Shown: positions 1-41,439 of the stretch, piece by piece
Layout of the letters: each line of letters begins with the position of its first letter
Numbering within the stretch: the stretch's first letter is position 1
Source: a virus
DNA: 41,439 bases
Strand: one strand, 5' to 3'
Virus record (IMG/VR): IMGVR_UViG_3300021964_000160
Location: 1-41,439 of that record
Position numbers and translations under genes: made by a program
Notes under the pieces: model-generated
Seen by the model: the letters and a program-made list of their open reading frames with translations, nothing else
What the model was told of the DNA's origin: nothing
The model's database searches: none

Positions 1-483
1 ATCGAGCGCGAAGCGAACGCAATCGCCCAACGCACTCGTAGAGGAAAGGGCAACATGATTCTGTGTTCCGCAGACGTTGCTTCCGCACTCACCATGGCTG
101 GTGTACTTGACTACACCCCCGCACTCAACGCTAACCTTAACGTTGACGACACCGGTAACACCTTCGCTGGTGTTCTGCAAGGTAAGTATCGTGTATACAT
201 CGATCCTTATTCTGCTAACCTGCGTGCTTCCCAGTACTTCGTTGCTGGTTATAAGGGTTCTTCTCCTTACGACGCTGGTCTGTTCTACTGCCCATACGTT
301 CCTCTTCAGATGGTTCGTGCAGTTGGTCAGGACGACTTCCAACCTAAAATTGGTTTTAAAACCCGTTACGGTATGGTTGCTAACCCCTTCGCTGAAGGTA
401 ACGTCTCCAACCAAGGACTTGGACGCCTCAAGCAGTCTGCAAACCGCTACTACCGTCGTGTACGTGTTGAGAATCTTATGTAA
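1..483 (+). CDS. 23: Major capsid protein gp23, C-terminal part
   Basis: This is the 3' end of the major capsid protein gene. The open frame runs in from base 1 without a start, so the first residues visible (IEREANAIAQRTRRGKGN) are internal. The C-terminal segment contains KYRVYIDPYSAN, GYKGSSPYDAGLFYCPYVPL and KTRYGMVANPF, which are characteristic of gp23 of T4-like phages, and ends RVRVENLM. Gp23 is made as a precursor, cleaved by the prohead protease and assembled into the head shell; in T4 it needs the gp31/GroEL chaperonin. Codons here end in C far more often than in the next genes, as expected for the most abundant phage protein. It is followed directly by a strong terminator. Assignment is firm; only the start lies outside the window. 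Confidence 0.95.
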   Translation: MEREANAIAQRTRRGKGNMILCSADVASALTMAGVLDYTPALNANLNVDDTGNTFAGVLQGKYRVYIDPYSANLRASQYFVAGYKGSSPYDAGLFYCPYVPLQMVRAVGQDDFQPKIGFKTRYGMVANPFAEGNVSNQGLGRLKQSANRYYRRVRVENLM

Positions 484-515
484 ATCGCTGCCTTCGGGCA
501 ACGTTACATTTCATC

Positions 516-543
516 AGGGACCTCAAAAGGGTCCCTTTTTTTG
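516..543 (+). terminator. Rho-independent terminator after gp23
   Basis: AGGGACC (516-522) pairs perfectly with GGTCCCT (530-536) around the loop TCAAAAG, and a run of seven T follows. It lies 33 nt after the gp23 stop and would insulate abundant capsid mRNA from the genes behind it. Confidence 0.9.
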
Positions 544-544
544 T

Positions 545-551
545 CTAAATA
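545..551 (+). promoter_or_regulatory. T4-late-like promoter box CTAAATA
   Basis: CTAAATA stands immediately after the gp23 terminator and about 20 nt before the next start codon. It differs by one base from the core of the T4 late promoter (TATAAATA), which is read by the gp55 sigma factor. The same box recurs in front of several other late-type genes in this window. A second overlapping AT-rich stretch (GTAAATAAATAA) follows and could also serve. Confidence 0.6.
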
Positions 552-571
552 CAAGTAAATAAATAAGACGA

Positions 572-814
572 ATGAGATCTTTCGATAATTTCATTGAAGA
601 AGCAGCGACAAAGAGATGCCCTACTGGAAAATACTACTGCTTCACTGATAAAAAATGTAAGAAGATGCCGTCTGGTTATCATGTGGGTCGTGGAGGATAT
701 CTAGAAAAAAATAATGATTCTGAGGATTCAAATGGACCAAAGAATGGTAACTCTAATGGTGATAACGGTTCTAATGGCAATGGAGATAGCGGAAATGGAG
801 GTGGCGGAGAATGA
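572..814 (+). CDS. Small Gly/Asn-rich protein with capsid-targeting-like N-terminus
   Basis: An 80-residue protein of unknown function. It begins MRSFDNFIEEAATKR, the same pattern (M-K/R-x-F-x-x-F-x-x-E) found at the start of four other small virion-region proteins in this window. It resembles the capsid-targeting sequence of T4 internal proteins as I remember it (MKTYQEFIAEA). I-E-E also fits the (I/L)-x-E cleavage rule of the gp21 prohead protease. A Cys-containing middle (CPTGKYYCFTDKKCKKMPSG) has three cysteines and resembles small phage metal- or disulphide-type motifs. The tail from about residue 48 is low-complexity Asn/Gly/Asp/Ser. A late-type box lies just upstream and its stop overlaps the next start by 4 nt. 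A head-internal location is inference. Confidence 0.7.
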   Translation: MRSFDNFIEEAATKRCPTGKYYCFTDKKCKKMPSGYHVGRGGYLEKNNDSEDSNGPKNGNSNGDNGSNGNGDSGNGGGGE

Positions 815-1353
815 AACCCTGGAGTAATCAACTCGACAATAGGAATTATCTTTCCCCTGTTGGTTTTAAATTTTCAATTACAAAAATACCAAAAGTAGAT
901 TTCTTTTCCAACTCTACATCAATTCCTGGTATCAATCTTGGATATGCAGTTCAATCAACTTACCTTAAAGATATTCCTGTACCAGGTGATAAATTAACTT
1001 ATCAAGATTTTAGTCTTAGTTTCTTTGTAGATGAAAATCTAACTAATTATTTGGAAGTTCATAATTGGATAAGGGCACTTGGATTCCCAGAAAGTGTTGA
1101 TGAATTTACTGATCTCAAAGAGAAAGATAAGTATAATCCATCCAATGATGCAAGAAATCCATTGAATGAATATTCAGATGCTAGTTTGTTTATCTACAAT
1201 AGTGCATTTAACGAAGTTGCCAGAATTGATTTTCAGAACGTATTTCCGGTAAGTTTATCTACGATTAATTTTGACGCAACTAACTCAGATATCAATTACG
1301 TTAGCGCAGAAGCAACCTTCAAATACTCCATATATAATATAGAAGTTTTATGA
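811..1353 (+). CDS. 3: Tail-tube-fold protein, probable gp3 (tail completion/sheath stabiliser)
   Basis: A 180-residue protein with the alternating beta-strand pattern of T4-type tail tube proteins: FKFSITKIPKVDFF, then SIPGINLGY, then DIPVPGDKLTYQDFSLSFFV, then a helix-like LEVHNWIRALGFP. The C-terminal half contains ASLFIYNSAFNEVARIDFQNVFPVSL and a final strand. Gp19 (tube), gp54 (tube initiator) and gp3 (tube terminator) share this fold in T4. The place between gp23 and uvsY is where T4-like cyanophages carry the gene annotated gp3, so that name is preferred, but a gp19 paralogue cannot be excluded. It starts at an ATGA overlap with the gene before and is probably co-transcribed with it from the late box at 545. 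Confidence 0.65.
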   Translation: MKPWSNQLDNRNYLSPVGFKFSITKIPKVDFFSNSTSIPGINLGYAVQSTYLKDIPVPGDKLTYQDFSLSFFVDENLTNYLEVHNWIRALGFPESVDEFTDLKEKDKYNPSNDARNPLNEYSDASLFIYNSAFNEVARIDFQNVFPVSLSTINFDATNSDINYVSAEATFKYSIYNIEVL

Positions 1354-1361
1354 TGTAAAGT

Positions 1362-1790
1362 ATGAATCTTGATGAAATTCAATCGTTATGGGAAGAAGAT
1401 TCAAAATTAGATGAAGATGAGTTACATACGGAATCAACTAAGATTCCGTCTCTTCATGCAAAATATTATAGAATCCTTAATAGTATTCTTCTTCTGAAAA
1501 AAATAGAAGAGAATAAATTCAAACAACTCAAAAAAGAAAAATGGCAATATTACACGGGTAAGGCAGACCCAGAAGTGTACATTGATAATCCATTTGATCA
1601 TAAAGTTTTACGGCAGGATGTAGACAAGTACATGGATGCTGACGAAGACCTTATCAAGGTTATAAGTAAGATTGATTACTATCAGATTATGTGCAACTAT
1701 CTGGATAGTATTCTGAAGACAATTAACAATCGAACATATCAAATTAAAAACTCAATTGAGTGGCAACAATTTATAAGAGGATATAGTTGA
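1362..1790 (+). CDS. uvsY: UvsY recombination mediator
   Basis: A 142-residue, charged, mostly helical protein, close to the length of T4 UvsY (137 residues). The central HAKYYRILNSILLLKKIEENKFK and KEKWQYYTGKADPEVY match the T4 arrangement, where a YYSGRGD-like stretch follows a basic helix, and DADEDLIKVISKIDYYQIM aligns with the T4 region around its SADKDVLKV. UvsY binds gp32-coated single-stranded DNA and loads the UvsX recombinase. Its stop shares one base with the uvsW start, and uvsX is encoded further downstream at 21805. Confidence is high from combined sequence pattern and gene order. Confidence 0.88.
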   Translation: MNLDEIQSLWEEDSKLDEDELHTESTKIPSLHAKYYRILNSILLLKKIEENKFKQLKKEKWQYYTGKADPEVYIDNPFDHKVLRQDVDKYMDADEDLIKVISKIDYYQIMCNYLDSILKTINNRTYQIKNSIEWQQFIRGYS

Positions 1791-3256
1791 TGACTGATCT
1801 TGTTATACGCAAAAAGAATGAGGTTTTTATTACTGTAAAGGCAGAACCTCATATTATTCAGGAACTATCAGATCATTTTACATTTGACGTTCCCGGTGCA
1901 AAGTTTATGCCTCAATACCGTAGTAAGTATTGGGATGGAAAGATACGTTTGTTTAGTTCTCATACTGGAGAGATCTATGTCGGACTACTTGATAAGATTA
2001 TGGCATGGGCAAAGAACTATGATTATAAAGTAGAGTTTGAAGATAACAAATTCTATGGTCCTCCATTTGAAGTCAATAAAATGATTTCAAAAGAAGGAGT
2101 CAAAGAATACATGACTCGTATTGCTAGGTTCAAACCTAGAGACTATCAGATTGATGCCGTATATGATGCACTTAGATTTAATCGTAAACTGTTAATATCA
2201 CCAACTGCTTCGGGTAAGTCATTGATGATTTATTCTGTGGTGAGATACTTTGCAGAGAAAGACCATAAGATTCTTTTAGTTGTTCCTACTACTTCTCTGG
2301 TAGAACAGATGTTTAAGGATTTTGAAGACTATGGATGGAATGCTGAGGACTATTGCCACAAGATATATTCGGGTAGGGAGAAGACGAATCAATATCCTGT
2401 AACGATTACTACTTGGCAATCTATCTACAAATTACCCAGAGCATTCTTTAAAGACTTTGGAGTCATCATTGGAGATGAAGCACACTTATTCAAGTCTAAG
2501 TCTCTTGTTAGCATCATGACAAAGATTGATAGTGCAAAGTATAGATTTGGATTCACAGGAACATTAGACGGCACACAGACCCATAAGTGGGTGTTAGAGG
2601 GGTTGTTTGGTCCATCATATAAAGTTACTCAAACAAAAGAACTCATTGATAAAGGACATTTGTCTCAATTACAGATACATGTTCTACTAATGAAACATGA
2701 TTCACATGAGTTTGAAACTTATGAAGATGAAATACAATATATCATCGGTCATAACAAAAGAAATAACTTTATTAAGAATCTAGTATTAGATCTGAAGGGT
2801 AATAGTCTTATTCTTTTTAGTCGAGTTGAATCACATGGTCAACCACTTTACGAATTAATAAATAATTCTGTGAAGGGAAAGCGCAAAGTATTTTATGTTC
2901 ATGGTGGAATAGACGCTCAACAACGAGAACATGTAAGAGAAATTACAGAAAAAGAAAACGATGCAATTATTGTTGCATCTTACGGAACATTTAGTACAGG
3001 TATCAATATTAAGAATCTCCATAACGTAATCTTTGCATCACCATCTAAATCAAGAATACGTAATCTTCAATCCATTGGTAGGGTATTAAGAAAAGGGGAT
3101 AATAAAAATCAAGCAGTGCTTTATGATATTGCTGATGAAATAGTCTATAAACAAAAAAAGAACTATACACTCAACCATCTAGTCGAAAGAATTAAAATCT
3201 ACAATCAAGAGAAATTTAATTATGAAATTGTACCAGTTAATCTTAGAGATAAATGA
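1790..3256 (+). CDS. uvsW: UvsW ATP-dependent helicase
   Basis: A 488-residue superfamily 2 helicase that in T4 unwinds D-loops, R-loops and Holliday junctions and helps the switch to recombination-driven replication. The Walker A motif SPTASGKS is at about residues 137-144, the DEAH box IGDEAHLF at 227-234, and FGFTGTLDG is the motif III equivalent. Motif VI is QSIGRVLRKG near residue 430. The small N-terminal domain with FMPQYRSKYWDGKIRLF is typical of UvsW. The ATG at 1790 is chosen because it overlaps the uvsY stop by one base; an in-frame TTG at 1787 is less likely. The end overlaps the next start as ATGA. Confidence 0.93.
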   Translation: MTDLVIRKKNEVFITVKAEPHIIQELSDHFTFDVPGAKFMPQYRSKYWDGKIRLFSSHTGEIYVGLLDKIMAWAKNYDYKVEFEDNKFYGPPFEVNKMISKEGVKEYMTRIARFKPRDYQIDAVYDALRFNRKLLISPTASGKSLMIYSVVRYFAEKDHKILLVVPTTSLVEQMFKDFEDYGWNAEDYCHKIYSGREKTNQYPVTITTWQSIYKLPRAFFKDFGVIIGDEAHLFKSKSLVSIMTKIDSAKYRFGFTGTLDGTQTHKWVLEGLFGPSYKVTQTKELIDKGHLSQLQIHVLLMKHDSHEFETYEDEIQYIIGHNKRNNFIKNLVLDLKGNSLILFSRVESHGQPLYELINNSVKGKRKVFYVHGGIDAQQREHVREITEKENDAIIVASYGTFSTGINIKNLHNVIFASPSKSRIRNLQSIGRVLRKGDNKNQAVLYDIADEIVYKQKKNYTLNHLVERIKIYNQEKFNYEIVPVNLRDK

Positions 3257-3642
3257 AAGAAGAATTCTATGCAACAATTAAATTAATATCAGGTGAAGAA
3301 GTTTTTGCACAAGTAACTCCTTGCGAAGAAAGAGATAGAACTTTACTTATTTTAGATACTCCTGTAATATTTGAATCTATACTGATTAAACATATGGGAG
3401 TGAATGCTATGAAAGTTGAGCCATGGATATCATTAGGTGATGACTCTATGATAATTATTGATATGAATAAAGTAATTACTATTAGTGAAGTTAAAGATGA
3501 ACAAATCCTTTTTATCTACAATAAGTACTTAAAGGATAAGAATCGTGACTCTAATAAAACAAAAATAAATAAAGATATGGGGTTTCTATCATCTATTGCT
3601 GAAGCAAGAGTGAACTTAGAGAAGTTATATAAAAGTAGCTAA
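3253..3642 (+). CDS. Sm-like small conserved protein (paralogue A)
   Basis: A 129-residue cyanophage protein of unknown function. Its N-terminal half has the pattern of a small beta-barrel: YATIKLISGEEVFAQV, then a strand VIFESILI, then SMIIIDMNKVITISEV. The signature L-I-S-G-E-E-V-x-A recurs in the proteins at 13924 and 18380, so these form a paralogous set, each beside a replication or recombination gene. An Sm/LSm-like RNA-binding fold is suggested by the strand pattern only. The lysine-rich C-terminal part (about residues 95-129) looks helical or disordered. It is coupled to uvsW by a 4 nt overlap. Its last three codons lie inside a 67 bp element repeated in inverse orientation at 38702. 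Confidence 0.75.
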   Translation: MKEEFYATIKLISGEEVFAQVTPCEERDRTLLILDTPVIFESILIKHMGVNAMKVEPWISLGDDSMIIIDMNKVITISEVKDEQILFIYNKYLKDKNRDSNKTKINKDMGFLSSIAEARVNLEKLYKSS

Positions 3643-3701
3643 GCCATCCCTATGAACCCTAACAGAGTTATTCTACAGGGATATTGCAGAGTTGTCAAGC
3701 C
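3635..3701. repeat. 67 bp inverted repeat, copy 1 (promoter-plus-leader element)
   Basis: The reverse complement of these 67 bases matches 38702-38768 at 59 positions by eye, including an unbroken 24 nt block. On the minus strand it contains TTGACA, 17 nt, TAGAAT, the same promoter that drives the HNH gene at the other copy. Here it spans the end of the Sm-like gene and the gap before gp55, and its -35 region is shared with a rightward promoter. Confidence 0.9.
3670..3698 (-). promoter_or_regulatory. Leftward sigma70-like promoter inside the inverted repeat
   Basis: Read on the minus strand: TTGACA (3698-3693), 17 nt spacer, TAGAAT (3675-3670). It would fire leftward into the 3' end of the Sm-like gene and uvsW, where no minus-strand gene is recognisable, so any transcript would be antisense. 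It is identical in its hexamers to the promoter at 38705. Confidence 0.55.
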
Positions 3702-3721
3702 CCTTGATTATGTGCTATAAT
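3692..3721 (+). promoter_or_regulatory. Sigma70-like promoter for gp55
   Basis: TTGTCA (3692-3697), 18 nt spacer, TATAAT (3716-3721), then AGGAG (3738-3742) before the gp55 ATG. The -35 hexamer overlaps that of the leftward promoter, so the two are divergent and mutually exclusive. It would let the host polymerase make the late sigma factor before late transcription begins. Confidence 0.7.
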
Positions 3722-3751
3722 GTGAACATAACTCACTAGGAGAACCATGAA

Positions 3752-4222
3752 ATGTCAAGAAAGAAATCTGAACATTATGTAAACAATAAAGAATTCTTAG
3801 ATGCACTTATTGTTTATCGAGCAAAAGTTCAAAGAGCAAAGGATGCAGGAGAACCACTTCCACGTATCACGAACTATCTTGGTGAGTGTTTCTTGAAGAT
3901 TGCTACCCACCTCTCTTACAAACCAAACTTTGTAAATTATATGTTCCGTGAGGACATGATCTGTGATGGTATTGAAAACTGTGTTCAGTATATTAAGAAT
4001 TTCGATCCAGCAAAGTCTAGCAATCCTTTTGCATACTTCACTCAAATTATTCACTACGCATTTTTGAGAAGGATTCAGAAGGAGAAACGTCAAATGGATA
4101 TTCGTACCAAGATTGTGGAACGTTCAGGATTTGATGAAGTGTTCTCCAGTGATGGTGATATCTATAGCACTTCTGATTACAATACTATCAAAGAAAACAT
4201 TCAGTCTAAACTTTATTCATGA
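3752..4222 (+). CDS. 55: Late-transcription sigma factor gp55
   Basis: A 156-residue sigma-like protein that directs host RNA polymerase to late promoters in T4-like phages, working with the sliding clamp gp45 and co-activator gp33. The core region 2 pattern is visible: CDGIENCVQYIKNFDPAKSSNPFAYFTQIIHYAFLRRIQKEKRQ (around residues 72-115), whose NPFAYFTQIIHYAFLRRI stretch is the polymerase-binding and -10-recognising helix of gp55. The ATG at 3752 has AGGAG nine bases upstream. An out-of-frame ATG at 3747 would give only an 11-codon peptide. It has its own sigma70-like promoter and precedes gp47. The TATAAATA and CTAAATA boxes in this window are its expected targets. Confidence 0.92.
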   Translation: MSRKKSEHYVNNKEFLDALIVYRAKVQRAKDAGEPLPRITNYLGECFLKIATHLSYKPNFVNYMFREDMICDGIENCVQYIKNFDPAKSSNPFAYFTQIIHYAFLRRIQKEKRQMDIRTKIVERSGFDEVFSSDGDIYSTSDYNTIKENIQSKLYS

Positions 4223-4243
4223 AACTGACAAAAGAAATAACTA

Positions 4244-5290
4244 ATGACTAAAGTAGCATTATTAAGTGATACTCATTATGGGGCCAGGAAAAACTCCAAA
4301 CTATTTCATGAGTTCTTCAAAAAATTCTATAATGAAGTATTCTTCCCCACATTAAAGGAAAGAGAAATTACCGAATGTGTTCATTTGGGTGATGCATTTG
4401 ATTGTCGTAAGTCTGTTGATTTCTGGTCTCTCCAGTGGGCAAAAGAAAATGTCTACGATAAGTTTAGAGAGTTTGGCATTAATGTCCATAACATCGTTGG
4501 TAACCACGATGCGTATTATAAAAATACTATTAACATCAATGCTATCGATGGTTTACTAGAATCTTATGATAATGTCGTAAGGGTATCGGAACCAAAAGAA
4601 TATAAGATTGGTGGTGAAAAGATTCTACTACTTCCATGGATTTGTGAAGACAATCAAGAAAAGACTTGGAACCTAGTCAAAAAGACAAAGGCAAAGGTTG
4701 TAATGGGGCACCTAGAATTGACCGGATTTGAGGTAATTCCTGGTATGAATATGGAACATGGTGAGGACCCTACTAGATTCAAAAAGTTTGATCAAGTATT
4801 CTCTGGTCACTATCATCACAAATCTACTAAAGGTAATATTACATATCTCGGTAATACCTATCAAATGTTCTGGAATGATGTGAATGATACTAGAGGTTTT
4901 CATATCTATGATACCGAAACTCAAGAACTAGAGTTTATTGCAAATCCATTTGGAATCTTTGAAAAGTTTTATTATGATGATACTCCATATCAATTATTCG
5001 ATACATCTGATCTAAAAGATAAAATTGTAAAAATTATTGTCCGTAAAAAATCAGATCAACTTTCATTTGAAAAATTTATTGATAAGATTCAAAAATCTGG
5101 ATGTTCTGATTTAAAAGTTGTTGAAAACTTTTTAGTTGATGATGAAGATGTAAATTTTGATAATCAGCAATGCGAAGACACTTTGAGTTTCTTGAATAAA
5201 TATATCGATGATTCCGATTTTGATTTACAAAAGGATATAGTCAAGAAATTGATGAGAGATGTATATCGGGAAGCTTGCGAAATGGAGTGA
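4244..5290 (+). CDS. 47: gp47 recombination nuclease subunit (Mre11/SbcD-like)
   Basis: A 348-residue calcineurin-like phosphoesterase, the nuclease half of the gp46/gp47 complex that resects DNA ends for recombination. Metal-binding motifs are in order: SDTHYG (residues 8-13), HLGDAFD (47-53), GNHDAYY (86-92), GHLELTG, and SGHYHHK near residue 188. The length is near that of T4 gp47 (339 residues). The C-terminal part, from about residue 245, is the helical capping region. The gene ends with a one-base overlap with the DUF3110-like gene, which separates it from its partner gp46 at 5611. Confidence 0.95.
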   Translation: MTKVALLSDTHYGARKNSKLFHEFFKKFYNEVFFPTLKEREITECVHLGDAFDCRKSVDFWSLQWAKENVYDKFREFGINVHNIVGNHDAYYKNTININAIDGLLESYDNVVRVSEPKEYKIGGEKILLLPWICEDNQEKTWNLVKKTKAKVVMGHLELTGFEVIPGMNMEHGEDPTRFKKFDQVFSGHYHHKSTKGNITYLGNTYQMFWNDVNDTRGFHIYDTETQELEFIANPFGIFEKFYYDDTPYQLFDTSDLKDKIVKIIVRKKSDQLSFEKFIDKIQKSGCSDLKVVENFLVDDEDVNFDNQQCEDTLSFLNKYIDDSDFDLQKDIVKKLMRDVYREACEME

Positions 5291-5571
5291 TGTATTTACT
5301 TACAATATCAGGAAAAGAAGATGAAGGTGCATATTCTGTACTAGATGAGGATGGTGAAAAAGCACTATACCTATTTGAAGAAGAGGATGATGCAACCCGA
5401 TATGCTGGTCTTCTGGAGGCAGAAGACTATCCTGAGATGGTAGTAGTAGAAGTTGATGAGGAACTGTGTATAAAAATGTGTGATGCTTATAGTTATCGTT
5501 ACTGTGTGATTACGGCAGACGATTTTGTAGTTCCACCCAGAGGGATTACATTAGAAGAATTGACAGAATGA
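5290..5571 (+). CDS. DUF3110-like conserved protein
   Basis: A 93-residue acidic protein between gp47 and gp46. It begins MYLLTISGKEDEGAYSVLD and has FEEEDDATRYAGLLEAEDYP followed by VVEVDEELCIKMCDAYSYRY, which fits from memory the DUF3110 family of cyanobacteria and their phages (small, no known function). The ATG at 5290 shares a base with the gp47 stop and is preferred to an in-frame TTG at 5275. An acidic surface and co-transcription with gp47/gp46 suggest a link to recombination, but this is inference. Confidence 0.78.
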   Translation: MYLLTISGKEDEGAYSVLDEDGEKALYLFEEEDDATRYAGLLEAEDYPEMVVVEVDEELCIKMCDAYSYRYCVITADDFVVPPRGITLEELTE

Positions 5572-5588
5572 TATTAATGGTGTAAGAT
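5560..5588 (+). promoter_or_regulatory. Possible sigma70-like promoter before gp46
   Basis: TTGACA (5560-5565), exactly 17 nt, then TAAGAT (5583-5588, four of six matches to TATAAT). The start point would fall near 5595, where a small ORF begins with ATG. The -10 is weak, so confidence is moderate. Confidence 0.4.
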
Positions 5589-5594
5589 AGAAAT

Positions 5595-5660
5595 ATGACT
5601 GACTACCTAAATGATACTCTTCAAGACAATCCGCTGGAAGAACTTACTCTCAACGGGTAA
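5595..5660 (+). CDS. 21-residue ORF overlapping the gp46 start
   Basis: ATG at 5595 opens a 21-codon frame (MTDYLNDTLQDNPLEELTLNG) that ends at 5660, overlapping the first 50 bases of gp46 in another frame. There is no clear ribosome-binding site, but a promoter upstream would put the transcript start at or near this ATG. It is acidic, with no membrane segment. It could be a leader that controls gp46 translation, or chance. Confidence 0.3.
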   Translation: MTDYLNDTLQDNPLEELTLNG

Positions 5661-7326
5661 TAACTGGACTGAAATTAATCTGACAGAATCACAAACGAGT
5701 CTCATTGTAGGAACAAATGGAGCAGGTAAGTCAACAGTTTTAGATGCTTTAACGTTTGTTCTGTTCAATAAACCATTTCGTAAGATTACCAAACCCCAAC
5801 TAGTCAATACAGTGAACGAGAAAGACTGTGTAGTGGAGATTGAGTTTTCTACGGGTGTAACTGATTGGAAACTTATTCGTGGTATCAAACCAAACATCTT
5901 TGAAATTTATAAAGATGGGCAATTGCTTGATAAGGCAGCTGCTGCTACTGACCAGCAGAAGTGGTTGGAAGAGAACGTTCTGAAAATGAACTACAAGTCA
6001 TTCACCCAGATTGTAATCTTGGGTAGTGCATCTTTCGTTCCTTTCATGCAACTCTCTACTGCAAATCGTCGTGAGATTATTGAAGATTTGCTAGACATCA
6101 AGATTTTCTCTCACATGAGTAATATCTTACGTGAAAAGATTCGTAGTTCAAACGACAGTATTCGTGAACTGACCATCCGTAAGGATTTGGTAGAAGAGAA
6201 GATTGATATGCAGAAGTCATTTATCTCTGACCTGGAGGAGACTGGTAAGAAGAATATCCAAGACAAGAAGAATAAGATTAGAGAGTTTGCTGGTAATGTA
6301 GATGATCTCGTAAAGGAGATTGAATCTTATGGAGACAAGTTGAAAAATGTTGAAGACCAGATGGAAGTATCTTCAGGTTCTGACAAGAAACTTAAGAAAC
6401 TCGGAACACTTCGTGGTAAACTTCAACAAAAAGTTACAACAATCACTAAAGAACATAAATTTTTTACCGAAAATACGGTATGCCCCACATGCGATCAGCA
6501 CATTGAGGAATCATTTCGATTAAATAGAATTAATGATGCAGAGTCCAAAGCAAAAGAACTTCAACAGGGGTTCACTGAGTTGGAAGAAGCAATCAGACTT
6601 GAAGAGGAAAAAGAAAACCAATTCAAGATTCTTTCTAAAGAGGCAACTAACCTAACGCATGAAATTTCTAAAGCAAATACTCGGATTTCAGGACTGCACA
6701 ACAGAACAAGAGATATTGAATCAGAAATTCAAACTATTACCGAACAACTTGAGAACCGAAATACTGAGCACCATGCATTAGAGAAATTAGTTACGGAACT
6801 GGAGGAACTTCAATCTAAATACTCCCAACAAAAAGAGAATAACGTCTACAACGAATTTGCACATTCTTTAATGAAAGATGGAGGAGTAAAATCCAAAATT
6901 ATTAAGAGATATCTGCCTCTTATGAATCAGCAGATTAATAAGTATCTTCAGTTAATGGACTTCTATATTAACTTCTCTTTGGACGAAGATTTCAAAGAGA
7001 CTGTAAAGTCCCCGATACATGAAGATTTTAGTTATGAATCATTCAGTGAGGGGGAGAAGATGAGAATCGACTTGTCTCTCCTCTTTACCTGGAGAGAGAT
7101 TGCTAAAAGAAAGAACTCTGCTAGTACCAATCTTTTGATCCTAGATGAAATCTTTGATAGTTCATTGGATGGATTTGGAACAGAATATTTCACAAAGATC
7201 ATTAAGTATGTTGTGAATGATGCAAATGTCTTTGTTATTTCACATAAGACCGATGAACTGATGGATAAGTTTGACAATATCATAAAATTTGATAAAGTAA
7301 AAGGGTTCAGTAAAAAAGTCTCATAG
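5611..7326 (+). CDS. 46: gp46 recombination nuclease ATPase subunit (Rad50/SbcC-like)
   Basis: A 571-residue SMC-type ATPase, partner of gp47. Walker A GTNGAGKST is at residues 34-42. A long coiled coil (about 170-420) is interrupted by a zinc hook CPTCDQ at residues 291-296. The ABC signature SFSEGEKMR lies at about 477-485 and Walker B LLILDEIFD at 508-516, followed by FVISHKTDE with the switch histidine. The length is close to T4 gp46 (560 residues). In T4 the complex resects ends to feed UvsX. The ATG at 5611 is supported by the immediate fit of MILFKTIRWKNLLSTGN, the usual start of the family. Confidence 0.95.
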   Translation: MILFKTIRWKNLLSTGNNWTEINLTESQTSLIVGTNGAGKSTVLDALTFVLFNKPFRKITKPQLVNTVNEKDCVVEIEFSTGVTDWKLIRGIKPNIFEIYKDGQLLDKAAAATDQQKWLEENVLKMNYKSFTQIVILGSASFVPFMQLSTANRREIIEDLLDIKIFSHMSNILREKIRSSNDSIRELTIRKDLVEEKIDMQKSFISDLEETGKKNIQDKKNKIREFAGNVDDLVKEIESYGDKLKNVEDQMEVSSGSDKKLKKLGTLRGKLQQKVTTITKEHKFFTENTVCPTCDQHIEESFRLNRINDAESKAKELQQGFTELEEAIRLEEEKENQFKILSKEATNLTHEISKANTRISGLHNRTRDIESEIQTITEQLENRNTEHHALEKLVTELEELQSKYSQQKENNVYNEFAHSLMKDGGVKSKIIKRYLPLMNQQINKYLQLMDFYINFSLDEDFKETVKSPIHEDFSYESFSEGEKMRIDLSLLFTWREIAKRKNSASTNLLILDEIFDSSLDGFGTEYFTKIIKYVVNDANVFVISHKTDELMDKFDNIIKFDKVKGFSKKVS

Positions 7327-7335
7327 GTATCACCG

Positions 7336-7542
7336 ATGACAACCCCGAACTGGCAGCACCATTCCAAGAAGGATAAGAAACGGACTCTCAAACCACAAGC
7401 GATGAGAGCACGGAAGGAAGCACTCAGACAGTTTAAGAACCGGTACATGAACCCGTCCAAGAGACGGGTTTCGTCGTATTATGAGTCCATACGAACGAAC
7501 ACCAATGACTGTTTCCCACGAGATCAAGTCGCAACTTGCTAA
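7336..7542 (+). CDS. Small basic conserved-type protein before the CobT-like gene
   Basis: A 68-residue, strongly basic protein (KKDKKRTLKPQAMRARKEALRQFKNRYM) predicted to be helical in the middle. It starts 10 nt after gp46 and overlaps the following large gene by 62 nt in another frame. No family is recognised. The basic helix could bind nucleic acid. The last 20 residues may exist only because of the overlap. It is supported by coding density and position rather than by homology. Confidence 0.5.
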   Translation: MTTPNWQHHSKKDKKRTLKPQAMRARKEALRQFKNRYMNPSKRRVSSYYESIRTNTNDCFPRDQVATC

Positions 7543-9649
7543 ACTGCTTGCTACCGAAGACCTGGTTGTGGAGAACAAGAATGTAGAGACTGCATGTTTC
7601 AATGTTCATACCCGTGTCTTGACCCTGCCCAATTGGAAGAATGCAACTCCTGTTGTCTATGACCTTCTGGTTGGACATGAAGTAGGACATGCTCTTTATA
7701 CTCCTAATATTGATTGGATTGTAGACCGTAATATTCCCCCACAGTTTGTGAACGTTGTAGAAGATGTTCGCATTGAGAAACTGATGAAGCGTCGATATCC
7801 TGGAATCTCTAAGTCATTTTGGAAAGGATATGAAGAATTAAGTGATGATGATTTTTTCCAGATTAAAAATGAAGATCTGACTTCGATTAATCTGGCAGAT
7901 AAAATCAATATTCATTACAAGATTGGTAAATTTGTTGATGTTCCCTTTGAGAACGATCAAGAGAAAGATCTTATGAAGAGATCTGGTGAGACTGAGACCT
8001 TTGAGGAAGTATTGGATATTGCAGAAGAAATTTACAAGTATTGTCTGGACAAGAAAGAGCAGGAAAGTAAAATTAATTTCGACAATCACGGCACACAGGG
8101 TGCATCTGGCGGTGAAGAAGGTGAGGGTGAAGAGGAGCAAGAGCAAGAATATTCTGCGAGTGGAGACGATTCTGAATCATCTGGTTCTGATGAGAGTGAA
8201 GACGGTGAGATGCCTGATATCAATGATCAGCAGCAGGGTATGTCTGGTGGAGAAACTTCTGTTCCTGATGTAAAGACCATGAGCGCATTTGATGATGCTG
8301 TTCGTGAGAATCTACTGGATCAGGATGCTCGTGATAATGTATATGTAGAACTTCCTGAGTTGGATCTTAAACAGATTATTATCCCGAACTCTAAGATTCA
8401 TCAGTTGTGTGAAGAACAGTGGTCGGAAGAATCTACACCACTGATGTTCTTTCAATATGTTGATGAGGCATTTAACAAGTTTAAGCGTAGTGCCCAGAAA
8501 GAAGTCAACTATCTGGTGAAGGAGTTTGAGTGCCGTAAGTCTGCTGCTGCATATGCTCGTGCGTCAACTTCTAAGACAGGAGTTCTTGACTGCACCAAAC
8601 TTCATACATACAAATACAATGAAGACCTTTTCAAAAAGGTCACAACATTTGCTGATGGTAAGAATCACGGTCTGGTATTTGTACTTGATTGGTCTGGTTC
8701 AATGGGCAATGTTATGCTTGATACTATGAAGCAACTCTTCAACCTTGTATGGTTTTGTAAAAAAGTTGGTATTCCTTTCGATGTCTATGCATTTACTAAC
8801 GACTATCCTCGTGACGACGGGATGGGTATTGCTGAATTATCCTACGAAAAGAAAGATGGACTAGTTCGAGTTGGCGAGTCTTTTTCAATGCTGCACTTTC
8901 TCACAAGTAAAGTTAAAGGGAAAGAACTAGAACAGCAGATTCTCCACATGTTCCGTATGGGATATCACTTCAGTTCTAATTGGGGAGTACCATATACCAT
9001 TCCTGTGGGATTATATCTTTCTGGAACTCCTCTCAATGAGGCACTGATTACTTTGAAGCAAATCATCCCTCAATTTAAGTCACAAAATAATTTAGAGAAA
9101 GTTCAATGTGTAATCCTGACCGATGGTGAAGCACCTCCTCTCAAGTATCATAAAGAGTTTCTTGGTCGAAAAGTATACGACACAGAACCATATCTCGGAG
9201 TCAATAGTCTTAATGGAGATTCATTTATCCGTGATCGCAAAACCGGACACACATACTCTATGATGCAAGACTGGAATGACCAGTCAAGATTCAGTCATAC
9301 TGGTGCGATGCTTAAACTTCTCCGTAATCGTATGCCTTCAGTCAACTTTATTGGTATTCGTGTTCTTGCTACTCGTGATGCAAACTGCTTCATCCGTCAA
9401 CATGTACCAAACTTTAATGATTATGCTAAGATTCAACGTCAATGGAAAAAAGACAAGTCCTTTACTCTTACCGAGTCTGGGTATCATAAGTATTTCGGAT
9501 TATCTGCTAGTGCTATGAATCAGGACACAGATTTTGAAGTCAAAGAAGATGCTACAAAAACACAGATTAAGACTGCTTTTGTTAAGAGTTTGAGAACTAA
9601 AAAAATGAATAAAAAAGTTTTAGGTGAGTTTATTGAACTCATTGCATAA
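7481..9649 (+). CDS. CobT-like protein: zinc metallopeptidase motif plus VWA domain
   Basis: A 722-residue protein with three parts. The N-terminal part carries a zinc-protease motif HEVGH at residues 66-70 and a likely third ligand in NVVEDVRIE (91-99). An acidic, low-complexity linker (about 205-260, rich in Glu, Ser, Gly) follows. A VWA domain begins near residue 397 with the metal-binding motif VLDWSGSMGN (D403-x-S-G-S). This layout resembles VWA partners of MoxR-type AAA+ ATPases, such as CobT with CobS, and cobS is two genes downstream. In CobNST chelatase CobT helps insert cobalt, but no CobN is seen here and the HExxH motif suggests proteolysis or chaperone work on another target. ATG 7481 is used; ATG 7505 is an alternative. 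Confidence 0.8.
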   Translation: MSPYERTPMTVSHEIKSQLAKLLATEDLVVENKNVETACFNVHTRVLTLPNWKNATPVVYDLLVGHEVGHALYTPNIDWIVDRNIPPQFVNVVEDVRIEKLMKRRYPGISKSFWKGYEELSDDDFFQIKNEDLTSINLADKINIHYKIGKFVDVPFENDQEKDLMKRSGETETFEEVLDIAEEIYKYCLDKKEQESKINFDNHGTQGASGGEEGEGEEEQEQEYSASGDDSESSGSDESEDGEMPDINDQQQGMSGGETSVPDVKTMSAFDDAVRENLLDQDARDNVYVELPELDLKQIIIPNSKIHQLCEEQWSEESTPLMFFQYVDEAFNKFKRSAQKEVNYLVKEFECRKSAAAYARASTSKTGVLDCTKLHTYKYNEDLFKKVTTFADGKNHGLVFVLDWSGSMGNVMLDTMKQLFNLVWFCKKVGIPFDVYAFTNDYPRDDGMGIAELSYEKKDGLVRVGESFSMLHFLTSKVKGKELEQQILHMFRMGYHFSSNWGVPYTIPVGLYLSGTPLNEALITLKQIIPQFKSQNNLEKVQCVILTDGEAPPLKYHKEFLGRKVYDTEPYLGVNSLNGDSFIRDRKTGHTYSMMQDWNDQSRFSHTGAMLKLLRNRMPSVNFIGIRVLATRDANCFIRQHVPNFNDYAKIQRQWKKDKSFTLTESGYHKYFGLSASAMNQDTDFEVKEDATKTQIKTAFVKSLRTKKMNKKVLGEFIELIA

Positions 9650-9652
9650 ATA
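9645..9652 (+). promoter_or_regulatory. T4-late-like promoter box CATAAATA
   Basis: CATAAATA matches TATAAATA at seven of eight bases. It overlaps the stop of the CobT-like gene and lies 25 nt before the next ATG, the usual distance for late boxes in this window. Confidence 0.5.
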
Positions 9653-9676
9653 TTTAAAACCTCATCATTTAAATCT

Positions 9677-9916
9677 ATGTCTAAATTCGGAGATTTAGTT
9701 AAGGGAAAAAAAGGAGCACCAGCACCTGCTGCTCAAGCACCAGCACCTGCTGCTCCTACCCCTCCTGCCCCTGTAGCAGCACCTACTCCTGTCGCTAAAA
9801 CAATGGGTGATATGTCTAAAATTGAACTTGAGGAACTTGGTCGCACCAAAGGTATCGAACTTGACCGCCGTAAGAGCAAGTCGAAACTTATCAAGGAACT
9901 CAAGGACATTGGGTGA
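9677..9916 (+). CDS. Ala/Pro-rich adaptor with C-terminal HeH/SAP-like helix pair
   Basis: A 79-residue protein. The N-terminus is short and basic (MSKFGDLVKGKKG), residues 14-41 are an Ala/Pro linker with repeated APAP units, and the last 35 residues (KIELEELGRTKGIELDRRK then SKSKLIKELKDIG) match the helix-extended-helix pattern of HeH, LEM and SAP domains. Those domains bind DNA or hold protein complexes together. It sits between the CobT-like gene and cobS, has a late-type box in front and a strong terminator behind, so it may be made separately from them. Confidence 0.75.
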   Translation: MSKFGDLVKGKKGAPAPAAQAPAPAAPTPPAPVAAPTPVAKTMGDMSKIELEELGRTKGIELDRRKSKSKLIKELKDIG

Positions 9917-9939
9917 ACCAATCTTACAACTGTCTGAAT

Positions 9940-9962
9940 GGGGGTCATAAGACCCCCTTTTT
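9940..9962 (+). terminator. Rho-independent terminator before cobS
   Basis: GGGGGTC (9940-9946) and GACCCCC (9951-9957) form a perfect 7 bp stem with a 4-base loop ATAA, followed by five T. It ends the transcript of the HeH-like gene. Confidence 0.92.
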
Positions 9963-10002
9963 GGTCTATAATAACTTCAGTTGAAACAAAGCACACAACA
10001 TC

Positions 10003-11094
10003 ATGTCTCTCTCTTCCGAGTACATTCGCACTTCACTTCAATCCATGTATGGCGAGTCTGTCACCAGTGGCGATATTCGAGCATGGTGTGCAATGAATGG
10101 TGCTAATTATCAAACCGTTTCTAAAAAAATTGATGAATATAAAACTGGTCGTGGAAAATGGAATTTGAGTGTGCCTGAACAACTTGAGCAGACCTACCAG
10201 GCACCCCCTGCTATGCCTGCTGTCGAACAAAATCTAATTCCTGCAAAAGATGATACTTTCGTCAAGTTTGGTAACTTTGGTGATCTTAAAAAGATTATTC
10301 AATCCCGTCTATTCTACCCAACGTTTATTACTGGACTATCTGGAAATGGTAAAACCCTCTCGGTTGAGCAAGCATGTGCTCAATTGGGTAGAGAACTTAT
10401 TCGTGTAAACATTACTATTGAAACTGATGAAGATGATCTTATTGGCGGTTTCCGTCTTATTAATGGTGAAACCGTCTGGCACAATGGCCCAGTCATTGAA
10501 GCACTCCAACGAGGATCTGTCCTGCTCCTTGATGAGATCGACCTTGCCTCTAATAAAATTCTCTGTCTCCAGTCTATCCTTGAAGGAAATGGAGTCTTTC
10601 TCAAAAAAATTGGACAGTTTATCCGACCCAGTGCAGGTTTCAACGTCATCGCAACCGCAAACACTAAAGGTAAAGGTTCAGACGATGGACGATTCATTGG
10701 AACTAACGTGCTCAACGAAGCATTCCTTGAGCGATTCCCAGTAACCTTTGAGCAGTATTATCCTGCCCCTGCGACTGAACAGAAGATTCTGGAAGGCATT
10801 GCTCTGGATCTTGGTGTGGAAGATCGCGACTTCTGCAAGCGTCTGGTGGACTGGGCAGATATTATCCGTAAGACCTTCTACGATGGTGGTATTGAGGAAA
10901 TCATCAGCACCCGCCGTCTAGTGCATATTATTCGTGCCTATAGCATCTTTGATAATAAAGCAAAGGCAATTGATGTTTGTACCGCACGATTTGATGATGA
11001 AACCAAGCAAGCATTCCTTGAACTATATGACAAAGTTGATGTTGACTTTGTGATGCCTTCCGAAGATACCATTGACACATTTACCGCTGAATGA
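10003..11094 (+). CDS. cobS: CobS-like MoxR-family AAA+ ATPase
   Basis: A 363-residue AAA+ protein. Walker A is GLSGNGKT at about residues 109-116, Walker B is VLLLDEIDLAS (near 172-182), sensor 1 lies in NVIATANTKG, and NEAFLERFPVTFEQYYP carries the arginine finger region. The N-terminal 60 residues resemble the small domain of CobS (DIRAWCAMNGANYQTVSKKI). cobS is near-universal in T4-like cyanophages and is usually described as the cobaltochelatase ATPase subunit for vitamin B12 synthesis, although no CobN subunit is seen here. TATAAT at 9967-9972 may be a -10, but no -35 fits because the terminator occupies that place. Confidence 0.88.
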   Translation: MSLSSEYIRTSLQSMYGESVTSGDIRAWCAMNGANYQTVSKKIDEYKTGRGKWNLSVPEQLEQTYQAPPAMPAVEQNLIPAKDDTFVKFGNFGDLKKIIQSRLFYPTFITGLSGNGKTLSVEQACAQLGRELIRVNITIETDEDDLIGGFRLINGETVWHNGPVIEALQRGSVLLLDEIDLASNKILCLQSILEGNGVFLKKIGQFIRPSAGFNVIATANTKGKGSDDGRFIGTNVLNEAFLERFPVTFEQYYPAPATEQKILEGIALDLGVEDRDFCKRLVDWADIIRKTFYDGGIEEIISTRRLVHIIRAYSIFDNKAKAIDVCTARFDDETKQAFLELYDKVDVDFVMPSEDTIDTFTAE

Positions 11095-11100
11095 TATAAT
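11072..11100 (+). promoter_or_regulatory. Consensus sigma70-like promoter in the end of cobS
   Basis: TTGACA (11072-11077), 17 nt, TATAAT (11095-11100): a perfect match to the bacterial housekeeping consensus. It lies across the cobS stop and would start RNA near 11107, leading into the DUF3310-like gene, gp45 and the clamp loader. Confidence 0.85.
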
Positions 11101-11131
11101 GACGAATGCTTGGTCCCTACTTTATGATACA

Positions 11132-11548
11132 ATGACGGAACATTCAAAGTATTATTACGATACTGATCGTAATAAAGACATATTAGACCCATCGATGCCA
11201 CCATGGGGTCACAGTGATTTAGAATACCAAATCAATAATCCTGCTATGAACAACGAATCTACACGCTACAAATATAATGAGGCAGAAATTCTCAAAGAAT
11301 TAACTGATTATATTGTTAGAACATATGATCAGCATTATTCTGCTGGTTCTGATAAGATTCAGACTCTTGATTTAATTGAAGCATGTGGTGATGGTGAGGC
11401 ATTCTGCCGATCCAATATCCTCAAGTATGCTTCTCGATACGACAAGAAAGGAACTGCCCGTCGTGACATTATGAAGATTCTGCACTATGCTGTACTTCTG
11501 ATGCATTTCAATGACAAGAACGCTCAACGTGAAACTTACCCTCAGTGA
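11132..11548 (+). CDS. DUF3310-like small protein upstream of gp45
   Basis: A 138-residue protein. The C-terminal half (DQHYSAGSDKIQTLDLIEACG, then FCRSNILKYASRYDKKGT, then RRDIMKILHYAVLLMHF) has the pattern of the phage DUF3310 family, in which a His-Tyr start, an N-I-x-K-Y-x-x-R core and a final helix recur. Its function is not established. The frame is also open from ATG 11099, but the promoter at 11072 would start RNA near 11107, so ATG 11132 is preferred; neither has a clear ribosome-binding site. Its stop overlaps the gp45 start, implying coupled translation with the clamp. Confidence 0.72.
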   Translation: MTEHSKYYYDTDRNKDILDPSMPPWGHSDLEYQINNPAMNNESTRYKYNEAEILKELTDYIVRTYDQHYSAGSDKIQTLDLIEACGDGEAFCRSNILKYASRYDKKGTARRDIMKILHYAVLLMHFNDKNAQRETYPQ

Positions 11549-12234
11549 TGAAAATCCGAAATCCTATGAAACTGTCTGAAAAAACTGTCAATCTTTTGAA
11601 GAACTTTGCTTCTATCAATCAGTCTATTGCATTCAAGAAGGGCAATACTCTCCGCACCATGTCTGTGATGAAGAACATCTTGGCAGAGGCAGAGATTGAA
11701 GAAGAGATTCCACAGGACTTTGCAATCTATGACCTAGTTCAATTCTTGAATGGTGTCACCCTGCACGACAACCCTTCTATCGAGTTCCCTAACGAGTCAA
11801 ATCTGACCATCCGTGAGGGTAAGGACCGCAAGACCAAATACTTCTTTGCTGACCCTAGCGTAATCGTTTCTCCTCCTGAGAAGTCCATTGCACTACCCAC
11901 AGAAGACGTTTGCTTTAAACTTGATAGCACCCAACTACAGTCGCTCCTGAAGGCATCTGCGGTTTATCAACTCCCCGATCTGGTGGCAGTTGGTGAAGCA
12001 GGTGTGGTCAAACTGGTTGTCCGTGATAAGAAGAATGACACATCTAACGAATACTCAATCAACGTCGGTCTGACTGATCAAGAGTTCAACTTTAATTTTA
12101 AGGTTGAGAACATCAAGATTCTCCCTGGAACTTATGAGGTTGTTATCTCCCAGAAACTTCTGGCACGATTTGTCAATACTAACTTTAACCTGACATACTT
12201 TATCGCACTTGAACCCGACTCAACGTTTGGCTGA
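11548..12234 (+). CDS. 45: gp45 sliding clamp
   Basis: A 228-residue processivity clamp that tethers DNA polymerase and, in T4, activates late transcription with gp55 and gp33. MKLSEKTVNLLKNFASINQS matches the start of T4 gp45 (MKLSKDTTALLKNFATINS), and the interior FAIYDLVQFLNGV and end TYFIALEPDSTFG align with the T4 FDVAIYDLNGFLG and YVVALEADSTHDF. The ATG at 11548 overlaps the previous stop. The ATG at 11566 matches the T4 N-terminus and may be the true start. It is followed by a small membrane protein, then the clamp-loader genes. Confidence 0.93.
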   Translation: MKIRNPMKLSEKTVNLLKNFASINQSIAFKKGNTLRTMSVMKNILAEAEIEEEIPQDFAIYDLVQFLNGVTLHDNPSIEFPNESNLTIREGKDRKTKYFFADPSVIVSPPEKSIALPTEDVCFKLDSTQLQSLLKASAVYQLPDLVAVGEAGVVKLVVRDKKNDTSNEYSINVGLTDQEFNFNFKVENIKILPGTYEVVISQKLLARFVNTNFNLTYFIALEPDSTFG

Positions 12235-12241
12235 TGTCCCT

Positions 12242-12433
12242 ATGAGGATAATAGGCAGTGGTCTTGTGATCCTTGCCTATTTTATTATTCTCCATGTGAA
12301 TACAACTGTAGGTGTCGCTCTCCAAATGATTGGAGATAGTATATCGATTCCTTACTTTATACGGACAAAATCCTGGGATGTTGTTACTATGATATCATTC
12401 CTATTAGTGATTTCCCTAACACATTTATTATGA
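12242..12433 (+). CDS. Small two-helix membrane protein
   Basis: A 63-residue hydrophobic protein of unknown function. Residues 4-22 (IGSGLVILAYFIILHVNTT) and about 45-62 (WDVVTMISFLLVISLTHL) are predicted membrane segments, with IGDSISIPYFIRTKSW between them. ATG 12242 follows the gp45 stop by 7 nt. Its stop overlaps the next start by 4 nt. It could be one of the small membrane proteins phages use to alter the host membrane, but nothing more specific can be said. Confidence 0.65.
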   Translation: MRIIGSGLVILAYFIILHVNTTVGVALQMIGDSISIPYFIRTKSWDVVTMISFLLVISLTHLL

Positions 12434-12942
12434 ACATTTTCGTCACAAACGAATCCCCATGGAAGTCTGCAGAGATTCTACCTGACAAGCACATCGTCAA
12501 GATGCCTCTGGAGACGTGTCAGATGCTTGCTATCGTTGCATCAGACAAGTGGGGTCATGGTTATGGTACTTTGCCTAAGGCAGACGGCACACCCTATGCT
12601 ACAGAGAAGGGAGCGTTCCGTAATCACCCCTGCACTAAGTGGGCAAACGAGACTATAGAAAACACTAGATGGTTGCTTGCTCACGGTATAGCATTATGTG
12701 AAGAGTATTTTAATCGATATGGTAAATGCCATACTTGCTTTAAAACTCTCCTTGTTGCTGATGAGATCATTCCTTATGTGAAATGGGATGACCACACTCC
12801 TTTTGTCTTTGCAGGACCTGACGAGTATAAGTATGATACAAGCATTGATATCTTCACTGCTTACAAGATGTATATTGCATCTAAACCTTGGGTATGCGAT
12901 AATTACCTTCGTCTCCCCCACCGTAAACCTGACTGGATTTGA
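12430..12942 (+). CDS. Phage protein with pyrimidine-dimer-glycosylase-like pattern
   Basis: A 170-residue protein of a family common in phages. Recognisable parts are MNIFVTNESPWKSAEIL, PDKHIVKMPLETCQMLAIV, then HPCTKWANETIENTRWLLAHG and ALCEEYFNRYGKCHTCFKT. From memory, relatives starting with a similar D-K-H-V-V-K-M-I-L-E stretch are sometimes annotated as pyrimidine dimer DNA glycosylases, because of a faint resemblance to T4 endonuclease V. That would fit UV repair in a phage of sunlit water, but is not proven. It lies between gp45 and gp44 with overlapping ends. Confidence 0.7.
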   Translation: MNIFVTNESPWKSAEILPDKHIVKMPLETCQMLAIVASDKWGHGYGTLPKADGTPYATEKGAFRNHPCTKWANETIENTRWLLAHGIALCEEYFNRYGKCHTCFKTLLVADEIIPYVKWDDHTPFVFAGPDEYKYDTSIDIFTAYKMYIASKPWVCDNYLRLPHRKPDWI

Positions 12943-12944
12943 TT

Positions 12945-13901
12945 ATGAACCAAATTGATAAAAAACCTTTCATCTGGGTGGAGGCGTATAGACCACAGAC
13001 CATTCAGGAATGTATCCTTCCTGAAGATACAAAGAAAATGTTCCAAGATTTTCTAAATAAGGGTGAAATTCCCAATATGTTACTGACAGGACCCCCTGGT
13101 ATTGGTAAAACTACAGTAGCAAAGGCATTGTGCAATGAACTAGGAGTAGATTATTATGTCATCAATGGGTCCGATGAAGGACGATTCTTGGATACTGTCC
13201 GAAACAATGCGAAGAATTTCGCTTCGACCGTCTCGCTTCAAGCAACTGCAAAACACAAAGTCATCATCATTGATGAAGCAGATAACACATCCAACGATGT
13301 ACAACTCTGCTTACGGGCGTTTATTGAGGAGTTTGCTGGTAACTGCAGATTCATCTTCACCTGTAACTACAAAAACAAAATTCTTGAACCACTCCACTCC
13401 CGATGTACAGTCGTTGAGTTTGGAATTAAAGGAAAAGAACGAGCAAAGATTGCCAACGGTTTCTTCCTTAGACTTCAAGAAATCCTCACAGGTGAAGGCA
13501 TCGAGTACGACAACAAAGTACTCGCTGAACTCATTGGAAAGCACTTCCCAGACTGGAGACGAGTCCTCAATGAGTGTCAACGATACTCCGTTTCTGGTAA
13601 GATTGATTCGGGGATCCTTGCGTCGTTTGGGGATATCGCAGTAAATGACCTTGTTAAGAATATTAAGGAAAAGAACTTTACTGATGTACGTAAGTGGATC
13701 GTTTCTAATTTGGACAATGATCCTAATGTACTTCTGCGTCGTGCTTACGATGCTCTTTACGAAGTTCTGGACGGTCCTAGCATTGCTGCTGCTGTGCTCA
13801 TTGTTGCTAAGTATCAGTATCAGTCGGCATTTGTCGCAGACCAAGAAATCAACCTCTTGGCGGCAATGACTGAAATAATGGTGGAGTGTCAATTCCGTTA
13901 A
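12945..13901 (+). CDS. 44: gp44 clamp-loader large subunit
   Basis: A 318-residue AAA+ ATPase (T4 gp44 has 319) that, with gp62, opens gp45 and places it on primed DNA. WVEAYRPQTIQECILPEDT corresponds to T4 QKYRPSTIDECILPA. Walker A is TGPPGIGKTT (about residues 48-57), Walker B VIIIDEADNTS (near 107-117), and LHSRCTVVEF holds the SRC arginine-finger motif. The ATG at 12945 is chosen over an in-frame TTG at 12939. An Sm-like gene follows after a 22 nt gap. The small subunit gp62 is further on at 15332 because five small or unrelated ORFs intervene. Confidence 0.94.
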   Translation: MNQIDKKPFIWVEAYRPQTIQECILPEDTKKMFQDFLNKGEIPNMLLTGPPGIGKTTVAKALCNELGVDYYVINGSDEGRFLDTVRNNAKNFASTVSLQATAKHKVIIIDEADNTSNDVQLCLRAFIEEFAGNCRFIFTCNYKNKILEPLHSRCTVVEFGIKGKERAKIANGFFLRLQEILTGEGIEYDNKVLAELIGKHFPDWRRVLNECQRYSVSGKIDSGILASFGDIAVNDLVKNIKEKNFTDVRKWIVSNLDNDPNVLLRRAYDALYEVLDGPSIAAAVLIVAKYQYQSAFVADQEINLLAAMTEIMVECQFR

Positions 13902-13923
13902 ACAAACTATTAGGTAAATTAAA

Positions 13924-14208
13924 ATGAATGTAAAACTGTTACGCATCAGCACTGGCGAAGAAGTAGTTGCTGAAATTGTTGAAGAAACTGATGAAACTAT
14001 TACTGTAAGGAATGGACTTGTCTGTGTTCCCCAAGCACAGAGTGTTGGATTTATTCCTTGGGCAACTGTAGTTGATAAGCAAGAACCTGAGATTACAGTA
14101 GGGAGACAGTTTATTGTTTATATTGCAGCACTTGACCCTACTGTAAAAAACAAGTATAGTGAAATGTTCGGCGGTATTACCACCCCAGATAAAAAACTCA
14201 TTTTATGA
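13924..14208 (+). CDS. Sm-like small conserved protein (paralogue B)
   Basis: A 94-residue protein built of short strands: VKLLRISTGEEVVAEIVEET, TITVRNGLVCVPQ, VGFIPWATVVD, then ITVGRQFIVYIAAL with a short charged tail. The S-T-G-E-E-V-V-A-E-I signature matches the paralogues at 3253 and 18380. The size and strand order suggest an Sm/LSm-type barrel, which in bacteria (Hfq) binds RNA; that is structural inference only. It sits directly after gp44 and overlaps the start of the methylase gene by 4 nt. Confidence 0.75.
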   Translation: MNVKLLRISTGEEVVAEIVEETDETITVRNGLVCVPQAQSVGFIPWATVVDKQEPEITVGRQFIVYIAALDPTVKNKYSEMFGGITTPDKKLIL

Positions 14209-15056
14209 TGAATCTAAAGTCTTATAAAACTATGTTGCGCTATCCTGGCGGAAAGAGTAGGGCAACAACCAAAATAGATCCTTACTTCCCTGACCTAAGG
14301 GAGTATAAGGAATATAGAGAACCATTTCTTGGTGGTGGTAGCGTTGCTATTCACGTCACCAAGAAGTATCCACACTTGGATGTCTGGGTTAACGACTTGT
14401 ATGAACCTCTATATAATTTCTGGAGAGTCTTGCAGAGTGATAGTTCCAGTCTTACTGAGTGTATTCGTAATTTTAAGTCACAGAATCCTGAACCTGTATC
14501 TGCTAAAGACTTATTCCTAGAATCAAAAGAAATTGTAAATGACCATACTAAATCAAATCTATCTCGCGCAGCTGCTTTTTATATTGTCAATAAGTGCAGT
14601 TTTAGTGGTCTCACAGAATCATCATCCTTCAGCAAACAAGCAAGTGTCTCCAACTTCTCAATGCGAGGCATCGAAAAACTTCCAGGATACTCTCAACTAA
14701 TCAAAGATTGGAAAATTACCAATCTTAGTTATGAGCAACTTCTTACTGATGATAAGAATATTTTTACTTATCTAGATCCACCATATGAGATTGGTTCTAA
14801 TCTATATGGTAAGAAAGGTAGTATGCATAGTGGATTTAATCATGATCACTTCGCTATTAAATGTGATAGATTTATTGGTCCTCAACTTATATCTTATAAT
14901 TCGTCTCAATTGATTAAAGATAGATTTAAAGGATGGGAAGCAAGCGAGTTTGACCTTACATATACAATGAGATCTGTGGGTGAATATATGCGTGAGCAGA
15001 AAGAACGAAAAGAACTTTTAATTTTTAATTATGACAAATCCAAATCAACTCTATGA
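14205..15056 (+). CDS. dam: Dam-like DNA adenine N6-methyltransferase
   Basis: A 283-residue D12-class adenine methylase. The S-adenosylmethionine motif is present as RYPGGKSRATTKI (residues 12-24) with FLGGGSVAIHV at about 41-51, and the catalytic motif DPPY is at about 191-194 in TYLDPPYE. AFYIVNKCSFSGL is the conserved middle segment of the family. These enzymes often methylate GATC, but the target cannot be read here. It may protect phage DNA from host restriction or time replication. The start overlaps the Sm-like gene as ATGATG. Confidence 0.9.
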   Translation: MMNLKSYKTMLRYPGGKSRATTKIDPYFPDLREYKEYREPFLGGGSVAIHVTKKYPHLDVWVNDLYEPLYNFWRVLQSDSSSLTECIRNFKSQNPEPVSAKDLFLESKEIVNDHTKSNLSRAAAFYIVNKCSFSGLTESSSFSKQASVSNFSMRGIEKLPGYSQLIKDWKITNLSYEQLLTDDKNIFTYLDPPYEIGSNLYGKKGSMHSGFNHDHFAIKCDRFIGPQLISYNSSQLIKDRFKGWEASEFDLTYTMRSVGEYMREQKERKELLIFNYDKSKSTL

Positions 15057-15180
15057 TGATATGGCAAAACTTAATGCCCTCTACGAAGAGTTGCTTTGGG
15101 GTCATGATGATATCCTTGAATTTGTAGTAGACTATAAGAACAAGCAAATTATTATTAGGAACAAAACTCAGGACGGATGA
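15031..15180 (+). CDS. 49-residue small ORF after dam
   Basis: A small acidic protein (MTNPNQLYDDMAKLNALYEE, then LLWGHDDILEFVVDYKNKQ). It overlaps the last 26 nt of dam and ends with a 4 nt overlap with the next ORF, so the string dam-this-next-gp62 is translationally linked. A likely short helix is followed by two strands. It has the look of conserved cyanophage small proteins but no family is assigned. Confidence 0.6.
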   Translation: MTNPNQLYDDMAKLNALYEELLWGHDDILEFVVDYKNKQIIIRNKTQDG

Positions 15181-15341
15181 AAAGACTAGGACGCATTTGG
15201 AAATATAGTTTGGGAAGTTTTTCTGACGACAAAACCCACAAGTACGATAACTACGTGGTTATAGTACGGACTGCTATATTCATTTCTTATCTCATTACTA
15301 ATTGTTTTATTATTGCAGGAGTGATCCGACATTGGAACTAA
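15177..15341 (+). CDS. 54-residue single-pass membrane protein
   Basis: MKRLGRIWKYSLGSFSDDKT opens the protein, and a hydrophobic segment VVIVRTAIFISYLITNCFII (about 27-46) can span the membrane, followed by AGVIRHWN. Its positive N-terminus and short C-terminal tail suggest the N-terminus is in the cytoplasm. The start overlaps the previous stop by 4 nt and its end overlaps gp62 by 10 nt. It is probably a real small membrane protein, function unknown. Confidence 0.65.
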   Translation: MKRLGRIWKYSLGSFSDDKTHKYDNYVVIVRTAIFISYLITNCFIIAGVIRHWN

Positions 15342-15706
15342 AAGACTGGTTGAATTCCATTAACGTAAATAAAAAGAATCTTCTTAATGAAGACCCCACA
15401 GCAAAATATCCAGCATATATTGTGAATCGCTGTATGTCCGGTCAACTGGACACAGTTCTTTTCGCTAATCAAATGAACTTGAACTCACATTTAGATTCCA
15501 ATCTTCAGTATTCGTTCATGCTAAATAGTGTGAGGAAACGGAAAAGATTCTCTCCGTGGATCCGAAAGGACGAAATCAGAGATTTAGATTATGTCAAGCG
15601 TTATTATGGATATAATAACGAAAAAGCAAAACAGGCTCTGATCATTCTTACCAAAGAACAATTGTTATTCATTAAATCTAAATTTGAGACTGGAGGAAAA
15701 AGATGA
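15332..15706 (+). CDS. 62: gp62 clamp-loader small subunit
   Basis: A 124-residue protein and partner of gp44. MELKDWLNSINVNKKNLL (Met from TTG), KYPAYIVNRCMSGQLDTVLFANQMN and SPWIRKDEIRDLDYVKRYYGYN fit gp62 of cyanophages; T4 gp62 (187 residues) has the equivalent QFPECMPAVYAMN and GKRYGKWAK segments, so this one is shorter. No ATG is placed sensibly; the TTG at 15332 has AGGAG ten bases upstream (15317-15321) and is the best start, giving an unusual start codon. It overlaps regA by 4 nt. The unusual start may lower its level relative to gp44, which is needed in a 4:1 ratio. Confidence 0.85.
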   Translation: MELKDWLNSINVNKKNLLNEDPTAKYPAYIVNRCMSGQLDTVLFANQMNLNSHLDSNLQYSFMLNSVRKRKRFSPWIRKDEIRDLDYVKRYYGYNNEKAKQALIILTKEQLLFIKSKFETGGKR

Positions 15707-16134
15707 TTCAAGAACCTGAAGTTCGCTGGTCAGCGGACCAAATGATCGAAGTTACCCTAAATGAACCCGATGACTTTCTTAAGGTTCGTGAAACTCTGAC
15801 ACGTATCGGGGTTGCATCCCGTAAAGAGAAAAAGATTTATCAGTCCTGCCACATTCTACACAAGCAGGGACGATACTATATTGTCCACTTTAAGGAACTG
15901 TTTGCCTTGGATGGTAAGCACGCTAACCTGACGGTGAATGATGTCCAGAGACGTAACAGAATTATTCAACTGCTCTGTGACTGGGGTCTGGTCAGTGTAA
16001 TCGAACCAGAGAAGGTTACAGACATTGCACCCTTGAATCAGATCAAGGTGTTGGCATACAAAGAGAAGCACGAATGGGTGCTTGAGACCAAGTATAATAT
16101 CGGCAAGAAGAAAAAAGTAGAAACAACCGAATAA
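15703..16134 (+). CDS. regA: RegA translational repressor
   Basis: A 143-residue RNA-binding protein that shuts off translation of early phage mRNAs, including clamp-loader mRNAs and its own in T4. MIEVTLNEPDDFLKVRETLTR (frame position about 14-34), VASRKEKKIYQSCHILHKQGR and YYIVHFKELFALDGKH closely follow T4 RegA (MIEITLKKPEDFLKVKETLTR and YYIVHFKEMLRMDGR), and KHEWVLETKYNIG matches the T4 end. An N-terminal extension of about 13 residues (MIQEPEVRWSADQ) and a lysine-rich tail are additions to the T4 form. A terminator follows. Confidence 0.95.
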   Translation: MIQEPEVRWSADQMIEVTLNEPDDFLKVRETLTRIGVASRKEKKIYQSCHILHKQGRYYIVHFKELFALDGKHANLTVNDVQRRNRIIQLLCDWGLVSVIEPEKVTDIAPLNQIKVLAYKEKHEWVLETKYNIGKKKKVETTE

Positions 16135-16140
16135 AAATGT

Positions 16141-16164
16141 AGGGGATTCCATATCCCCTTTTTT
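16141..16164 (+). terminator. Rho-independent terminator after regA
   Basis: GGGGAT (16142-16147) pairs with ATCCCC (16153-16158), then six T. It closes the gp45-regA gene block. Confidence 0.85.
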
Positions 16165-16175
16165 ATGTTTCGTGC

Positions 16176-16182
16176 CTAAATA
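16176..16182 (+). promoter_or_regulatory. T4-late-like promoter box CTAAATA before hsp20
   Basis: CTAAATATA stands 98 nt before the hsp20 ATG, directly after the regA terminator. The leader behind it contains a possible second hairpin, AAAGGG (16196-16201) with CCCTTT (16213-16218), and ends with AAAAGGAG before the gene. Confidence 0.55.
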
Positions 16183-16279
16183 TAGATGTCAGGGGAAAGG
16201 GATTTTATGTCCCCCTTTGACGCAAACGATTGCCTTCGGGGATCACACAATCTAATCTCGCTTTAAAAGGAGAAGTACA

Positions 16280-16714
16280 ATGGTCAACATTCAGAAGTTT
16301 CATTCTGCCGATTTAAATTCTTTGGTAGACCGTATAAATAAGTATAGCATCGGTATGGATGATATATTTGATAGACTCTCTCACGTCAATGAAACGCAAG
16401 GGAATTATCCTCCATACAATCTAGTCCAAGTCAGTAGCACGGAATCAAGACTTGAATTAGCACTTGCTGGATTCAAACAAAAAGAATTAAATGTCTACAC
16501 ACAAGACGGAAAACTATTTGTCGAAGGGACAAAAGAAGAACCAAAAGAAGAACCAAAATATTACCACCGAGGAATGGCTCAAAGACCTTTCACCAGATCT
16601 TGGACACTCGGTGATGAGACGGAAGTTAGATCAGTTAGATTTGAGAATGGGTTATTAGTCGTTGAATTAAATAAAGTAATCCCAGAACACCATCAAAGAA
16701 AGGATTGGTTTTGA
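16280..16714 (+). CDS. hsp20: Hsp20-family small heat-shock protein
   Basis: A 144-residue small heat-shock protein, typical of T4-like cyanophages. The alpha-crystallin domain runs from about residue 42: NLVQVSSTESRLELALAGF, LNVYTQDGKLFVEGTKEE, then FTRSWTLGDETEVRSVRFENGLLVVELNK (the G-L-L-V-V-E-L motif is the family hallmark). The C-terminus lacks a clear I-x-I tail. It has a good ribosome-binding site (AAAGGAG) and a late-type box, so the chaperone is probably made late, perhaps to help head or tail assembly. Confidence 0.9.
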   Translation: MVNIQKFHSADLNSLVDRINKYSIGMDDIFDRLSHVNETQGNYPPYNLVQVSSTESRLELALAGFKQKELNVYTQDGKLFVEGTKEEPKEEPKYYHRGMAQRPFTRSWTLGDETEVRSVRFENGLLVVELNKVIPEHHQRKDWF

Positions 16715-16749
16715 TATACTAACTGACTTTTGCTATGGTTGATACAGAA

Positions 16750-16768
16750 GTGTATCATTATGATACAC
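16750..16768. promoter_or_regulatory. Perfect 19 bp palindrome (candidate operator)
   Basis: GTGTATCAT-T-ATGATACAC is a perfect palindrome with 9 bp arms. A third half-site, TGATACA, lies just before it (16740-16746). TATAAT begins on the next base (16769-16774), and a second TATAAT is at 16778-16783; no good -35 is seen. This geometry suits a repressor or activator site controlling the microproteins behind it. A weak RNA hairpin is the alternative, but no T-run follows. Confidence 0.6.
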
Positions 16769-16807
16769 TATAATCTATATAATTATGTAACCAATCGTGA
16801 GGAATCA

Positions 16808-16891
16808 ATGAACTTCACCACCACTGCTTTAGCAGCTGGCACTCTAATGACTATTTTTATTGGAGTTCCTATTACTACATTTGTTTCTTAG
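16808..16891 (+). CDS. 27-residue membrane microprotein
   Basis: MNFTTTALAAGTLMTIFIGV followed by PITTFVS. Nearly the whole chain is a single membrane helix. GAGGA (16799-16803) lies 4 nt before the ATG. It is followed after 3 nt by a second such ORF. Both are of the size of photosystem or cytochrome b6f small subunits, but I cannot match either to a named one. Confidence 0.55.
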   Translation: MNFTTTALAAGTLMTIFIGVPITTFVS

Positions 16892-16894
16892 CAC

Positions 16895-16969
16895 ATGGAA
16901 ATCTTAGCAACCCTTGCCATTTTTGGAGCAGTGGTGACTGGAGCATTTGCACTTACCCCTAAAAAATGA
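16895..16969 (+). CDS. 24-residue membrane microprotein
   Basis: MEILATLAIFGAVVTGAFAL followed by TPKK. One membrane helix with a positive C-terminal end. It has no ribosome-binding site of its own and starts 3 nt after the previous stop, so it is probably translated by coupling. The CTAAATA box and a terminator-like hairpin follow directly. Confidence 0.5.
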   Translation: MEILATLAIFGAVVTGAFALTPKK

Positions 16970-16972
16970 ATA

Positions 16973-16979
16973 CTAAATA
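16973..16979 (+). promoter_or_regulatory. T4-late-like promoter box CTAAATA before glyA
   Basis: CTAAATA four bases after the microprotein stop. RNA starting about 10 nt downstream would begin at or near the conserved ATATCGTCGTCGCAGA block of the hairpin leader. Confidence 0.55.
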
Positions 16980-16986
16980 AAATTGA

Positions 16987-17040
16987 ATATCGTCGTCGCA
17001 GAGGACAACTGGCAAAATCCAGTAAGTCCTCTATTTTTTT
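16987..17040 (+). ncRNA. Hairpin leader element 1 (small RNA, attenuator or terminator)
   Basis: Conserved block ATATCGTCGTCGCAGA (16987-17002), then a two-part stem: GAGGAC (17001-17006) with GTCCTC (17026-17031) outside, ACTGG with CCAGT inside, loop CAAAAT, then T7 (17034-17040). A sister element lies at 18288. Because the late box is upstream of the T-run, this could yield a small RNA of about 55 nt, or an attenuated leader for glyA; it would also end transcripts from the microproteins. Confidence 0.75.
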
Positions 17041-17050
17041 GGAGATTATT

Positions 17051-18280
17051 ATGAGTTTACAAGTCAACGATTCATTAGTTCAGGGATTTATTCAAAAAGA
17101 ATTAGAGAGACAACAGAATCATCTAGAGATGATTGCTAGTGAGAACTTTACGTCTCTTGATGTGATGGAAGCTCAGGGTTCAATTCTTACTAATAAGTAT
17201 GCAGAAGGATTGCCTGGTAAAAGATACTATGGTGGATGCGAATGGGTTGACCAGATTGAAGATCTAGCAAGGGAAAGAGTAAAAAAACTATTCAATGCAA
17301 AGTGGGCAAATGTTCAACCTCATAGTGGAGCACAAGCAAATGCTGCTGTATTCCTTGCTCTTTTGAAACCAGGAGATACTGTTCTATCTCTTGATCTATC
17401 CCACGGAGGTCATCTATCCCATGGATCAAAAGTTAATATGTCTGGTAAGTGGTTCAATGTTTGCCACTATGAAGTTGATGAGACTGGTAGACTGGACTAT
17501 GATAGAATATTAGAACTTGCAAGAGAATGTAAACCACAACTTATCATCTGTGGATTCTCTGCATACACTAGAACGATTGATTTTAGTAAGTTTAGAGATA
17601 TTGCTGATGAAGTTGGATCATACCTATTAGCGGACATTGCACACATTGCAGGATTGGTTGCATCAGGTGTTCATCCATCACCAATTCCATATGCAGATGT
17701 AGTTACCACAACAACTCATAAGACTCTGAGAGGTCCGAGAGGTGGGTTGATTATGTCTAATGACGTGGAGATGGGTAAGAGGTTGGACAAGGCAGTATTT
17801 CCAGGAACTCAGGGTGGTCCATTGGAACATGTGATTGCTGCTAAAGCAGTTGCATTTGGTGAGGCACTTAAACCAGAATTCAGAGAATATTGTCTTCAAG
17901 TTGTTGCTAATGCAAAATCTCTTGGTCGTAGATTAATTGAAAGTGGTATCAATATTGTGTCTGGTGGAACAGATAATCATATTGTTTTACTTGATTTGAG
18001 AAGTCTAGGAATCACAGGTAAGTTTGCTGATCAACTTGTGAGTGAAATTAATATCACTGCGAACAAAAATACAGTTCCTTTTGATCCTGAGTCTCCCTTT
18101 GTTACTAGTGGATTACGTTTAGGCACTGCTGCTCTCACTACCAGAGGGTTTGATGAAAACGACTTTGTTGAAGTTGCTGATATTATCGCAAGTCGTTTAA
18201 ACAATTATGAGGAAGATGGTAATAAAGAAGAGTGTTTGGTGAGAGTATCTAAACTTTGTGCAGGTAATCCTCTCTACTAA
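17051..18280 (+). CDS. glyA: Serine hydroxymethyltransferase GlyA
   Basis: A 409-residue PLP enzyme that converts serine and tetrahydrofolate to glycine and 5,10-methylene-tetrahydrofolate. Family motifs are intact: [74 protein letters not shown] and [16 protein letters not shown] with the PLP lysine near residue 223. [16 protein letters not shown] closes the C-terminal domain. The length is normal for bacterial GlyA (about 415). ATG 17051 has GGAG 7 nt upstream (TTGGAGATTATT) and is preferred to an in-frame TTG at 17039, which sits in the T-run. As a cyanophage auxiliary metabolic gene it could supply one-carbon units for nucleotide synthesis beside nrdA/nrdB. Confidence 0.96.
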
Positions 18281-18283
18281 ATA
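18277..18283 (+). promoter_or_regulatory. T4-late-like promoter box CTAAATA overlapping the glyA stop
   Basis: CTAAATA shares its TAA with the glyA stop codon. It stands 11 nt ahead of the second conserved ATATCGTCGTCGCAGA block, a spacing close to that at element 1 (8 nt). Confidence 0.55.
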
Positions 18284-18287
18284 TAGT

Positions 18288-18347
18288 ATATCGTCGTCGC
18301 AGACGGAGGGGGAACTGGCAAAATCCAGTTGCAACCCCTCTTTTTTT
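18288..18347 (+). ncRNA. Hairpin leader element 2 (small RNA, attenuator or terminator)
   Basis: Shares ATATCGTCGTCGCAGA (18288-18303) with element 1. The outer stem is GAGGGG (18306-18311) with CCCCTC (18335-18340), the inner AACTGG with CCAGTT, the loop again CAAAAT, then T7 (18341-18347). Relative to element 1 both sides of the outer stem have changed together, so the fold is kept. It ends glyA transcripts or serves as a small RNA or attenuator before the Sm-like genes. Confidence 0.75.
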
Positions 18348-18379
18348 ATGCTATACTACCAGAAGGAAAATACTGATTT

Positions 18380-18802
18380 ATGAGCGTACAACTAGCACTA
18401 CTAAAGTCTGGCGAGGAGGTCATCGCAGACATCAAAGAGTTTCGTGACTCTGAAGATAATCTTGTATCCTATTTTTTTAGTGAACCTCACTGTATCAAAA
18501 TTAAAACTCAAGAGGTTTTAATTGAAGCAGAAGATGCTCCCCCAAAACATGAATTGATTTTTTATAAGTGGATGGGATTATCTAAGGACACTGATATTAT
18601 TGTAAATAAGGATTGGGTGGTCTGTATTACGGATCCACTCGATTCAATTGTAGAATCTTATGCAAGGAGAAATGATGGAAGAGACCAATCTAGCAACGGA
18701 CGAGATGATGTTGCCACCGGACTCGATGATGCCGGAACCGGAACCACCGACAGTACAGGTACTTTGCTTAACGAACAATCTGATTCTACTGAGCAAGATT
18801 GA
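18380..18802 (+). CDS. Sm-like small conserved protein (paralogue C)
   Basis: A 140-residue protein. The first 95 residues have the Sm-like strand pattern (VQLALLKSGEEVIADIKEF, then HCIKIKTQEVLI, ELIFYKWMGL, DWVVCITDP) with the S-G-E-E-V signature shared with 3253 and 13924. From about residue 96 the tail is low-complexity Asp/Thr/Gly/Ser and coincides with the start of the next gene in another frame, so it may be a by-product of a lost stop codon. It lies two genes upstream of DNA polymerase gp43. Function is unknown. Confidence 0.72.
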   Translation: MSVQLALLKSGEEVIADIKEFRDSEDNLVSYFFSEPHCIKIKTQEVLIEAEDAPPKHELIFYKWMGLSKDTDIIVNKDWVVCITDPLDSIVESYARRNDGRDQSSNGRDDVATGLDDAGTGTTDSTGTLLNEQSDSTEQD

Positions 18803-18995
18803 GGAAGTTCTTGCAGATATTGGACAACCCGATTGCAAACTTACAAGACCTTACTTGATTGAAAATGGAGAACTCAAACCTTGGTTAACTGATGTATCAG
18901 ATGACGAAGTTATTATGATGAGTTCTGATAAAATATTGACAATGGTTGAACCCAACCAAAAACTACTTGATGATTACGAAGAGTTAACTAAGTAA
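18675..18995 (+). CDS. Sm-like protein directly upstream of DNA polymerase (paralogue D)
   Basis: A 106-residue protein with an acidic Met/Pro-rich start (MEETNLATDEMMLPPDSMMP) and then strands TVQVLCLTNNLILLSKIEEV, CKLTRPYLIENG and DEVIMMSSDKILTMVEP, the general pattern of the other Sm-like proteins without S-G-E-E-V. AGGAG (18665-18669) favours ATG 18675; the frame opens at ATG 18660 and another ATG is at 18672. It overlaps paralogue C by 128 nt and the gp43 start by one base, so it is translationally linked to polymerase. Confidence 0.72.
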   Translation: MEETNLATDEMMLPPDSMMPEPEPPTVQVLCLTNNLILLSKIEEVLADIGQPDCKLTRPYLIENGELKPWLTDVSDDEVIMMSSDKILTMVEPNQKLLDDYEELTK

Positions 18996-21490
18996 TGCGA
19001 TTTTACACGAATATCTATCAGCGATTCAATGAAATGCTGGTACGTGGATATGAAGACGGTAAGCACTTCTCTTATAGGGAAGATTTTTACCCAACCTTTT
19101 ATGTCCCTTCTAAGAAGGAATCAAAGTGGAAAACGCTTGATGGCGAAAGTGTAGAACCAATTAAACCTGGTAAAGTTTCAGAATGTAGAGAGTTTATAGA
19201 GAAGTATAAAGATGTTCGGGGATTTGCCGTCTACGGTAATGATCGGTACGTTTCCCAGTATATTTCAGAAAAGTATCCTGAAGATGAAGTCAAGTTTGAT
19301 ATCTCAAAGATTGGACTTTATACAATTGATATTGAGGTTGCTGCCGAAGAAGGTTTCCCTGACATATTCAATGTTGCAGAAGAACTTCTTGCTATCACAA
19401 TGCAGGATGCTGCGACTAAGCACATCACATGCTTTGCTTCACGTCCATTCAATAACACACGTAAGGATGTTACCTTTGTGCTGTGTAACGATGAGTTTGA
19501 CCTAATCAATCGTTTCCTAGATTGGTGGCAGACAACTGCTCCTGACGTGATTACAGGGTGGAACTGTGAACTGTATGATATCCCATATATCGTGAGGCGT
19601 ATTGAGCGTCTGATGGGCGAGAAGACAGTCAAGAAACTTTCTCCTTGGAACAATGTCCGTCAACGTGAAATCCAGATGCACGGTCGCCCACAGATTACCT
19701 GTGAGTTAGCAGGTATTAGTGTTATTGATTACCTTGACTTGTATAAGAAGTTTACCTATACTAATCAGGAGTCATATCGTCTGGACCACATTGCATTTGT
19801 GGAACTAGGGCAACGTAAGTTGGATCACTCGGAGTTTGATACATTTAAAGACTTCTATACAGGTAACTGGCAGAAGTTCATTGAATACAACATCATTGAC
19901 GTGGAACTTGTTGACCGTCTGGAAGACAAGATGAAACTGATTGAGTTGGCATTGACCATGGCATACGACGCTAAAGTGAATTATAACGATGTGTTTTTCC
20001 AGGTACGTACTTGGGATGCAATTATCTATAACTACTTAAAGAAGAAGAACATAGTTATCCCTCCAAAAGAGAGATCTGAAAAAGATTCACAATATGCAGG
20101 TGCATATGTCAAGGAACCGATTCCAGGAAAGTATGATTGGGTTGTCAGTTTTGACCTTAACTCTCTCTACCCTCATCTTATCATGCAGTACAATATTTCA
20201 CCAGAAACCCTCCAGGATACCCGGCACCCATCAACTACAGTTAATAAAATACTTAATCAAGAACTGACGTTTGATGAGTATAAGGACTATGCGGTATGCG
20301 CCAATGGTGCAATGTATCGAAAGGACATCAAGGGATTCCTACCTCAGTTGATGGAGAAGATGTATGGTGACCGAGTTATCTTTAAGAAACGAATGCTCAA
20401 AGCAAAGCAGGAGTATGAGAAGACGCCTACTAAAGCACTTGAAAAGGAAATCGCCAGATGTAACAACATTCAAATGGCGAAAAAGATTTCTCTTAACTCT
20501 GCTTATGGTGCTATTGGCAATCAATACTTCAGGTATTTCAAACTAGCAAACGCAGAAGCAATCACTCTGTCCGGTCAGGTATCTATCCGCTGGATTGAGA
20601 ATAAGATGAACGCTAAACTAAACAAAATTCTTAAGACGGAGAATACTGATTATGTTATTGCTTCAGATACTGATTCCATTTATCTTAATCTGGGTCCTTT
20701 TGTTGACTGGGTATTCAAAGACCGAGAGAAAACTCCTGAGGTCATTGTCGATTTCCTTAATAAGGTCTGTGAGGTGGAATTTGAACCTTATATTGAGAGT
20801 TCTTACCAAGCGTTGGCGGACTATGTAAACGCTTATGACCAGAAGATGCAGATGAAGCGAGAGAACATTGCTGATCGTGGTATCTGGACTGCTAAAAAGC
20901 GATATATCCTTAATGTATGGGATAGCGAGGGTGTGCGATATGCAGAACCCAAACTAAAGATTATGGGTATTGAGGCAGTTAAGTCATCCACACCTGCACC
21001 CTGTCGTCAGATGATTAAGGATGGTCTGAAATTGGTGATGAGTTCAACAGAGGATGAGGTGATTGACTTCATTGAGAACTCTCGTAAGGAGTTTCATAAT
21101 CTACCACCTGAGGAAGTTGCATTCCCACGTTCAGTTTCCAATGTAGTTAAGTATAAAGGTGTAAATACAATTTACACAAAGGGAACACCAATGCATGTTC
21201 GTGGTGCTTTACTTCATAATTTTTACATAAAGGAACGTGGTTTGGAAAAGAAGTATGCCCCTATTCAAAATGGGGATAAGATTAAGTTTTGCTATCTCAA
21301 GAATCCAAACCCGACTAGAGAGAATGTAATATCTTTCATTCAAGACTTTCCTAAGGAACTGGACTTGGAAAAATTTATCGATTATGAAATGCAGTTCAAT
21401 AAGGCATTCCTTGATCCAATTCGTGTGATTCTGGACGCTATCGGGTGGTCTGTTGAAAAGAAGGTGACTTTAGAGAGTTTCTTTTCATGA
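18995..21490 (+). CDS. 43: gp43 DNA polymerase
   Basis: An 831-residue family B DNA polymerase, shorter than T4 gp43 (898). Exonuclease motifs: Exo I DIEV (D112, E114), Exo II GWNCELYDIPYI near residue 188, and Exo III in FIEYNIIDVELVDRL. Polymerase motif A is FDLNSLYP (about 386-393), motif B KKISLNSAYGAIGNQYF, and motif C SDTDSIY (D558, D560). The C-terminus ends ESFFS, a likely clamp-binding peptide for gp45. It copies the phage genome with gp45, gp44/62, gp41 and gp61. The start overlaps the Sm-like gene by one base and the end overlaps a small ORF by 4 nt. Confidence 0.97.
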   Translation: MRFYTNIYQRFNEMLVRGYEDGKHFSYREDFYPTFYVPSKKESKWKTLDGESVEPIKPGKVSECREFIEKYKDVRGFAVYGNDRYVSQYISEKYPEDEVKFDISKIGLYTIDIEVAAEEGFPDIFNVAEELLAITMQDAATKHITCFASRPFNNTRKDVTFVLCNDEFDLINRFLDWWQTTAPDVITGWNCELYDIPYIVRRIERLMGEKTVKKLSPWNNVRQREIQMHGRPQITCELAGISVIDYLDLYKKFTYTNQESYRLDHIAFVELGQRKLDHSEFDTFKDFYTGNWQKFIEYNIIDVELVDRLEDKMKLIELALTMAYDAKVNYNDVFFQVRTWDAIIYNYLKKKNIVIPPKERSEKDSQYAGAYVKEPIPGKYDWVVSFDLNSLYPHLIMQYNISPETLQDTRHPSTTVNKILNQELTFDEYKDYAVCANGAMYRKDIKGFLPQLMEKMYGDRVIFKKRMLKAKQEYEKTPTKALEKEIARCNNIQMAKKISLNSAYGAIGNQYFRYFKLANAEAITLSGQVSIRWIENKMNAKLNKILKTENTDYVIASDTDSIYLNLGPFVDWVFKDREKTPEVIVDFLNKVCEVEFEPYIESSYQALADYVNAYDQKMQMKRENIADRGIWTAKKRYILNVWDSEGVRYAEPKLKIMGIEAVKSSTPAPCRQMIKDGLKLVMSSTEDEVIDFIENSRKEFHNLPPEEVAFPRSVSNVVKYKGVNTIYTKGTPMHVRGALLHNFYIKERGLEKKYAPIQNGDKIKFCYLKNPNPTRENVISFIQDFPKELDLEKFIDYEMQFNKAFLDPIRVILDAIGWSVEKKVTLESFFS

Positions 21491-21648
21491 GTAAATACAT
21501 TGTTCGCTGGTCCGAACCAGGAGAACTTTCTCCTCAACTACACAGCAGATACTTTGATGCTGAGACTAATGCAAGATGGTTTGCAAATGAGATGAAAAAG
21601 AGTTATAATTGGGTTATCTGCACAGAATCAAAAAACGTAATGGAGTAG
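21487..21648 (+). CDS. 53-residue small protein after gp43
   Basis: MSKYIVRWSEPGELSPQLHS then RYFDAETNARWFANEMKKSY; mixed strand and helix pattern, no membrane segment. It starts at a 4 nt overlap with gp43 and is followed by another small ORF one base after its stop. The tight spacing supports a real gene. Function unknown. Confidence 0.62.
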   Translation: MSKYIVRWSEPGELSPQLHSRYFDAETNARWFANEMKKSYNWVICTESKNVME

Positions 21649-21649
21649 A

Positions 21650-21805
21650 ATGGAACTGCCTATCAACGACAAAGAATTGAATACTATTGTTAGTGCTATG
21701 CGTCTCGGTGGAGATGCTGCTCTCTATCAAAAATTGAGGAGATTTCAAGAAATCCGTGATGATGATGGATGTACTGTAAATGAACAATTTGGGATTAATA
21801 CTTAA
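21650..21805 (+). CDS. 51-residue small protein before uvsX
   Basis: MELPINDKELNTIVSAMRLG then GDAALYQKLRRFQEIRDDDG; two likely helices. Its stop codon shares one base with the uvsX ATG, so translation is coupled. No family is recognised. Confidence 0.62.
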   Translation: MELPINDKELNTIVSAMRLGGDAALYQKLRRFQEIRDDDGCTVNEQFGINT

Positions 21806-22827
21806 TGGATTTTTTAAAAGATATTGTAAAAGAGATTGGAGATGACTTCACCAAACTTGCAGCAGACATTGACGAAAGTGAAACATACGTTGACACTGGT
21901 TCGTTCATCTTTAATGCTCTTGTATCTGGGTCTATCCGTGGGGGTGTATCTGGTAACAAAATCACTGCAATTGCTGGTGAAAGTTCTACAGGAAAAACTT
22001 TCTTCTCTCTCGCCGTGGTTAAAAATTTTCTGGATTCTAATCCTGATGGATACTGCTTGTATTTTGATACTGAGGCAGCTGTCAATAAGTCGCTCCTAGA
22101 GAGTCGTGGAATTGATTTGACACGTCTAGTCGTAGTCAACGTAGTGACTGTTGAAGAGTTTCGTAGCAAGGCACTCAAGGCAGTAGATATGTATCTCAAA
22201 ACACCTGAGGATGACCGCAAACCATGTGTGTTTGTGTTAGACTCTTTAGGAATGCTTTCAACTGAGAAAGAAATTACTGATGCTCTCAATGAAAAACAGG
22301 TTCGTGATATGACAAAATCACAACTGATTAAGGGTGCCTTCAGAATGTTGACACTTAAGTTGGGGCAGGCTAATATACCAATGATCGTTACCAATCACAC
22401 TTATGATGTCATCGGCTCTTATGTCCCTACAAAGGAAATGGGTGGAGGCAGCGGGCTCAAGTATGCTGCTTCTACAATCATCCATCTCAGCAAGAAGAAA
22501 GAAAAGGATGGTACAGAAGTCATTGGAAACCTTATCAAGGCAAAGACTGCTAAGTCACGTTTAAGTAAAGAAAATAAAGATGTTACTGTTCGTCTTTATT
22601 ATGATGAGCGTGGTCTTGATAAGTATTATGGTCTACTTGAGTTGGGTGAACTTGGTGGAATGTGGAAGAATGTTGCTGGACGGTATGAGATGACTGTTAA
22701 TGGTGAGACTAAAAAAGTCTATGCTAAAGCAATCTTAAAAGATCCCGAAACCTATTTTACTCCAGAGGTAATGGAAAAACTTGATGTGATTGCAAAAAAC
22801 GAATTTAGTTACGGTTCTCCTGAATAA
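21805..22827 (+). CDS. uvsX: UvsX RecA-like recombinase
   Basis: A 340-residue strand-exchange protein. Walker A GESSTGKT is at residues 58-65, Walker B is VFVLDSLGML (about 141-150), and NHTYDVIGSYVPTKEMGGG is the L2-loop region. The final segment includes a KKEKDGTEVIGNLIKAKTAKSR stretch typical of UvsX. It works with UvsY (1362), gp32 and the gp46/gp47 nuclease in recombination-dependent replication. Length is somewhat below T4 UvsX (391), as usual in cyanophages. It precedes the replicative helicase gp41 by 5 nt. Confidence 0.95.
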   Translation: MDFLKDIVKEIGDDFTKLAADIDESETYVDTGSFIFNALVSGSIRGGVSGNKITAIAGESSTGKTFFSLAVVKNFLDSNPDGYCLYFDTEAAVNKSLLESRGIDLTRLVVVNVVTVEEFRSKALKAVDMYLKTPEDDRKPCVFVLDSLGMLSTEKEITDALNEKQVRDMTKSQLIKGAFRMLTLKLGQANIPMIVTNHTYDVIGSYVPTKEMGGGSGLKYAASTIIHLSKKKEKDGTEVIGNLIKAKTAKSRLSKENKDVTVRLYYDERGLDKYYGLLELGELGGMWKNVAGRYEMTVNGETKKVYAKAILKDPETYFTPEVMEKLDVIAKNEFSYGSPE

Positions 22828-22832
22828 TTTTA

Positions 22833-24206
22833 ATGGACAAGATTGAAACTACAATCATACAAAACCTGGTTTTCAATGAGGACTTCTCTCGCAAGGTCCT
22901 CCCATTTGTGCGAGAAGAATACTTTGAGAACCATCACGAGAGGATTATCTTTACAGAGATATCAAAGTTCATTGTAAAATATAATACTCTCCCAACAACT
23001 GCTGCACTTCAGATTGAGGTCGAGAATAGAACTGACCTAAATGATGAAGTATATAAGCAGACTGTTGAATCTCTTTCTAAACTTGAGCATTCCCCAAATG
23101 ACAAGCAGTGGTTGATTGATACTGCCGAGAAGTGGTGTCGTGATCGTGCAATCTATCTTGCACTAGTAGAGTCAATTAGTATTGCAGACGGAGGTGAAGA
23201 ACAGAAGAAAGGTAGAGATGCTATCCCATCAATTCTTTCCGATGCTCTCGCAGTTTCATTTGATAATCATATTGGACACGATTATCTAAATGATTATGAA
23301 GAACGATACGACTTCTACCATCAGACTGAGGAAAAGATTCCATTCGACTTGGACTTCTTCAACAAGATCACAAAGGGCGGTCTTTGTAATAAGTCTCTCA
23401 ACATTGCTCTTGCGGGCACTGGTGTGGGTAAGTCTTTGTTTATGTGCCATGTTGCCTCTGCTTGCTTATTGCAGAATAAGAATGTTCTGTATATTACGAT
23501 GGAGATGGCTGAAGAAAAGATTGCAGAAAGGATAGACGCCAACCTTCTGAATGTAAATATTCAAGAGATTGCAGATCTCCCACGTCAGATGTTCCAGACA
23601 AAAGTTTCTAACATTTGTCAAAAAACACAGGGTTCACTTATAATTAAAGAATACCCTACAGCGAGTGCTCATAGTGGACACTTTAAAGCACTTCTTAATG
23701 AACTTGCACTTAAGAAATCATTTAGACCTGATATTATTTTCATTGATTACCTTAATATATGTGCTTCCTCGCGATATCGCGCTGGCAGCAATGTCAATTC
23801 ATATACAACTATTAAGTCTATTGCAGAAGAGCTTAGAGGACTGGCTTGTGAAGCAAACGTCCCTATCGTTTCTGCCACGCAGACCACTCGTTCTGGTTAT
23901 GGTAGCTCTGATGTTGAGCTTACTGATACTAGTGAGTCCTTTGGTCTCCCTGCTACTGCTGATCTTATGTTTGCCCTTATTAGCACAGATGAGCTTGAAG
24001 AACTCGGACAAATTATGGTGAAGCAGTTAAAGAATCGTTATAACGATATCAATATGAACAAGAGGTTTGTGGTTGGTATTGACCGTGCAAAGATGAGATT
24101 GTTTGATTGTGAGCAGTCTGCACAGAACGATATCCTTGACAGCGGACAGGAAGAGGAGTATAATAATGAGGATAAATCTAAGAAATTCGCATCGCTTAAA
24201 TTCTAA
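22833..24206 (+). CDS. 41: gp41 replicative DNA helicase
   Basis: A 457-residue DnaB-type hexameric helicase that moves on the lagging strand and partners primase gp61 (34062). The Walker A motif is AGTGVGKSLF near residue 194-203, Walker B is IIFIDYLNICASS, and SATQTTRSGY follows with the arginine finger region. The N-terminal domain (IQNLVFNEDFSRKVLPFV) binds the primase in this family. Close to T4 gp41 (475 residues). A consensus promoter for mazG is embedded in its 3' end. Confidence 0.95.
   Translation: MDKIETTIIQNLVFNEDFSRKVLPFVREEYFENHHERIIFTEISKFIVKYNTLPTTAALQIEVENRTDLNDEVYKQTVESLSKLEHSPNDKQWLIDTAEKWCRDRAIYLALVESISIADGGEEQKKGRDAIPSILSDALAVSFDNHIGHDYLNDYEERYDFYHQTEEKIPFDLDFFNKITKGGLCNKSLNIALAGTGVGKSLFMCHVASACLLQNKNVLYITMEMAEEKIAERIDANLLNVNIQEIADLPRQMFQTKVSNICQKTQGSLIIKEYPTASAHSGHFKALLNELALKKSFRPDIIFIDYLNICASSRYRAGSNVNSYTTIKSIAEELRGLACEANVPIVSATQTTRSGYGSSDVELTDTSESFGLPATADLMFALISTDELEELGQIMVKQLKNRYNDINMNKRFVVGIDRAKMRLFDCEQSAQNDILDSGQEEEYNNEDKSKKFASLKF
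24136..24164 (+). promoter_or_regulatory. Consensus sigma70-like promoter in the end of gp41
   Basis: TTGACA (24136-24141), 17 nt, TATAAT (24159-24164). It reads into mazG and the small ORFs that follow. It overlaps coding sequence, as does the promoter at 11072. Confidence 0.8.
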
Positions 24207-24207
24207 T

Positions 24208-24612
24208 ATGACTGTAAATACACAACGATACCTTGAATTTGTAAATGGCGTTACTTCAGAACAAAGTAAAGATGCTGATGCCTTTGAGTATCGTATTCAA
24301 GAACTTCGTGGAAAAGGATTTGAGACACACCGACTTCTTACTGCTGCTGTAGGAATGTCTGCTGAGGCAGGTGAGTTTACTGAAGTTGTAAAGAAGATTA
24401 TTTTCCAGGGCAAACCAGTAAACGAAGAGAACCTGTTTCATCTCAAACGTGAACTTGGAGACATTATGTGGTATGTTGCACAAGCATGTATGGGACTTAA
24501 TGTTTCTCTTGATGAAGTCATTGAGATGAATGTTGATAAACTCAAAGCACGATATCCCGGTGGAGAGTTTGATGTCCATCACTCTGAAAACCGAGTTGAT
24601 GGGGATGTTTGA
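24208..24612 (+). CDS. mazG: MazG-like nucleotide pyrophosphohydrolase
   Basis: A 134-residue all-helical enzyme. The metal-binding pattern is clear: AEAGEFTEVVKK (E-x-x-E) and ELGDIMWYVAQAC (E-x-x-D) in the usual spacing. MazG hydrolyses nucleoside triphosphates, and cyanophage MazG has been discussed as acting on (p)ppGpp or on dGTP and dCTP. The ATG at 24208 follows the gp41 stop by one base. The longer open frame to 24103 overlaps gp41 and is rejected. It has its own consensus promoter and leads a run of small ORFs. Confidence 0.88.
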   Translation: MTVNTQRYLEFVNGVTSEQSKDADAFEYRIQELRGKGFETHRLLTAAVGMSAEAGEFTEVVKKIIFQGKPVNEENLFHLKRELGDIMWYVAQACMGLNVSLDEVIEMNVDKLKARYPGGEFDVHHSENRVDGDV

Positions 24613-24761
24613 TGGGTAAAAAGAAAAAATCAAAGGACGAATGGTCCTATGATAAAACCCCAGAAACTGAAGAAGCAATTAAACGCCTACATGAAACAAT
24701 TCGTATGCGTAAATTAAAAGAACAAGATGACAAACTAAACTACGAAACAGGTGGAAAATGA
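24612..24761 (+). CDS. 49-residue lysine-rich small protein
   Basis: MGKKKKSKDEWSYDKTPETE then EAIKRLHETIRMRKLKEQDD; a basic start and one amphipathic helix. It overlaps the mazG stop by one base and the next ORF by 4 nt, which argues for a real coupled gene. Function unknown. Confidence 0.55.
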   Translation: MGKKKKSKDEWSYDKTPETEEAIKRLHETIRMRKLKEQDDKLNYETGGK

Positions 24762-24934
24762 CTGATAAGATTATCACTATTGAATTGGATATTCGTGTTG
24801 CCGCAGCAGTACGTGAGACACTTTTTCGCACTACAAAACAAGATAGTTACGAATTTCCATCAGAACGTACAGTAGATATTCGTAACGCAATTGTTGCTCT
24901 GGACGAACAGATTCAATCAGCATTGGATGTTTAA
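24758..24934 (+). CDS. 58-residue small protein
   Basis: MTDKIITIELDIRVAAAVRE then TLFRTTKQDSYEFPSERTVD; a strand followed by helices. It overlaps its neighbours on both sides (4 nt and 8 nt). No family is recognised. Confidence 0.55.
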   Translation: MTDKIITIELDIRVAAAVRETLFRTTKQDSYEFPSERTVDIRNAIVALDEQIQSALDV

Positions 24935-25145
24935 AAACAACTCTAGTGAATATACTCACGGTGGTCTTAAACGAGATCCCGTTAATATTCTCAGACTCAT
25001 CAGTGACTTAGAAGGTTCTTATCAGTTGCTCAAATATATGGCATATGATGAGGACATGGAAGTTCTAGAAGAAATGAAGACCCGATATTACAAAGCGTAC
25101 TTTAAAATACTAAAACAACAAAAAAATGAAAATTCTAACACTTGA
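24927..25145 (+). CDS. 72-residue small protein
   Basis: MFKNNSSEYTHGGLKRDPVN then ILRLISDLEGSYQLLKYMAY and a charged helix with ARYYKAYFK-like content (actual residues TRYYKAYFKIL). ATG 24927 is chosen over a TTG at 24891. It overlaps the previous stop by 8 nt and the next gene by 20 nt. Function unknown. Confidence 0.58.
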   Translation: MFKNNSSEYTHGGLKRDPVNILRLISDLEGSYQLLKYMAYDEDMEVLEEMKTRYYKAYFKILKQQKNENSNT

Positions 25146-25341
25146 AGATTATCAAAAAGCAGGCGAAACATTTTGGCCTAAGTATTGGTATGTTGCTAAG
25201 GAACTTGGAGAGGATGCAAAATCAGAGGACATCCTTAAAGTTATGGAAGCAGTTGGTGGTATTGCAATAAAGTTTGCATTAGATGAGAAAGAAGGACCTT
25301 TTGGTTTTAACAAAAAGAAAGAGGAAAGTAATGACTCATGA
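25126..25341 (+). CDS. 71-residue small acidic protein
   Basis: MKILTLEDYQKAGETFWPKY then WYVAKELGEDAKSEDILKVM; mostly helical, acidic, with the tail GPFGFNKKKEESNDS. It overlaps both neighbours and so belongs to the mazG gene string. Function unknown. Confidence 0.58.
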   Translation: MKILTLEDYQKAGETFWPKYWYVAKELGEDAKSEDILKVMEAVGGIAIKFALDEKEGPFGFNKKKEESNDS

Positions 25342-25612
25342 AGAAATGCTTGAAGAAGCAAAAATGCGTGAGAAGCAGAATAAAGTAATTGTTCCTGAGG
25401 GTGCAGAATTGTTCGATGATTGTTTTTACGTTTGGGAAACAAGATTCGGACTTTTTTCATCAATGACTACCGAAGGTCGTAACATGTTGACCGGTGGAGT
25501 GAGAGATAATGTCGTCATAATGACTCGATGGCATCTTAAATGTGAGCAGGAAGGTTGGCCCGAAGGTAGCGTCAAGGTAATTCATAGTGCTTCTATGGGA
25601 GTAAAGTTATAA
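25331..25612 (+). CDS. 93-residue conserved-type small protein
   Basis: MTHEEMLEEAKMREKQNKVI, then VPEGAELFDDCFYVWETRFG and VIMTRWHLKCEQEGWPEGSV. The ATG at 25331 follows GAGGAAAG and is preferred to the ATG at 25283. An N-terminal helix and a Trp-rich second half are the visible features. It is the last gene of the mazG string, with a TATAAATA late box on its final codons. No function is known. Confidence 0.65.
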   Translation: MTHEEMLEEAKMREKQNKVIVPEGAELFDDCFYVWETRFGLFSSMTTEGRNMLTGGVRDNVVIMTRWHLKCEQEGWPEGSVKVIHSASMGVKL

Positions 25613-25615
25613 ATA
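25608..25615 (+). promoter_or_regulatory. T4 late promoter consensus TATAAATA
   Basis: An exact match to the T4 late box, overlapping the stop of the previous gene and lying 29 nt before the 25645 start. It marks the switch from the early/middle mazG string to virion-type genes. Confidence 0.75.
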
Positions 25616-25644
25616 CTTTTACGGAAAGTAATTTAGACATCAAG

Positions 25645-26631
25645 ATGAATCGCCACGACTTGCAAAAACTTGCTGAAGCATACTCTAATGTTCATGAAAA
25701 AAAGGACACTTCGTATCTTGAGACTGATATGAAGAAGCGTCAGGAGAATAACGAGAAGGCGCGTAAAGATATGGCAAAAGTGAAGGGTCAAAAGAACCCT
25801 CACTTTGAATCTGTTGAAGTTGAAGAAGAGAAAAAAGAACTTCCCAAGAGCAAGATGTTCCGTAAGGCAGGAAACTTAGGACGTGAAGTTGTAAGTCCTT
25901 CTGTTAGTGATGATCAACGTCAGAAAGCATATGATCGTTCTAAGAAGATTGTTAAGACTCTGAACAAAGCAAATGAAGAAGTTGAGAATGTAGAAGAAGC
26001 AGAGCAGAGAATGAAGGCAAAGGCTGATAAAAAGATGAAGGTTTATGGTGGTCCGGCATACATCAAGAAACCCAAAGATGAAGTAAAGTATGAAGGAGTC
26101 AGTGGTTTTGCTGCTGCATACCAGGAAGTCTATGAAGTAGAAGAGACTGAGACTGTTGCTGAAGATGATAAGTCTTATGATCGCAATCGTAAGAGAGCAG
26201 CACAAAGAGCAGCAGATAGAAACGCTGCTCGTGCCGCAGGTAAGACTGGTGTAGTTCCTGGCGTAGGTTATGTAACTGCTAGAAAAGAGAAAGAAAGTTA
26301 TACAGATTCAAAGGGTGTTGAGCGTCATAAGTCTGGTGCTAAGAATGAAGAAGTGAATCTGGAAGGTAATCCAGTATATGAAGCAACTAAAGCAGACATC
26401 AAAGAATTTGTTGGTGCTATGATCGGTAATGCAGTAAAGGGTGCTGCAAAGGCAGCAGTTTCTAATCCTGTAGGTGCAGGAGTTGTTGGTGGAACTGTTG
26501 GTGCTGCAACTGGTGGAAAAAAAAAAGTTAAAAGAGCAGTAGCAACTGGTACTGGTGCCGCTGCCGGTGCTGCACTTGGTGGACTTCCCGGCGCTGTAGT
26601 CGGAGGACTTGCTGGTCGCGCACTTTCATGA
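25645..26631 (+). CDS. Lysine/Glu-rich probable virion protein with C-terminal glycine zipper
   Basis: A 328-residue protein with no recognised enzyme domain. It begins MNRHDLQKLAEAYSNVHEKK. Residues about 20-235 are charged and repetitive, with FAAAYQEVYEVEETE and acidic linkers (EVEEEKK, NEEVENVEEAEQ). The last 75 residues form a glycine/alanine hydrophobic stretch (VGAGVVGGTVGAATGG, AAAGAALGGLPGAVVGGLAG) of the glycine-zipper type. That could insert in or cross a membrane. The TATAAATA box and its place before other virion-type genes suggest a late structural or ejected protein. Function is unproven. Confidence 0.7.
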   Translation: MNRHDLQKLAEAYSNVHEKKDTSYLETDMKKRQENNEKARKDMAKVKGQKNPHFESVEVEEEKKELPKSKMFRKAGNLGREVVSPSVSDDQRQKAYDRSKKIVKTLNKANEEVENVEEAEQRMKAKADKKMKVYGGPAYIKKPKDEVKYEGVSGFAAAYQEVYEVEETETVAEDDKSYDRNRKRAAQRAADRNAARAAGKTGVVPGVGYVTARKEKESYTDSKGVERHKSGAKNEEVNLEGNPVYEATKADIKEFVGAMIGNAVKGAAKAAVSNPVGAGVVGGTVGAATGGKKKVKRAVATGTGAAAGAALGGLPGAVVGGLAGRALS

Positions 26632-26637
26632 TATAAT
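26609..26637 (+). promoter_or_regulatory. Possible sigma70-like promoter for tRNA-Ser
   Basis: TTGCTG (26609-26614), 17 nt, TATAAT (26632-26637), just before the tRNA. The -10 is perfect and the -35 half-matched. Confidence 0.45.
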
Positions 26638-26646
26638 AATGTGGAA

Positions 26647-26729
26647 GGAGAGAGTCCGGTTGGTCGAGGACACCGCCTTGAAAGCGGCTGGGTGTAAAAA
26701 CTTCGCAGGTTCGATTCCTGTTCTCTCCG
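26647..26729 (+). tRNA. tRNA-Ser (anticodon UGA)
   Basis: Acceptor GGAGAGA (26647-26653) pairs with TCTCTCC (26722-26728), discriminator G. The anticodon loop CTTGAAA (26677-26683) gives TGA at 26679-26681. The long variable arm is the class II form of serine tRNA. The T stem GCAGG/CCTGT encloses TTCGATT. No CCA is encoded. It would read UCA, a common serine codon in these AT-rich genes. Confidence 0.88.
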
Positions 26730-26733
26730 TTCA

Positions 26734-26740
26734 CTAAATA
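26734..26740 (+). promoter_or_regulatory. T4-late-like promoter box CTAAATA
   Basis: CTAAATATAATATATCGG follows the tRNA by 4 nt and lies 39 nt before the next ATG. TATCATAGG (26752-26760) lies in the leader, as it does downstream of the box at 32276. Confidence 0.6.
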
Positions 26741-26778
26741 TAATATATCGGTATCATAGGAAACTCCCTAGTAGAATT

Positions 26779-28038
26779 ATGAAAAAGTTCAGTCAGTTCC
26801 TTTCCGAAGCAGGTGAGATGACTGTATCTGCTCAAGCCAGAAAAATGGGTTTGAAAGGAGACGGACATGGTGGATGGTATGATCAACAGGGTAACTTTAA
26901 AGCAAAAACTATTGAAGGTAAATTAAAAGTTTTTTCTGGACGTGAGGCAAAGGCAGAAGAAGATAAGCAAAAGAAAAAGAAAGCAGCAGCAGATAATGTA
27001 AGAAGTGCTGCTAAGACTCCTGCTGCAACTCCAGCACAAAAGCAACAACCAGTTGCACAGCAGAAATCAGCACAAGCAACTCAAGCAGCACCTGAAGAAG
27101 AGGAAGGTGAAGCACTAGAATCTACTGGTGCTGTGATTGTATTCGGTCGTTTTAATCCTCCTACAATTGGACATGAGAAACTGTTGAAAGCAGCAGCAAC
27201 TCAGGCAAAGAGAGATGATGCAGATTTAGCAATCTATCCTAGTAGAACTCAGGATAAGAAAAAGAATCCACTTGATCCTAAGACCAAGATTGGATTTATG
27301 AAATCGATGTTCCCGGATTATGAGGAGAATATCTTTGACGATAATAATGCAAAGACTATCTTTGATGTTCTGTCTTCTAAGTATGCAGCCGGATATAAGA
27401 GTGTAACCATCATGGTTGGTCAAGATCGTCTTGCAGAATTCCAAGGTCTTGCTCAGAAGTATAATGGGTCTGACTTATATGCCTTTGATGAAATTAAAGT
27501 TGTTTCTGCTGGTGCCCGTGACCCAGATGCCGATGACGTATCAGGAATGTCTGCATCTAAACTGAGAGCACATGCTGCAGAGGATGATTTTAATTCATTC
27601 TCTAAGGGTGTTCCTAACAAGATGACTGTCATCCAGAAGAAAGAGATGTTCAATGCTGTTCGTAAGTCAATGAATATCAAAGAAGAACTGTGGCAGATTG
27701 CTCCTAAGTTTGATCCTGAATCATTACGTGAGTCATATGTAAAAGGAAAGATTTTCAGAATCGGTGATATTGTAGAGAATTTAAATACTGGACTGGTTGG
27801 ACAAGTCAATCGTCGTGGAACCAACTATATTATCTGTGTAACAGAAGACGGTATTATGTTCAAATCTTGGTTGAGGGATATCAAGGAGTATTCTGAAGTC
27901 AAGATGGATAAACTGATGAGAGATAAGAAGCATCCAAATACTCTTGTAGGAACTGCTGGATTCTTAAAGTATGTTTCACGTATGACTCCAGGTTCAATGC
28001 TCAATAAACGCTACGTTGTAAAGGTGGGAAAGAAGTAA
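26779..28038 (+). CDS. Nucleotidyltransferase-domain protein with capsid-targeting-like N-terminus
   Basis: A 419-residue protein. MKKFSQFLSEAGEM is the capsid-targeting-like start, with L-S-E fitting the prohead protease rule. A Lys/Ala/Gln-rich linker runs to about residue 110. The central domain is a cytidylyltransferase/NMN adenylyltransferase fold: VIVFGRFNPPTIGHEKL carries the nucleotide-binding TIGH (129-132), and SGMSASKLR (about 255-263) is the usual second motif (ISAS-like). The last 90 residues include a beta-rich KOW-like segment, IGDIVENLNTGLVGQVNRRG. Similar proteins in marine phages are annotated cytidylyltransferase. The substrate is unknown. A late box precedes it. Packaging in the head is inference from the N-terminus. 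Confidence 0.82.
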   Translation: MKKFSQFLSEAGEMTVSAQARKMGLKGDGHGGWYDQQGNFKAKTIEGKLKVFSGREAKAEEDKQKKKKAAADNVRSAAKTPAATPAQKQQPVAQQKSAQATQAAPEEEEGEALESTGAVIVFGRFNPPTIGHEKLLKAAATQAKRDDADLAIYPSRTQDKKKNPLDPKTKIGFMKSMFPDYEENIFDDNNAKTIFDVLSSKYAAGYKSVTIMVGQDRLAEFQGLAQKYNGSDLYAFDEIKVVSAGARDPDADDVSGMSASKLRAHAAEDDFNSFSKGVPNKMTVIQKKEMFNAVRKSMNIKEELWQIAPKFDPESLRESYVKGKIFRIGDIVENLNTGLVGQVNRRGTNYIICVTEDGIMFKSWLRDIKEYSEVKMDKLMRDKKHPNTLVGTAGFLKYVSRMTPGSMLNKRYVVKVGKK

Positions 28039-28046
28039 TATAAATA
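28039..28046 (+). promoter_or_regulatory. T4 late promoter consensus TATAAATA
   Basis: Exact late-box match, immediately after the stop of the 26779 gene and 28 nt before the next start. Confidence 0.75.
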
Positions 28047-28073
28047 ATTTCAACTCCTTGTTTTTTGGCAGAA

Positions 28074-28244
28074 ATGAAGTCCTGGAAAGAATTTGCTCAA
28101 GATTTAGAAGAAAAAACTCTTGATCCAGTAGGTCAAGAAGATGGTGATATTGATAACGACGGCGACGAAGATAAGTCAGATGAGTATCTGGCGAAGCGCC
28201 GTAAGGTAGTTGGCAGAGCAATTGCTAAGAAGGGTAAGAAATGA
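28074..28244 (+). CDS. 56-residue protein with EF-hand-like loop
   Basis: Begins MKSWKEFAQDLEEKT, a variant of the shared virion N-terminus. Residues 24-37 (GDIDNDGDEDKSDE) have the D-x-D-x-D-G calcium-binding loop spacing (D25, D27, D29, G30, D31), with Asp rather than Glu at position 12. A basic end (YLAKRRKVVGRAIAKKGKK) follows. It has a late box and overlaps the next gene by 4 nt. Likely a small virion or head protein; calcium binding is inferred. Confidence 0.7.
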   Translation: MKSWKEFAQDLEEKTLDPVGQEDGDIDNDGDEDKSDEYLAKRRKVVGRAIAKKGKK

Positions 28245-30289
28245 CTCCAAAAGAAAAGAAAGAAGCCGCTAATAAGGTGCTTGACGACACGATGACCGTG
28301 AGTCAGGCAAAGCAGCGCAAACTTGATCTGAGAGCAAAAGATTTAGAGATTCGTGCTGGTTCTTTAAAGCGTAAGCAAAAAAATGATGCTGATGCTAAAG
28401 CAAGGAGAGCAAAGGCATCTGCAGATAAAGATGCGAAAGACAAAGAGTCTGCTCAGGATAAAAAAAATGCGGCAGGAACATCTGCTGTAATTTCTAGCAA
28501 AAAAAGAAGAGAAGAAATTGAAGCGAAGAAGTTAGGTAGACTCAAGGACATCGCTGATAAAAGAAAAGAAGGTGTTAAAAAAAGTTTAGACCGTGCAAAA
28601 CAAGTTGCACCAAAAACAAATATTAGTGTCGATAAAAGACAAAGTGATGCTACTGCACTTACCGGACTTGGAAAAGAAGTTGGTAAAGCAGCAGTTGGTG
28701 GTGCAAGAGTGGGATTCAATCTTGCTAAGGCAGGAGCAAAGAGTATTGGTTCTGGAATTGCCGGTGCTAAAGCAGACAGAGCACAAGCAAAGGCAGATAA
28801 GAAAGAACGCAAGATTGAAAAGCGTAATGAAAAACTTGCCTCTGCAAGAGAAAATGAAGTCAAAAGTAGATTGAATAGGAGGAGGTTGAATAAACTCAAT
28901 CCCTTTCGTGGTTCTGGTGGTTCCAATTCTACTGATAATGCTGCAGAAAAAAGAGTTGCAGCAAAAACAAGAAACGATGTTGCAAAGTCTTCCACAAAGT
29001 CTGCAACAAAACCTGAATCAAAATTAGCGGCAATGGTCCGTAAGAGAAAGGAAACTGATTCTGCAACGCAGAAAGCAAAAAGTGATTTCCAAGATAGAAA
29101 CATTTCTAAAAACCTCAAAGCATTAGATAGAGGAAAAGATGACCGTAAAGTCAACACTGCACGTATAGCAAGACGTAGTTCTAATGTTCCTGTTTCTACT
29201 AACAGGAACACATCTAAAACAATGGTAAATCCTGCTCGTAAGGCACTGCCTTCGGGTCAGAAAGCACTGCCTCCAGCAGGTGGAGTTAACAGACCAAACC
29301 CCCAATCATCAGCAGGTGCAGGTAACATGTCTGACGCACAAAGAGCACGAAAGGATCCCGCATTCAGAAGAGAATTAATCAAAAAGAGAAGTAAGGGTAT
29401 GAACGAAGAGTTCTATCAATACCTTTTGGAGATTGAGAAAATGGATAAGAAGACCGATAAGGTTATCGACATCATGAAGGGCAAGAACAAGATTGAAATC
29501 TCTCCAAAAATTAGTGAAGGAGTCACTGGTGGTATTCTGATCCAGGATGCTGAAGATTATACCCCCCTTGAGATTGAAACTGTTGACGTAATCAAAGCAA
29601 AACCACTAAAAGAATATAGCACTCTAGTGAGGCAGGGTATCAAGGTTGGTGGTAAGAAAGGTGGCAGAGCAGTTCAAGCAGGTGAGAAAGCAGCAGTTGC
29701 TAAGGGACAAGAGATGAAAGCAAAAGCAGCAAAACCTGCAGAAGCAGGAAAGGGTGAAAAGATTGGTGCTGTTGTAGGTGGAGTCGCTGGTGGTCTTGCC
29801 GGTGGGGTTCTCGATGGACCTTTGCCTGTTGGTGATATTGTTGGTGGTATTGCTGGATCTAAGATTGGTGGCGCAATCGGTAAAAAATTCGACAAGAAAC
29901 CTCCCATGAAAGAAGAAGCATCAGACGCAATGAAGGATCGTCAACTAGAGCGTGGCGGTATGGGTGCTAGAAGGGCACCAAAGAAACCAATTAGTAATAC
30001 ACCTAATACATTCGGTAAGAAGAAACCTGCTGCTGGTCCTTCTGCACTGGACATAGTAAAGTCTAAAATCCGTACTCAATACGGAGATAAAGCAATCATG
30101 GATACCAAGAAGGAGCACTTTGATTGGCGTTCTGAACTCAATTATGTTGAGGAAGAAGGTAAGAAGGATGCTTGCTACAAAAAAGTAAAGGCATCTGCTA
30201 AGGTGTGGCCTTCTGCTTATGCTTCTGGTCGTCTTGTTCAGTGCCGTAAGAAAGGTGCTGCTAACTACGGAAACTCCAAAAAGGACTGA
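28241..30289 (+). CDS. Large lysine-rich probable virion protein with Cys/Trp C-terminal module
   Basis: A 682-residue, very basic protein. Residues 1-330 are lysine/alanine/arginine-rich and partly coiled, with no recognisable enzyme domain. A second Met, MNEEFYQYLLEIEK (near residue 387), starts a more ordered half. A glycine zipper, GAVVGGVAGGLAGGVLDGP and DIVGGIAGSKIGGAIGKKF, lies around residues 507-550. The end has KKDACYKKVKASAKVWPSAY then ASGRLVQCRKKG, a short module that I recall from marine phages and large viruses, where it is annotated as a domain of unknown function (possibly DUF5872). The composition suggests binding to packaged DNA. Late expression fits the box at 28039. Confidence 0.7.
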   Translation: MTPKEKKEAANKVLDDTMTVSQAKQRKLDLRAKDLEIRAGSLKRKQKNDADAKARRAKASADKDAKDKESAQDKKNAAGTSAVISSKKRREEIEAKKLGRLKDIADKRKEGVKKSLDRAKQVAPKTNISVDKRQSDATALTGLGKEVGKAAVGGARVGFNLAKAGAKSIGSGIAGAKADRAQAKADKKERKIEKRNEKLASARENEVKSRLNRRRLNKLNPFRGSGGSNSTDNAAEKRVAAKTRNDVAKSSTKSATKPESKLAAMVRKRKETDSATQKAKSDFQDRNISKNLKALDRGKDDRKVNTARIARRSSNVPVSTNRNTSKTMVNPARKALPSGQKALPPAGGVNRPNPQSSAGAGNMSDAQRARKDPAFRRELIKKRSKGMNEEFYQYLLEIEKMDKKTDKVIDIMKGKNKIEISPKISEGVTGGILIQDAEDYTPLEIETVDVIKAKPLKEYSTLVRQGIKVGGKKGGRAVQAGEKAAVAKGQEMKAKAAKPAEAGKGEKIGAVVGGVAGGLAGGVLDGPLPVGDIVGGIAGSKIGGAIGKKFDKKPPMKEEASDAMKDRQLERGGMGARRAPKKPISNTPNTFGKKKPAAGPSALDIVKSKIRTQYGDKAIMDTKKEHFDWRSELNYVEEEGKKDACYKKVKASAKVWPSAYASGRLVQCRKKGAANYGNSKKD

Positions 30290-30294
30290 GTGCT

Positions 30295-30981
30295 ATGGAT
30301 ACCGAGATTGTAAAACTGAGATTATACCAAGGACTATCGGAGGATCTACGTAAGTGGTTCAAAGATGGTGGTTGGGACAGATACAACACCAAAGGTGAGA
30401 AAGTGGGCAAGTGTGCTCGCGATGATAAGGATGGTGATGGAAAGGCAGATGGTCCCAAACCAAAATGTCTTCCTGCATCCAAAGCAGCAAGTCTCGGTAA
30501 AAAGAAGGTTGCAACAGCAGTCAAAAGAAAACGATCAGAAGACCCTAATCCGAATAGAACAGGAGCAGCAAAGAACGTGAAAACAGAATCTGCAGAAACT
30601 ATTACATTCCAACAGTTCAATGAGAAAGCACAGAAGTGCTGGGACACTCATAAGAAAGTCGGAATGAAAATGAAGGGAGGTAAGTTAGTTAATGATTGTC
30701 GCCCTAAGAATGAAGAAATTGAAGTTGAGGAAGGAGCAGCATGGACAAAAAAGTCCGGTAAGTCAGAGTCAGGTGGTCTCAATGAAAAAGGACGTAAGTC
30801 TTATGAAAGAGAGAATCCTGGTTCTGATCTGAAAGCACCTTCTAAGAAAGTTGGTAACAAGAGAAGAGCATCATTCTGTGCAAGGATGAAAGGTATGAAG
30901 AAAAAACTCACTTCTGCCAAAACTGCTAGAGACCCTGATAGCAGAATTAATAAGTCACTTAGAGCTTGGAATTGTAACTGA
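30295..30981 (+). CDS. Mosaic of short Cys-containing marine-phage modules
   Basis: A 228-residue basic protein made of three modules. Residues 14-66 have GLSEDLRKWFKDGGWDRYNT, then GKCARDDKDGDGKADGPKPK with a D-x-D-G-D loop. Residues 102-136 have FQQFNEKAQKCWDTHKKVGM then KLVNDCRPKN. Residues 146-228 have AAWTKKSGKSESGGLNEKGR, YERENPGSDLKAPSKK, RRASFCARMKGMKKKLTSAK and ARDPDSRINKSLRAWNC. The first and last modules occur together or alone in many marine phage proteins; the last resembles DUF6321 from memory. All contain paired Cys with Trp, as in small metal-binding folds. Function unknown. It follows the 28241 gene after 5 nt. Confidence 0.7.
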   Translation: MDTEIVKLRLYQGLSEDLRKWFKDGGWDRYNTKGEKVGKCARDDKDGDGKADGPKPKCLPASKAASLGKKKVATAVKRKRSEDPNPNRTGAAKNVKTESAETITFQQFNEKAQKCWDTHKKVGMKMKGGKLVNDCRPKNEEIEVEEGAAWTKKSGKSESGGLNEKGRKSYERENPGSDLKAPSKKVGNKRRASFCARMKGMKKKLTSAKTARDPDSRINKSLRAWNCN

Positions 30982-31286
30982 TGAAAAACTTTAATCAATT
31001 CATGTCAGAGTCTGTCAATATCTCTGGCGACTTCAACGGAACTCTTAATATGGGATCCCCCGAACCAGAGCAGGAAAAGGAGTCATTCACTGCTGATATT
31101 GTCTGGGAAGGAAAGATTTATCGTCTTGAAATCGAAGGTGGTATGATGAGTAAGAATGAATTATCAGAACAATTGCAAGGTGAGTATCCTGGTGCAATTG
31201 TCCAGAACGTTTATCCTGCTTCTGCACCATCTAAAGTTAAAAGCGCACAAAGATATCGACCAGAAAGGTTAGGTTGGACTGACTAA
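30981..31286 (+). CDS. 101-residue protein with capsid-targeting-like N-terminus
   Basis: MKNFNQFMSESVNISGDFNG opens the protein, matching the shared M-K-x-F-x-x-F-x-x-E pattern. A small beta-rich domain (ADIVWEGKIYRLEIEGGM) follows, then ELSEQLQGEYPGAIVQNVYP and a basic tail. It starts at the preceding stop and overlaps the next start by one base. Probably a small head protein; no other clue. Confidence 0.7.
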   Translation: MKNFNQFMSESVNISGDFNGTLNMGSPEPEQEKESFTADIVWEGKIYRLEIEGGMMSKNELSEQLQGEYPGAIVQNVYPASAPSKVKSAQRYRPERLGWTD

Positions 31287-32095
31287 TGGCACAGTGGAAT
31301 AAGAATGAACAAGCATATAGGGCACAAGACACTACAAACTTTGAAGTTTACATGTGTGCCGATAAGTATGGCAACATTGGTGCTTGTGGTGGAGATACCC
31401 AATTTGACATAAACATTGCTGCTGGCATCACAACCCAGATGGCAAACGTTCATAAGTTTGGTGCTGTTCTTAGTACTTCAGCAGATTATGATACTGTTTG
31501 GACTGAAGGAGGTGCATATACTTTTCCATCTACAGCAGGAATTATTACAGTAACTTCCAGTTCTTCTCAAGATGATAGTGGAGGAACGGGAGCACTTACA
31601 GTTAGACTTCAAGGTCTTGATGCAAATTATAATGAAGTAGAAGAAGATTTTACTTTAAATGGAACTGTTGGTGTTGCTGGAACTGTAGAATTTTTAAGAA
31701 CTCATAGAGCACTTGTATTAACTGGTAATAATGATAATAATAATGTAGGAGATATTGATTTCACTCATAGTGTAGGAGTTACCTGTCAGATTGCAGCAGG
31801 TATGGGTCAATCTCAGGTTACTTTCTATACTATCCCTGCAGGAAAGAGTGGTTACTTGAGAGCATTTGCTGCAACGATGAATAAAAACCAGGAAAACACC
31901 GTTAGATTATTTCAGAAACAAGTTGGTGGTGTATACAGGGTTGCTAGTGAATTGAATCTATATAATAGTAACATGCATACTACTTACAGCATTCCATTGT
32001 TTTTCCCAGAAAAAACGGATTTAGAAGTGAGAACTTATACTGGAAGTAATTGTACTGTTTCCGCAATGTTTGATTTATTGGTAGTAAATGATTAG
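31286..32095 (+). CDS. Beta-rich virion structural protein
   Basis: A 269-residue protein rich in Thr, Gly, Ser and Asn with alternating strands and few charged residues, typical of a virion surface or decoration protein. Visible stretches are FEVYMCADKYGNIGACGGDT, GIITVTSSSSQDDSGGTGAL and QVTFYTIPAGKSGYLRAFAA; the last recalls a T4-like fibre or neck protein fold. Cys25 and Cys33 could pair. The end is CTVSAMFDLLVVND. No family is firmly recognised. Confidence 0.72.
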   Translation: MAQWNKNEQAYRAQDTTNFEVYMCADKYGNIGACGGDTQFDINIAAGITTQMANVHKFGAVLSTSADYDTVWTEGGAYTFPSTAGIITVTSSSSQDDSGGTGALTVRLQGLDANYNEVEEDFTLNGTVGVAGTVEFLRTHRALVLTGNNDNNNVGDIDFTHSVGVTCQIAAGMGQSQVTFYTIPAGKSGYLRAFAATMNKNQENTVRLFQKQVGGVYRVASELNLYNSNMHTTYSIPLFFPEKTDLEVRTYTGSNCTVSAMFDLLVVND

Positions 32096-32279
32096 TATGG
32101 AACAAAATAAAATCCAAAAGCGTAGAGATGCATTAGGGTTATTTTACGAGAGTGTATTGAAACCTGATAGTAAACTTAGAGCATGCGCTCACAACCAAGA
32201 GTGCTTTAATGAACTGATGGAATGGAGAGAAGATATAATTCAATATCTGGATGAGCGTAGAAACAAAGAGTTTCACTAA
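32088..32279 (+). CDS. 63-residue small helical protein
   Basis: MEQNKIQKRRDALGLFYESV then LKPDSKLRACAHNQECFNEL and a final charged helix. It is read from ATG 32088, which overlaps the previous stop, or ATG 32097. Two Cys (CAHNQEC) are close together. Function unknown. A late box overlaps its end. Confidence 0.6.
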   Translation: MISMEQNKIQKRRDALGLFYESVLKPDSKLRACAHNQECFNELMEWREDIIQYLDERRNKEFH

Positions 32280-32282
32280 ATA
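32276..32282 (+). promoter_or_regulatory. T4-late-like promoter box CTAAATA
   Basis: CTAAATA overlaps the stop of the 32088 gene and stands 24 nt before ATG 32306. TATCATAGG follows at 32290-32298 and its AGG may be the ribosome-binding site here. Confidence 0.6.
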
Positions 32283-32305
32283 ATCCAGTTATCATAGGCA
32301 AAATT

Positions 32306-32500
32306 ATGTTGTCAATTCTATTACCACTTGCATCAAAAATTATTTCTGATGCAGTAAATAAGATTCCAGAGAACGAGGAACTTGGCGAAAAATTAATCGA
32401 TGTTTGTTTGATTATTCTTGGTAAAGCAGTCAAACTTACTAAGACTGATATGGACGATAAACTGTTAGAACAAGTATCAGCAGCAATCAAAGCACGCTGA
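32306..32500 (+). CDS. 64-residue small protein
   Basis: MLSILLPLASKIISDAVNKI then PENEELGEKLIDVCLIILGK; a hydrophobic first helix that could touch the membrane and a second hydrophobic helix (DVCLIILGKAVKL). It resembles the short N-terminal region of some phage small membrane proteins, but no name can be given. Its own late box and terminator make it a single-gene unit. Confidence 0.62.
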   Translation: MLSILLPLASKIISDAVNKIPENEELGEKLIDVCLIILGKAVKLTKTDMDDKLLEQVSAAIKAR

Positions 32501-32505
32501 TAATT

Positions 32506-32537
32506 AGGAGACCAAAAAGTAGGGTCTCCTTTTTTTA
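32506..32537 (+). terminator. Rho-independent terminator
   Basis: AGGAGACC (32506-32513) pairs with GGTCTCCT (32523-32530), followed by T7. The next late box begins inside the T-run. Confidence 0.9.
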
Positions 32538-32543
32538 TAAATA
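32536..32543 (+). promoter_or_regulatory. T4 late promoter consensus TATAAATA
   Basis: Exact match to the late box, starting in the T-run of the terminator, 34 nt before the 32577 ATG. Confidence 0.78.
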
Positions 32544-32576
32544 TCAATATATCACAAGGATAAAGGAGAGTTAGTA

Positions 32577-33074
32577 ATGTCTCTTTGGGGCAATAAAGAT
32601 TCCGTCTACAGTGACGGTACAATCGCAATTAGTGGAACCACCGTAACCGGAACAGCAACCACATTCAACACCGCTGGACTTATTAACGAAGGTGATATCA
32701 TCATCGTTGGTGCTGGTGCTACCTACGGAGAGGCAGTCATCTCTAGCGTAACCAACGCAACCACCATTGTTCTGTCGAGTGCAAATGGACTCGGCACGGT
32801 TCCCGCAGGTGCTGCATACGATATTTCACAGAAACCAATTTCAACACTGGGTGATTCAAACTACGCTGGAACTGAAATCTTTGGTGTAGACACCACTGAG
32901 CAATCAGTTGCTCGTGCTGCGAATTCACAGTATAGACCTGCTCATGCTGGTTGGGTTGGAATTACTTCCTACACCGATCAACACGGTAACACTAGAGTTA
33001 AGACCGAAGTTTTAGTTGCAGGTAGCACCATCTCTGGTGATGCAGACGACGATCAACAACTTCCAGATAGCTGA
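32577..33074 (+). CDS. Probable abundant virion protein (beta-rich)
   Basis: A 165-residue protein rich in Thr, Gly, Ala, Val and Ser. MSLWGNKDSVYSDGTIAISG opens it; similar MxLWGNxD starts occur in cyanophage structural proteins as I recall. The middle has EGDIIIVGAGATYGEAVISS and the end ARAANSQYRPAHAGWVGITS. Codons favour C-ending forms as in gp23, unlike the neighbouring virion genes, which points to high expression. It has the strongest ribosome-binding site of the region (AAAGGAGAG), its own terminator upstream and late promoter. Likely a decoration or fibre-type protein; exact role unknown. Confidence 0.75.
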   Translation: MSLWGNKDSVYSDGTIAISGTTVTGTATTFNTAGLINEGDIIIVGAGATYGEAVISSVTNATTIVLSSANGLGTVPAGAAYDISQKPISTLGDSNYAGTEIFGVDTTEQSVARAANSQYRPAHAGWVGITSYTDQHGNTRVKTEVLVAGSTISGDADDDQQLPDS

Positions 33075-33091
33075 TATTAGAATAATTCACT

Positions 33092-33463
33092 ATGCGATTT
33101 GATGAATTAAATGAGTCGAACTATGTAATGTTTGCCATGAAAAATTATGAAAATCCTCAGGCAGTTACGCAGGAGGATTTTTATGATGACATGAAAAGGT
33201 TTAAGTGGATTAAAAGATTACTGAATAAGTATAAAAATACGGGGGAAATGAATGTTCCTCTCCTCCTAAACCACTTTATTATTCTTTATAATATATTTGG
33301 TGACGCAACAACACCTTTGTTATTTTACAGAATAGATAGTGAATTGTGGACTATTCTTAAAACTTTTATAGTTTATCTGGATAGATTACCACCATATCCA
33401 ATCTCGTATATACATACGATAGATGTTGACGATAATTGTATGAATATTTTAGAGAACTTATGA
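33092..33463 (+). CDS. Conserved T4-like phage protein (DUF7207-like)
   Basis: A 123-residue mostly helical protein. MRFDELNESNYVMFAMKNYE and DFYDDMKRFKWIKRLLNKYK and then PLLLNHFIILYNIFGDATTP are close to a family I recall from T4-like and related marine phages (similar to DUF7207). The last part is LWTILKTFIVYLDRLPPYPI. The role is unknown. It overlaps the next gene by 4 nt. Confidence 0.75.
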   Translation: MRFDELNESNYVMFAMKNYENPQAVTQEDFYDDMKRFKWIKRLLNKYKNTGEMNVPLLLNHFIILYNIFGDATTPLLFYRIDSELWTILKTFIVYLDRLPPYPISYIHTIDVDDNCMNILENL

Positions 33464-33666
33464 AATCTTTCAAACAGTTTTACGAAGAGATGATGGTTGC
33501 TAACACCGCTGGTGTTAGTGGTGGTTTTGGTGCTAAATCTTCTGCTGAGGGACCTGTTGCTGGTAAAGAAACTCCTATGGGTAAAATGAATAGAAGGAAG
33601 AAACCTCAAATTATTGGTAAAGGAAAATATCCTGGTGCCAGAAAGAGGTGGTCTGAGAATGGATGA
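33460..33666 (+). CDS. 68-residue basic protein with capsid-targeting-like N-terminus
   Basis: MKSFKQFYEEMMVANTAGVS opens it, the shared N-terminal pattern. The rest is Gly-rich and basic (GKMNRRKKPQIIGKGKYPGA). The start overlaps the previous stop and the ATG at 33460 is chosen over a TTG at 33436. Basic composition fits an internal, DNA-contacting head protein, by analogy only. Confidence 0.7.
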   Translation: MKSFKQFYEEMMVANTAGVSGGFGAKSSAEGPVAGKETPMGKMNRRKKPQIIGKGKYPGARKRWSENG

Positions 33667-34051
33667 CACATCTACTGCAGCAAACGCCGCAATTTTAGAA
33701 AGATTAGAAAGAATTGTTGATTCTCTTCAAGAAAATTCTATTAAGATGGGACAACTTCTTGCTGTTCATAATGAGAAATTAGAAAAGCAAGATAGAATTG
33801 ATGCAGTTCTATTTGAGAAAATAGATAGTGTGCATCGTGAGGTGAATCGTAAGGCAGACGAGATAAAGATTGGATGTGAAAGAGATATCAGATTAATTGA
33901 TGATCGTCTTCGTGCTATGGAAAAAAAGATGTGGACTGTTGCTGGTGCATTAACGATAGTCTCATTTGTAGTCAGTGTGCCGGGACAAAAACTTATGACA
34001 AATGTCTTGACACCATCCTCTCCGCAGGTTATAATAGAGCGAGGAAAGTAG
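33659..34051 (+). CDS. Coiled-coil protein with C-terminal membrane segment
   Basis: A 130-residue protein. Residues 1-95 form charged heptad-like helices (LERLERIVDSLQENSIKMGQ, KIDSVHREVNRKADEIK), and WTVAGALTIVSFVVSVPGQK (about 99-118) is a likely membrane helix, with a short tail. This layout, coiled coil plus one membrane helix, is seen in phage XhlA-like and spanin-related accessory proteins, so a role in lysis or membrane contact is possible. The start at 33659 overlaps the previous stop. A consensus promoter for gp61 lies in its 3' end. Confidence 0.68.
   Translation: MDDTSTAANAAILERLERIVDSLQENSIKMGQLLAVHNEKLEKQDRIDAVLFEKIDSVHREVNRKADEIKIGCERDIRLIDDRLRAMEKKMWTVAGALTIVSFVVSVPGQKLMTNVLTPSSPQVIIERGK
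34007..34035 (+). promoter_or_regulatory. Consensus sigma70-like promoter for gp61
   Basis: TTGACA (34007-34012), 17 nt, TATAAT (34030-34035), starting within the end of the coiled-coil gene. GCGAGGAAAG follows before ATG 34062. It leads into gp61, nrdA and nrdB. Confidence 0.85.
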
Positions 34052-34061
34052 TCCCTTCGTA

Positions 34062-35054
34062 ATGAGTTTCATTGATGCCAAGTATATCGGACTGGTTTCA
34101 GTTCGGTTACAGAAGTTTAGTCGCAAAAAAGAGAACCTTTATACTTTTAGATGCCCCTACTGCGGAGACTCGCAGAAGAATAAGAACAAGACCAGGGGTT
34201 ATATCTACAAGCATAAGAACGATCATAACTTTAAGTGTCATAATTGTGGTGCTTCAAAGAGTTTTACTAACTTTCTGAAAGACCAGGATGTGGGTCTTTA
34301 TGATGAGTATGTGATGGAACGATACAAGTCAGGATTGACTGGTAGAGCATCTAATACACCCAACCCGGTAATACCTAGTAGTAAACCACACTTCAAAAAG
34401 AAAGACTTTGATCTACCAAGAATTTCAGAGCTAAATATTTCTCACCCGGCAAAGATCTACCTCCAAAAAAGACAAATACCAGACAAACTATTGCGGGAGT
34501 TTTACTTCTGCGAAAGGTTCAAACAATGGACTAATACTCAAAAACAGATGTTTGATGATGAGGAGAATGACGAATCTAGAATCATCATTCCACTCAAAGA
34601 CAAGAACGGAATCTTCGGGTTCCAGGGACGGGCACTCAACCCCAAGTCCAAACTTAGGTACATTACTGTAATGCTCAATGATGACTCGCCAAAGATTTAC
34701 GGACTTGATAAAATTGATGATTCGGAACCCATTTACATTGTTGAAGGACCCTTTGACTCCACGTTTATCAAAAATGCTGTTGCTATGTGTGGGTCCGACG
34801 TTGATATTAGGACGCTTGGTTGGAGCAATTATATTTGGGTTTTTGATAACGAACCACGTAACAAACAAATCTGTGACAGAATCTCCAGAACAATCGATAA
34901 TGGAGATAAAGTAGTAATTTGGAAATCAGAGATAGTCCAAAAGGACTTAAATGATATGGTTCTTGCAGGACTAGATGTTCAAAAAGTGGTAACTGATAAT
35001 ACATATCACGGACTTAATGCTAAAATAAAATTTAACGGATGGAAAAAAGTATGA
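34062..35054 (+). CDS. 61: gp61 DNA primase
   Basis: A 330-residue DnaG-type primase that makes RNA primers for lagging-strand synthesis with helicase gp41. The N-terminal zinc ribbon has CPYCGDSQ (about residues 31-38) and CHNCGASK (about 59-66). The Toprim core has PIYIVEGPFDSTFIKNA (residues about 223-239) with the catalytic Glu and, later, YIWVFDNEPRN. T4 gp61 has 342 residues. The gene has its own consensus promoter and its end overlaps the nrdA start by 4 nt, linking replication with dNTP supply. Confidence 0.94.
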   Translation: MSFIDAKYIGLVSVRLQKFSRKKENLYTFRCPYCGDSQKNKNKTRGYIYKHKNDHNFKCHNCGASKSFTNFLKDQDVGLYDEYVMERYKSGLTGRASNTPNPVIPSSKPHFKKKDFDLPRISELNISHPAKIYLQKRQIPDKLLREFYFCERFKQWTNTQKQMFDDEENDESRIIIPLKDKNGIFGFQGRALNPKSKLRYITVMLNDDSPKIYGLDKIDDSEPIYIVEGPFDSTFIKNAVAMCGSDVDIRTLGWSNYIWVFDNEPRNKQICDRISRTIDNGDKVVIWKSEIVQKDLNDMVLAGLDVQKVVTDNTYHGLNAKIKFNGWKKV

Positions 35055-37351
35055 CCAATGGTACAAAAGTTGAAAAGCGTAATGGTTCTGTTGAACTGCT
35101 AAACTTAGATAAAATCCATATTATGGTAGAGCAAGCATGTGAAGGACTTGCTGGTGTTTCTGCTTCTCAAGTAGAGATCCAATCTGGTATCCAATTCTAT
35201 GATGGTATCACCACTGGAGAGATACAGGAAATTCTTGTACGGTCTGCTTCTGACCTGATTGATCTAGATAATCCAAACTATCAATTTGTTGCTGCTAGAT
35301 TGCTTTTGTTTGGTCTGTATAAGCAGGTCTTTGGTTCTGAATGGAATCAGGGGTTCCCTCACGTCCAAGAGCATCTTGTTATTGGTGCTCATAAAGGAAT
35401 CTATGACCAGGAACTTACTGAAAGTTATACTGATGATGAGTGGGATAAAATCAATTCTTGGATAGACCATGATCGTGATATGCTTTTCACCTATGCTGGA
35501 TTGCGTCAGGTTGTGGATAAATACTTAGTGCAGGATAGAAGTTCTGGGGAATTATACGAGACTCCTCAGTACATGTATATGTTAATTTCTGCAACTATAT
35601 TCTCCAAGTATCCTAAAGATACTAGGTTAGATTACATACACAGGTATTATAATGCAATCTCAAGACACAAAATCAACATCCCAACGCCAATCATGGCAGG
35701 CGTCAGGACACCCTTGCGTCAATTTGCATCTTGTGTTCTCGTTGATGTTGATGACTCCCTCGATAGTATCTTTAGCAGCGATATGGCTATTGGCAGGTAT
35801 GTCGCACAGAGGGCTGGTATCGGCATTAACGCAGGTAGAATTCGTGGCATCAACAGCAAAATCAGAGGCGGAGAGGTACAGCACACAGGTGTTGTCCCCT
35901 TCCTTAAAAAGTTTGAATCAACTGTACGATGCTGCACACAAAACGGTATCAGAGGTGGTTCTGCTACAGTTCACTTTCCTATCTGGCACCAAGAAATAGA
36001 AGACATTATTGTTCTTAAGAACAACAAGGGTACAGAAGACAATCGAGTGAGGAAACTTGACTACTCAATCCAAATTTCAAAACTTTTCTACGAGCGTTTC
36101 ATTACGAATGGAGAAATTAGCCTGTTCTCACCGAATGACGTACCAGGTTTGTATGATGCTTTTGGTACTGACGGGTTCGATGATTTATATACTGCTTTTG
36201 AACGAGATGAGTCTATTCCAAGAAAGACTATCGGAGGACAAGAACTATTCCTGAACCTGCTTAAGGAACGTGCAGAGACTGGTCGAATCTATATCATGAA
36301 CATCGACCACTGTAACTCACACTCATCTTTCACAGATAAAATTGAGATGAGTAATCTTTGTCAGGAAATTACACTTCCGACAAAACCACTTCAGCATATT
36401 GATGGTGAGGGTGAGATTGCTCTGTGTATTTTGTCTGCCGTCAATATCGGTAAGGTCAACAAACTGACCGAACTGGAAGAACTCTGTGATCTTGCAGTTC
36501 GTGGTCTGGATGAACTGATTGATTACCAAGATTATCCTATTCTTGCAGCAGAAATTGCAACCAAGAATCGCAGGTCCCTAGGGGTGGGTTATATTGGACT
36601 CGCACACTACCTTGCAAAGAATGGACACAAGTATGACTCACAAGATGCTTGGGACGATATCCACAGACTCACTGAGGCGTTCCAATACTATCTCCTGAGA
36701 TCTTCTAACAAACTTGCAGAAGAGAAGGGTCCCTGTGGATATTTTAGTCGCACAAAATATGCCTCTGGTATTCTTCCCATTGATACTTACAAGTCTGATG
36801 TAGACGAAATTTCTAATCCTGGATACGACTATGACTGGGAAGAATTACGAAGAGATATTGTGGACAAAGGTCTACGGAACTCCACCTTGTCTGCTCAGAT
36901 GCCATCTGAAAGCAGTTCCGTTGTGTCAAACGCAACAAATGGAATCGAGCCACCTAGAGGGTATCTGTCCATTAAGAAATCGAAGAAGGGACCGCTTAAA
37001 CAAATTGTTCCAGGTTTTCAATACCTTAAAAACAATTATACTCTTCTGTGGGACATGCTTGATAACACTGGGTATATTAATATTGTTTCTGTGATGCAAA
37101 AGTTCTTTGACCAAGCAATCAGTGGCAATTGGAGTTATAATCCTAAGAACTATGCTGACAATGAGGTTCCTGTTTCTGAAATGGCACAAGATCTATTGAG
37201 AACATACAAGTATGGTTGGAAGACCAGTTACTATCAAAATACATATGACTTTAAGACTGATGAAGATACTGAAGAATCAAAAACCCTAGATAATCTTGTA
37301 GGAGAATTAGAAGGAGCGGAGGAAGACGATTGCGAGAGTTGCAAGATTTAA
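35051..37351 (+). CDS. nrdA: Ribonucleotide reductase large subunit NrdA
   Basis: A 766-residue class I alpha subunit that reduces ribonucleotides to deoxyribonucleotides. The N-terminal ATP-cone region (EKRNGSVELLNLDKIHIMVE) is present, GVRTPLRQFASCVLVDVDDS holds the first redox Cys, and NIDHCNSHSSF and NLCQEITLPT lie in the barrel core with the radical Cys region. The C-terminus ends DDCESCKI, the Cys pair that takes electrons from thioredoxin or glutaredoxin. The ATG at 35051 overlaps the gp61 stop, and ATG 35039 is an alternative. nrdB follows after one base. Confidence 0.95.
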   Translation: MTNGTKVEKRNGSVELLNLDKIHIMVEQACEGLAGVSASQVEIQSGIQFYDGITTGEIQEILVRSASDLIDLDNPNYQFVAARLLLFGLYKQVFGSEWNQGFPHVQEHLVIGAHKGIYDQELTESYTDDEWDKINSWIDHDRDMLFTYAGLRQVVDKYLVQDRSSGELYETPQYMYMLISATIFSKYPKDTRLDYIHRYYNAISRHKINIPTPIMAGVRTPLRQFASCVLVDVDDSLDSIFSSDMAIGRYVAQRAGIGINAGRIRGINSKIRGGEVQHTGVVPFLKKFESTVRCCTQNGIRGGSATVHFPIWHQEIEDIIVLKNNKGTEDNRVRKLDYSIQISKLFYERFITNGEISLFSPNDVPGLYDAFGTDGFDDLYTAFERDESIPRKTIGGQELFLNLLKERAETGRIYIMNIDHCNSHSSFTDKIEMSNLCQEITLPTKPLQHIDGEGEIALCILSAVNIGKVNKLTELEELCDLAVRGLDELIDYQDYPILAAEIATKNRRSLGVGYIGLAHYLAKNGHKYDSQDAWDDIHRLTEAFQYYLLRSSNKLAEEKGPCGYFSRTKYASGILPIDTYKSDVDEISNPGYDYDWEELRRDIVDKGLRNSTLSAQMPSESSSVVSNATNGIEPPRGYLSIKKSKKGPLKQIVPGFQYLKNNYTLLWDMLDNTGYINIVSVMQKFFDQAISGNWSYNPKNYADNEVPVSEMAQDLLRTYKYGWKTSYYQNTYDFKTDEDTEESKTLDNLVGELEGAEEDDCESCKI

Positions 37352-37352
37352 C

Positions 37353-38531
37353 ATGAAAGAGTACAAATTTATTACAAAGGAGAAAGATCATATGGAAGGC
37401 ATGACAGTCTTCAATGCAGAAAAGGTAGATACCAAGAAGCAACCAATGTTTTTTGGTAGACCTTTGGGGGTTCAGAGATATGATCTTTATAAGTATCCAG
37501 TATTTGACAAACTTACACAGCAACAGTTAGGTTATTTTTGGAGACCAGAAGAAGTTTCCCTCCAAAAAGATAGAGCAGATTATGCAAACTTGCGTCCAGA
37601 GCAAAGGCATATCTTTACTTCTAATCTTAAATATCAAATCCTTCTTGATTCAGTTCAGGGTCGTGGTCCTAGTATGGCGTTTATGCCTTACTGCTCTCTC
37701 CCTGAACTTGAAGCATGTATGGAAGTCTGGGGATTCATGGAAATGATTCACAGTCGTTCCTATACCTACATCATCAAGAATGTCTACCCAGATGCCTCTG
37801 AGGTCTTTGATAAAATCTTGGATGATGAACGCATCCTAGAACGTGCTAAGAGCGTTACAGAGGCATATGACGACTTTATCAATGCTGCTCAGAGATGGGG
37901 TGCGAGTGGTATGTGGACGGACGATTGGAGAGATTCTCCAAATATGCTGGAGGAGCGTAGAGAACTGAAGCGTAAACTTTATCGTGCAGTCACCAATGTC
38001 AACATCCTTGAGGGTATTCGTTTCTATGTTTCCTTTGCATGTTCATTTGCATTTGGTGAACTGAAACTTATGGAAGGTTCAGCAAAGATTATTTCACTGA
38101 TTGCTCGTGATGAGAACCAGCATCTTGCTCTTACACAAAATATTATTACTAAGTGGAAGCAAGGTGATGATCCAGAGATGGAAGAAATTGCTAAAGAAGA
38201 ACAAGAGAATACTATCAACATGTTCCGTAAGACAGTTGATGAAGAGAAGGCATGGGCAGAGTACTTGTTTAAAGATGGATCTATGATTGGTCTGAATGAT
38301 AAACTACTACATCAGTATGTTGAATGGATTGCAAACCGTAGAATGAAATCAATTGGTATCAAACCAATTTACGACATTCCAGCAAGTAATAATCCTCTAC
38401 CCTGGACAGAGCACTGGATTTCCTCTAAGGGTCTTCAGGTTGCTCCACAGGAGACTGAGGTTGAATCGTACATCGTCGGAGGTATCAAGCAAGATGTCAA
38501 AAAAGATTCATTCGCAGGATTCAAGCTTTGA
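37353..38531 (+). CDS. nrdB: Ribonucleotide reductase small subunit NrdB
   Basis: A 392-residue class Ia beta subunit carrying the di-iron centre and tyrosyl radical. Iron-ligand segments are visible: LPELEACMEVWGFMEMIHSRS with the E-x-x-H pair, and LIARDENQHLALTQ with E-x-x-H. FWRPEEVSLQKDRADYANLR is the family start region. It completes the reductase with NrdA and is made from the same transcript. Its end overlaps the small ORF at 38494 by 38 nt. Confidence 0.95.
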   Translation: MKEYKFITKEKDHMEGMTVFNAEKVDTKKQPMFFGRPLGVQRYDLYKYPVFDKLTQQQLGYFWRPEEVSLQKDRADYANLRPEQRHIFTSNLKYQILLDSVQGRGPSMAFMPYCSLPELEACMEVWGFMEMIHSRSYTYIIKNVYPDASEVFDKILDDERILERAKSVTEAYDDFINAAQRWGASGMWTDDWRDSPNMLEERRELKRKLYRAVTNVNILEGIRFYVSFACSFAFGELKLMEGSAKIISLIARDENQHLALTQNIITKWKQGDDPEMEEIAKEEQENTINMFRKTVDEEKAWAEYLFKDGSMIGLNDKLLHQYVEWIANRRMKSIGIKPIYDIPASNNPLPWTEHWISSKGLQVAPQETEVESYIVGGIKQDVKKDSFAGFKL

Positions 38532-38685
38532 GGCAATTTGGAAGGAGATGGAGGAGATAGAACCTCTAACACCACTCACCTCCACGAAAGACTCCTTACA
38601 AGCGTATAGAGACGCCGCTGCGATAGACAGGTATCTCTTCGGGGATTACGACAGTTACGAAGCATACAAGAGCACAGAGTCCTAA
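38494..38685 (+). CDS. 63-residue acidic small protein after nrdB
   Basis: MSKKIHSQDSSFEAIWKEME then EIEPLTPLTSTKDSLQAYRD and a Tyr-rich end (RYLFGDYDSYEAYKSTES). It overlaps nrdB by 38 nt in another frame. The stop codon lies inside the loop of the terminator hairpin behind it. No family is recognised; nrdC is not present, as this protein has no C-x-x-C motif. Confidence 0.62.
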   Translation: MSKKIHSQDSSFEAIWKEMEEIEPLTPLTSTKDSLQAYRDAAAIDRYLFGDYDSYEAYKSTES

Positions 38686-38699
38686 GGGACTCTTTTTTT
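38676..38699 (+). terminator. Rho-independent terminator after the nrdAB block
   Basis: AGAGTCC (38676-38682) pairs perfectly with GGACTCT (38687-38693); the loop TAAG contains the preceding stop codon; then T7. Confidence 0.92.
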
Positions 38700-38701
38700 A
38701 T

Positions 38702-38768
38702 GGCTTGACAAGACTTCAATATCTGTGTAGAATAACTCTGTCGGGGTTCATAGGGATGGCTTAGCTAT
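38702..38768. repeat. 67 bp inverted repeat, copy 2 (HNH promoter and leader)
   Basis: The partner of 3635-3701 in inverse orientation, about 88 percent identical over 67 bases by eye. It covers a consensus promoter and the first about 30 nt of the HNH leader, and the match fades at the HNH coding region. Confidence 0.9.
38705..38733 (+). promoter_or_regulatory. Sigma70-like promoter for the HNH gene
   Basis: TTGACA (38705-38710), 17 nt, TAGAAT (38728-38733). It drives the HNH endonuclease after the nrd terminator and is contained in the inverted repeat. Confidence 0.78.
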
Positions 38769-38776
38769 ATAACTAT

Positions 38777-39256
38777 ATGAAACATAAACACCATATCATT
38801 CCTAAACACAGAGGCGGTAGTGACGACCCTAGTAATCTAGTAGAGGTTACTGTTACTCAACACGCTATGTTCCATTACTGTGAGTATCAACTACACGGTC
38901 AATGGGAAGATAAATGTGCCTGGATGTTATTAGCAGAGAATGCTAAACACCCCTTAGAGGTCAAGGGTAGAAAACTTACAGAAGAGCAGCGTCAATCAAT
39001 CTCTTTAAAAATGAAGGGTAATACGAATGCCGCTGTGCCTTGTTTAGAAGAAACCAAGGAGAAGATTAGTAAGGCGAATAAGGGTAAGGTTAGGTCAGCA
39101 GAAACGAAAGAAAAGTTGAGAGTTCTAAATACCGGTAAGCGACACTCCAATGCTACCAAGGCCAAATGTGTGGAAGCAGGTAAGAGGGGTGGTCGTAAGA
39201 AAGGTAGTGTCCCCTGGAATAAGGGGTTGAAAAAGAATGAAACCGCAAAGTGCTAA
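38777..39256 (+). CDS. HNH homing-type endonuclease with NUMOD-like repeats
   Basis: A 159-residue protein. The HNH core HHIIPKHRGGSDDPSNLVEV with a downstream TQHAMFHYCEYQ is at the start. Then come short repeats typical of the NUMOD3 type (EETKEKISKANKGKVRSAET, KEKLRVLNTGKRHS, WNKGLKK), which bind DNA in free-standing homing endonucleases. Such genes spread by cutting alleles that lack them and are common around phage nrd genes. Its leader is duplicated near gp55. It overlaps the next gene by 20 nt. Confidence 0.88.
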   Translation: MKHKHHIIPKHRGGSDDPSNLVEVTVTQHAMFHYCEYQLHGQWEDKCAWMLLAENAKHPLEVKGRKLTEEQRQSISLKMKGNTNAAVPCLEETKEKISKANKGKVRSAETKEKLRVLNTGKRHSNATKAKCVEAGKRGGRKKGSVPWNKGLKKNETAKC

Positions 39257-39578
39257 AAATAAAGGAAGAACTCTCCAAAAATGGGTAGTCCAACAACTCA
39301 TTGAAACTTTCGATATACATCCAGAAGATATCAAATCCTGTTCTATGGGAGCTGGTGGTGAGGATGTACAGATGGCCAGAGCAGCAAGAGAGAAGTTCCC
39401 TTACAGTGTGGAATGTAAGAACGTAGAGAAACTGAACATATGGGATGCTTACGATCAAGCAAAGGCAAATTGTGGAAACTATGAACCAATAGTTGTTATG
39501 AAAAAGAATGGTAAGCAACCATTAGTCGTGATTGATGCTAAATCCTTTATTGAACTAAATAAAGAAAAGAATTCGTAA
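39237..39578 (+). CDS. PD-(D/E)XK-like small nuclease-type protein
   Basis: A 113-residue protein. GGEDVQMARAAREKFPYSVE followed by CKNVEKLNIWDAYDQAKANC has the layout of a PD-(D/E)XK core: an acidic E-D, then V-E-C-K on the next strand, then a helix with a Gln (DAYDQA). Length and order fit small resolvase- or Vsr-like nucleases. PIVVMKKNGKQPLVVIDAK is a final strand pair. The substrate cannot be read. It is embedded in the endonuclease/tRNA island. Confidence 0.7.
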   Translation: MKPQSAKNKGRTLQKWVVQQLIETFDIHPEDIKSCSMGAGGEDVQMARAAREKFPYSVECKNVEKLNIWDAYDQAKANCGNYEPIVVMKKNGKQPLVVIDAKSFIELNKEKNS

Positions 39579-39580
39579 CA

Positions 39581-39739
39581 ATGAAACCCACACCTAAGGA
39601 ACTGCAGGAACATAACAAGTATTACGAGCAAGTAGTAGAGCACCTTATCTCTGAGGGTTATACAGCAGATAAAGAAGGTGCAGAAAGTATTATCAATGGG
39701 ATGAGCGAAGAATGGTACAGTCTGATCGTAGGGGAATAA
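39581..39739 (+). CDS. 52-residue acidic small protein
   Basis: MKPTPKELQEHNKYYEQVVE then HLISEGYTADKEGAESIING; helical and acidic. It begins 2 nt after the PD-(D/E)XK-like gene. Function unknown. Confidence 0.6.
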   Translation: MKPTPKELQEHNKYYEQVVEHLISEGYTADKEGAESIINGMSEEWYSLIVGE

Positions 39740-39855
39740 TCAGTAGTCTTATCATAGGACTTATGTTAGGAATAACAACATACTTGTTCCTAACACTGCC
39801 CTTGACGCCGAATGCAAATTATACTATAATAGAAGGGTCAAGCAAACGAAATTGA
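39712..39855 (+). CDS. 47-residue membrane protein (possible 30-residue form)
   Basis: MVQSDRRGIISSLIIGLMLG then ITTYLFLTLPLTPNANYTII; a single membrane helix in the middle. It overlaps the previous gene by 28 nt in another frame and spans the tRNA-Arg promoter. An internal ATG at 39763 has ATAGGA 4 nt upstream and gives a 30-residue form. It is supported only by the hydrophobic segment and position. Confidence 0.4.
   Translation: MVQSDRRGIISSLIIGLMLGITTYLFLTLPLTPNANYTIIEGSSKRN
39802..39830 (+). promoter_or_regulatory. Sigma70-like promoter for tRNA-Arg
   Basis: TTGACG (39802-39807), 17 nt, TATAAT (39825-39830), 31 nt before the tRNA. Confidence 0.78.
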
Positions 39856-39860
39856 CTATT

Positions 39861-39933
39861 GCCCCGTTAGCTCAGGAGACAGAGCACGGACCTTCTAAGT
39901 CTGCGGTCGTGGGTGCGAATCCTACACGGGGTG
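39861..39933 (+). tRNA. tRNA-Arg (anticodon UCU)
   Basis: Acceptor GCCCCGT (39861-39867) pairs with ACGGGGT (39926-39932) with one G-U pair. The anticodon loop CTTCTAA (39892-39898) carries TCT at 39894-39896. The T stem GTGGG/CCTAC encloses TGCGAAT, so the usual TTC is TGC here, a small deviation. No CCA is encoded. It reads AGA and AGG, frequent in these genes. Confidence 0.9.
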
Positions 39934-39957
39934 TTTGGAATCTTAGTCTTATAAATT

Positions 39958-40425
39958 ATGAATTCGATTCAGCCTTACTCGACTGTTCTGGTTCTGAATA
40001 GTTCTTATGAACCTCTTCATTTTACGAATTGGAAGAGGGCAGTTGTTCTCCTGTATAAAGAGAAGGCAAAAGTAATTTCAAAGACGGTAATACGTCTGGT
40101 GAATTATGTTATTATTCCATTTCGTCGTATGAACAATTTGTATCCAACTCGGAGTTTGATTTACAAGAGAGATAAGAATACATGTCAATATTGTGGAGCA
40201 ACCAAAAAACTTACAATTGATCATGTATTACCAAAGTCTAAGGGTGGGGAAGATACTTGGGAGAATCTGGTAGTTGCTTGTTCGTCTTGTAATGTTAAGA
40301 AGGGAGATAAGTTACTAGAACAGACTGGTATGAAACTTGCAAAGATTCCTAGGGCACCTATCAGTAAGATTCTGATGGACCTGGAGAATACCAGAAATCA
40401 AGAATGGATTGATTACATATATTGA
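39958..40425 (+). CDS. HNH endonuclease (cyanobacterial-type)
   Basis: A 155-residue protein. VLVLNSSYEPLHFTNWKRAV opens it, then RRMNNLYPTRSLIYKRDKNT, CQYCG and LTIDHVLPKSKGGEDTWENL and VACSSCNVKKGDKLLEQTG. The two C-x-x-C pairs and the D-H...N HNH core are complete. It is close to a family of HNH proteins found in nearly all cyanobacteria, so an origin from the host is plausible. Unlike the gene at 38777 it has no NUMOD repeats. It lies between two tRNA genes. Confidence 0.9.
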   Translation: MNSIQPYSTVLVLNSSYEPLHFTNWKRAVVLLYKEKAKVISKTVIRLVNYVIIPFRRMNNLYPTRSLIYKRDKNTCQYCGATKKLTIDHVLPKSKGGEDTWENLVVACSSCNVKKGDKLLEQTGMKLAKIPRAPISKILMDLENTRNQEWIDYIY

Positions 40426-40450
40426 CGACAGATCACGGATATGTTATTAT
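40422..40450 (+). promoter_or_regulatory. Sigma70-like promoter for tRNA-Gly
   Basis: TTGACG (40422-40427), 17 nt, TATTAT (40445-40450), 9 nt before the tRNA. Confidence 0.7.
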
Positions 40451-40459
40451 ATCCATATT

Positions 40460-40530
40460 GCGAGATTAGTTTAGAGGCAAAACTAAAGGTTTCCAACCTT
40501 TCGTCACCGGTTCGATTCCGGTATCTCGCT
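40460..40530 (+). tRNA. tRNA-Gly (anticodon UCC)
   Basis: Acceptor GCGAGAT (40460-40466) pairs perfectly with ATCTCGC (40523-40529). Anticodon stem AAAGG/CCTTT holds loop TTTCCAA (40490-40496) with TCC at 40492-40494. T arm is CCGG-TTCGATT-CCGG. Reads GGA and GGG. No CCA is encoded. Confidence 0.92.
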
Positions 40531-40567
40531 TTCCCTTAAGGGATAATTAACCTTCGGCATTCTTAGA

Positions 40568-40798
40568 ATGGCACTTTCACAAAGCACTTTGGATAATCTG
40601 TTGGAGGCAGAATCTCATGTAAGAGCAGCAATTAAATCTGCTGCTGTAAATGAGAAACCTTTAGTAGTCAAGCAGTTATCAGATATCCTTATCAGCATGG
40701 AACAATGTAAAAAGTTTGATGAGATTATGGATATGCTAGATAATAGAAAACCCGGTAGCAGTGGTCAATTCGGTTCATTTTTTAACTATGAAGATTAA
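40568..40798 (+). CDS. 76-residue helical small protein
   Basis: MALSQSTLDNLLEAESHVRA then AIKSAAVNEKPLVVKQLSDI and ILISMEQCKKFDEIMDMLDN; two or three helices with a Gly/Phe-rich tail. It follows tRNA-Gly and overlaps the next ORF by 11 nt. No function known. Confidence 0.65.
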   Translation: MALSQSTLDNLLEAESHVRAAIKSAAVNEKPLVVKQLSDILISMEQCKKFDEIMDMLDNRKPGSSGQFGSFFNYED

Positions 40799-40967
40799 TC
40801 TCTGGTATTCTAAAAGCATGGGACAGTGGCGTTGGACTCTTTGTGAAGAGTTTGAGAACGGTGTTACCAAAGTAGAACAAAGTTCTGGTCAGCAACCTAT
40901 GTTGCGTGACGCTATGAATGATGTAGCAAATACTGTTGAATATCTTCTTGATGTTCGGGAGTCCTGA
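40788..40967 (+). CDS. 59-residue small protein
   Basis: MKINLWYSKSMGQWRWTLCE then EFENGVTKVEQSSGQQPMLR; strand-rich start, helix at the end. The ATG at 40788 is chosen over an earlier non-ATG start. Function unknown. Confidence 0.62.
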   Translation: MKINLWYSKSMGQWRWTLCEEFENGVTKVEQSSGQQPMLRDAMNDVANTVEYLLDVRES

Positions 40968-41035
40968 CGAGAGTCCCCTTTTTAATGGTTAAAATTGTAT
41001 TAATTGTCTCTATATAAAAAAGTTTTTTTACTAAA

Positions 41036-41439
41036 ATGAAACTCAAAGCAATCGCAACAATCGCTGCTGTTACTCCTCTGATGGTTGCCTGTGGTAGTCC
41101 ATCGACTACATTCAGACTTGATGCAGCAGGTGCTACATTCCCTGCTCCTCTTTATAATTCATGGTTTCAAGCATATAATCAAGAGACTGGTAACCAAGTA
41201 AACTATCAAGCAGTTGGTAGTGGTGCTGGTGTCCGTCAGTATGTTGCTGGAACTGTTGACTTCGGTGCCACCGATGGTGCTGTAAGTGATGAGAAGCAGA
41301 CAATTCCAATGGTCCACATTCCTATGACTGGTGGTGCTATTGTTCCTGCTTACAACATGCCTGGTTGTGATGTCAAGATGACACAGACACAACTTGCTGA
41401 TGTATATCTTGGTAAGATTACTAACTGGTCTACCTTTGG
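41036..41439 (+). CDS. pstS: Phosphate-binding protein PstS, N-terminal part
   Basis: The first 134 codons are in the window and the frame runs off the end. MKLKAIATIAAVTPLMVACG is a lipoprotein-type signal with the lipobox ending A-C. The mature part has FRLDAAGATFPAPLYNSWFQ, NQVNYQAVGSGAGVRQYVAG and TVDFGATDGAVSDEKQ, the phosphate-site pattern of PstS. AYNMPGCDVKMTQTQLADVY and LGKITNWSTF follow in order. PstS delivers phosphate to the host ABC transporter; cyanophages carry it as an auxiliary gene and it is known to respond to host phosphate control. A possible Pho-box-like AT repeat lies upstream, with no clear terminator. Confidence 0.92.
   Translation, partial: MKLKAIATIAAVTPLMVACGSPSTTFRLDAAGATFPAPLYNSWFQAYNQETGNQVNYQAVGSGAGVRQYVAGTVDFGATDGAVSDEKQTIPMVHIPMTGGAIVPAYNMPGCDVKMTQTQLADVYLGKITNWSTF

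Follow-up and report, generated by a model that had tools for sequence, protein, structure and literature searches.

The VWA protein and the CobS-like ATPase encoded in this fragment of a T4-like cyanophage genome are read here, with moderate confidence, as a NorQ/NorD-like MoxR AAA+/VWA remodelling machine that carries a zincin domain and acts in replication or host takeover rather than in vitamin B12 synthesis. The DNA analysed (the window) is the whole 41,439-base virus record, in which the genes are ordered UvsW, gp55, gp47, a small ORF, gp46, VWA protein, small protein, CobS, DUF3310 protein, gp45, pyrimidine-dimer glycosylase, and gp44. Three ORFs described in the sequence-only reading, of 722 aa (7481–9649), 79 aa (9677–9916), and 363 aa (10003–11094), were all present, whereas position 7336, at which that reading began the region, is that of a separate small ORF (PHROG_3309).

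Table 1 Features of the VWA protein–cobS region and their positions in the window.
Feature	Position	Strand	Basis or remark
Terminator-like hairpin CCCGTC-CAAGA-GACGGG-TTT, 3' of gp46	7452–7471	+	Read from sequence
TATTAT, −10-like hexamer of the VWA gene	7477–7482	+	TATAAT-like hexamer upstream in 73/79 relatives, mostly behind a hairpin
Metallopeptidase-like/VWA protein, 714 aa	7505–9649	+	PHROG_459 'peptidase', E 4e-257; start codon taken from relatives
HEVGH, zinc-binding helix motif	7676–7690	+	H, E, and H invariant; within helix 49–65 of the AlphaFold2 model
NVVEDVRIE; E86 the likely third zinc ligand	7751–7777	+	28-residue spacing in 85/88; helix 79–97 of the model
Finger-like segment directly N-terminal to the VWA domain	8537–8659	+	Conservation; finger-strand-MIDAS order as in NorD
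MIDAS DWSGS of the VWA domain	8687–8701	+	Conserved across relatives
Hydrophobic conserved C-terminal tail, putative ATPase docking end	9545–9646	+	44% invariant; last residues of NorD bind NorQ
T4-type late promoter box ATAAATA	9646–9652	+	46/47 relatives, 27–34 nt 5' of the small gene
Small late protein (the 'adaptor' of the sequence-only reading), neighbour of the machine	9677–9916	+	M-S-K-F-x-D-L motif, Pro/Ala-rich linker, HeH-like tail
Intrinsic terminator GGGGGTC-ATAA-GACCCCC-TTTTT	9940–9962	+	Present in 67/81 relatives
TATAAT and leader AACTTCAGTTGAAA of cobS	9967–9986	+	TATAAT in 69/81, TATAAT-like in 75/81; leader at 9973–9986
CobS-like MoxR-type AAA+ ATPase, 363 aa	10003–11094	+	PHROG_249 'porphyrin biosynthesis', E 8e-134, near full length

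The VWA protein matched the PHROG_459 profile over nearly its full length (E 4.3e-257, residues 11–722 of the 722-aa ORF). Because all relatives begin with M-[TPAS]-V-x-HEIKSQLAK, the start most likely lies at 7505, giving 714 aa, and not at 7481; residues are numbered here according to the 714-aa version. This protein consists of an N-domain (residues ca. 1–190), an acidic disordered linker (ca. 190–260), a conserved segment (331–385), a VWA domain from ca. 386, and a hydrophobic conserved C-terminal tail. Apart from the shifted start, the architecture noted from the sequence alone was confirmed, with HEVGH at residues 58–62, NVVEDVRIE at 83–91, the acidic linker, and DWSGSM of the VWA domain at 395–400. 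H58, E59, H62, N83, E86, D87, R89, and E91 were invariant across 47 aligned relatives, as were D395, S397, S399, T508, and D540, which complete the MIDAS (DxSxS, T, D). Since the catalytic-type and MIDAS residues are invariant, these domain motifs are not due to chance. HExxH and the third acidic ligand, the features by which zincin-type domains are recognized, were both invariant and both helical in the AlphaFold2 model. Judged from sequence and model, the N-domain is an intact zincin-type (HExxH...E) domain with a predicted zinc site.

Residues 331–380 were 66% invariant compared with 28% for the whole protein, and residues 350–385 had low confidence in the AlphaFold2 model despite their high conservation. 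In NorD, a single strand joins the MIDAS to a finger that plugs the NorQ pore, and the ring is bound by the final residues of the protein (PMC9976466, PMC13036017). Since the layout of the phage protein matches that of NorD, segment 331–385 was read as a finger and putative pore plug, and the C-terminal tail may, by the same analogy, be the end that docks on the ATPase. For the VWA protein model, NorD ranked first among PDB folds (E 2e-4; mean pLDDT 67), with a match spanning the VWA part only, and a PDB sequence search with the VWA-protein profile returned no matches.

The 363-aa protein has the features of a MoxR-type AAA+ ATPase, namely an AAA_5 domain, Walker A, Walker B, ATAN (sensor 1), ERF (Arg finger), and STRR (sensor 2). 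NorQ was the top PDB fold match of its model (E 9e-11); this match covers the AAA+ part only, whose core is poorly modelled (mean pLDDT 60), and has a supporting role. The pair therefore resembles NorQ/NorD in the best fold match of both proteins, in the order of N-domain, linker, finger, and VWA domain, and in the conserved C-terminal tail. NorD differs in that no zinc site is described for it and its target is nitric oxide reductase.

HExxH was kept in all 88 close related loci, with a 28-residue spacing to E-D-x-R-x-E in 85 of them; EDTRID and EDVRID occupy the equivalent position in Mosig and Ochrobactrum OC phages. The motif was also found in distant CobT-like proteins of Salmonella phage SSU5, Vibrio phage JSF23, Stenotrophomonas phage DLP6, Rhizobium phage N1_15, Roseobacter phage CRP-810, Gordonia phages GMA3 and Harambe, Tsukamurella phage TIN2, and an Ochrobactrum phage. 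ZY21 and Stenotrophomonas phage ANB28 have lost it; the site is therefore dispensable in some lineages. Absence of HExxH from most relatives, which the sequence-only reading had named as the finding that would count against it, was thus not observed in either the close or the distant set.

The SSU5 protein matched the Pfam models of CobT (PF06213 for the N-domain and PF11775 for the VWA domain; E 2e-37 and 2.5e-112), ZY21 and JSF23 matched them in part, and the window protein matched neither. Because of these matches, SSU5 bridges the cyanophage and CobT groups. Profile alignment of the cyanophage N-domain with that of the SSU5/Rhizobium group gave 96% probability, with HEVGH aligned to HEVGH, and alignment of the latter with classical cellular CobT gave 89%, with HEVGH over DSMAL and ED over EQ. 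Direct comparison of the cyanophage N-domain with cellular CobT gave 1%, so the link runs via intermediate phages only; the HExxH-bearing N-domains of Gordonia and Tsukamurella phages yielded no profile alignment. None of the classical CobT examined had HExxH at the equivalent place. Among CobT-like proteins of gammaproteobacteria, two atypical ones (L149 and L151) have it there. L148 carries a HExxH string at a different position. On these profile alignments, the N-domain of the phage VWA protein is homologous to the CobT N-domain through intermediate phages. HExxH is therefore the norm in phage CobT-like proteins, and its absence from classical CobT probably reflects a loss, a direction that we infer. 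That HExxH would be an unusual addition does not hold, given its conservation in close and most distant phage proteins and the homology of the domain to that of CobT; the fusion itself was noted before (PMC7824862). The phage protein was stated to be 'CobT mistakenly annotated as peptidase' (PMC8651126). With HExxH usual in the phage proteins and probably lost in CobT, the 'peptidase' annotation is not simply a mistake.

The promoter-like elements suggest three transcription units, in which the VWA gene and cobS would each be transcribed from a TATAAT-type (host-sigma/sigma-70-type) promoter and the small gene between them would be late. The leader AACTTCAGTTGAAA was often present upstream of cobS among relatives. 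Late boxes were found upstream of cobS in 0/81 loci and near the VWA gene start in 2/87. The late box ascribed to the small gene from the sequence alone proved real, its occurrence at that spot in 46/47 relatives comparing with 1.5 expected from shuffles, although these sequences are related to one another. The frequency of ATAAATA in the window alone was discarded as evidence because 10 copies were found against 10.5 expected, that is, no enrichment. The box is not explained by coding constraint because relatives without an insert share the terminal amino acids yet lack the box. It was also present in 16 loci without the small gene, ahead of other inserted genes, some of whose products start with MKTFQEFMIE or MKTFQDFMIE, which we take to resemble the capsid targeting sequence of T4. 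Since the box precedes varied inserted genes, the interval between the VWA gene and cobS is a site at which late cassettes insert. Among the internal proteins of T4, the sole shared element is a conserved targeting sequence (PMC3012670).

In 41 of 42 distinct relatives, the small protein starts with M-S-[RK]-F-x-[DE]-L-hydrophobic. A linker rich in Pro, Ala, and Glu comes next, and then a tail that varies, being HeH-like in 18 of the 42 and short and basic or DRDGDG in others. Its gene is absent from S-PM2 and many relatives. The searches bearing on the earlier HeH/SAP label gave weak PHROG matches only (e.g., endonuclease VII and prohead protease inhibitor), no Pfam HeH/SAP match, and no SAP/HeH structure by sequence. 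A search of its sequence against phages also gave no matches. The proposal that a HeH adaptor forms a third part of the machine was rejected on the basis of its own late promoter, the terminator before cobS, its patchy presence, and the limited share of HeH-like tails. The regulatory and distribution data indicate that it is a separate late gene outside the machine, and given this regulatory plan, adjacency here does not equal shared function. With its constant N-terminus, variable tails, and late control, it would suit the role of an internal head protein, and an internal head protein of T4 type is offered as a candidate, as a lead only. The M-S-R-F-x-D-L motif was also considered as a candidate clamp-binding peptide, since the DNA polymerase of the window ends with TLESFFS and clients of the T4 clamp have short hydrophobic/acidic ends.

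The expected linkage of the VWA protein and CobS in cyanophages was borne out. In the phage collection, each protein occurred in 365 Synechococcus, 61 Cyanophage, and 24 Prochlorococcus records, equality being assessed by record counts and not record by record, and the context in T4-like cyanophages is gp47–gp46–pair–gp45–gp44. gp45 was found in 376 Synechococcus records, so that ca. 11 appear to be without both genes, consistent with the marine cluster C T4-like cyanophages, which are without cobS (PMC10665884). The pair in the window corresponds to the core cyanophage pair PHROG_459 and PHROG_249 in families, order, and gp46–gp45 location; it differs in that the close tblastn matches of its VWA protein are <60% identical. 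In SSU5, ZY21, JSF23, Rhizobium phage N1_15, ANB28, and DLP6, a DNA polymerase, ligase, or helicase gene lies near the pair. This replication-gene neighbourhood is weaker in Gordonia, Tsukamurella, and Roseobacter phages.

A published account of these genes, in which viral CobS/CobT would team up with the CobN of the host and raise cobalamin production (Liu et al. 2021, PMC8651126; earlier papers on cyanophages), appears improbable and is the least probable of the alternatives considered. The ATPase belongs to the same AAA+ family as CobS and matches PDB CobS (E 1e-20), both CobT domains have remote homology to the VWA protein through other phages, and Synechococcus elongatus has a protein of the CobN/ChlH family. 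However, the 69 bits of the ATPase against the CobS model TIGR01650 are far below the equivalog cut-off of 558.55 bits, and the VWA protein, unmatched by PF06213 and PF11775, retains the HExxH that classical CobT lacks. Moreover, NrdA/NrdB encoded in the same window constitute a class Ia ribonucleotide reductase (RNR), which is B12-independent. PF02514 (CobN) matched in only 5 of 14 control genomes. It had no match in the 41-kb fragment analysed here, although CobN could also be supplied by the host. E. coli, Vibrio cholerae, and SAR11, all infected by phages that carry pairs of this kind, are not known to make B12 by way of CobN, and this counts against a cobalamin role. Together with the NorQ and NorD fold matches, these results agree with the sequence-only reading in favouring a MoxR/VWA machine over a B12 enzyme.

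Among such machines, the MoxR and metallopeptidase-VWA proteins of group 2.2 jumbo phages, which by the paper's description have the same fusion and ATPase partner, were proposed by analogy with the MoxR/VWA system of Acidianus two-tailed virus to act as a chaperone in virion assembly, with structural proteins processed by the peptidase (Iyer et al. 2021, PMC7824862). ORF892 of Acidianus two-tailed virus was a weak fold match (rank 39). We consider this role unlikely here because the genes belong to the replication module and have promoters of sigma-70 rather than late type, cluster C T4-like cyanophages without cobS (PMC10665884) still make T4-like virions, and neither protein is named in the text on the S-SCSM1 virion proteome (PMC9602691). 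Alternatively, the zinc-type site could carry or gate metal for a phage metalloenzyme, such as the dimetal site of NrdB, without proteolysis. The characterised relatives NorQD and CobST work in metal insertion (PMC13036017) and NrdB is encoded within the same window, but HExxH...E is a hydrolase signature and NorD is described without such a site, which makes metal insertion quite doubtful. The replication context and the early/middle-type promoters favour replication or host takeover, rather than virion assembly, as the process served.

Domains, conserved sites, linkage, and promoter types are thus read in the sequence, and on a NorQ/NorD-like remodelling machine we propose contact, gripping, cleavage, timing, and target as follows. 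The ATPase would form a ring whose pore is plugged by the finger preceding the VWA domain, with the C-terminal tail docking on the ring. The VWA MIDAS would hold an acidic patch on the target, which ATP hydrolysis would strain, and the zincin N-domain, most likely a metalloprotease or zinc-dependent domain, would cut or condition the strained target. Since both genes have host-sigma-type promoters within a replication/recombination module, its activity probably falls in the early or middle phase of infection and is directed at a DNA-linked protein of the phage or the host. Tentatively, and with less confidence than the machine itself, phage 'CobT' proteins may be ATP-driven metalloproteases in which a MoxR ring strains a VWA-held target for the zincin to cut, and the CobT N-domain may be an inactivated descendant or relative.

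Iyer et al. 2021 (PMC7824862) already described the fusion and pairing, Liu et al. 2021 (PMC8651126) the cobST cluster, and Sullivan et al. 2010 the place of cobS among cyanophage core genes. Among the open-access papers searched, none was found to mention a link between the zincin and the CobT N-domain or the site for late cassettes. The novelty is modest, the pair itself being published, and lies in the connection of the zincin with CobT, the plan of three transcription units, and the recurrent linkage to replication genes. The pair occurs in nearly all marine T4-like cyanophages and is counted as vitamin B12 genes in ecology papers. If it is a remodelling protease that serves replication or host takeover, many of the 'cobalamin AMG' counts would be wrong. 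The zincin–CobT link provides a testable origin for a subunit of a B12 enzyme.

Between the VWA gene, which encodes the zincin/VWA protein, and the MoxR-type ATPase gene cobS, late-box cassettes were found in the related loci L055, L078, L082, L042-L044, L038, and L064, and they encode proteins with the N-termini MKTFQEFMIE, MKTFQDFMIE, or MKTFRQFV. Judged from sequence, this interval is an insertion site for late genes, whose products are perhaps head-internal. In P-SSM2 (L085, 4044-4574), a protein (MNIFVTN...) similar to the pyrimidine-dimer glycosylase-like product of the window is encoded in the stretch that separates the VWA gene from the small gene.

Further genes and elements of the window.
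Feature	Position	N-terminus	Match or context
Small protein	572-814	MRSFDNFIEEA	late box 559-565
Small basic ORF	7336-7542		PHROG_3309, E 2e-16, first 36 residues only; overlaps start of VWA gene
Perfect promoter	11072-11100		TTGACA-17-TATAAT; at cobS end, upstream of DUF3310 gene
Pyrimidine-dimer glycosylase-like gene	12430-12942		between gp45 and gp44
Serine hydroxymethyltransferase, phage-encoded	17039-18280		PF00464, E 4e-170
Cytidyltransferase-like protein	26779-28038	MKKFSQFLSEA	PHROG_395
Small protein	30981-31286	MKNFNQFMSES	

Elsewhere in the window, the start of the PHROG_395 protein resembles a T4 capsid targeting sequence, as do those of the two small proteins. Cyanophage virions were found to contain NMNAT/cytidylyltransferases (PMC9602691). 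Their presence there could be due to a targeting-like N-terminus such as that of the PHROG_395 protein.

Among the 14 cellular control genomes, that of Caulobacter vibrioides has a match to the CobT model PF06213, while a search of it for CobN (PF02514) gave no match; thus, CobT-type proteins without CobN also occur in a cell.

The N-domain of the ATPase varies with lineage (window 10003-10180; L088, L092, L129, and L133). That of the cyanophages has a confident H-strand-H-H-strand-strand fold, and that of SSU5-type phages resembles ROS/MucR-like zinc fingers in matches too weak to pass the cut-off (E 0.004-0.1). The N-domain may act as a nucleic-acid tether.
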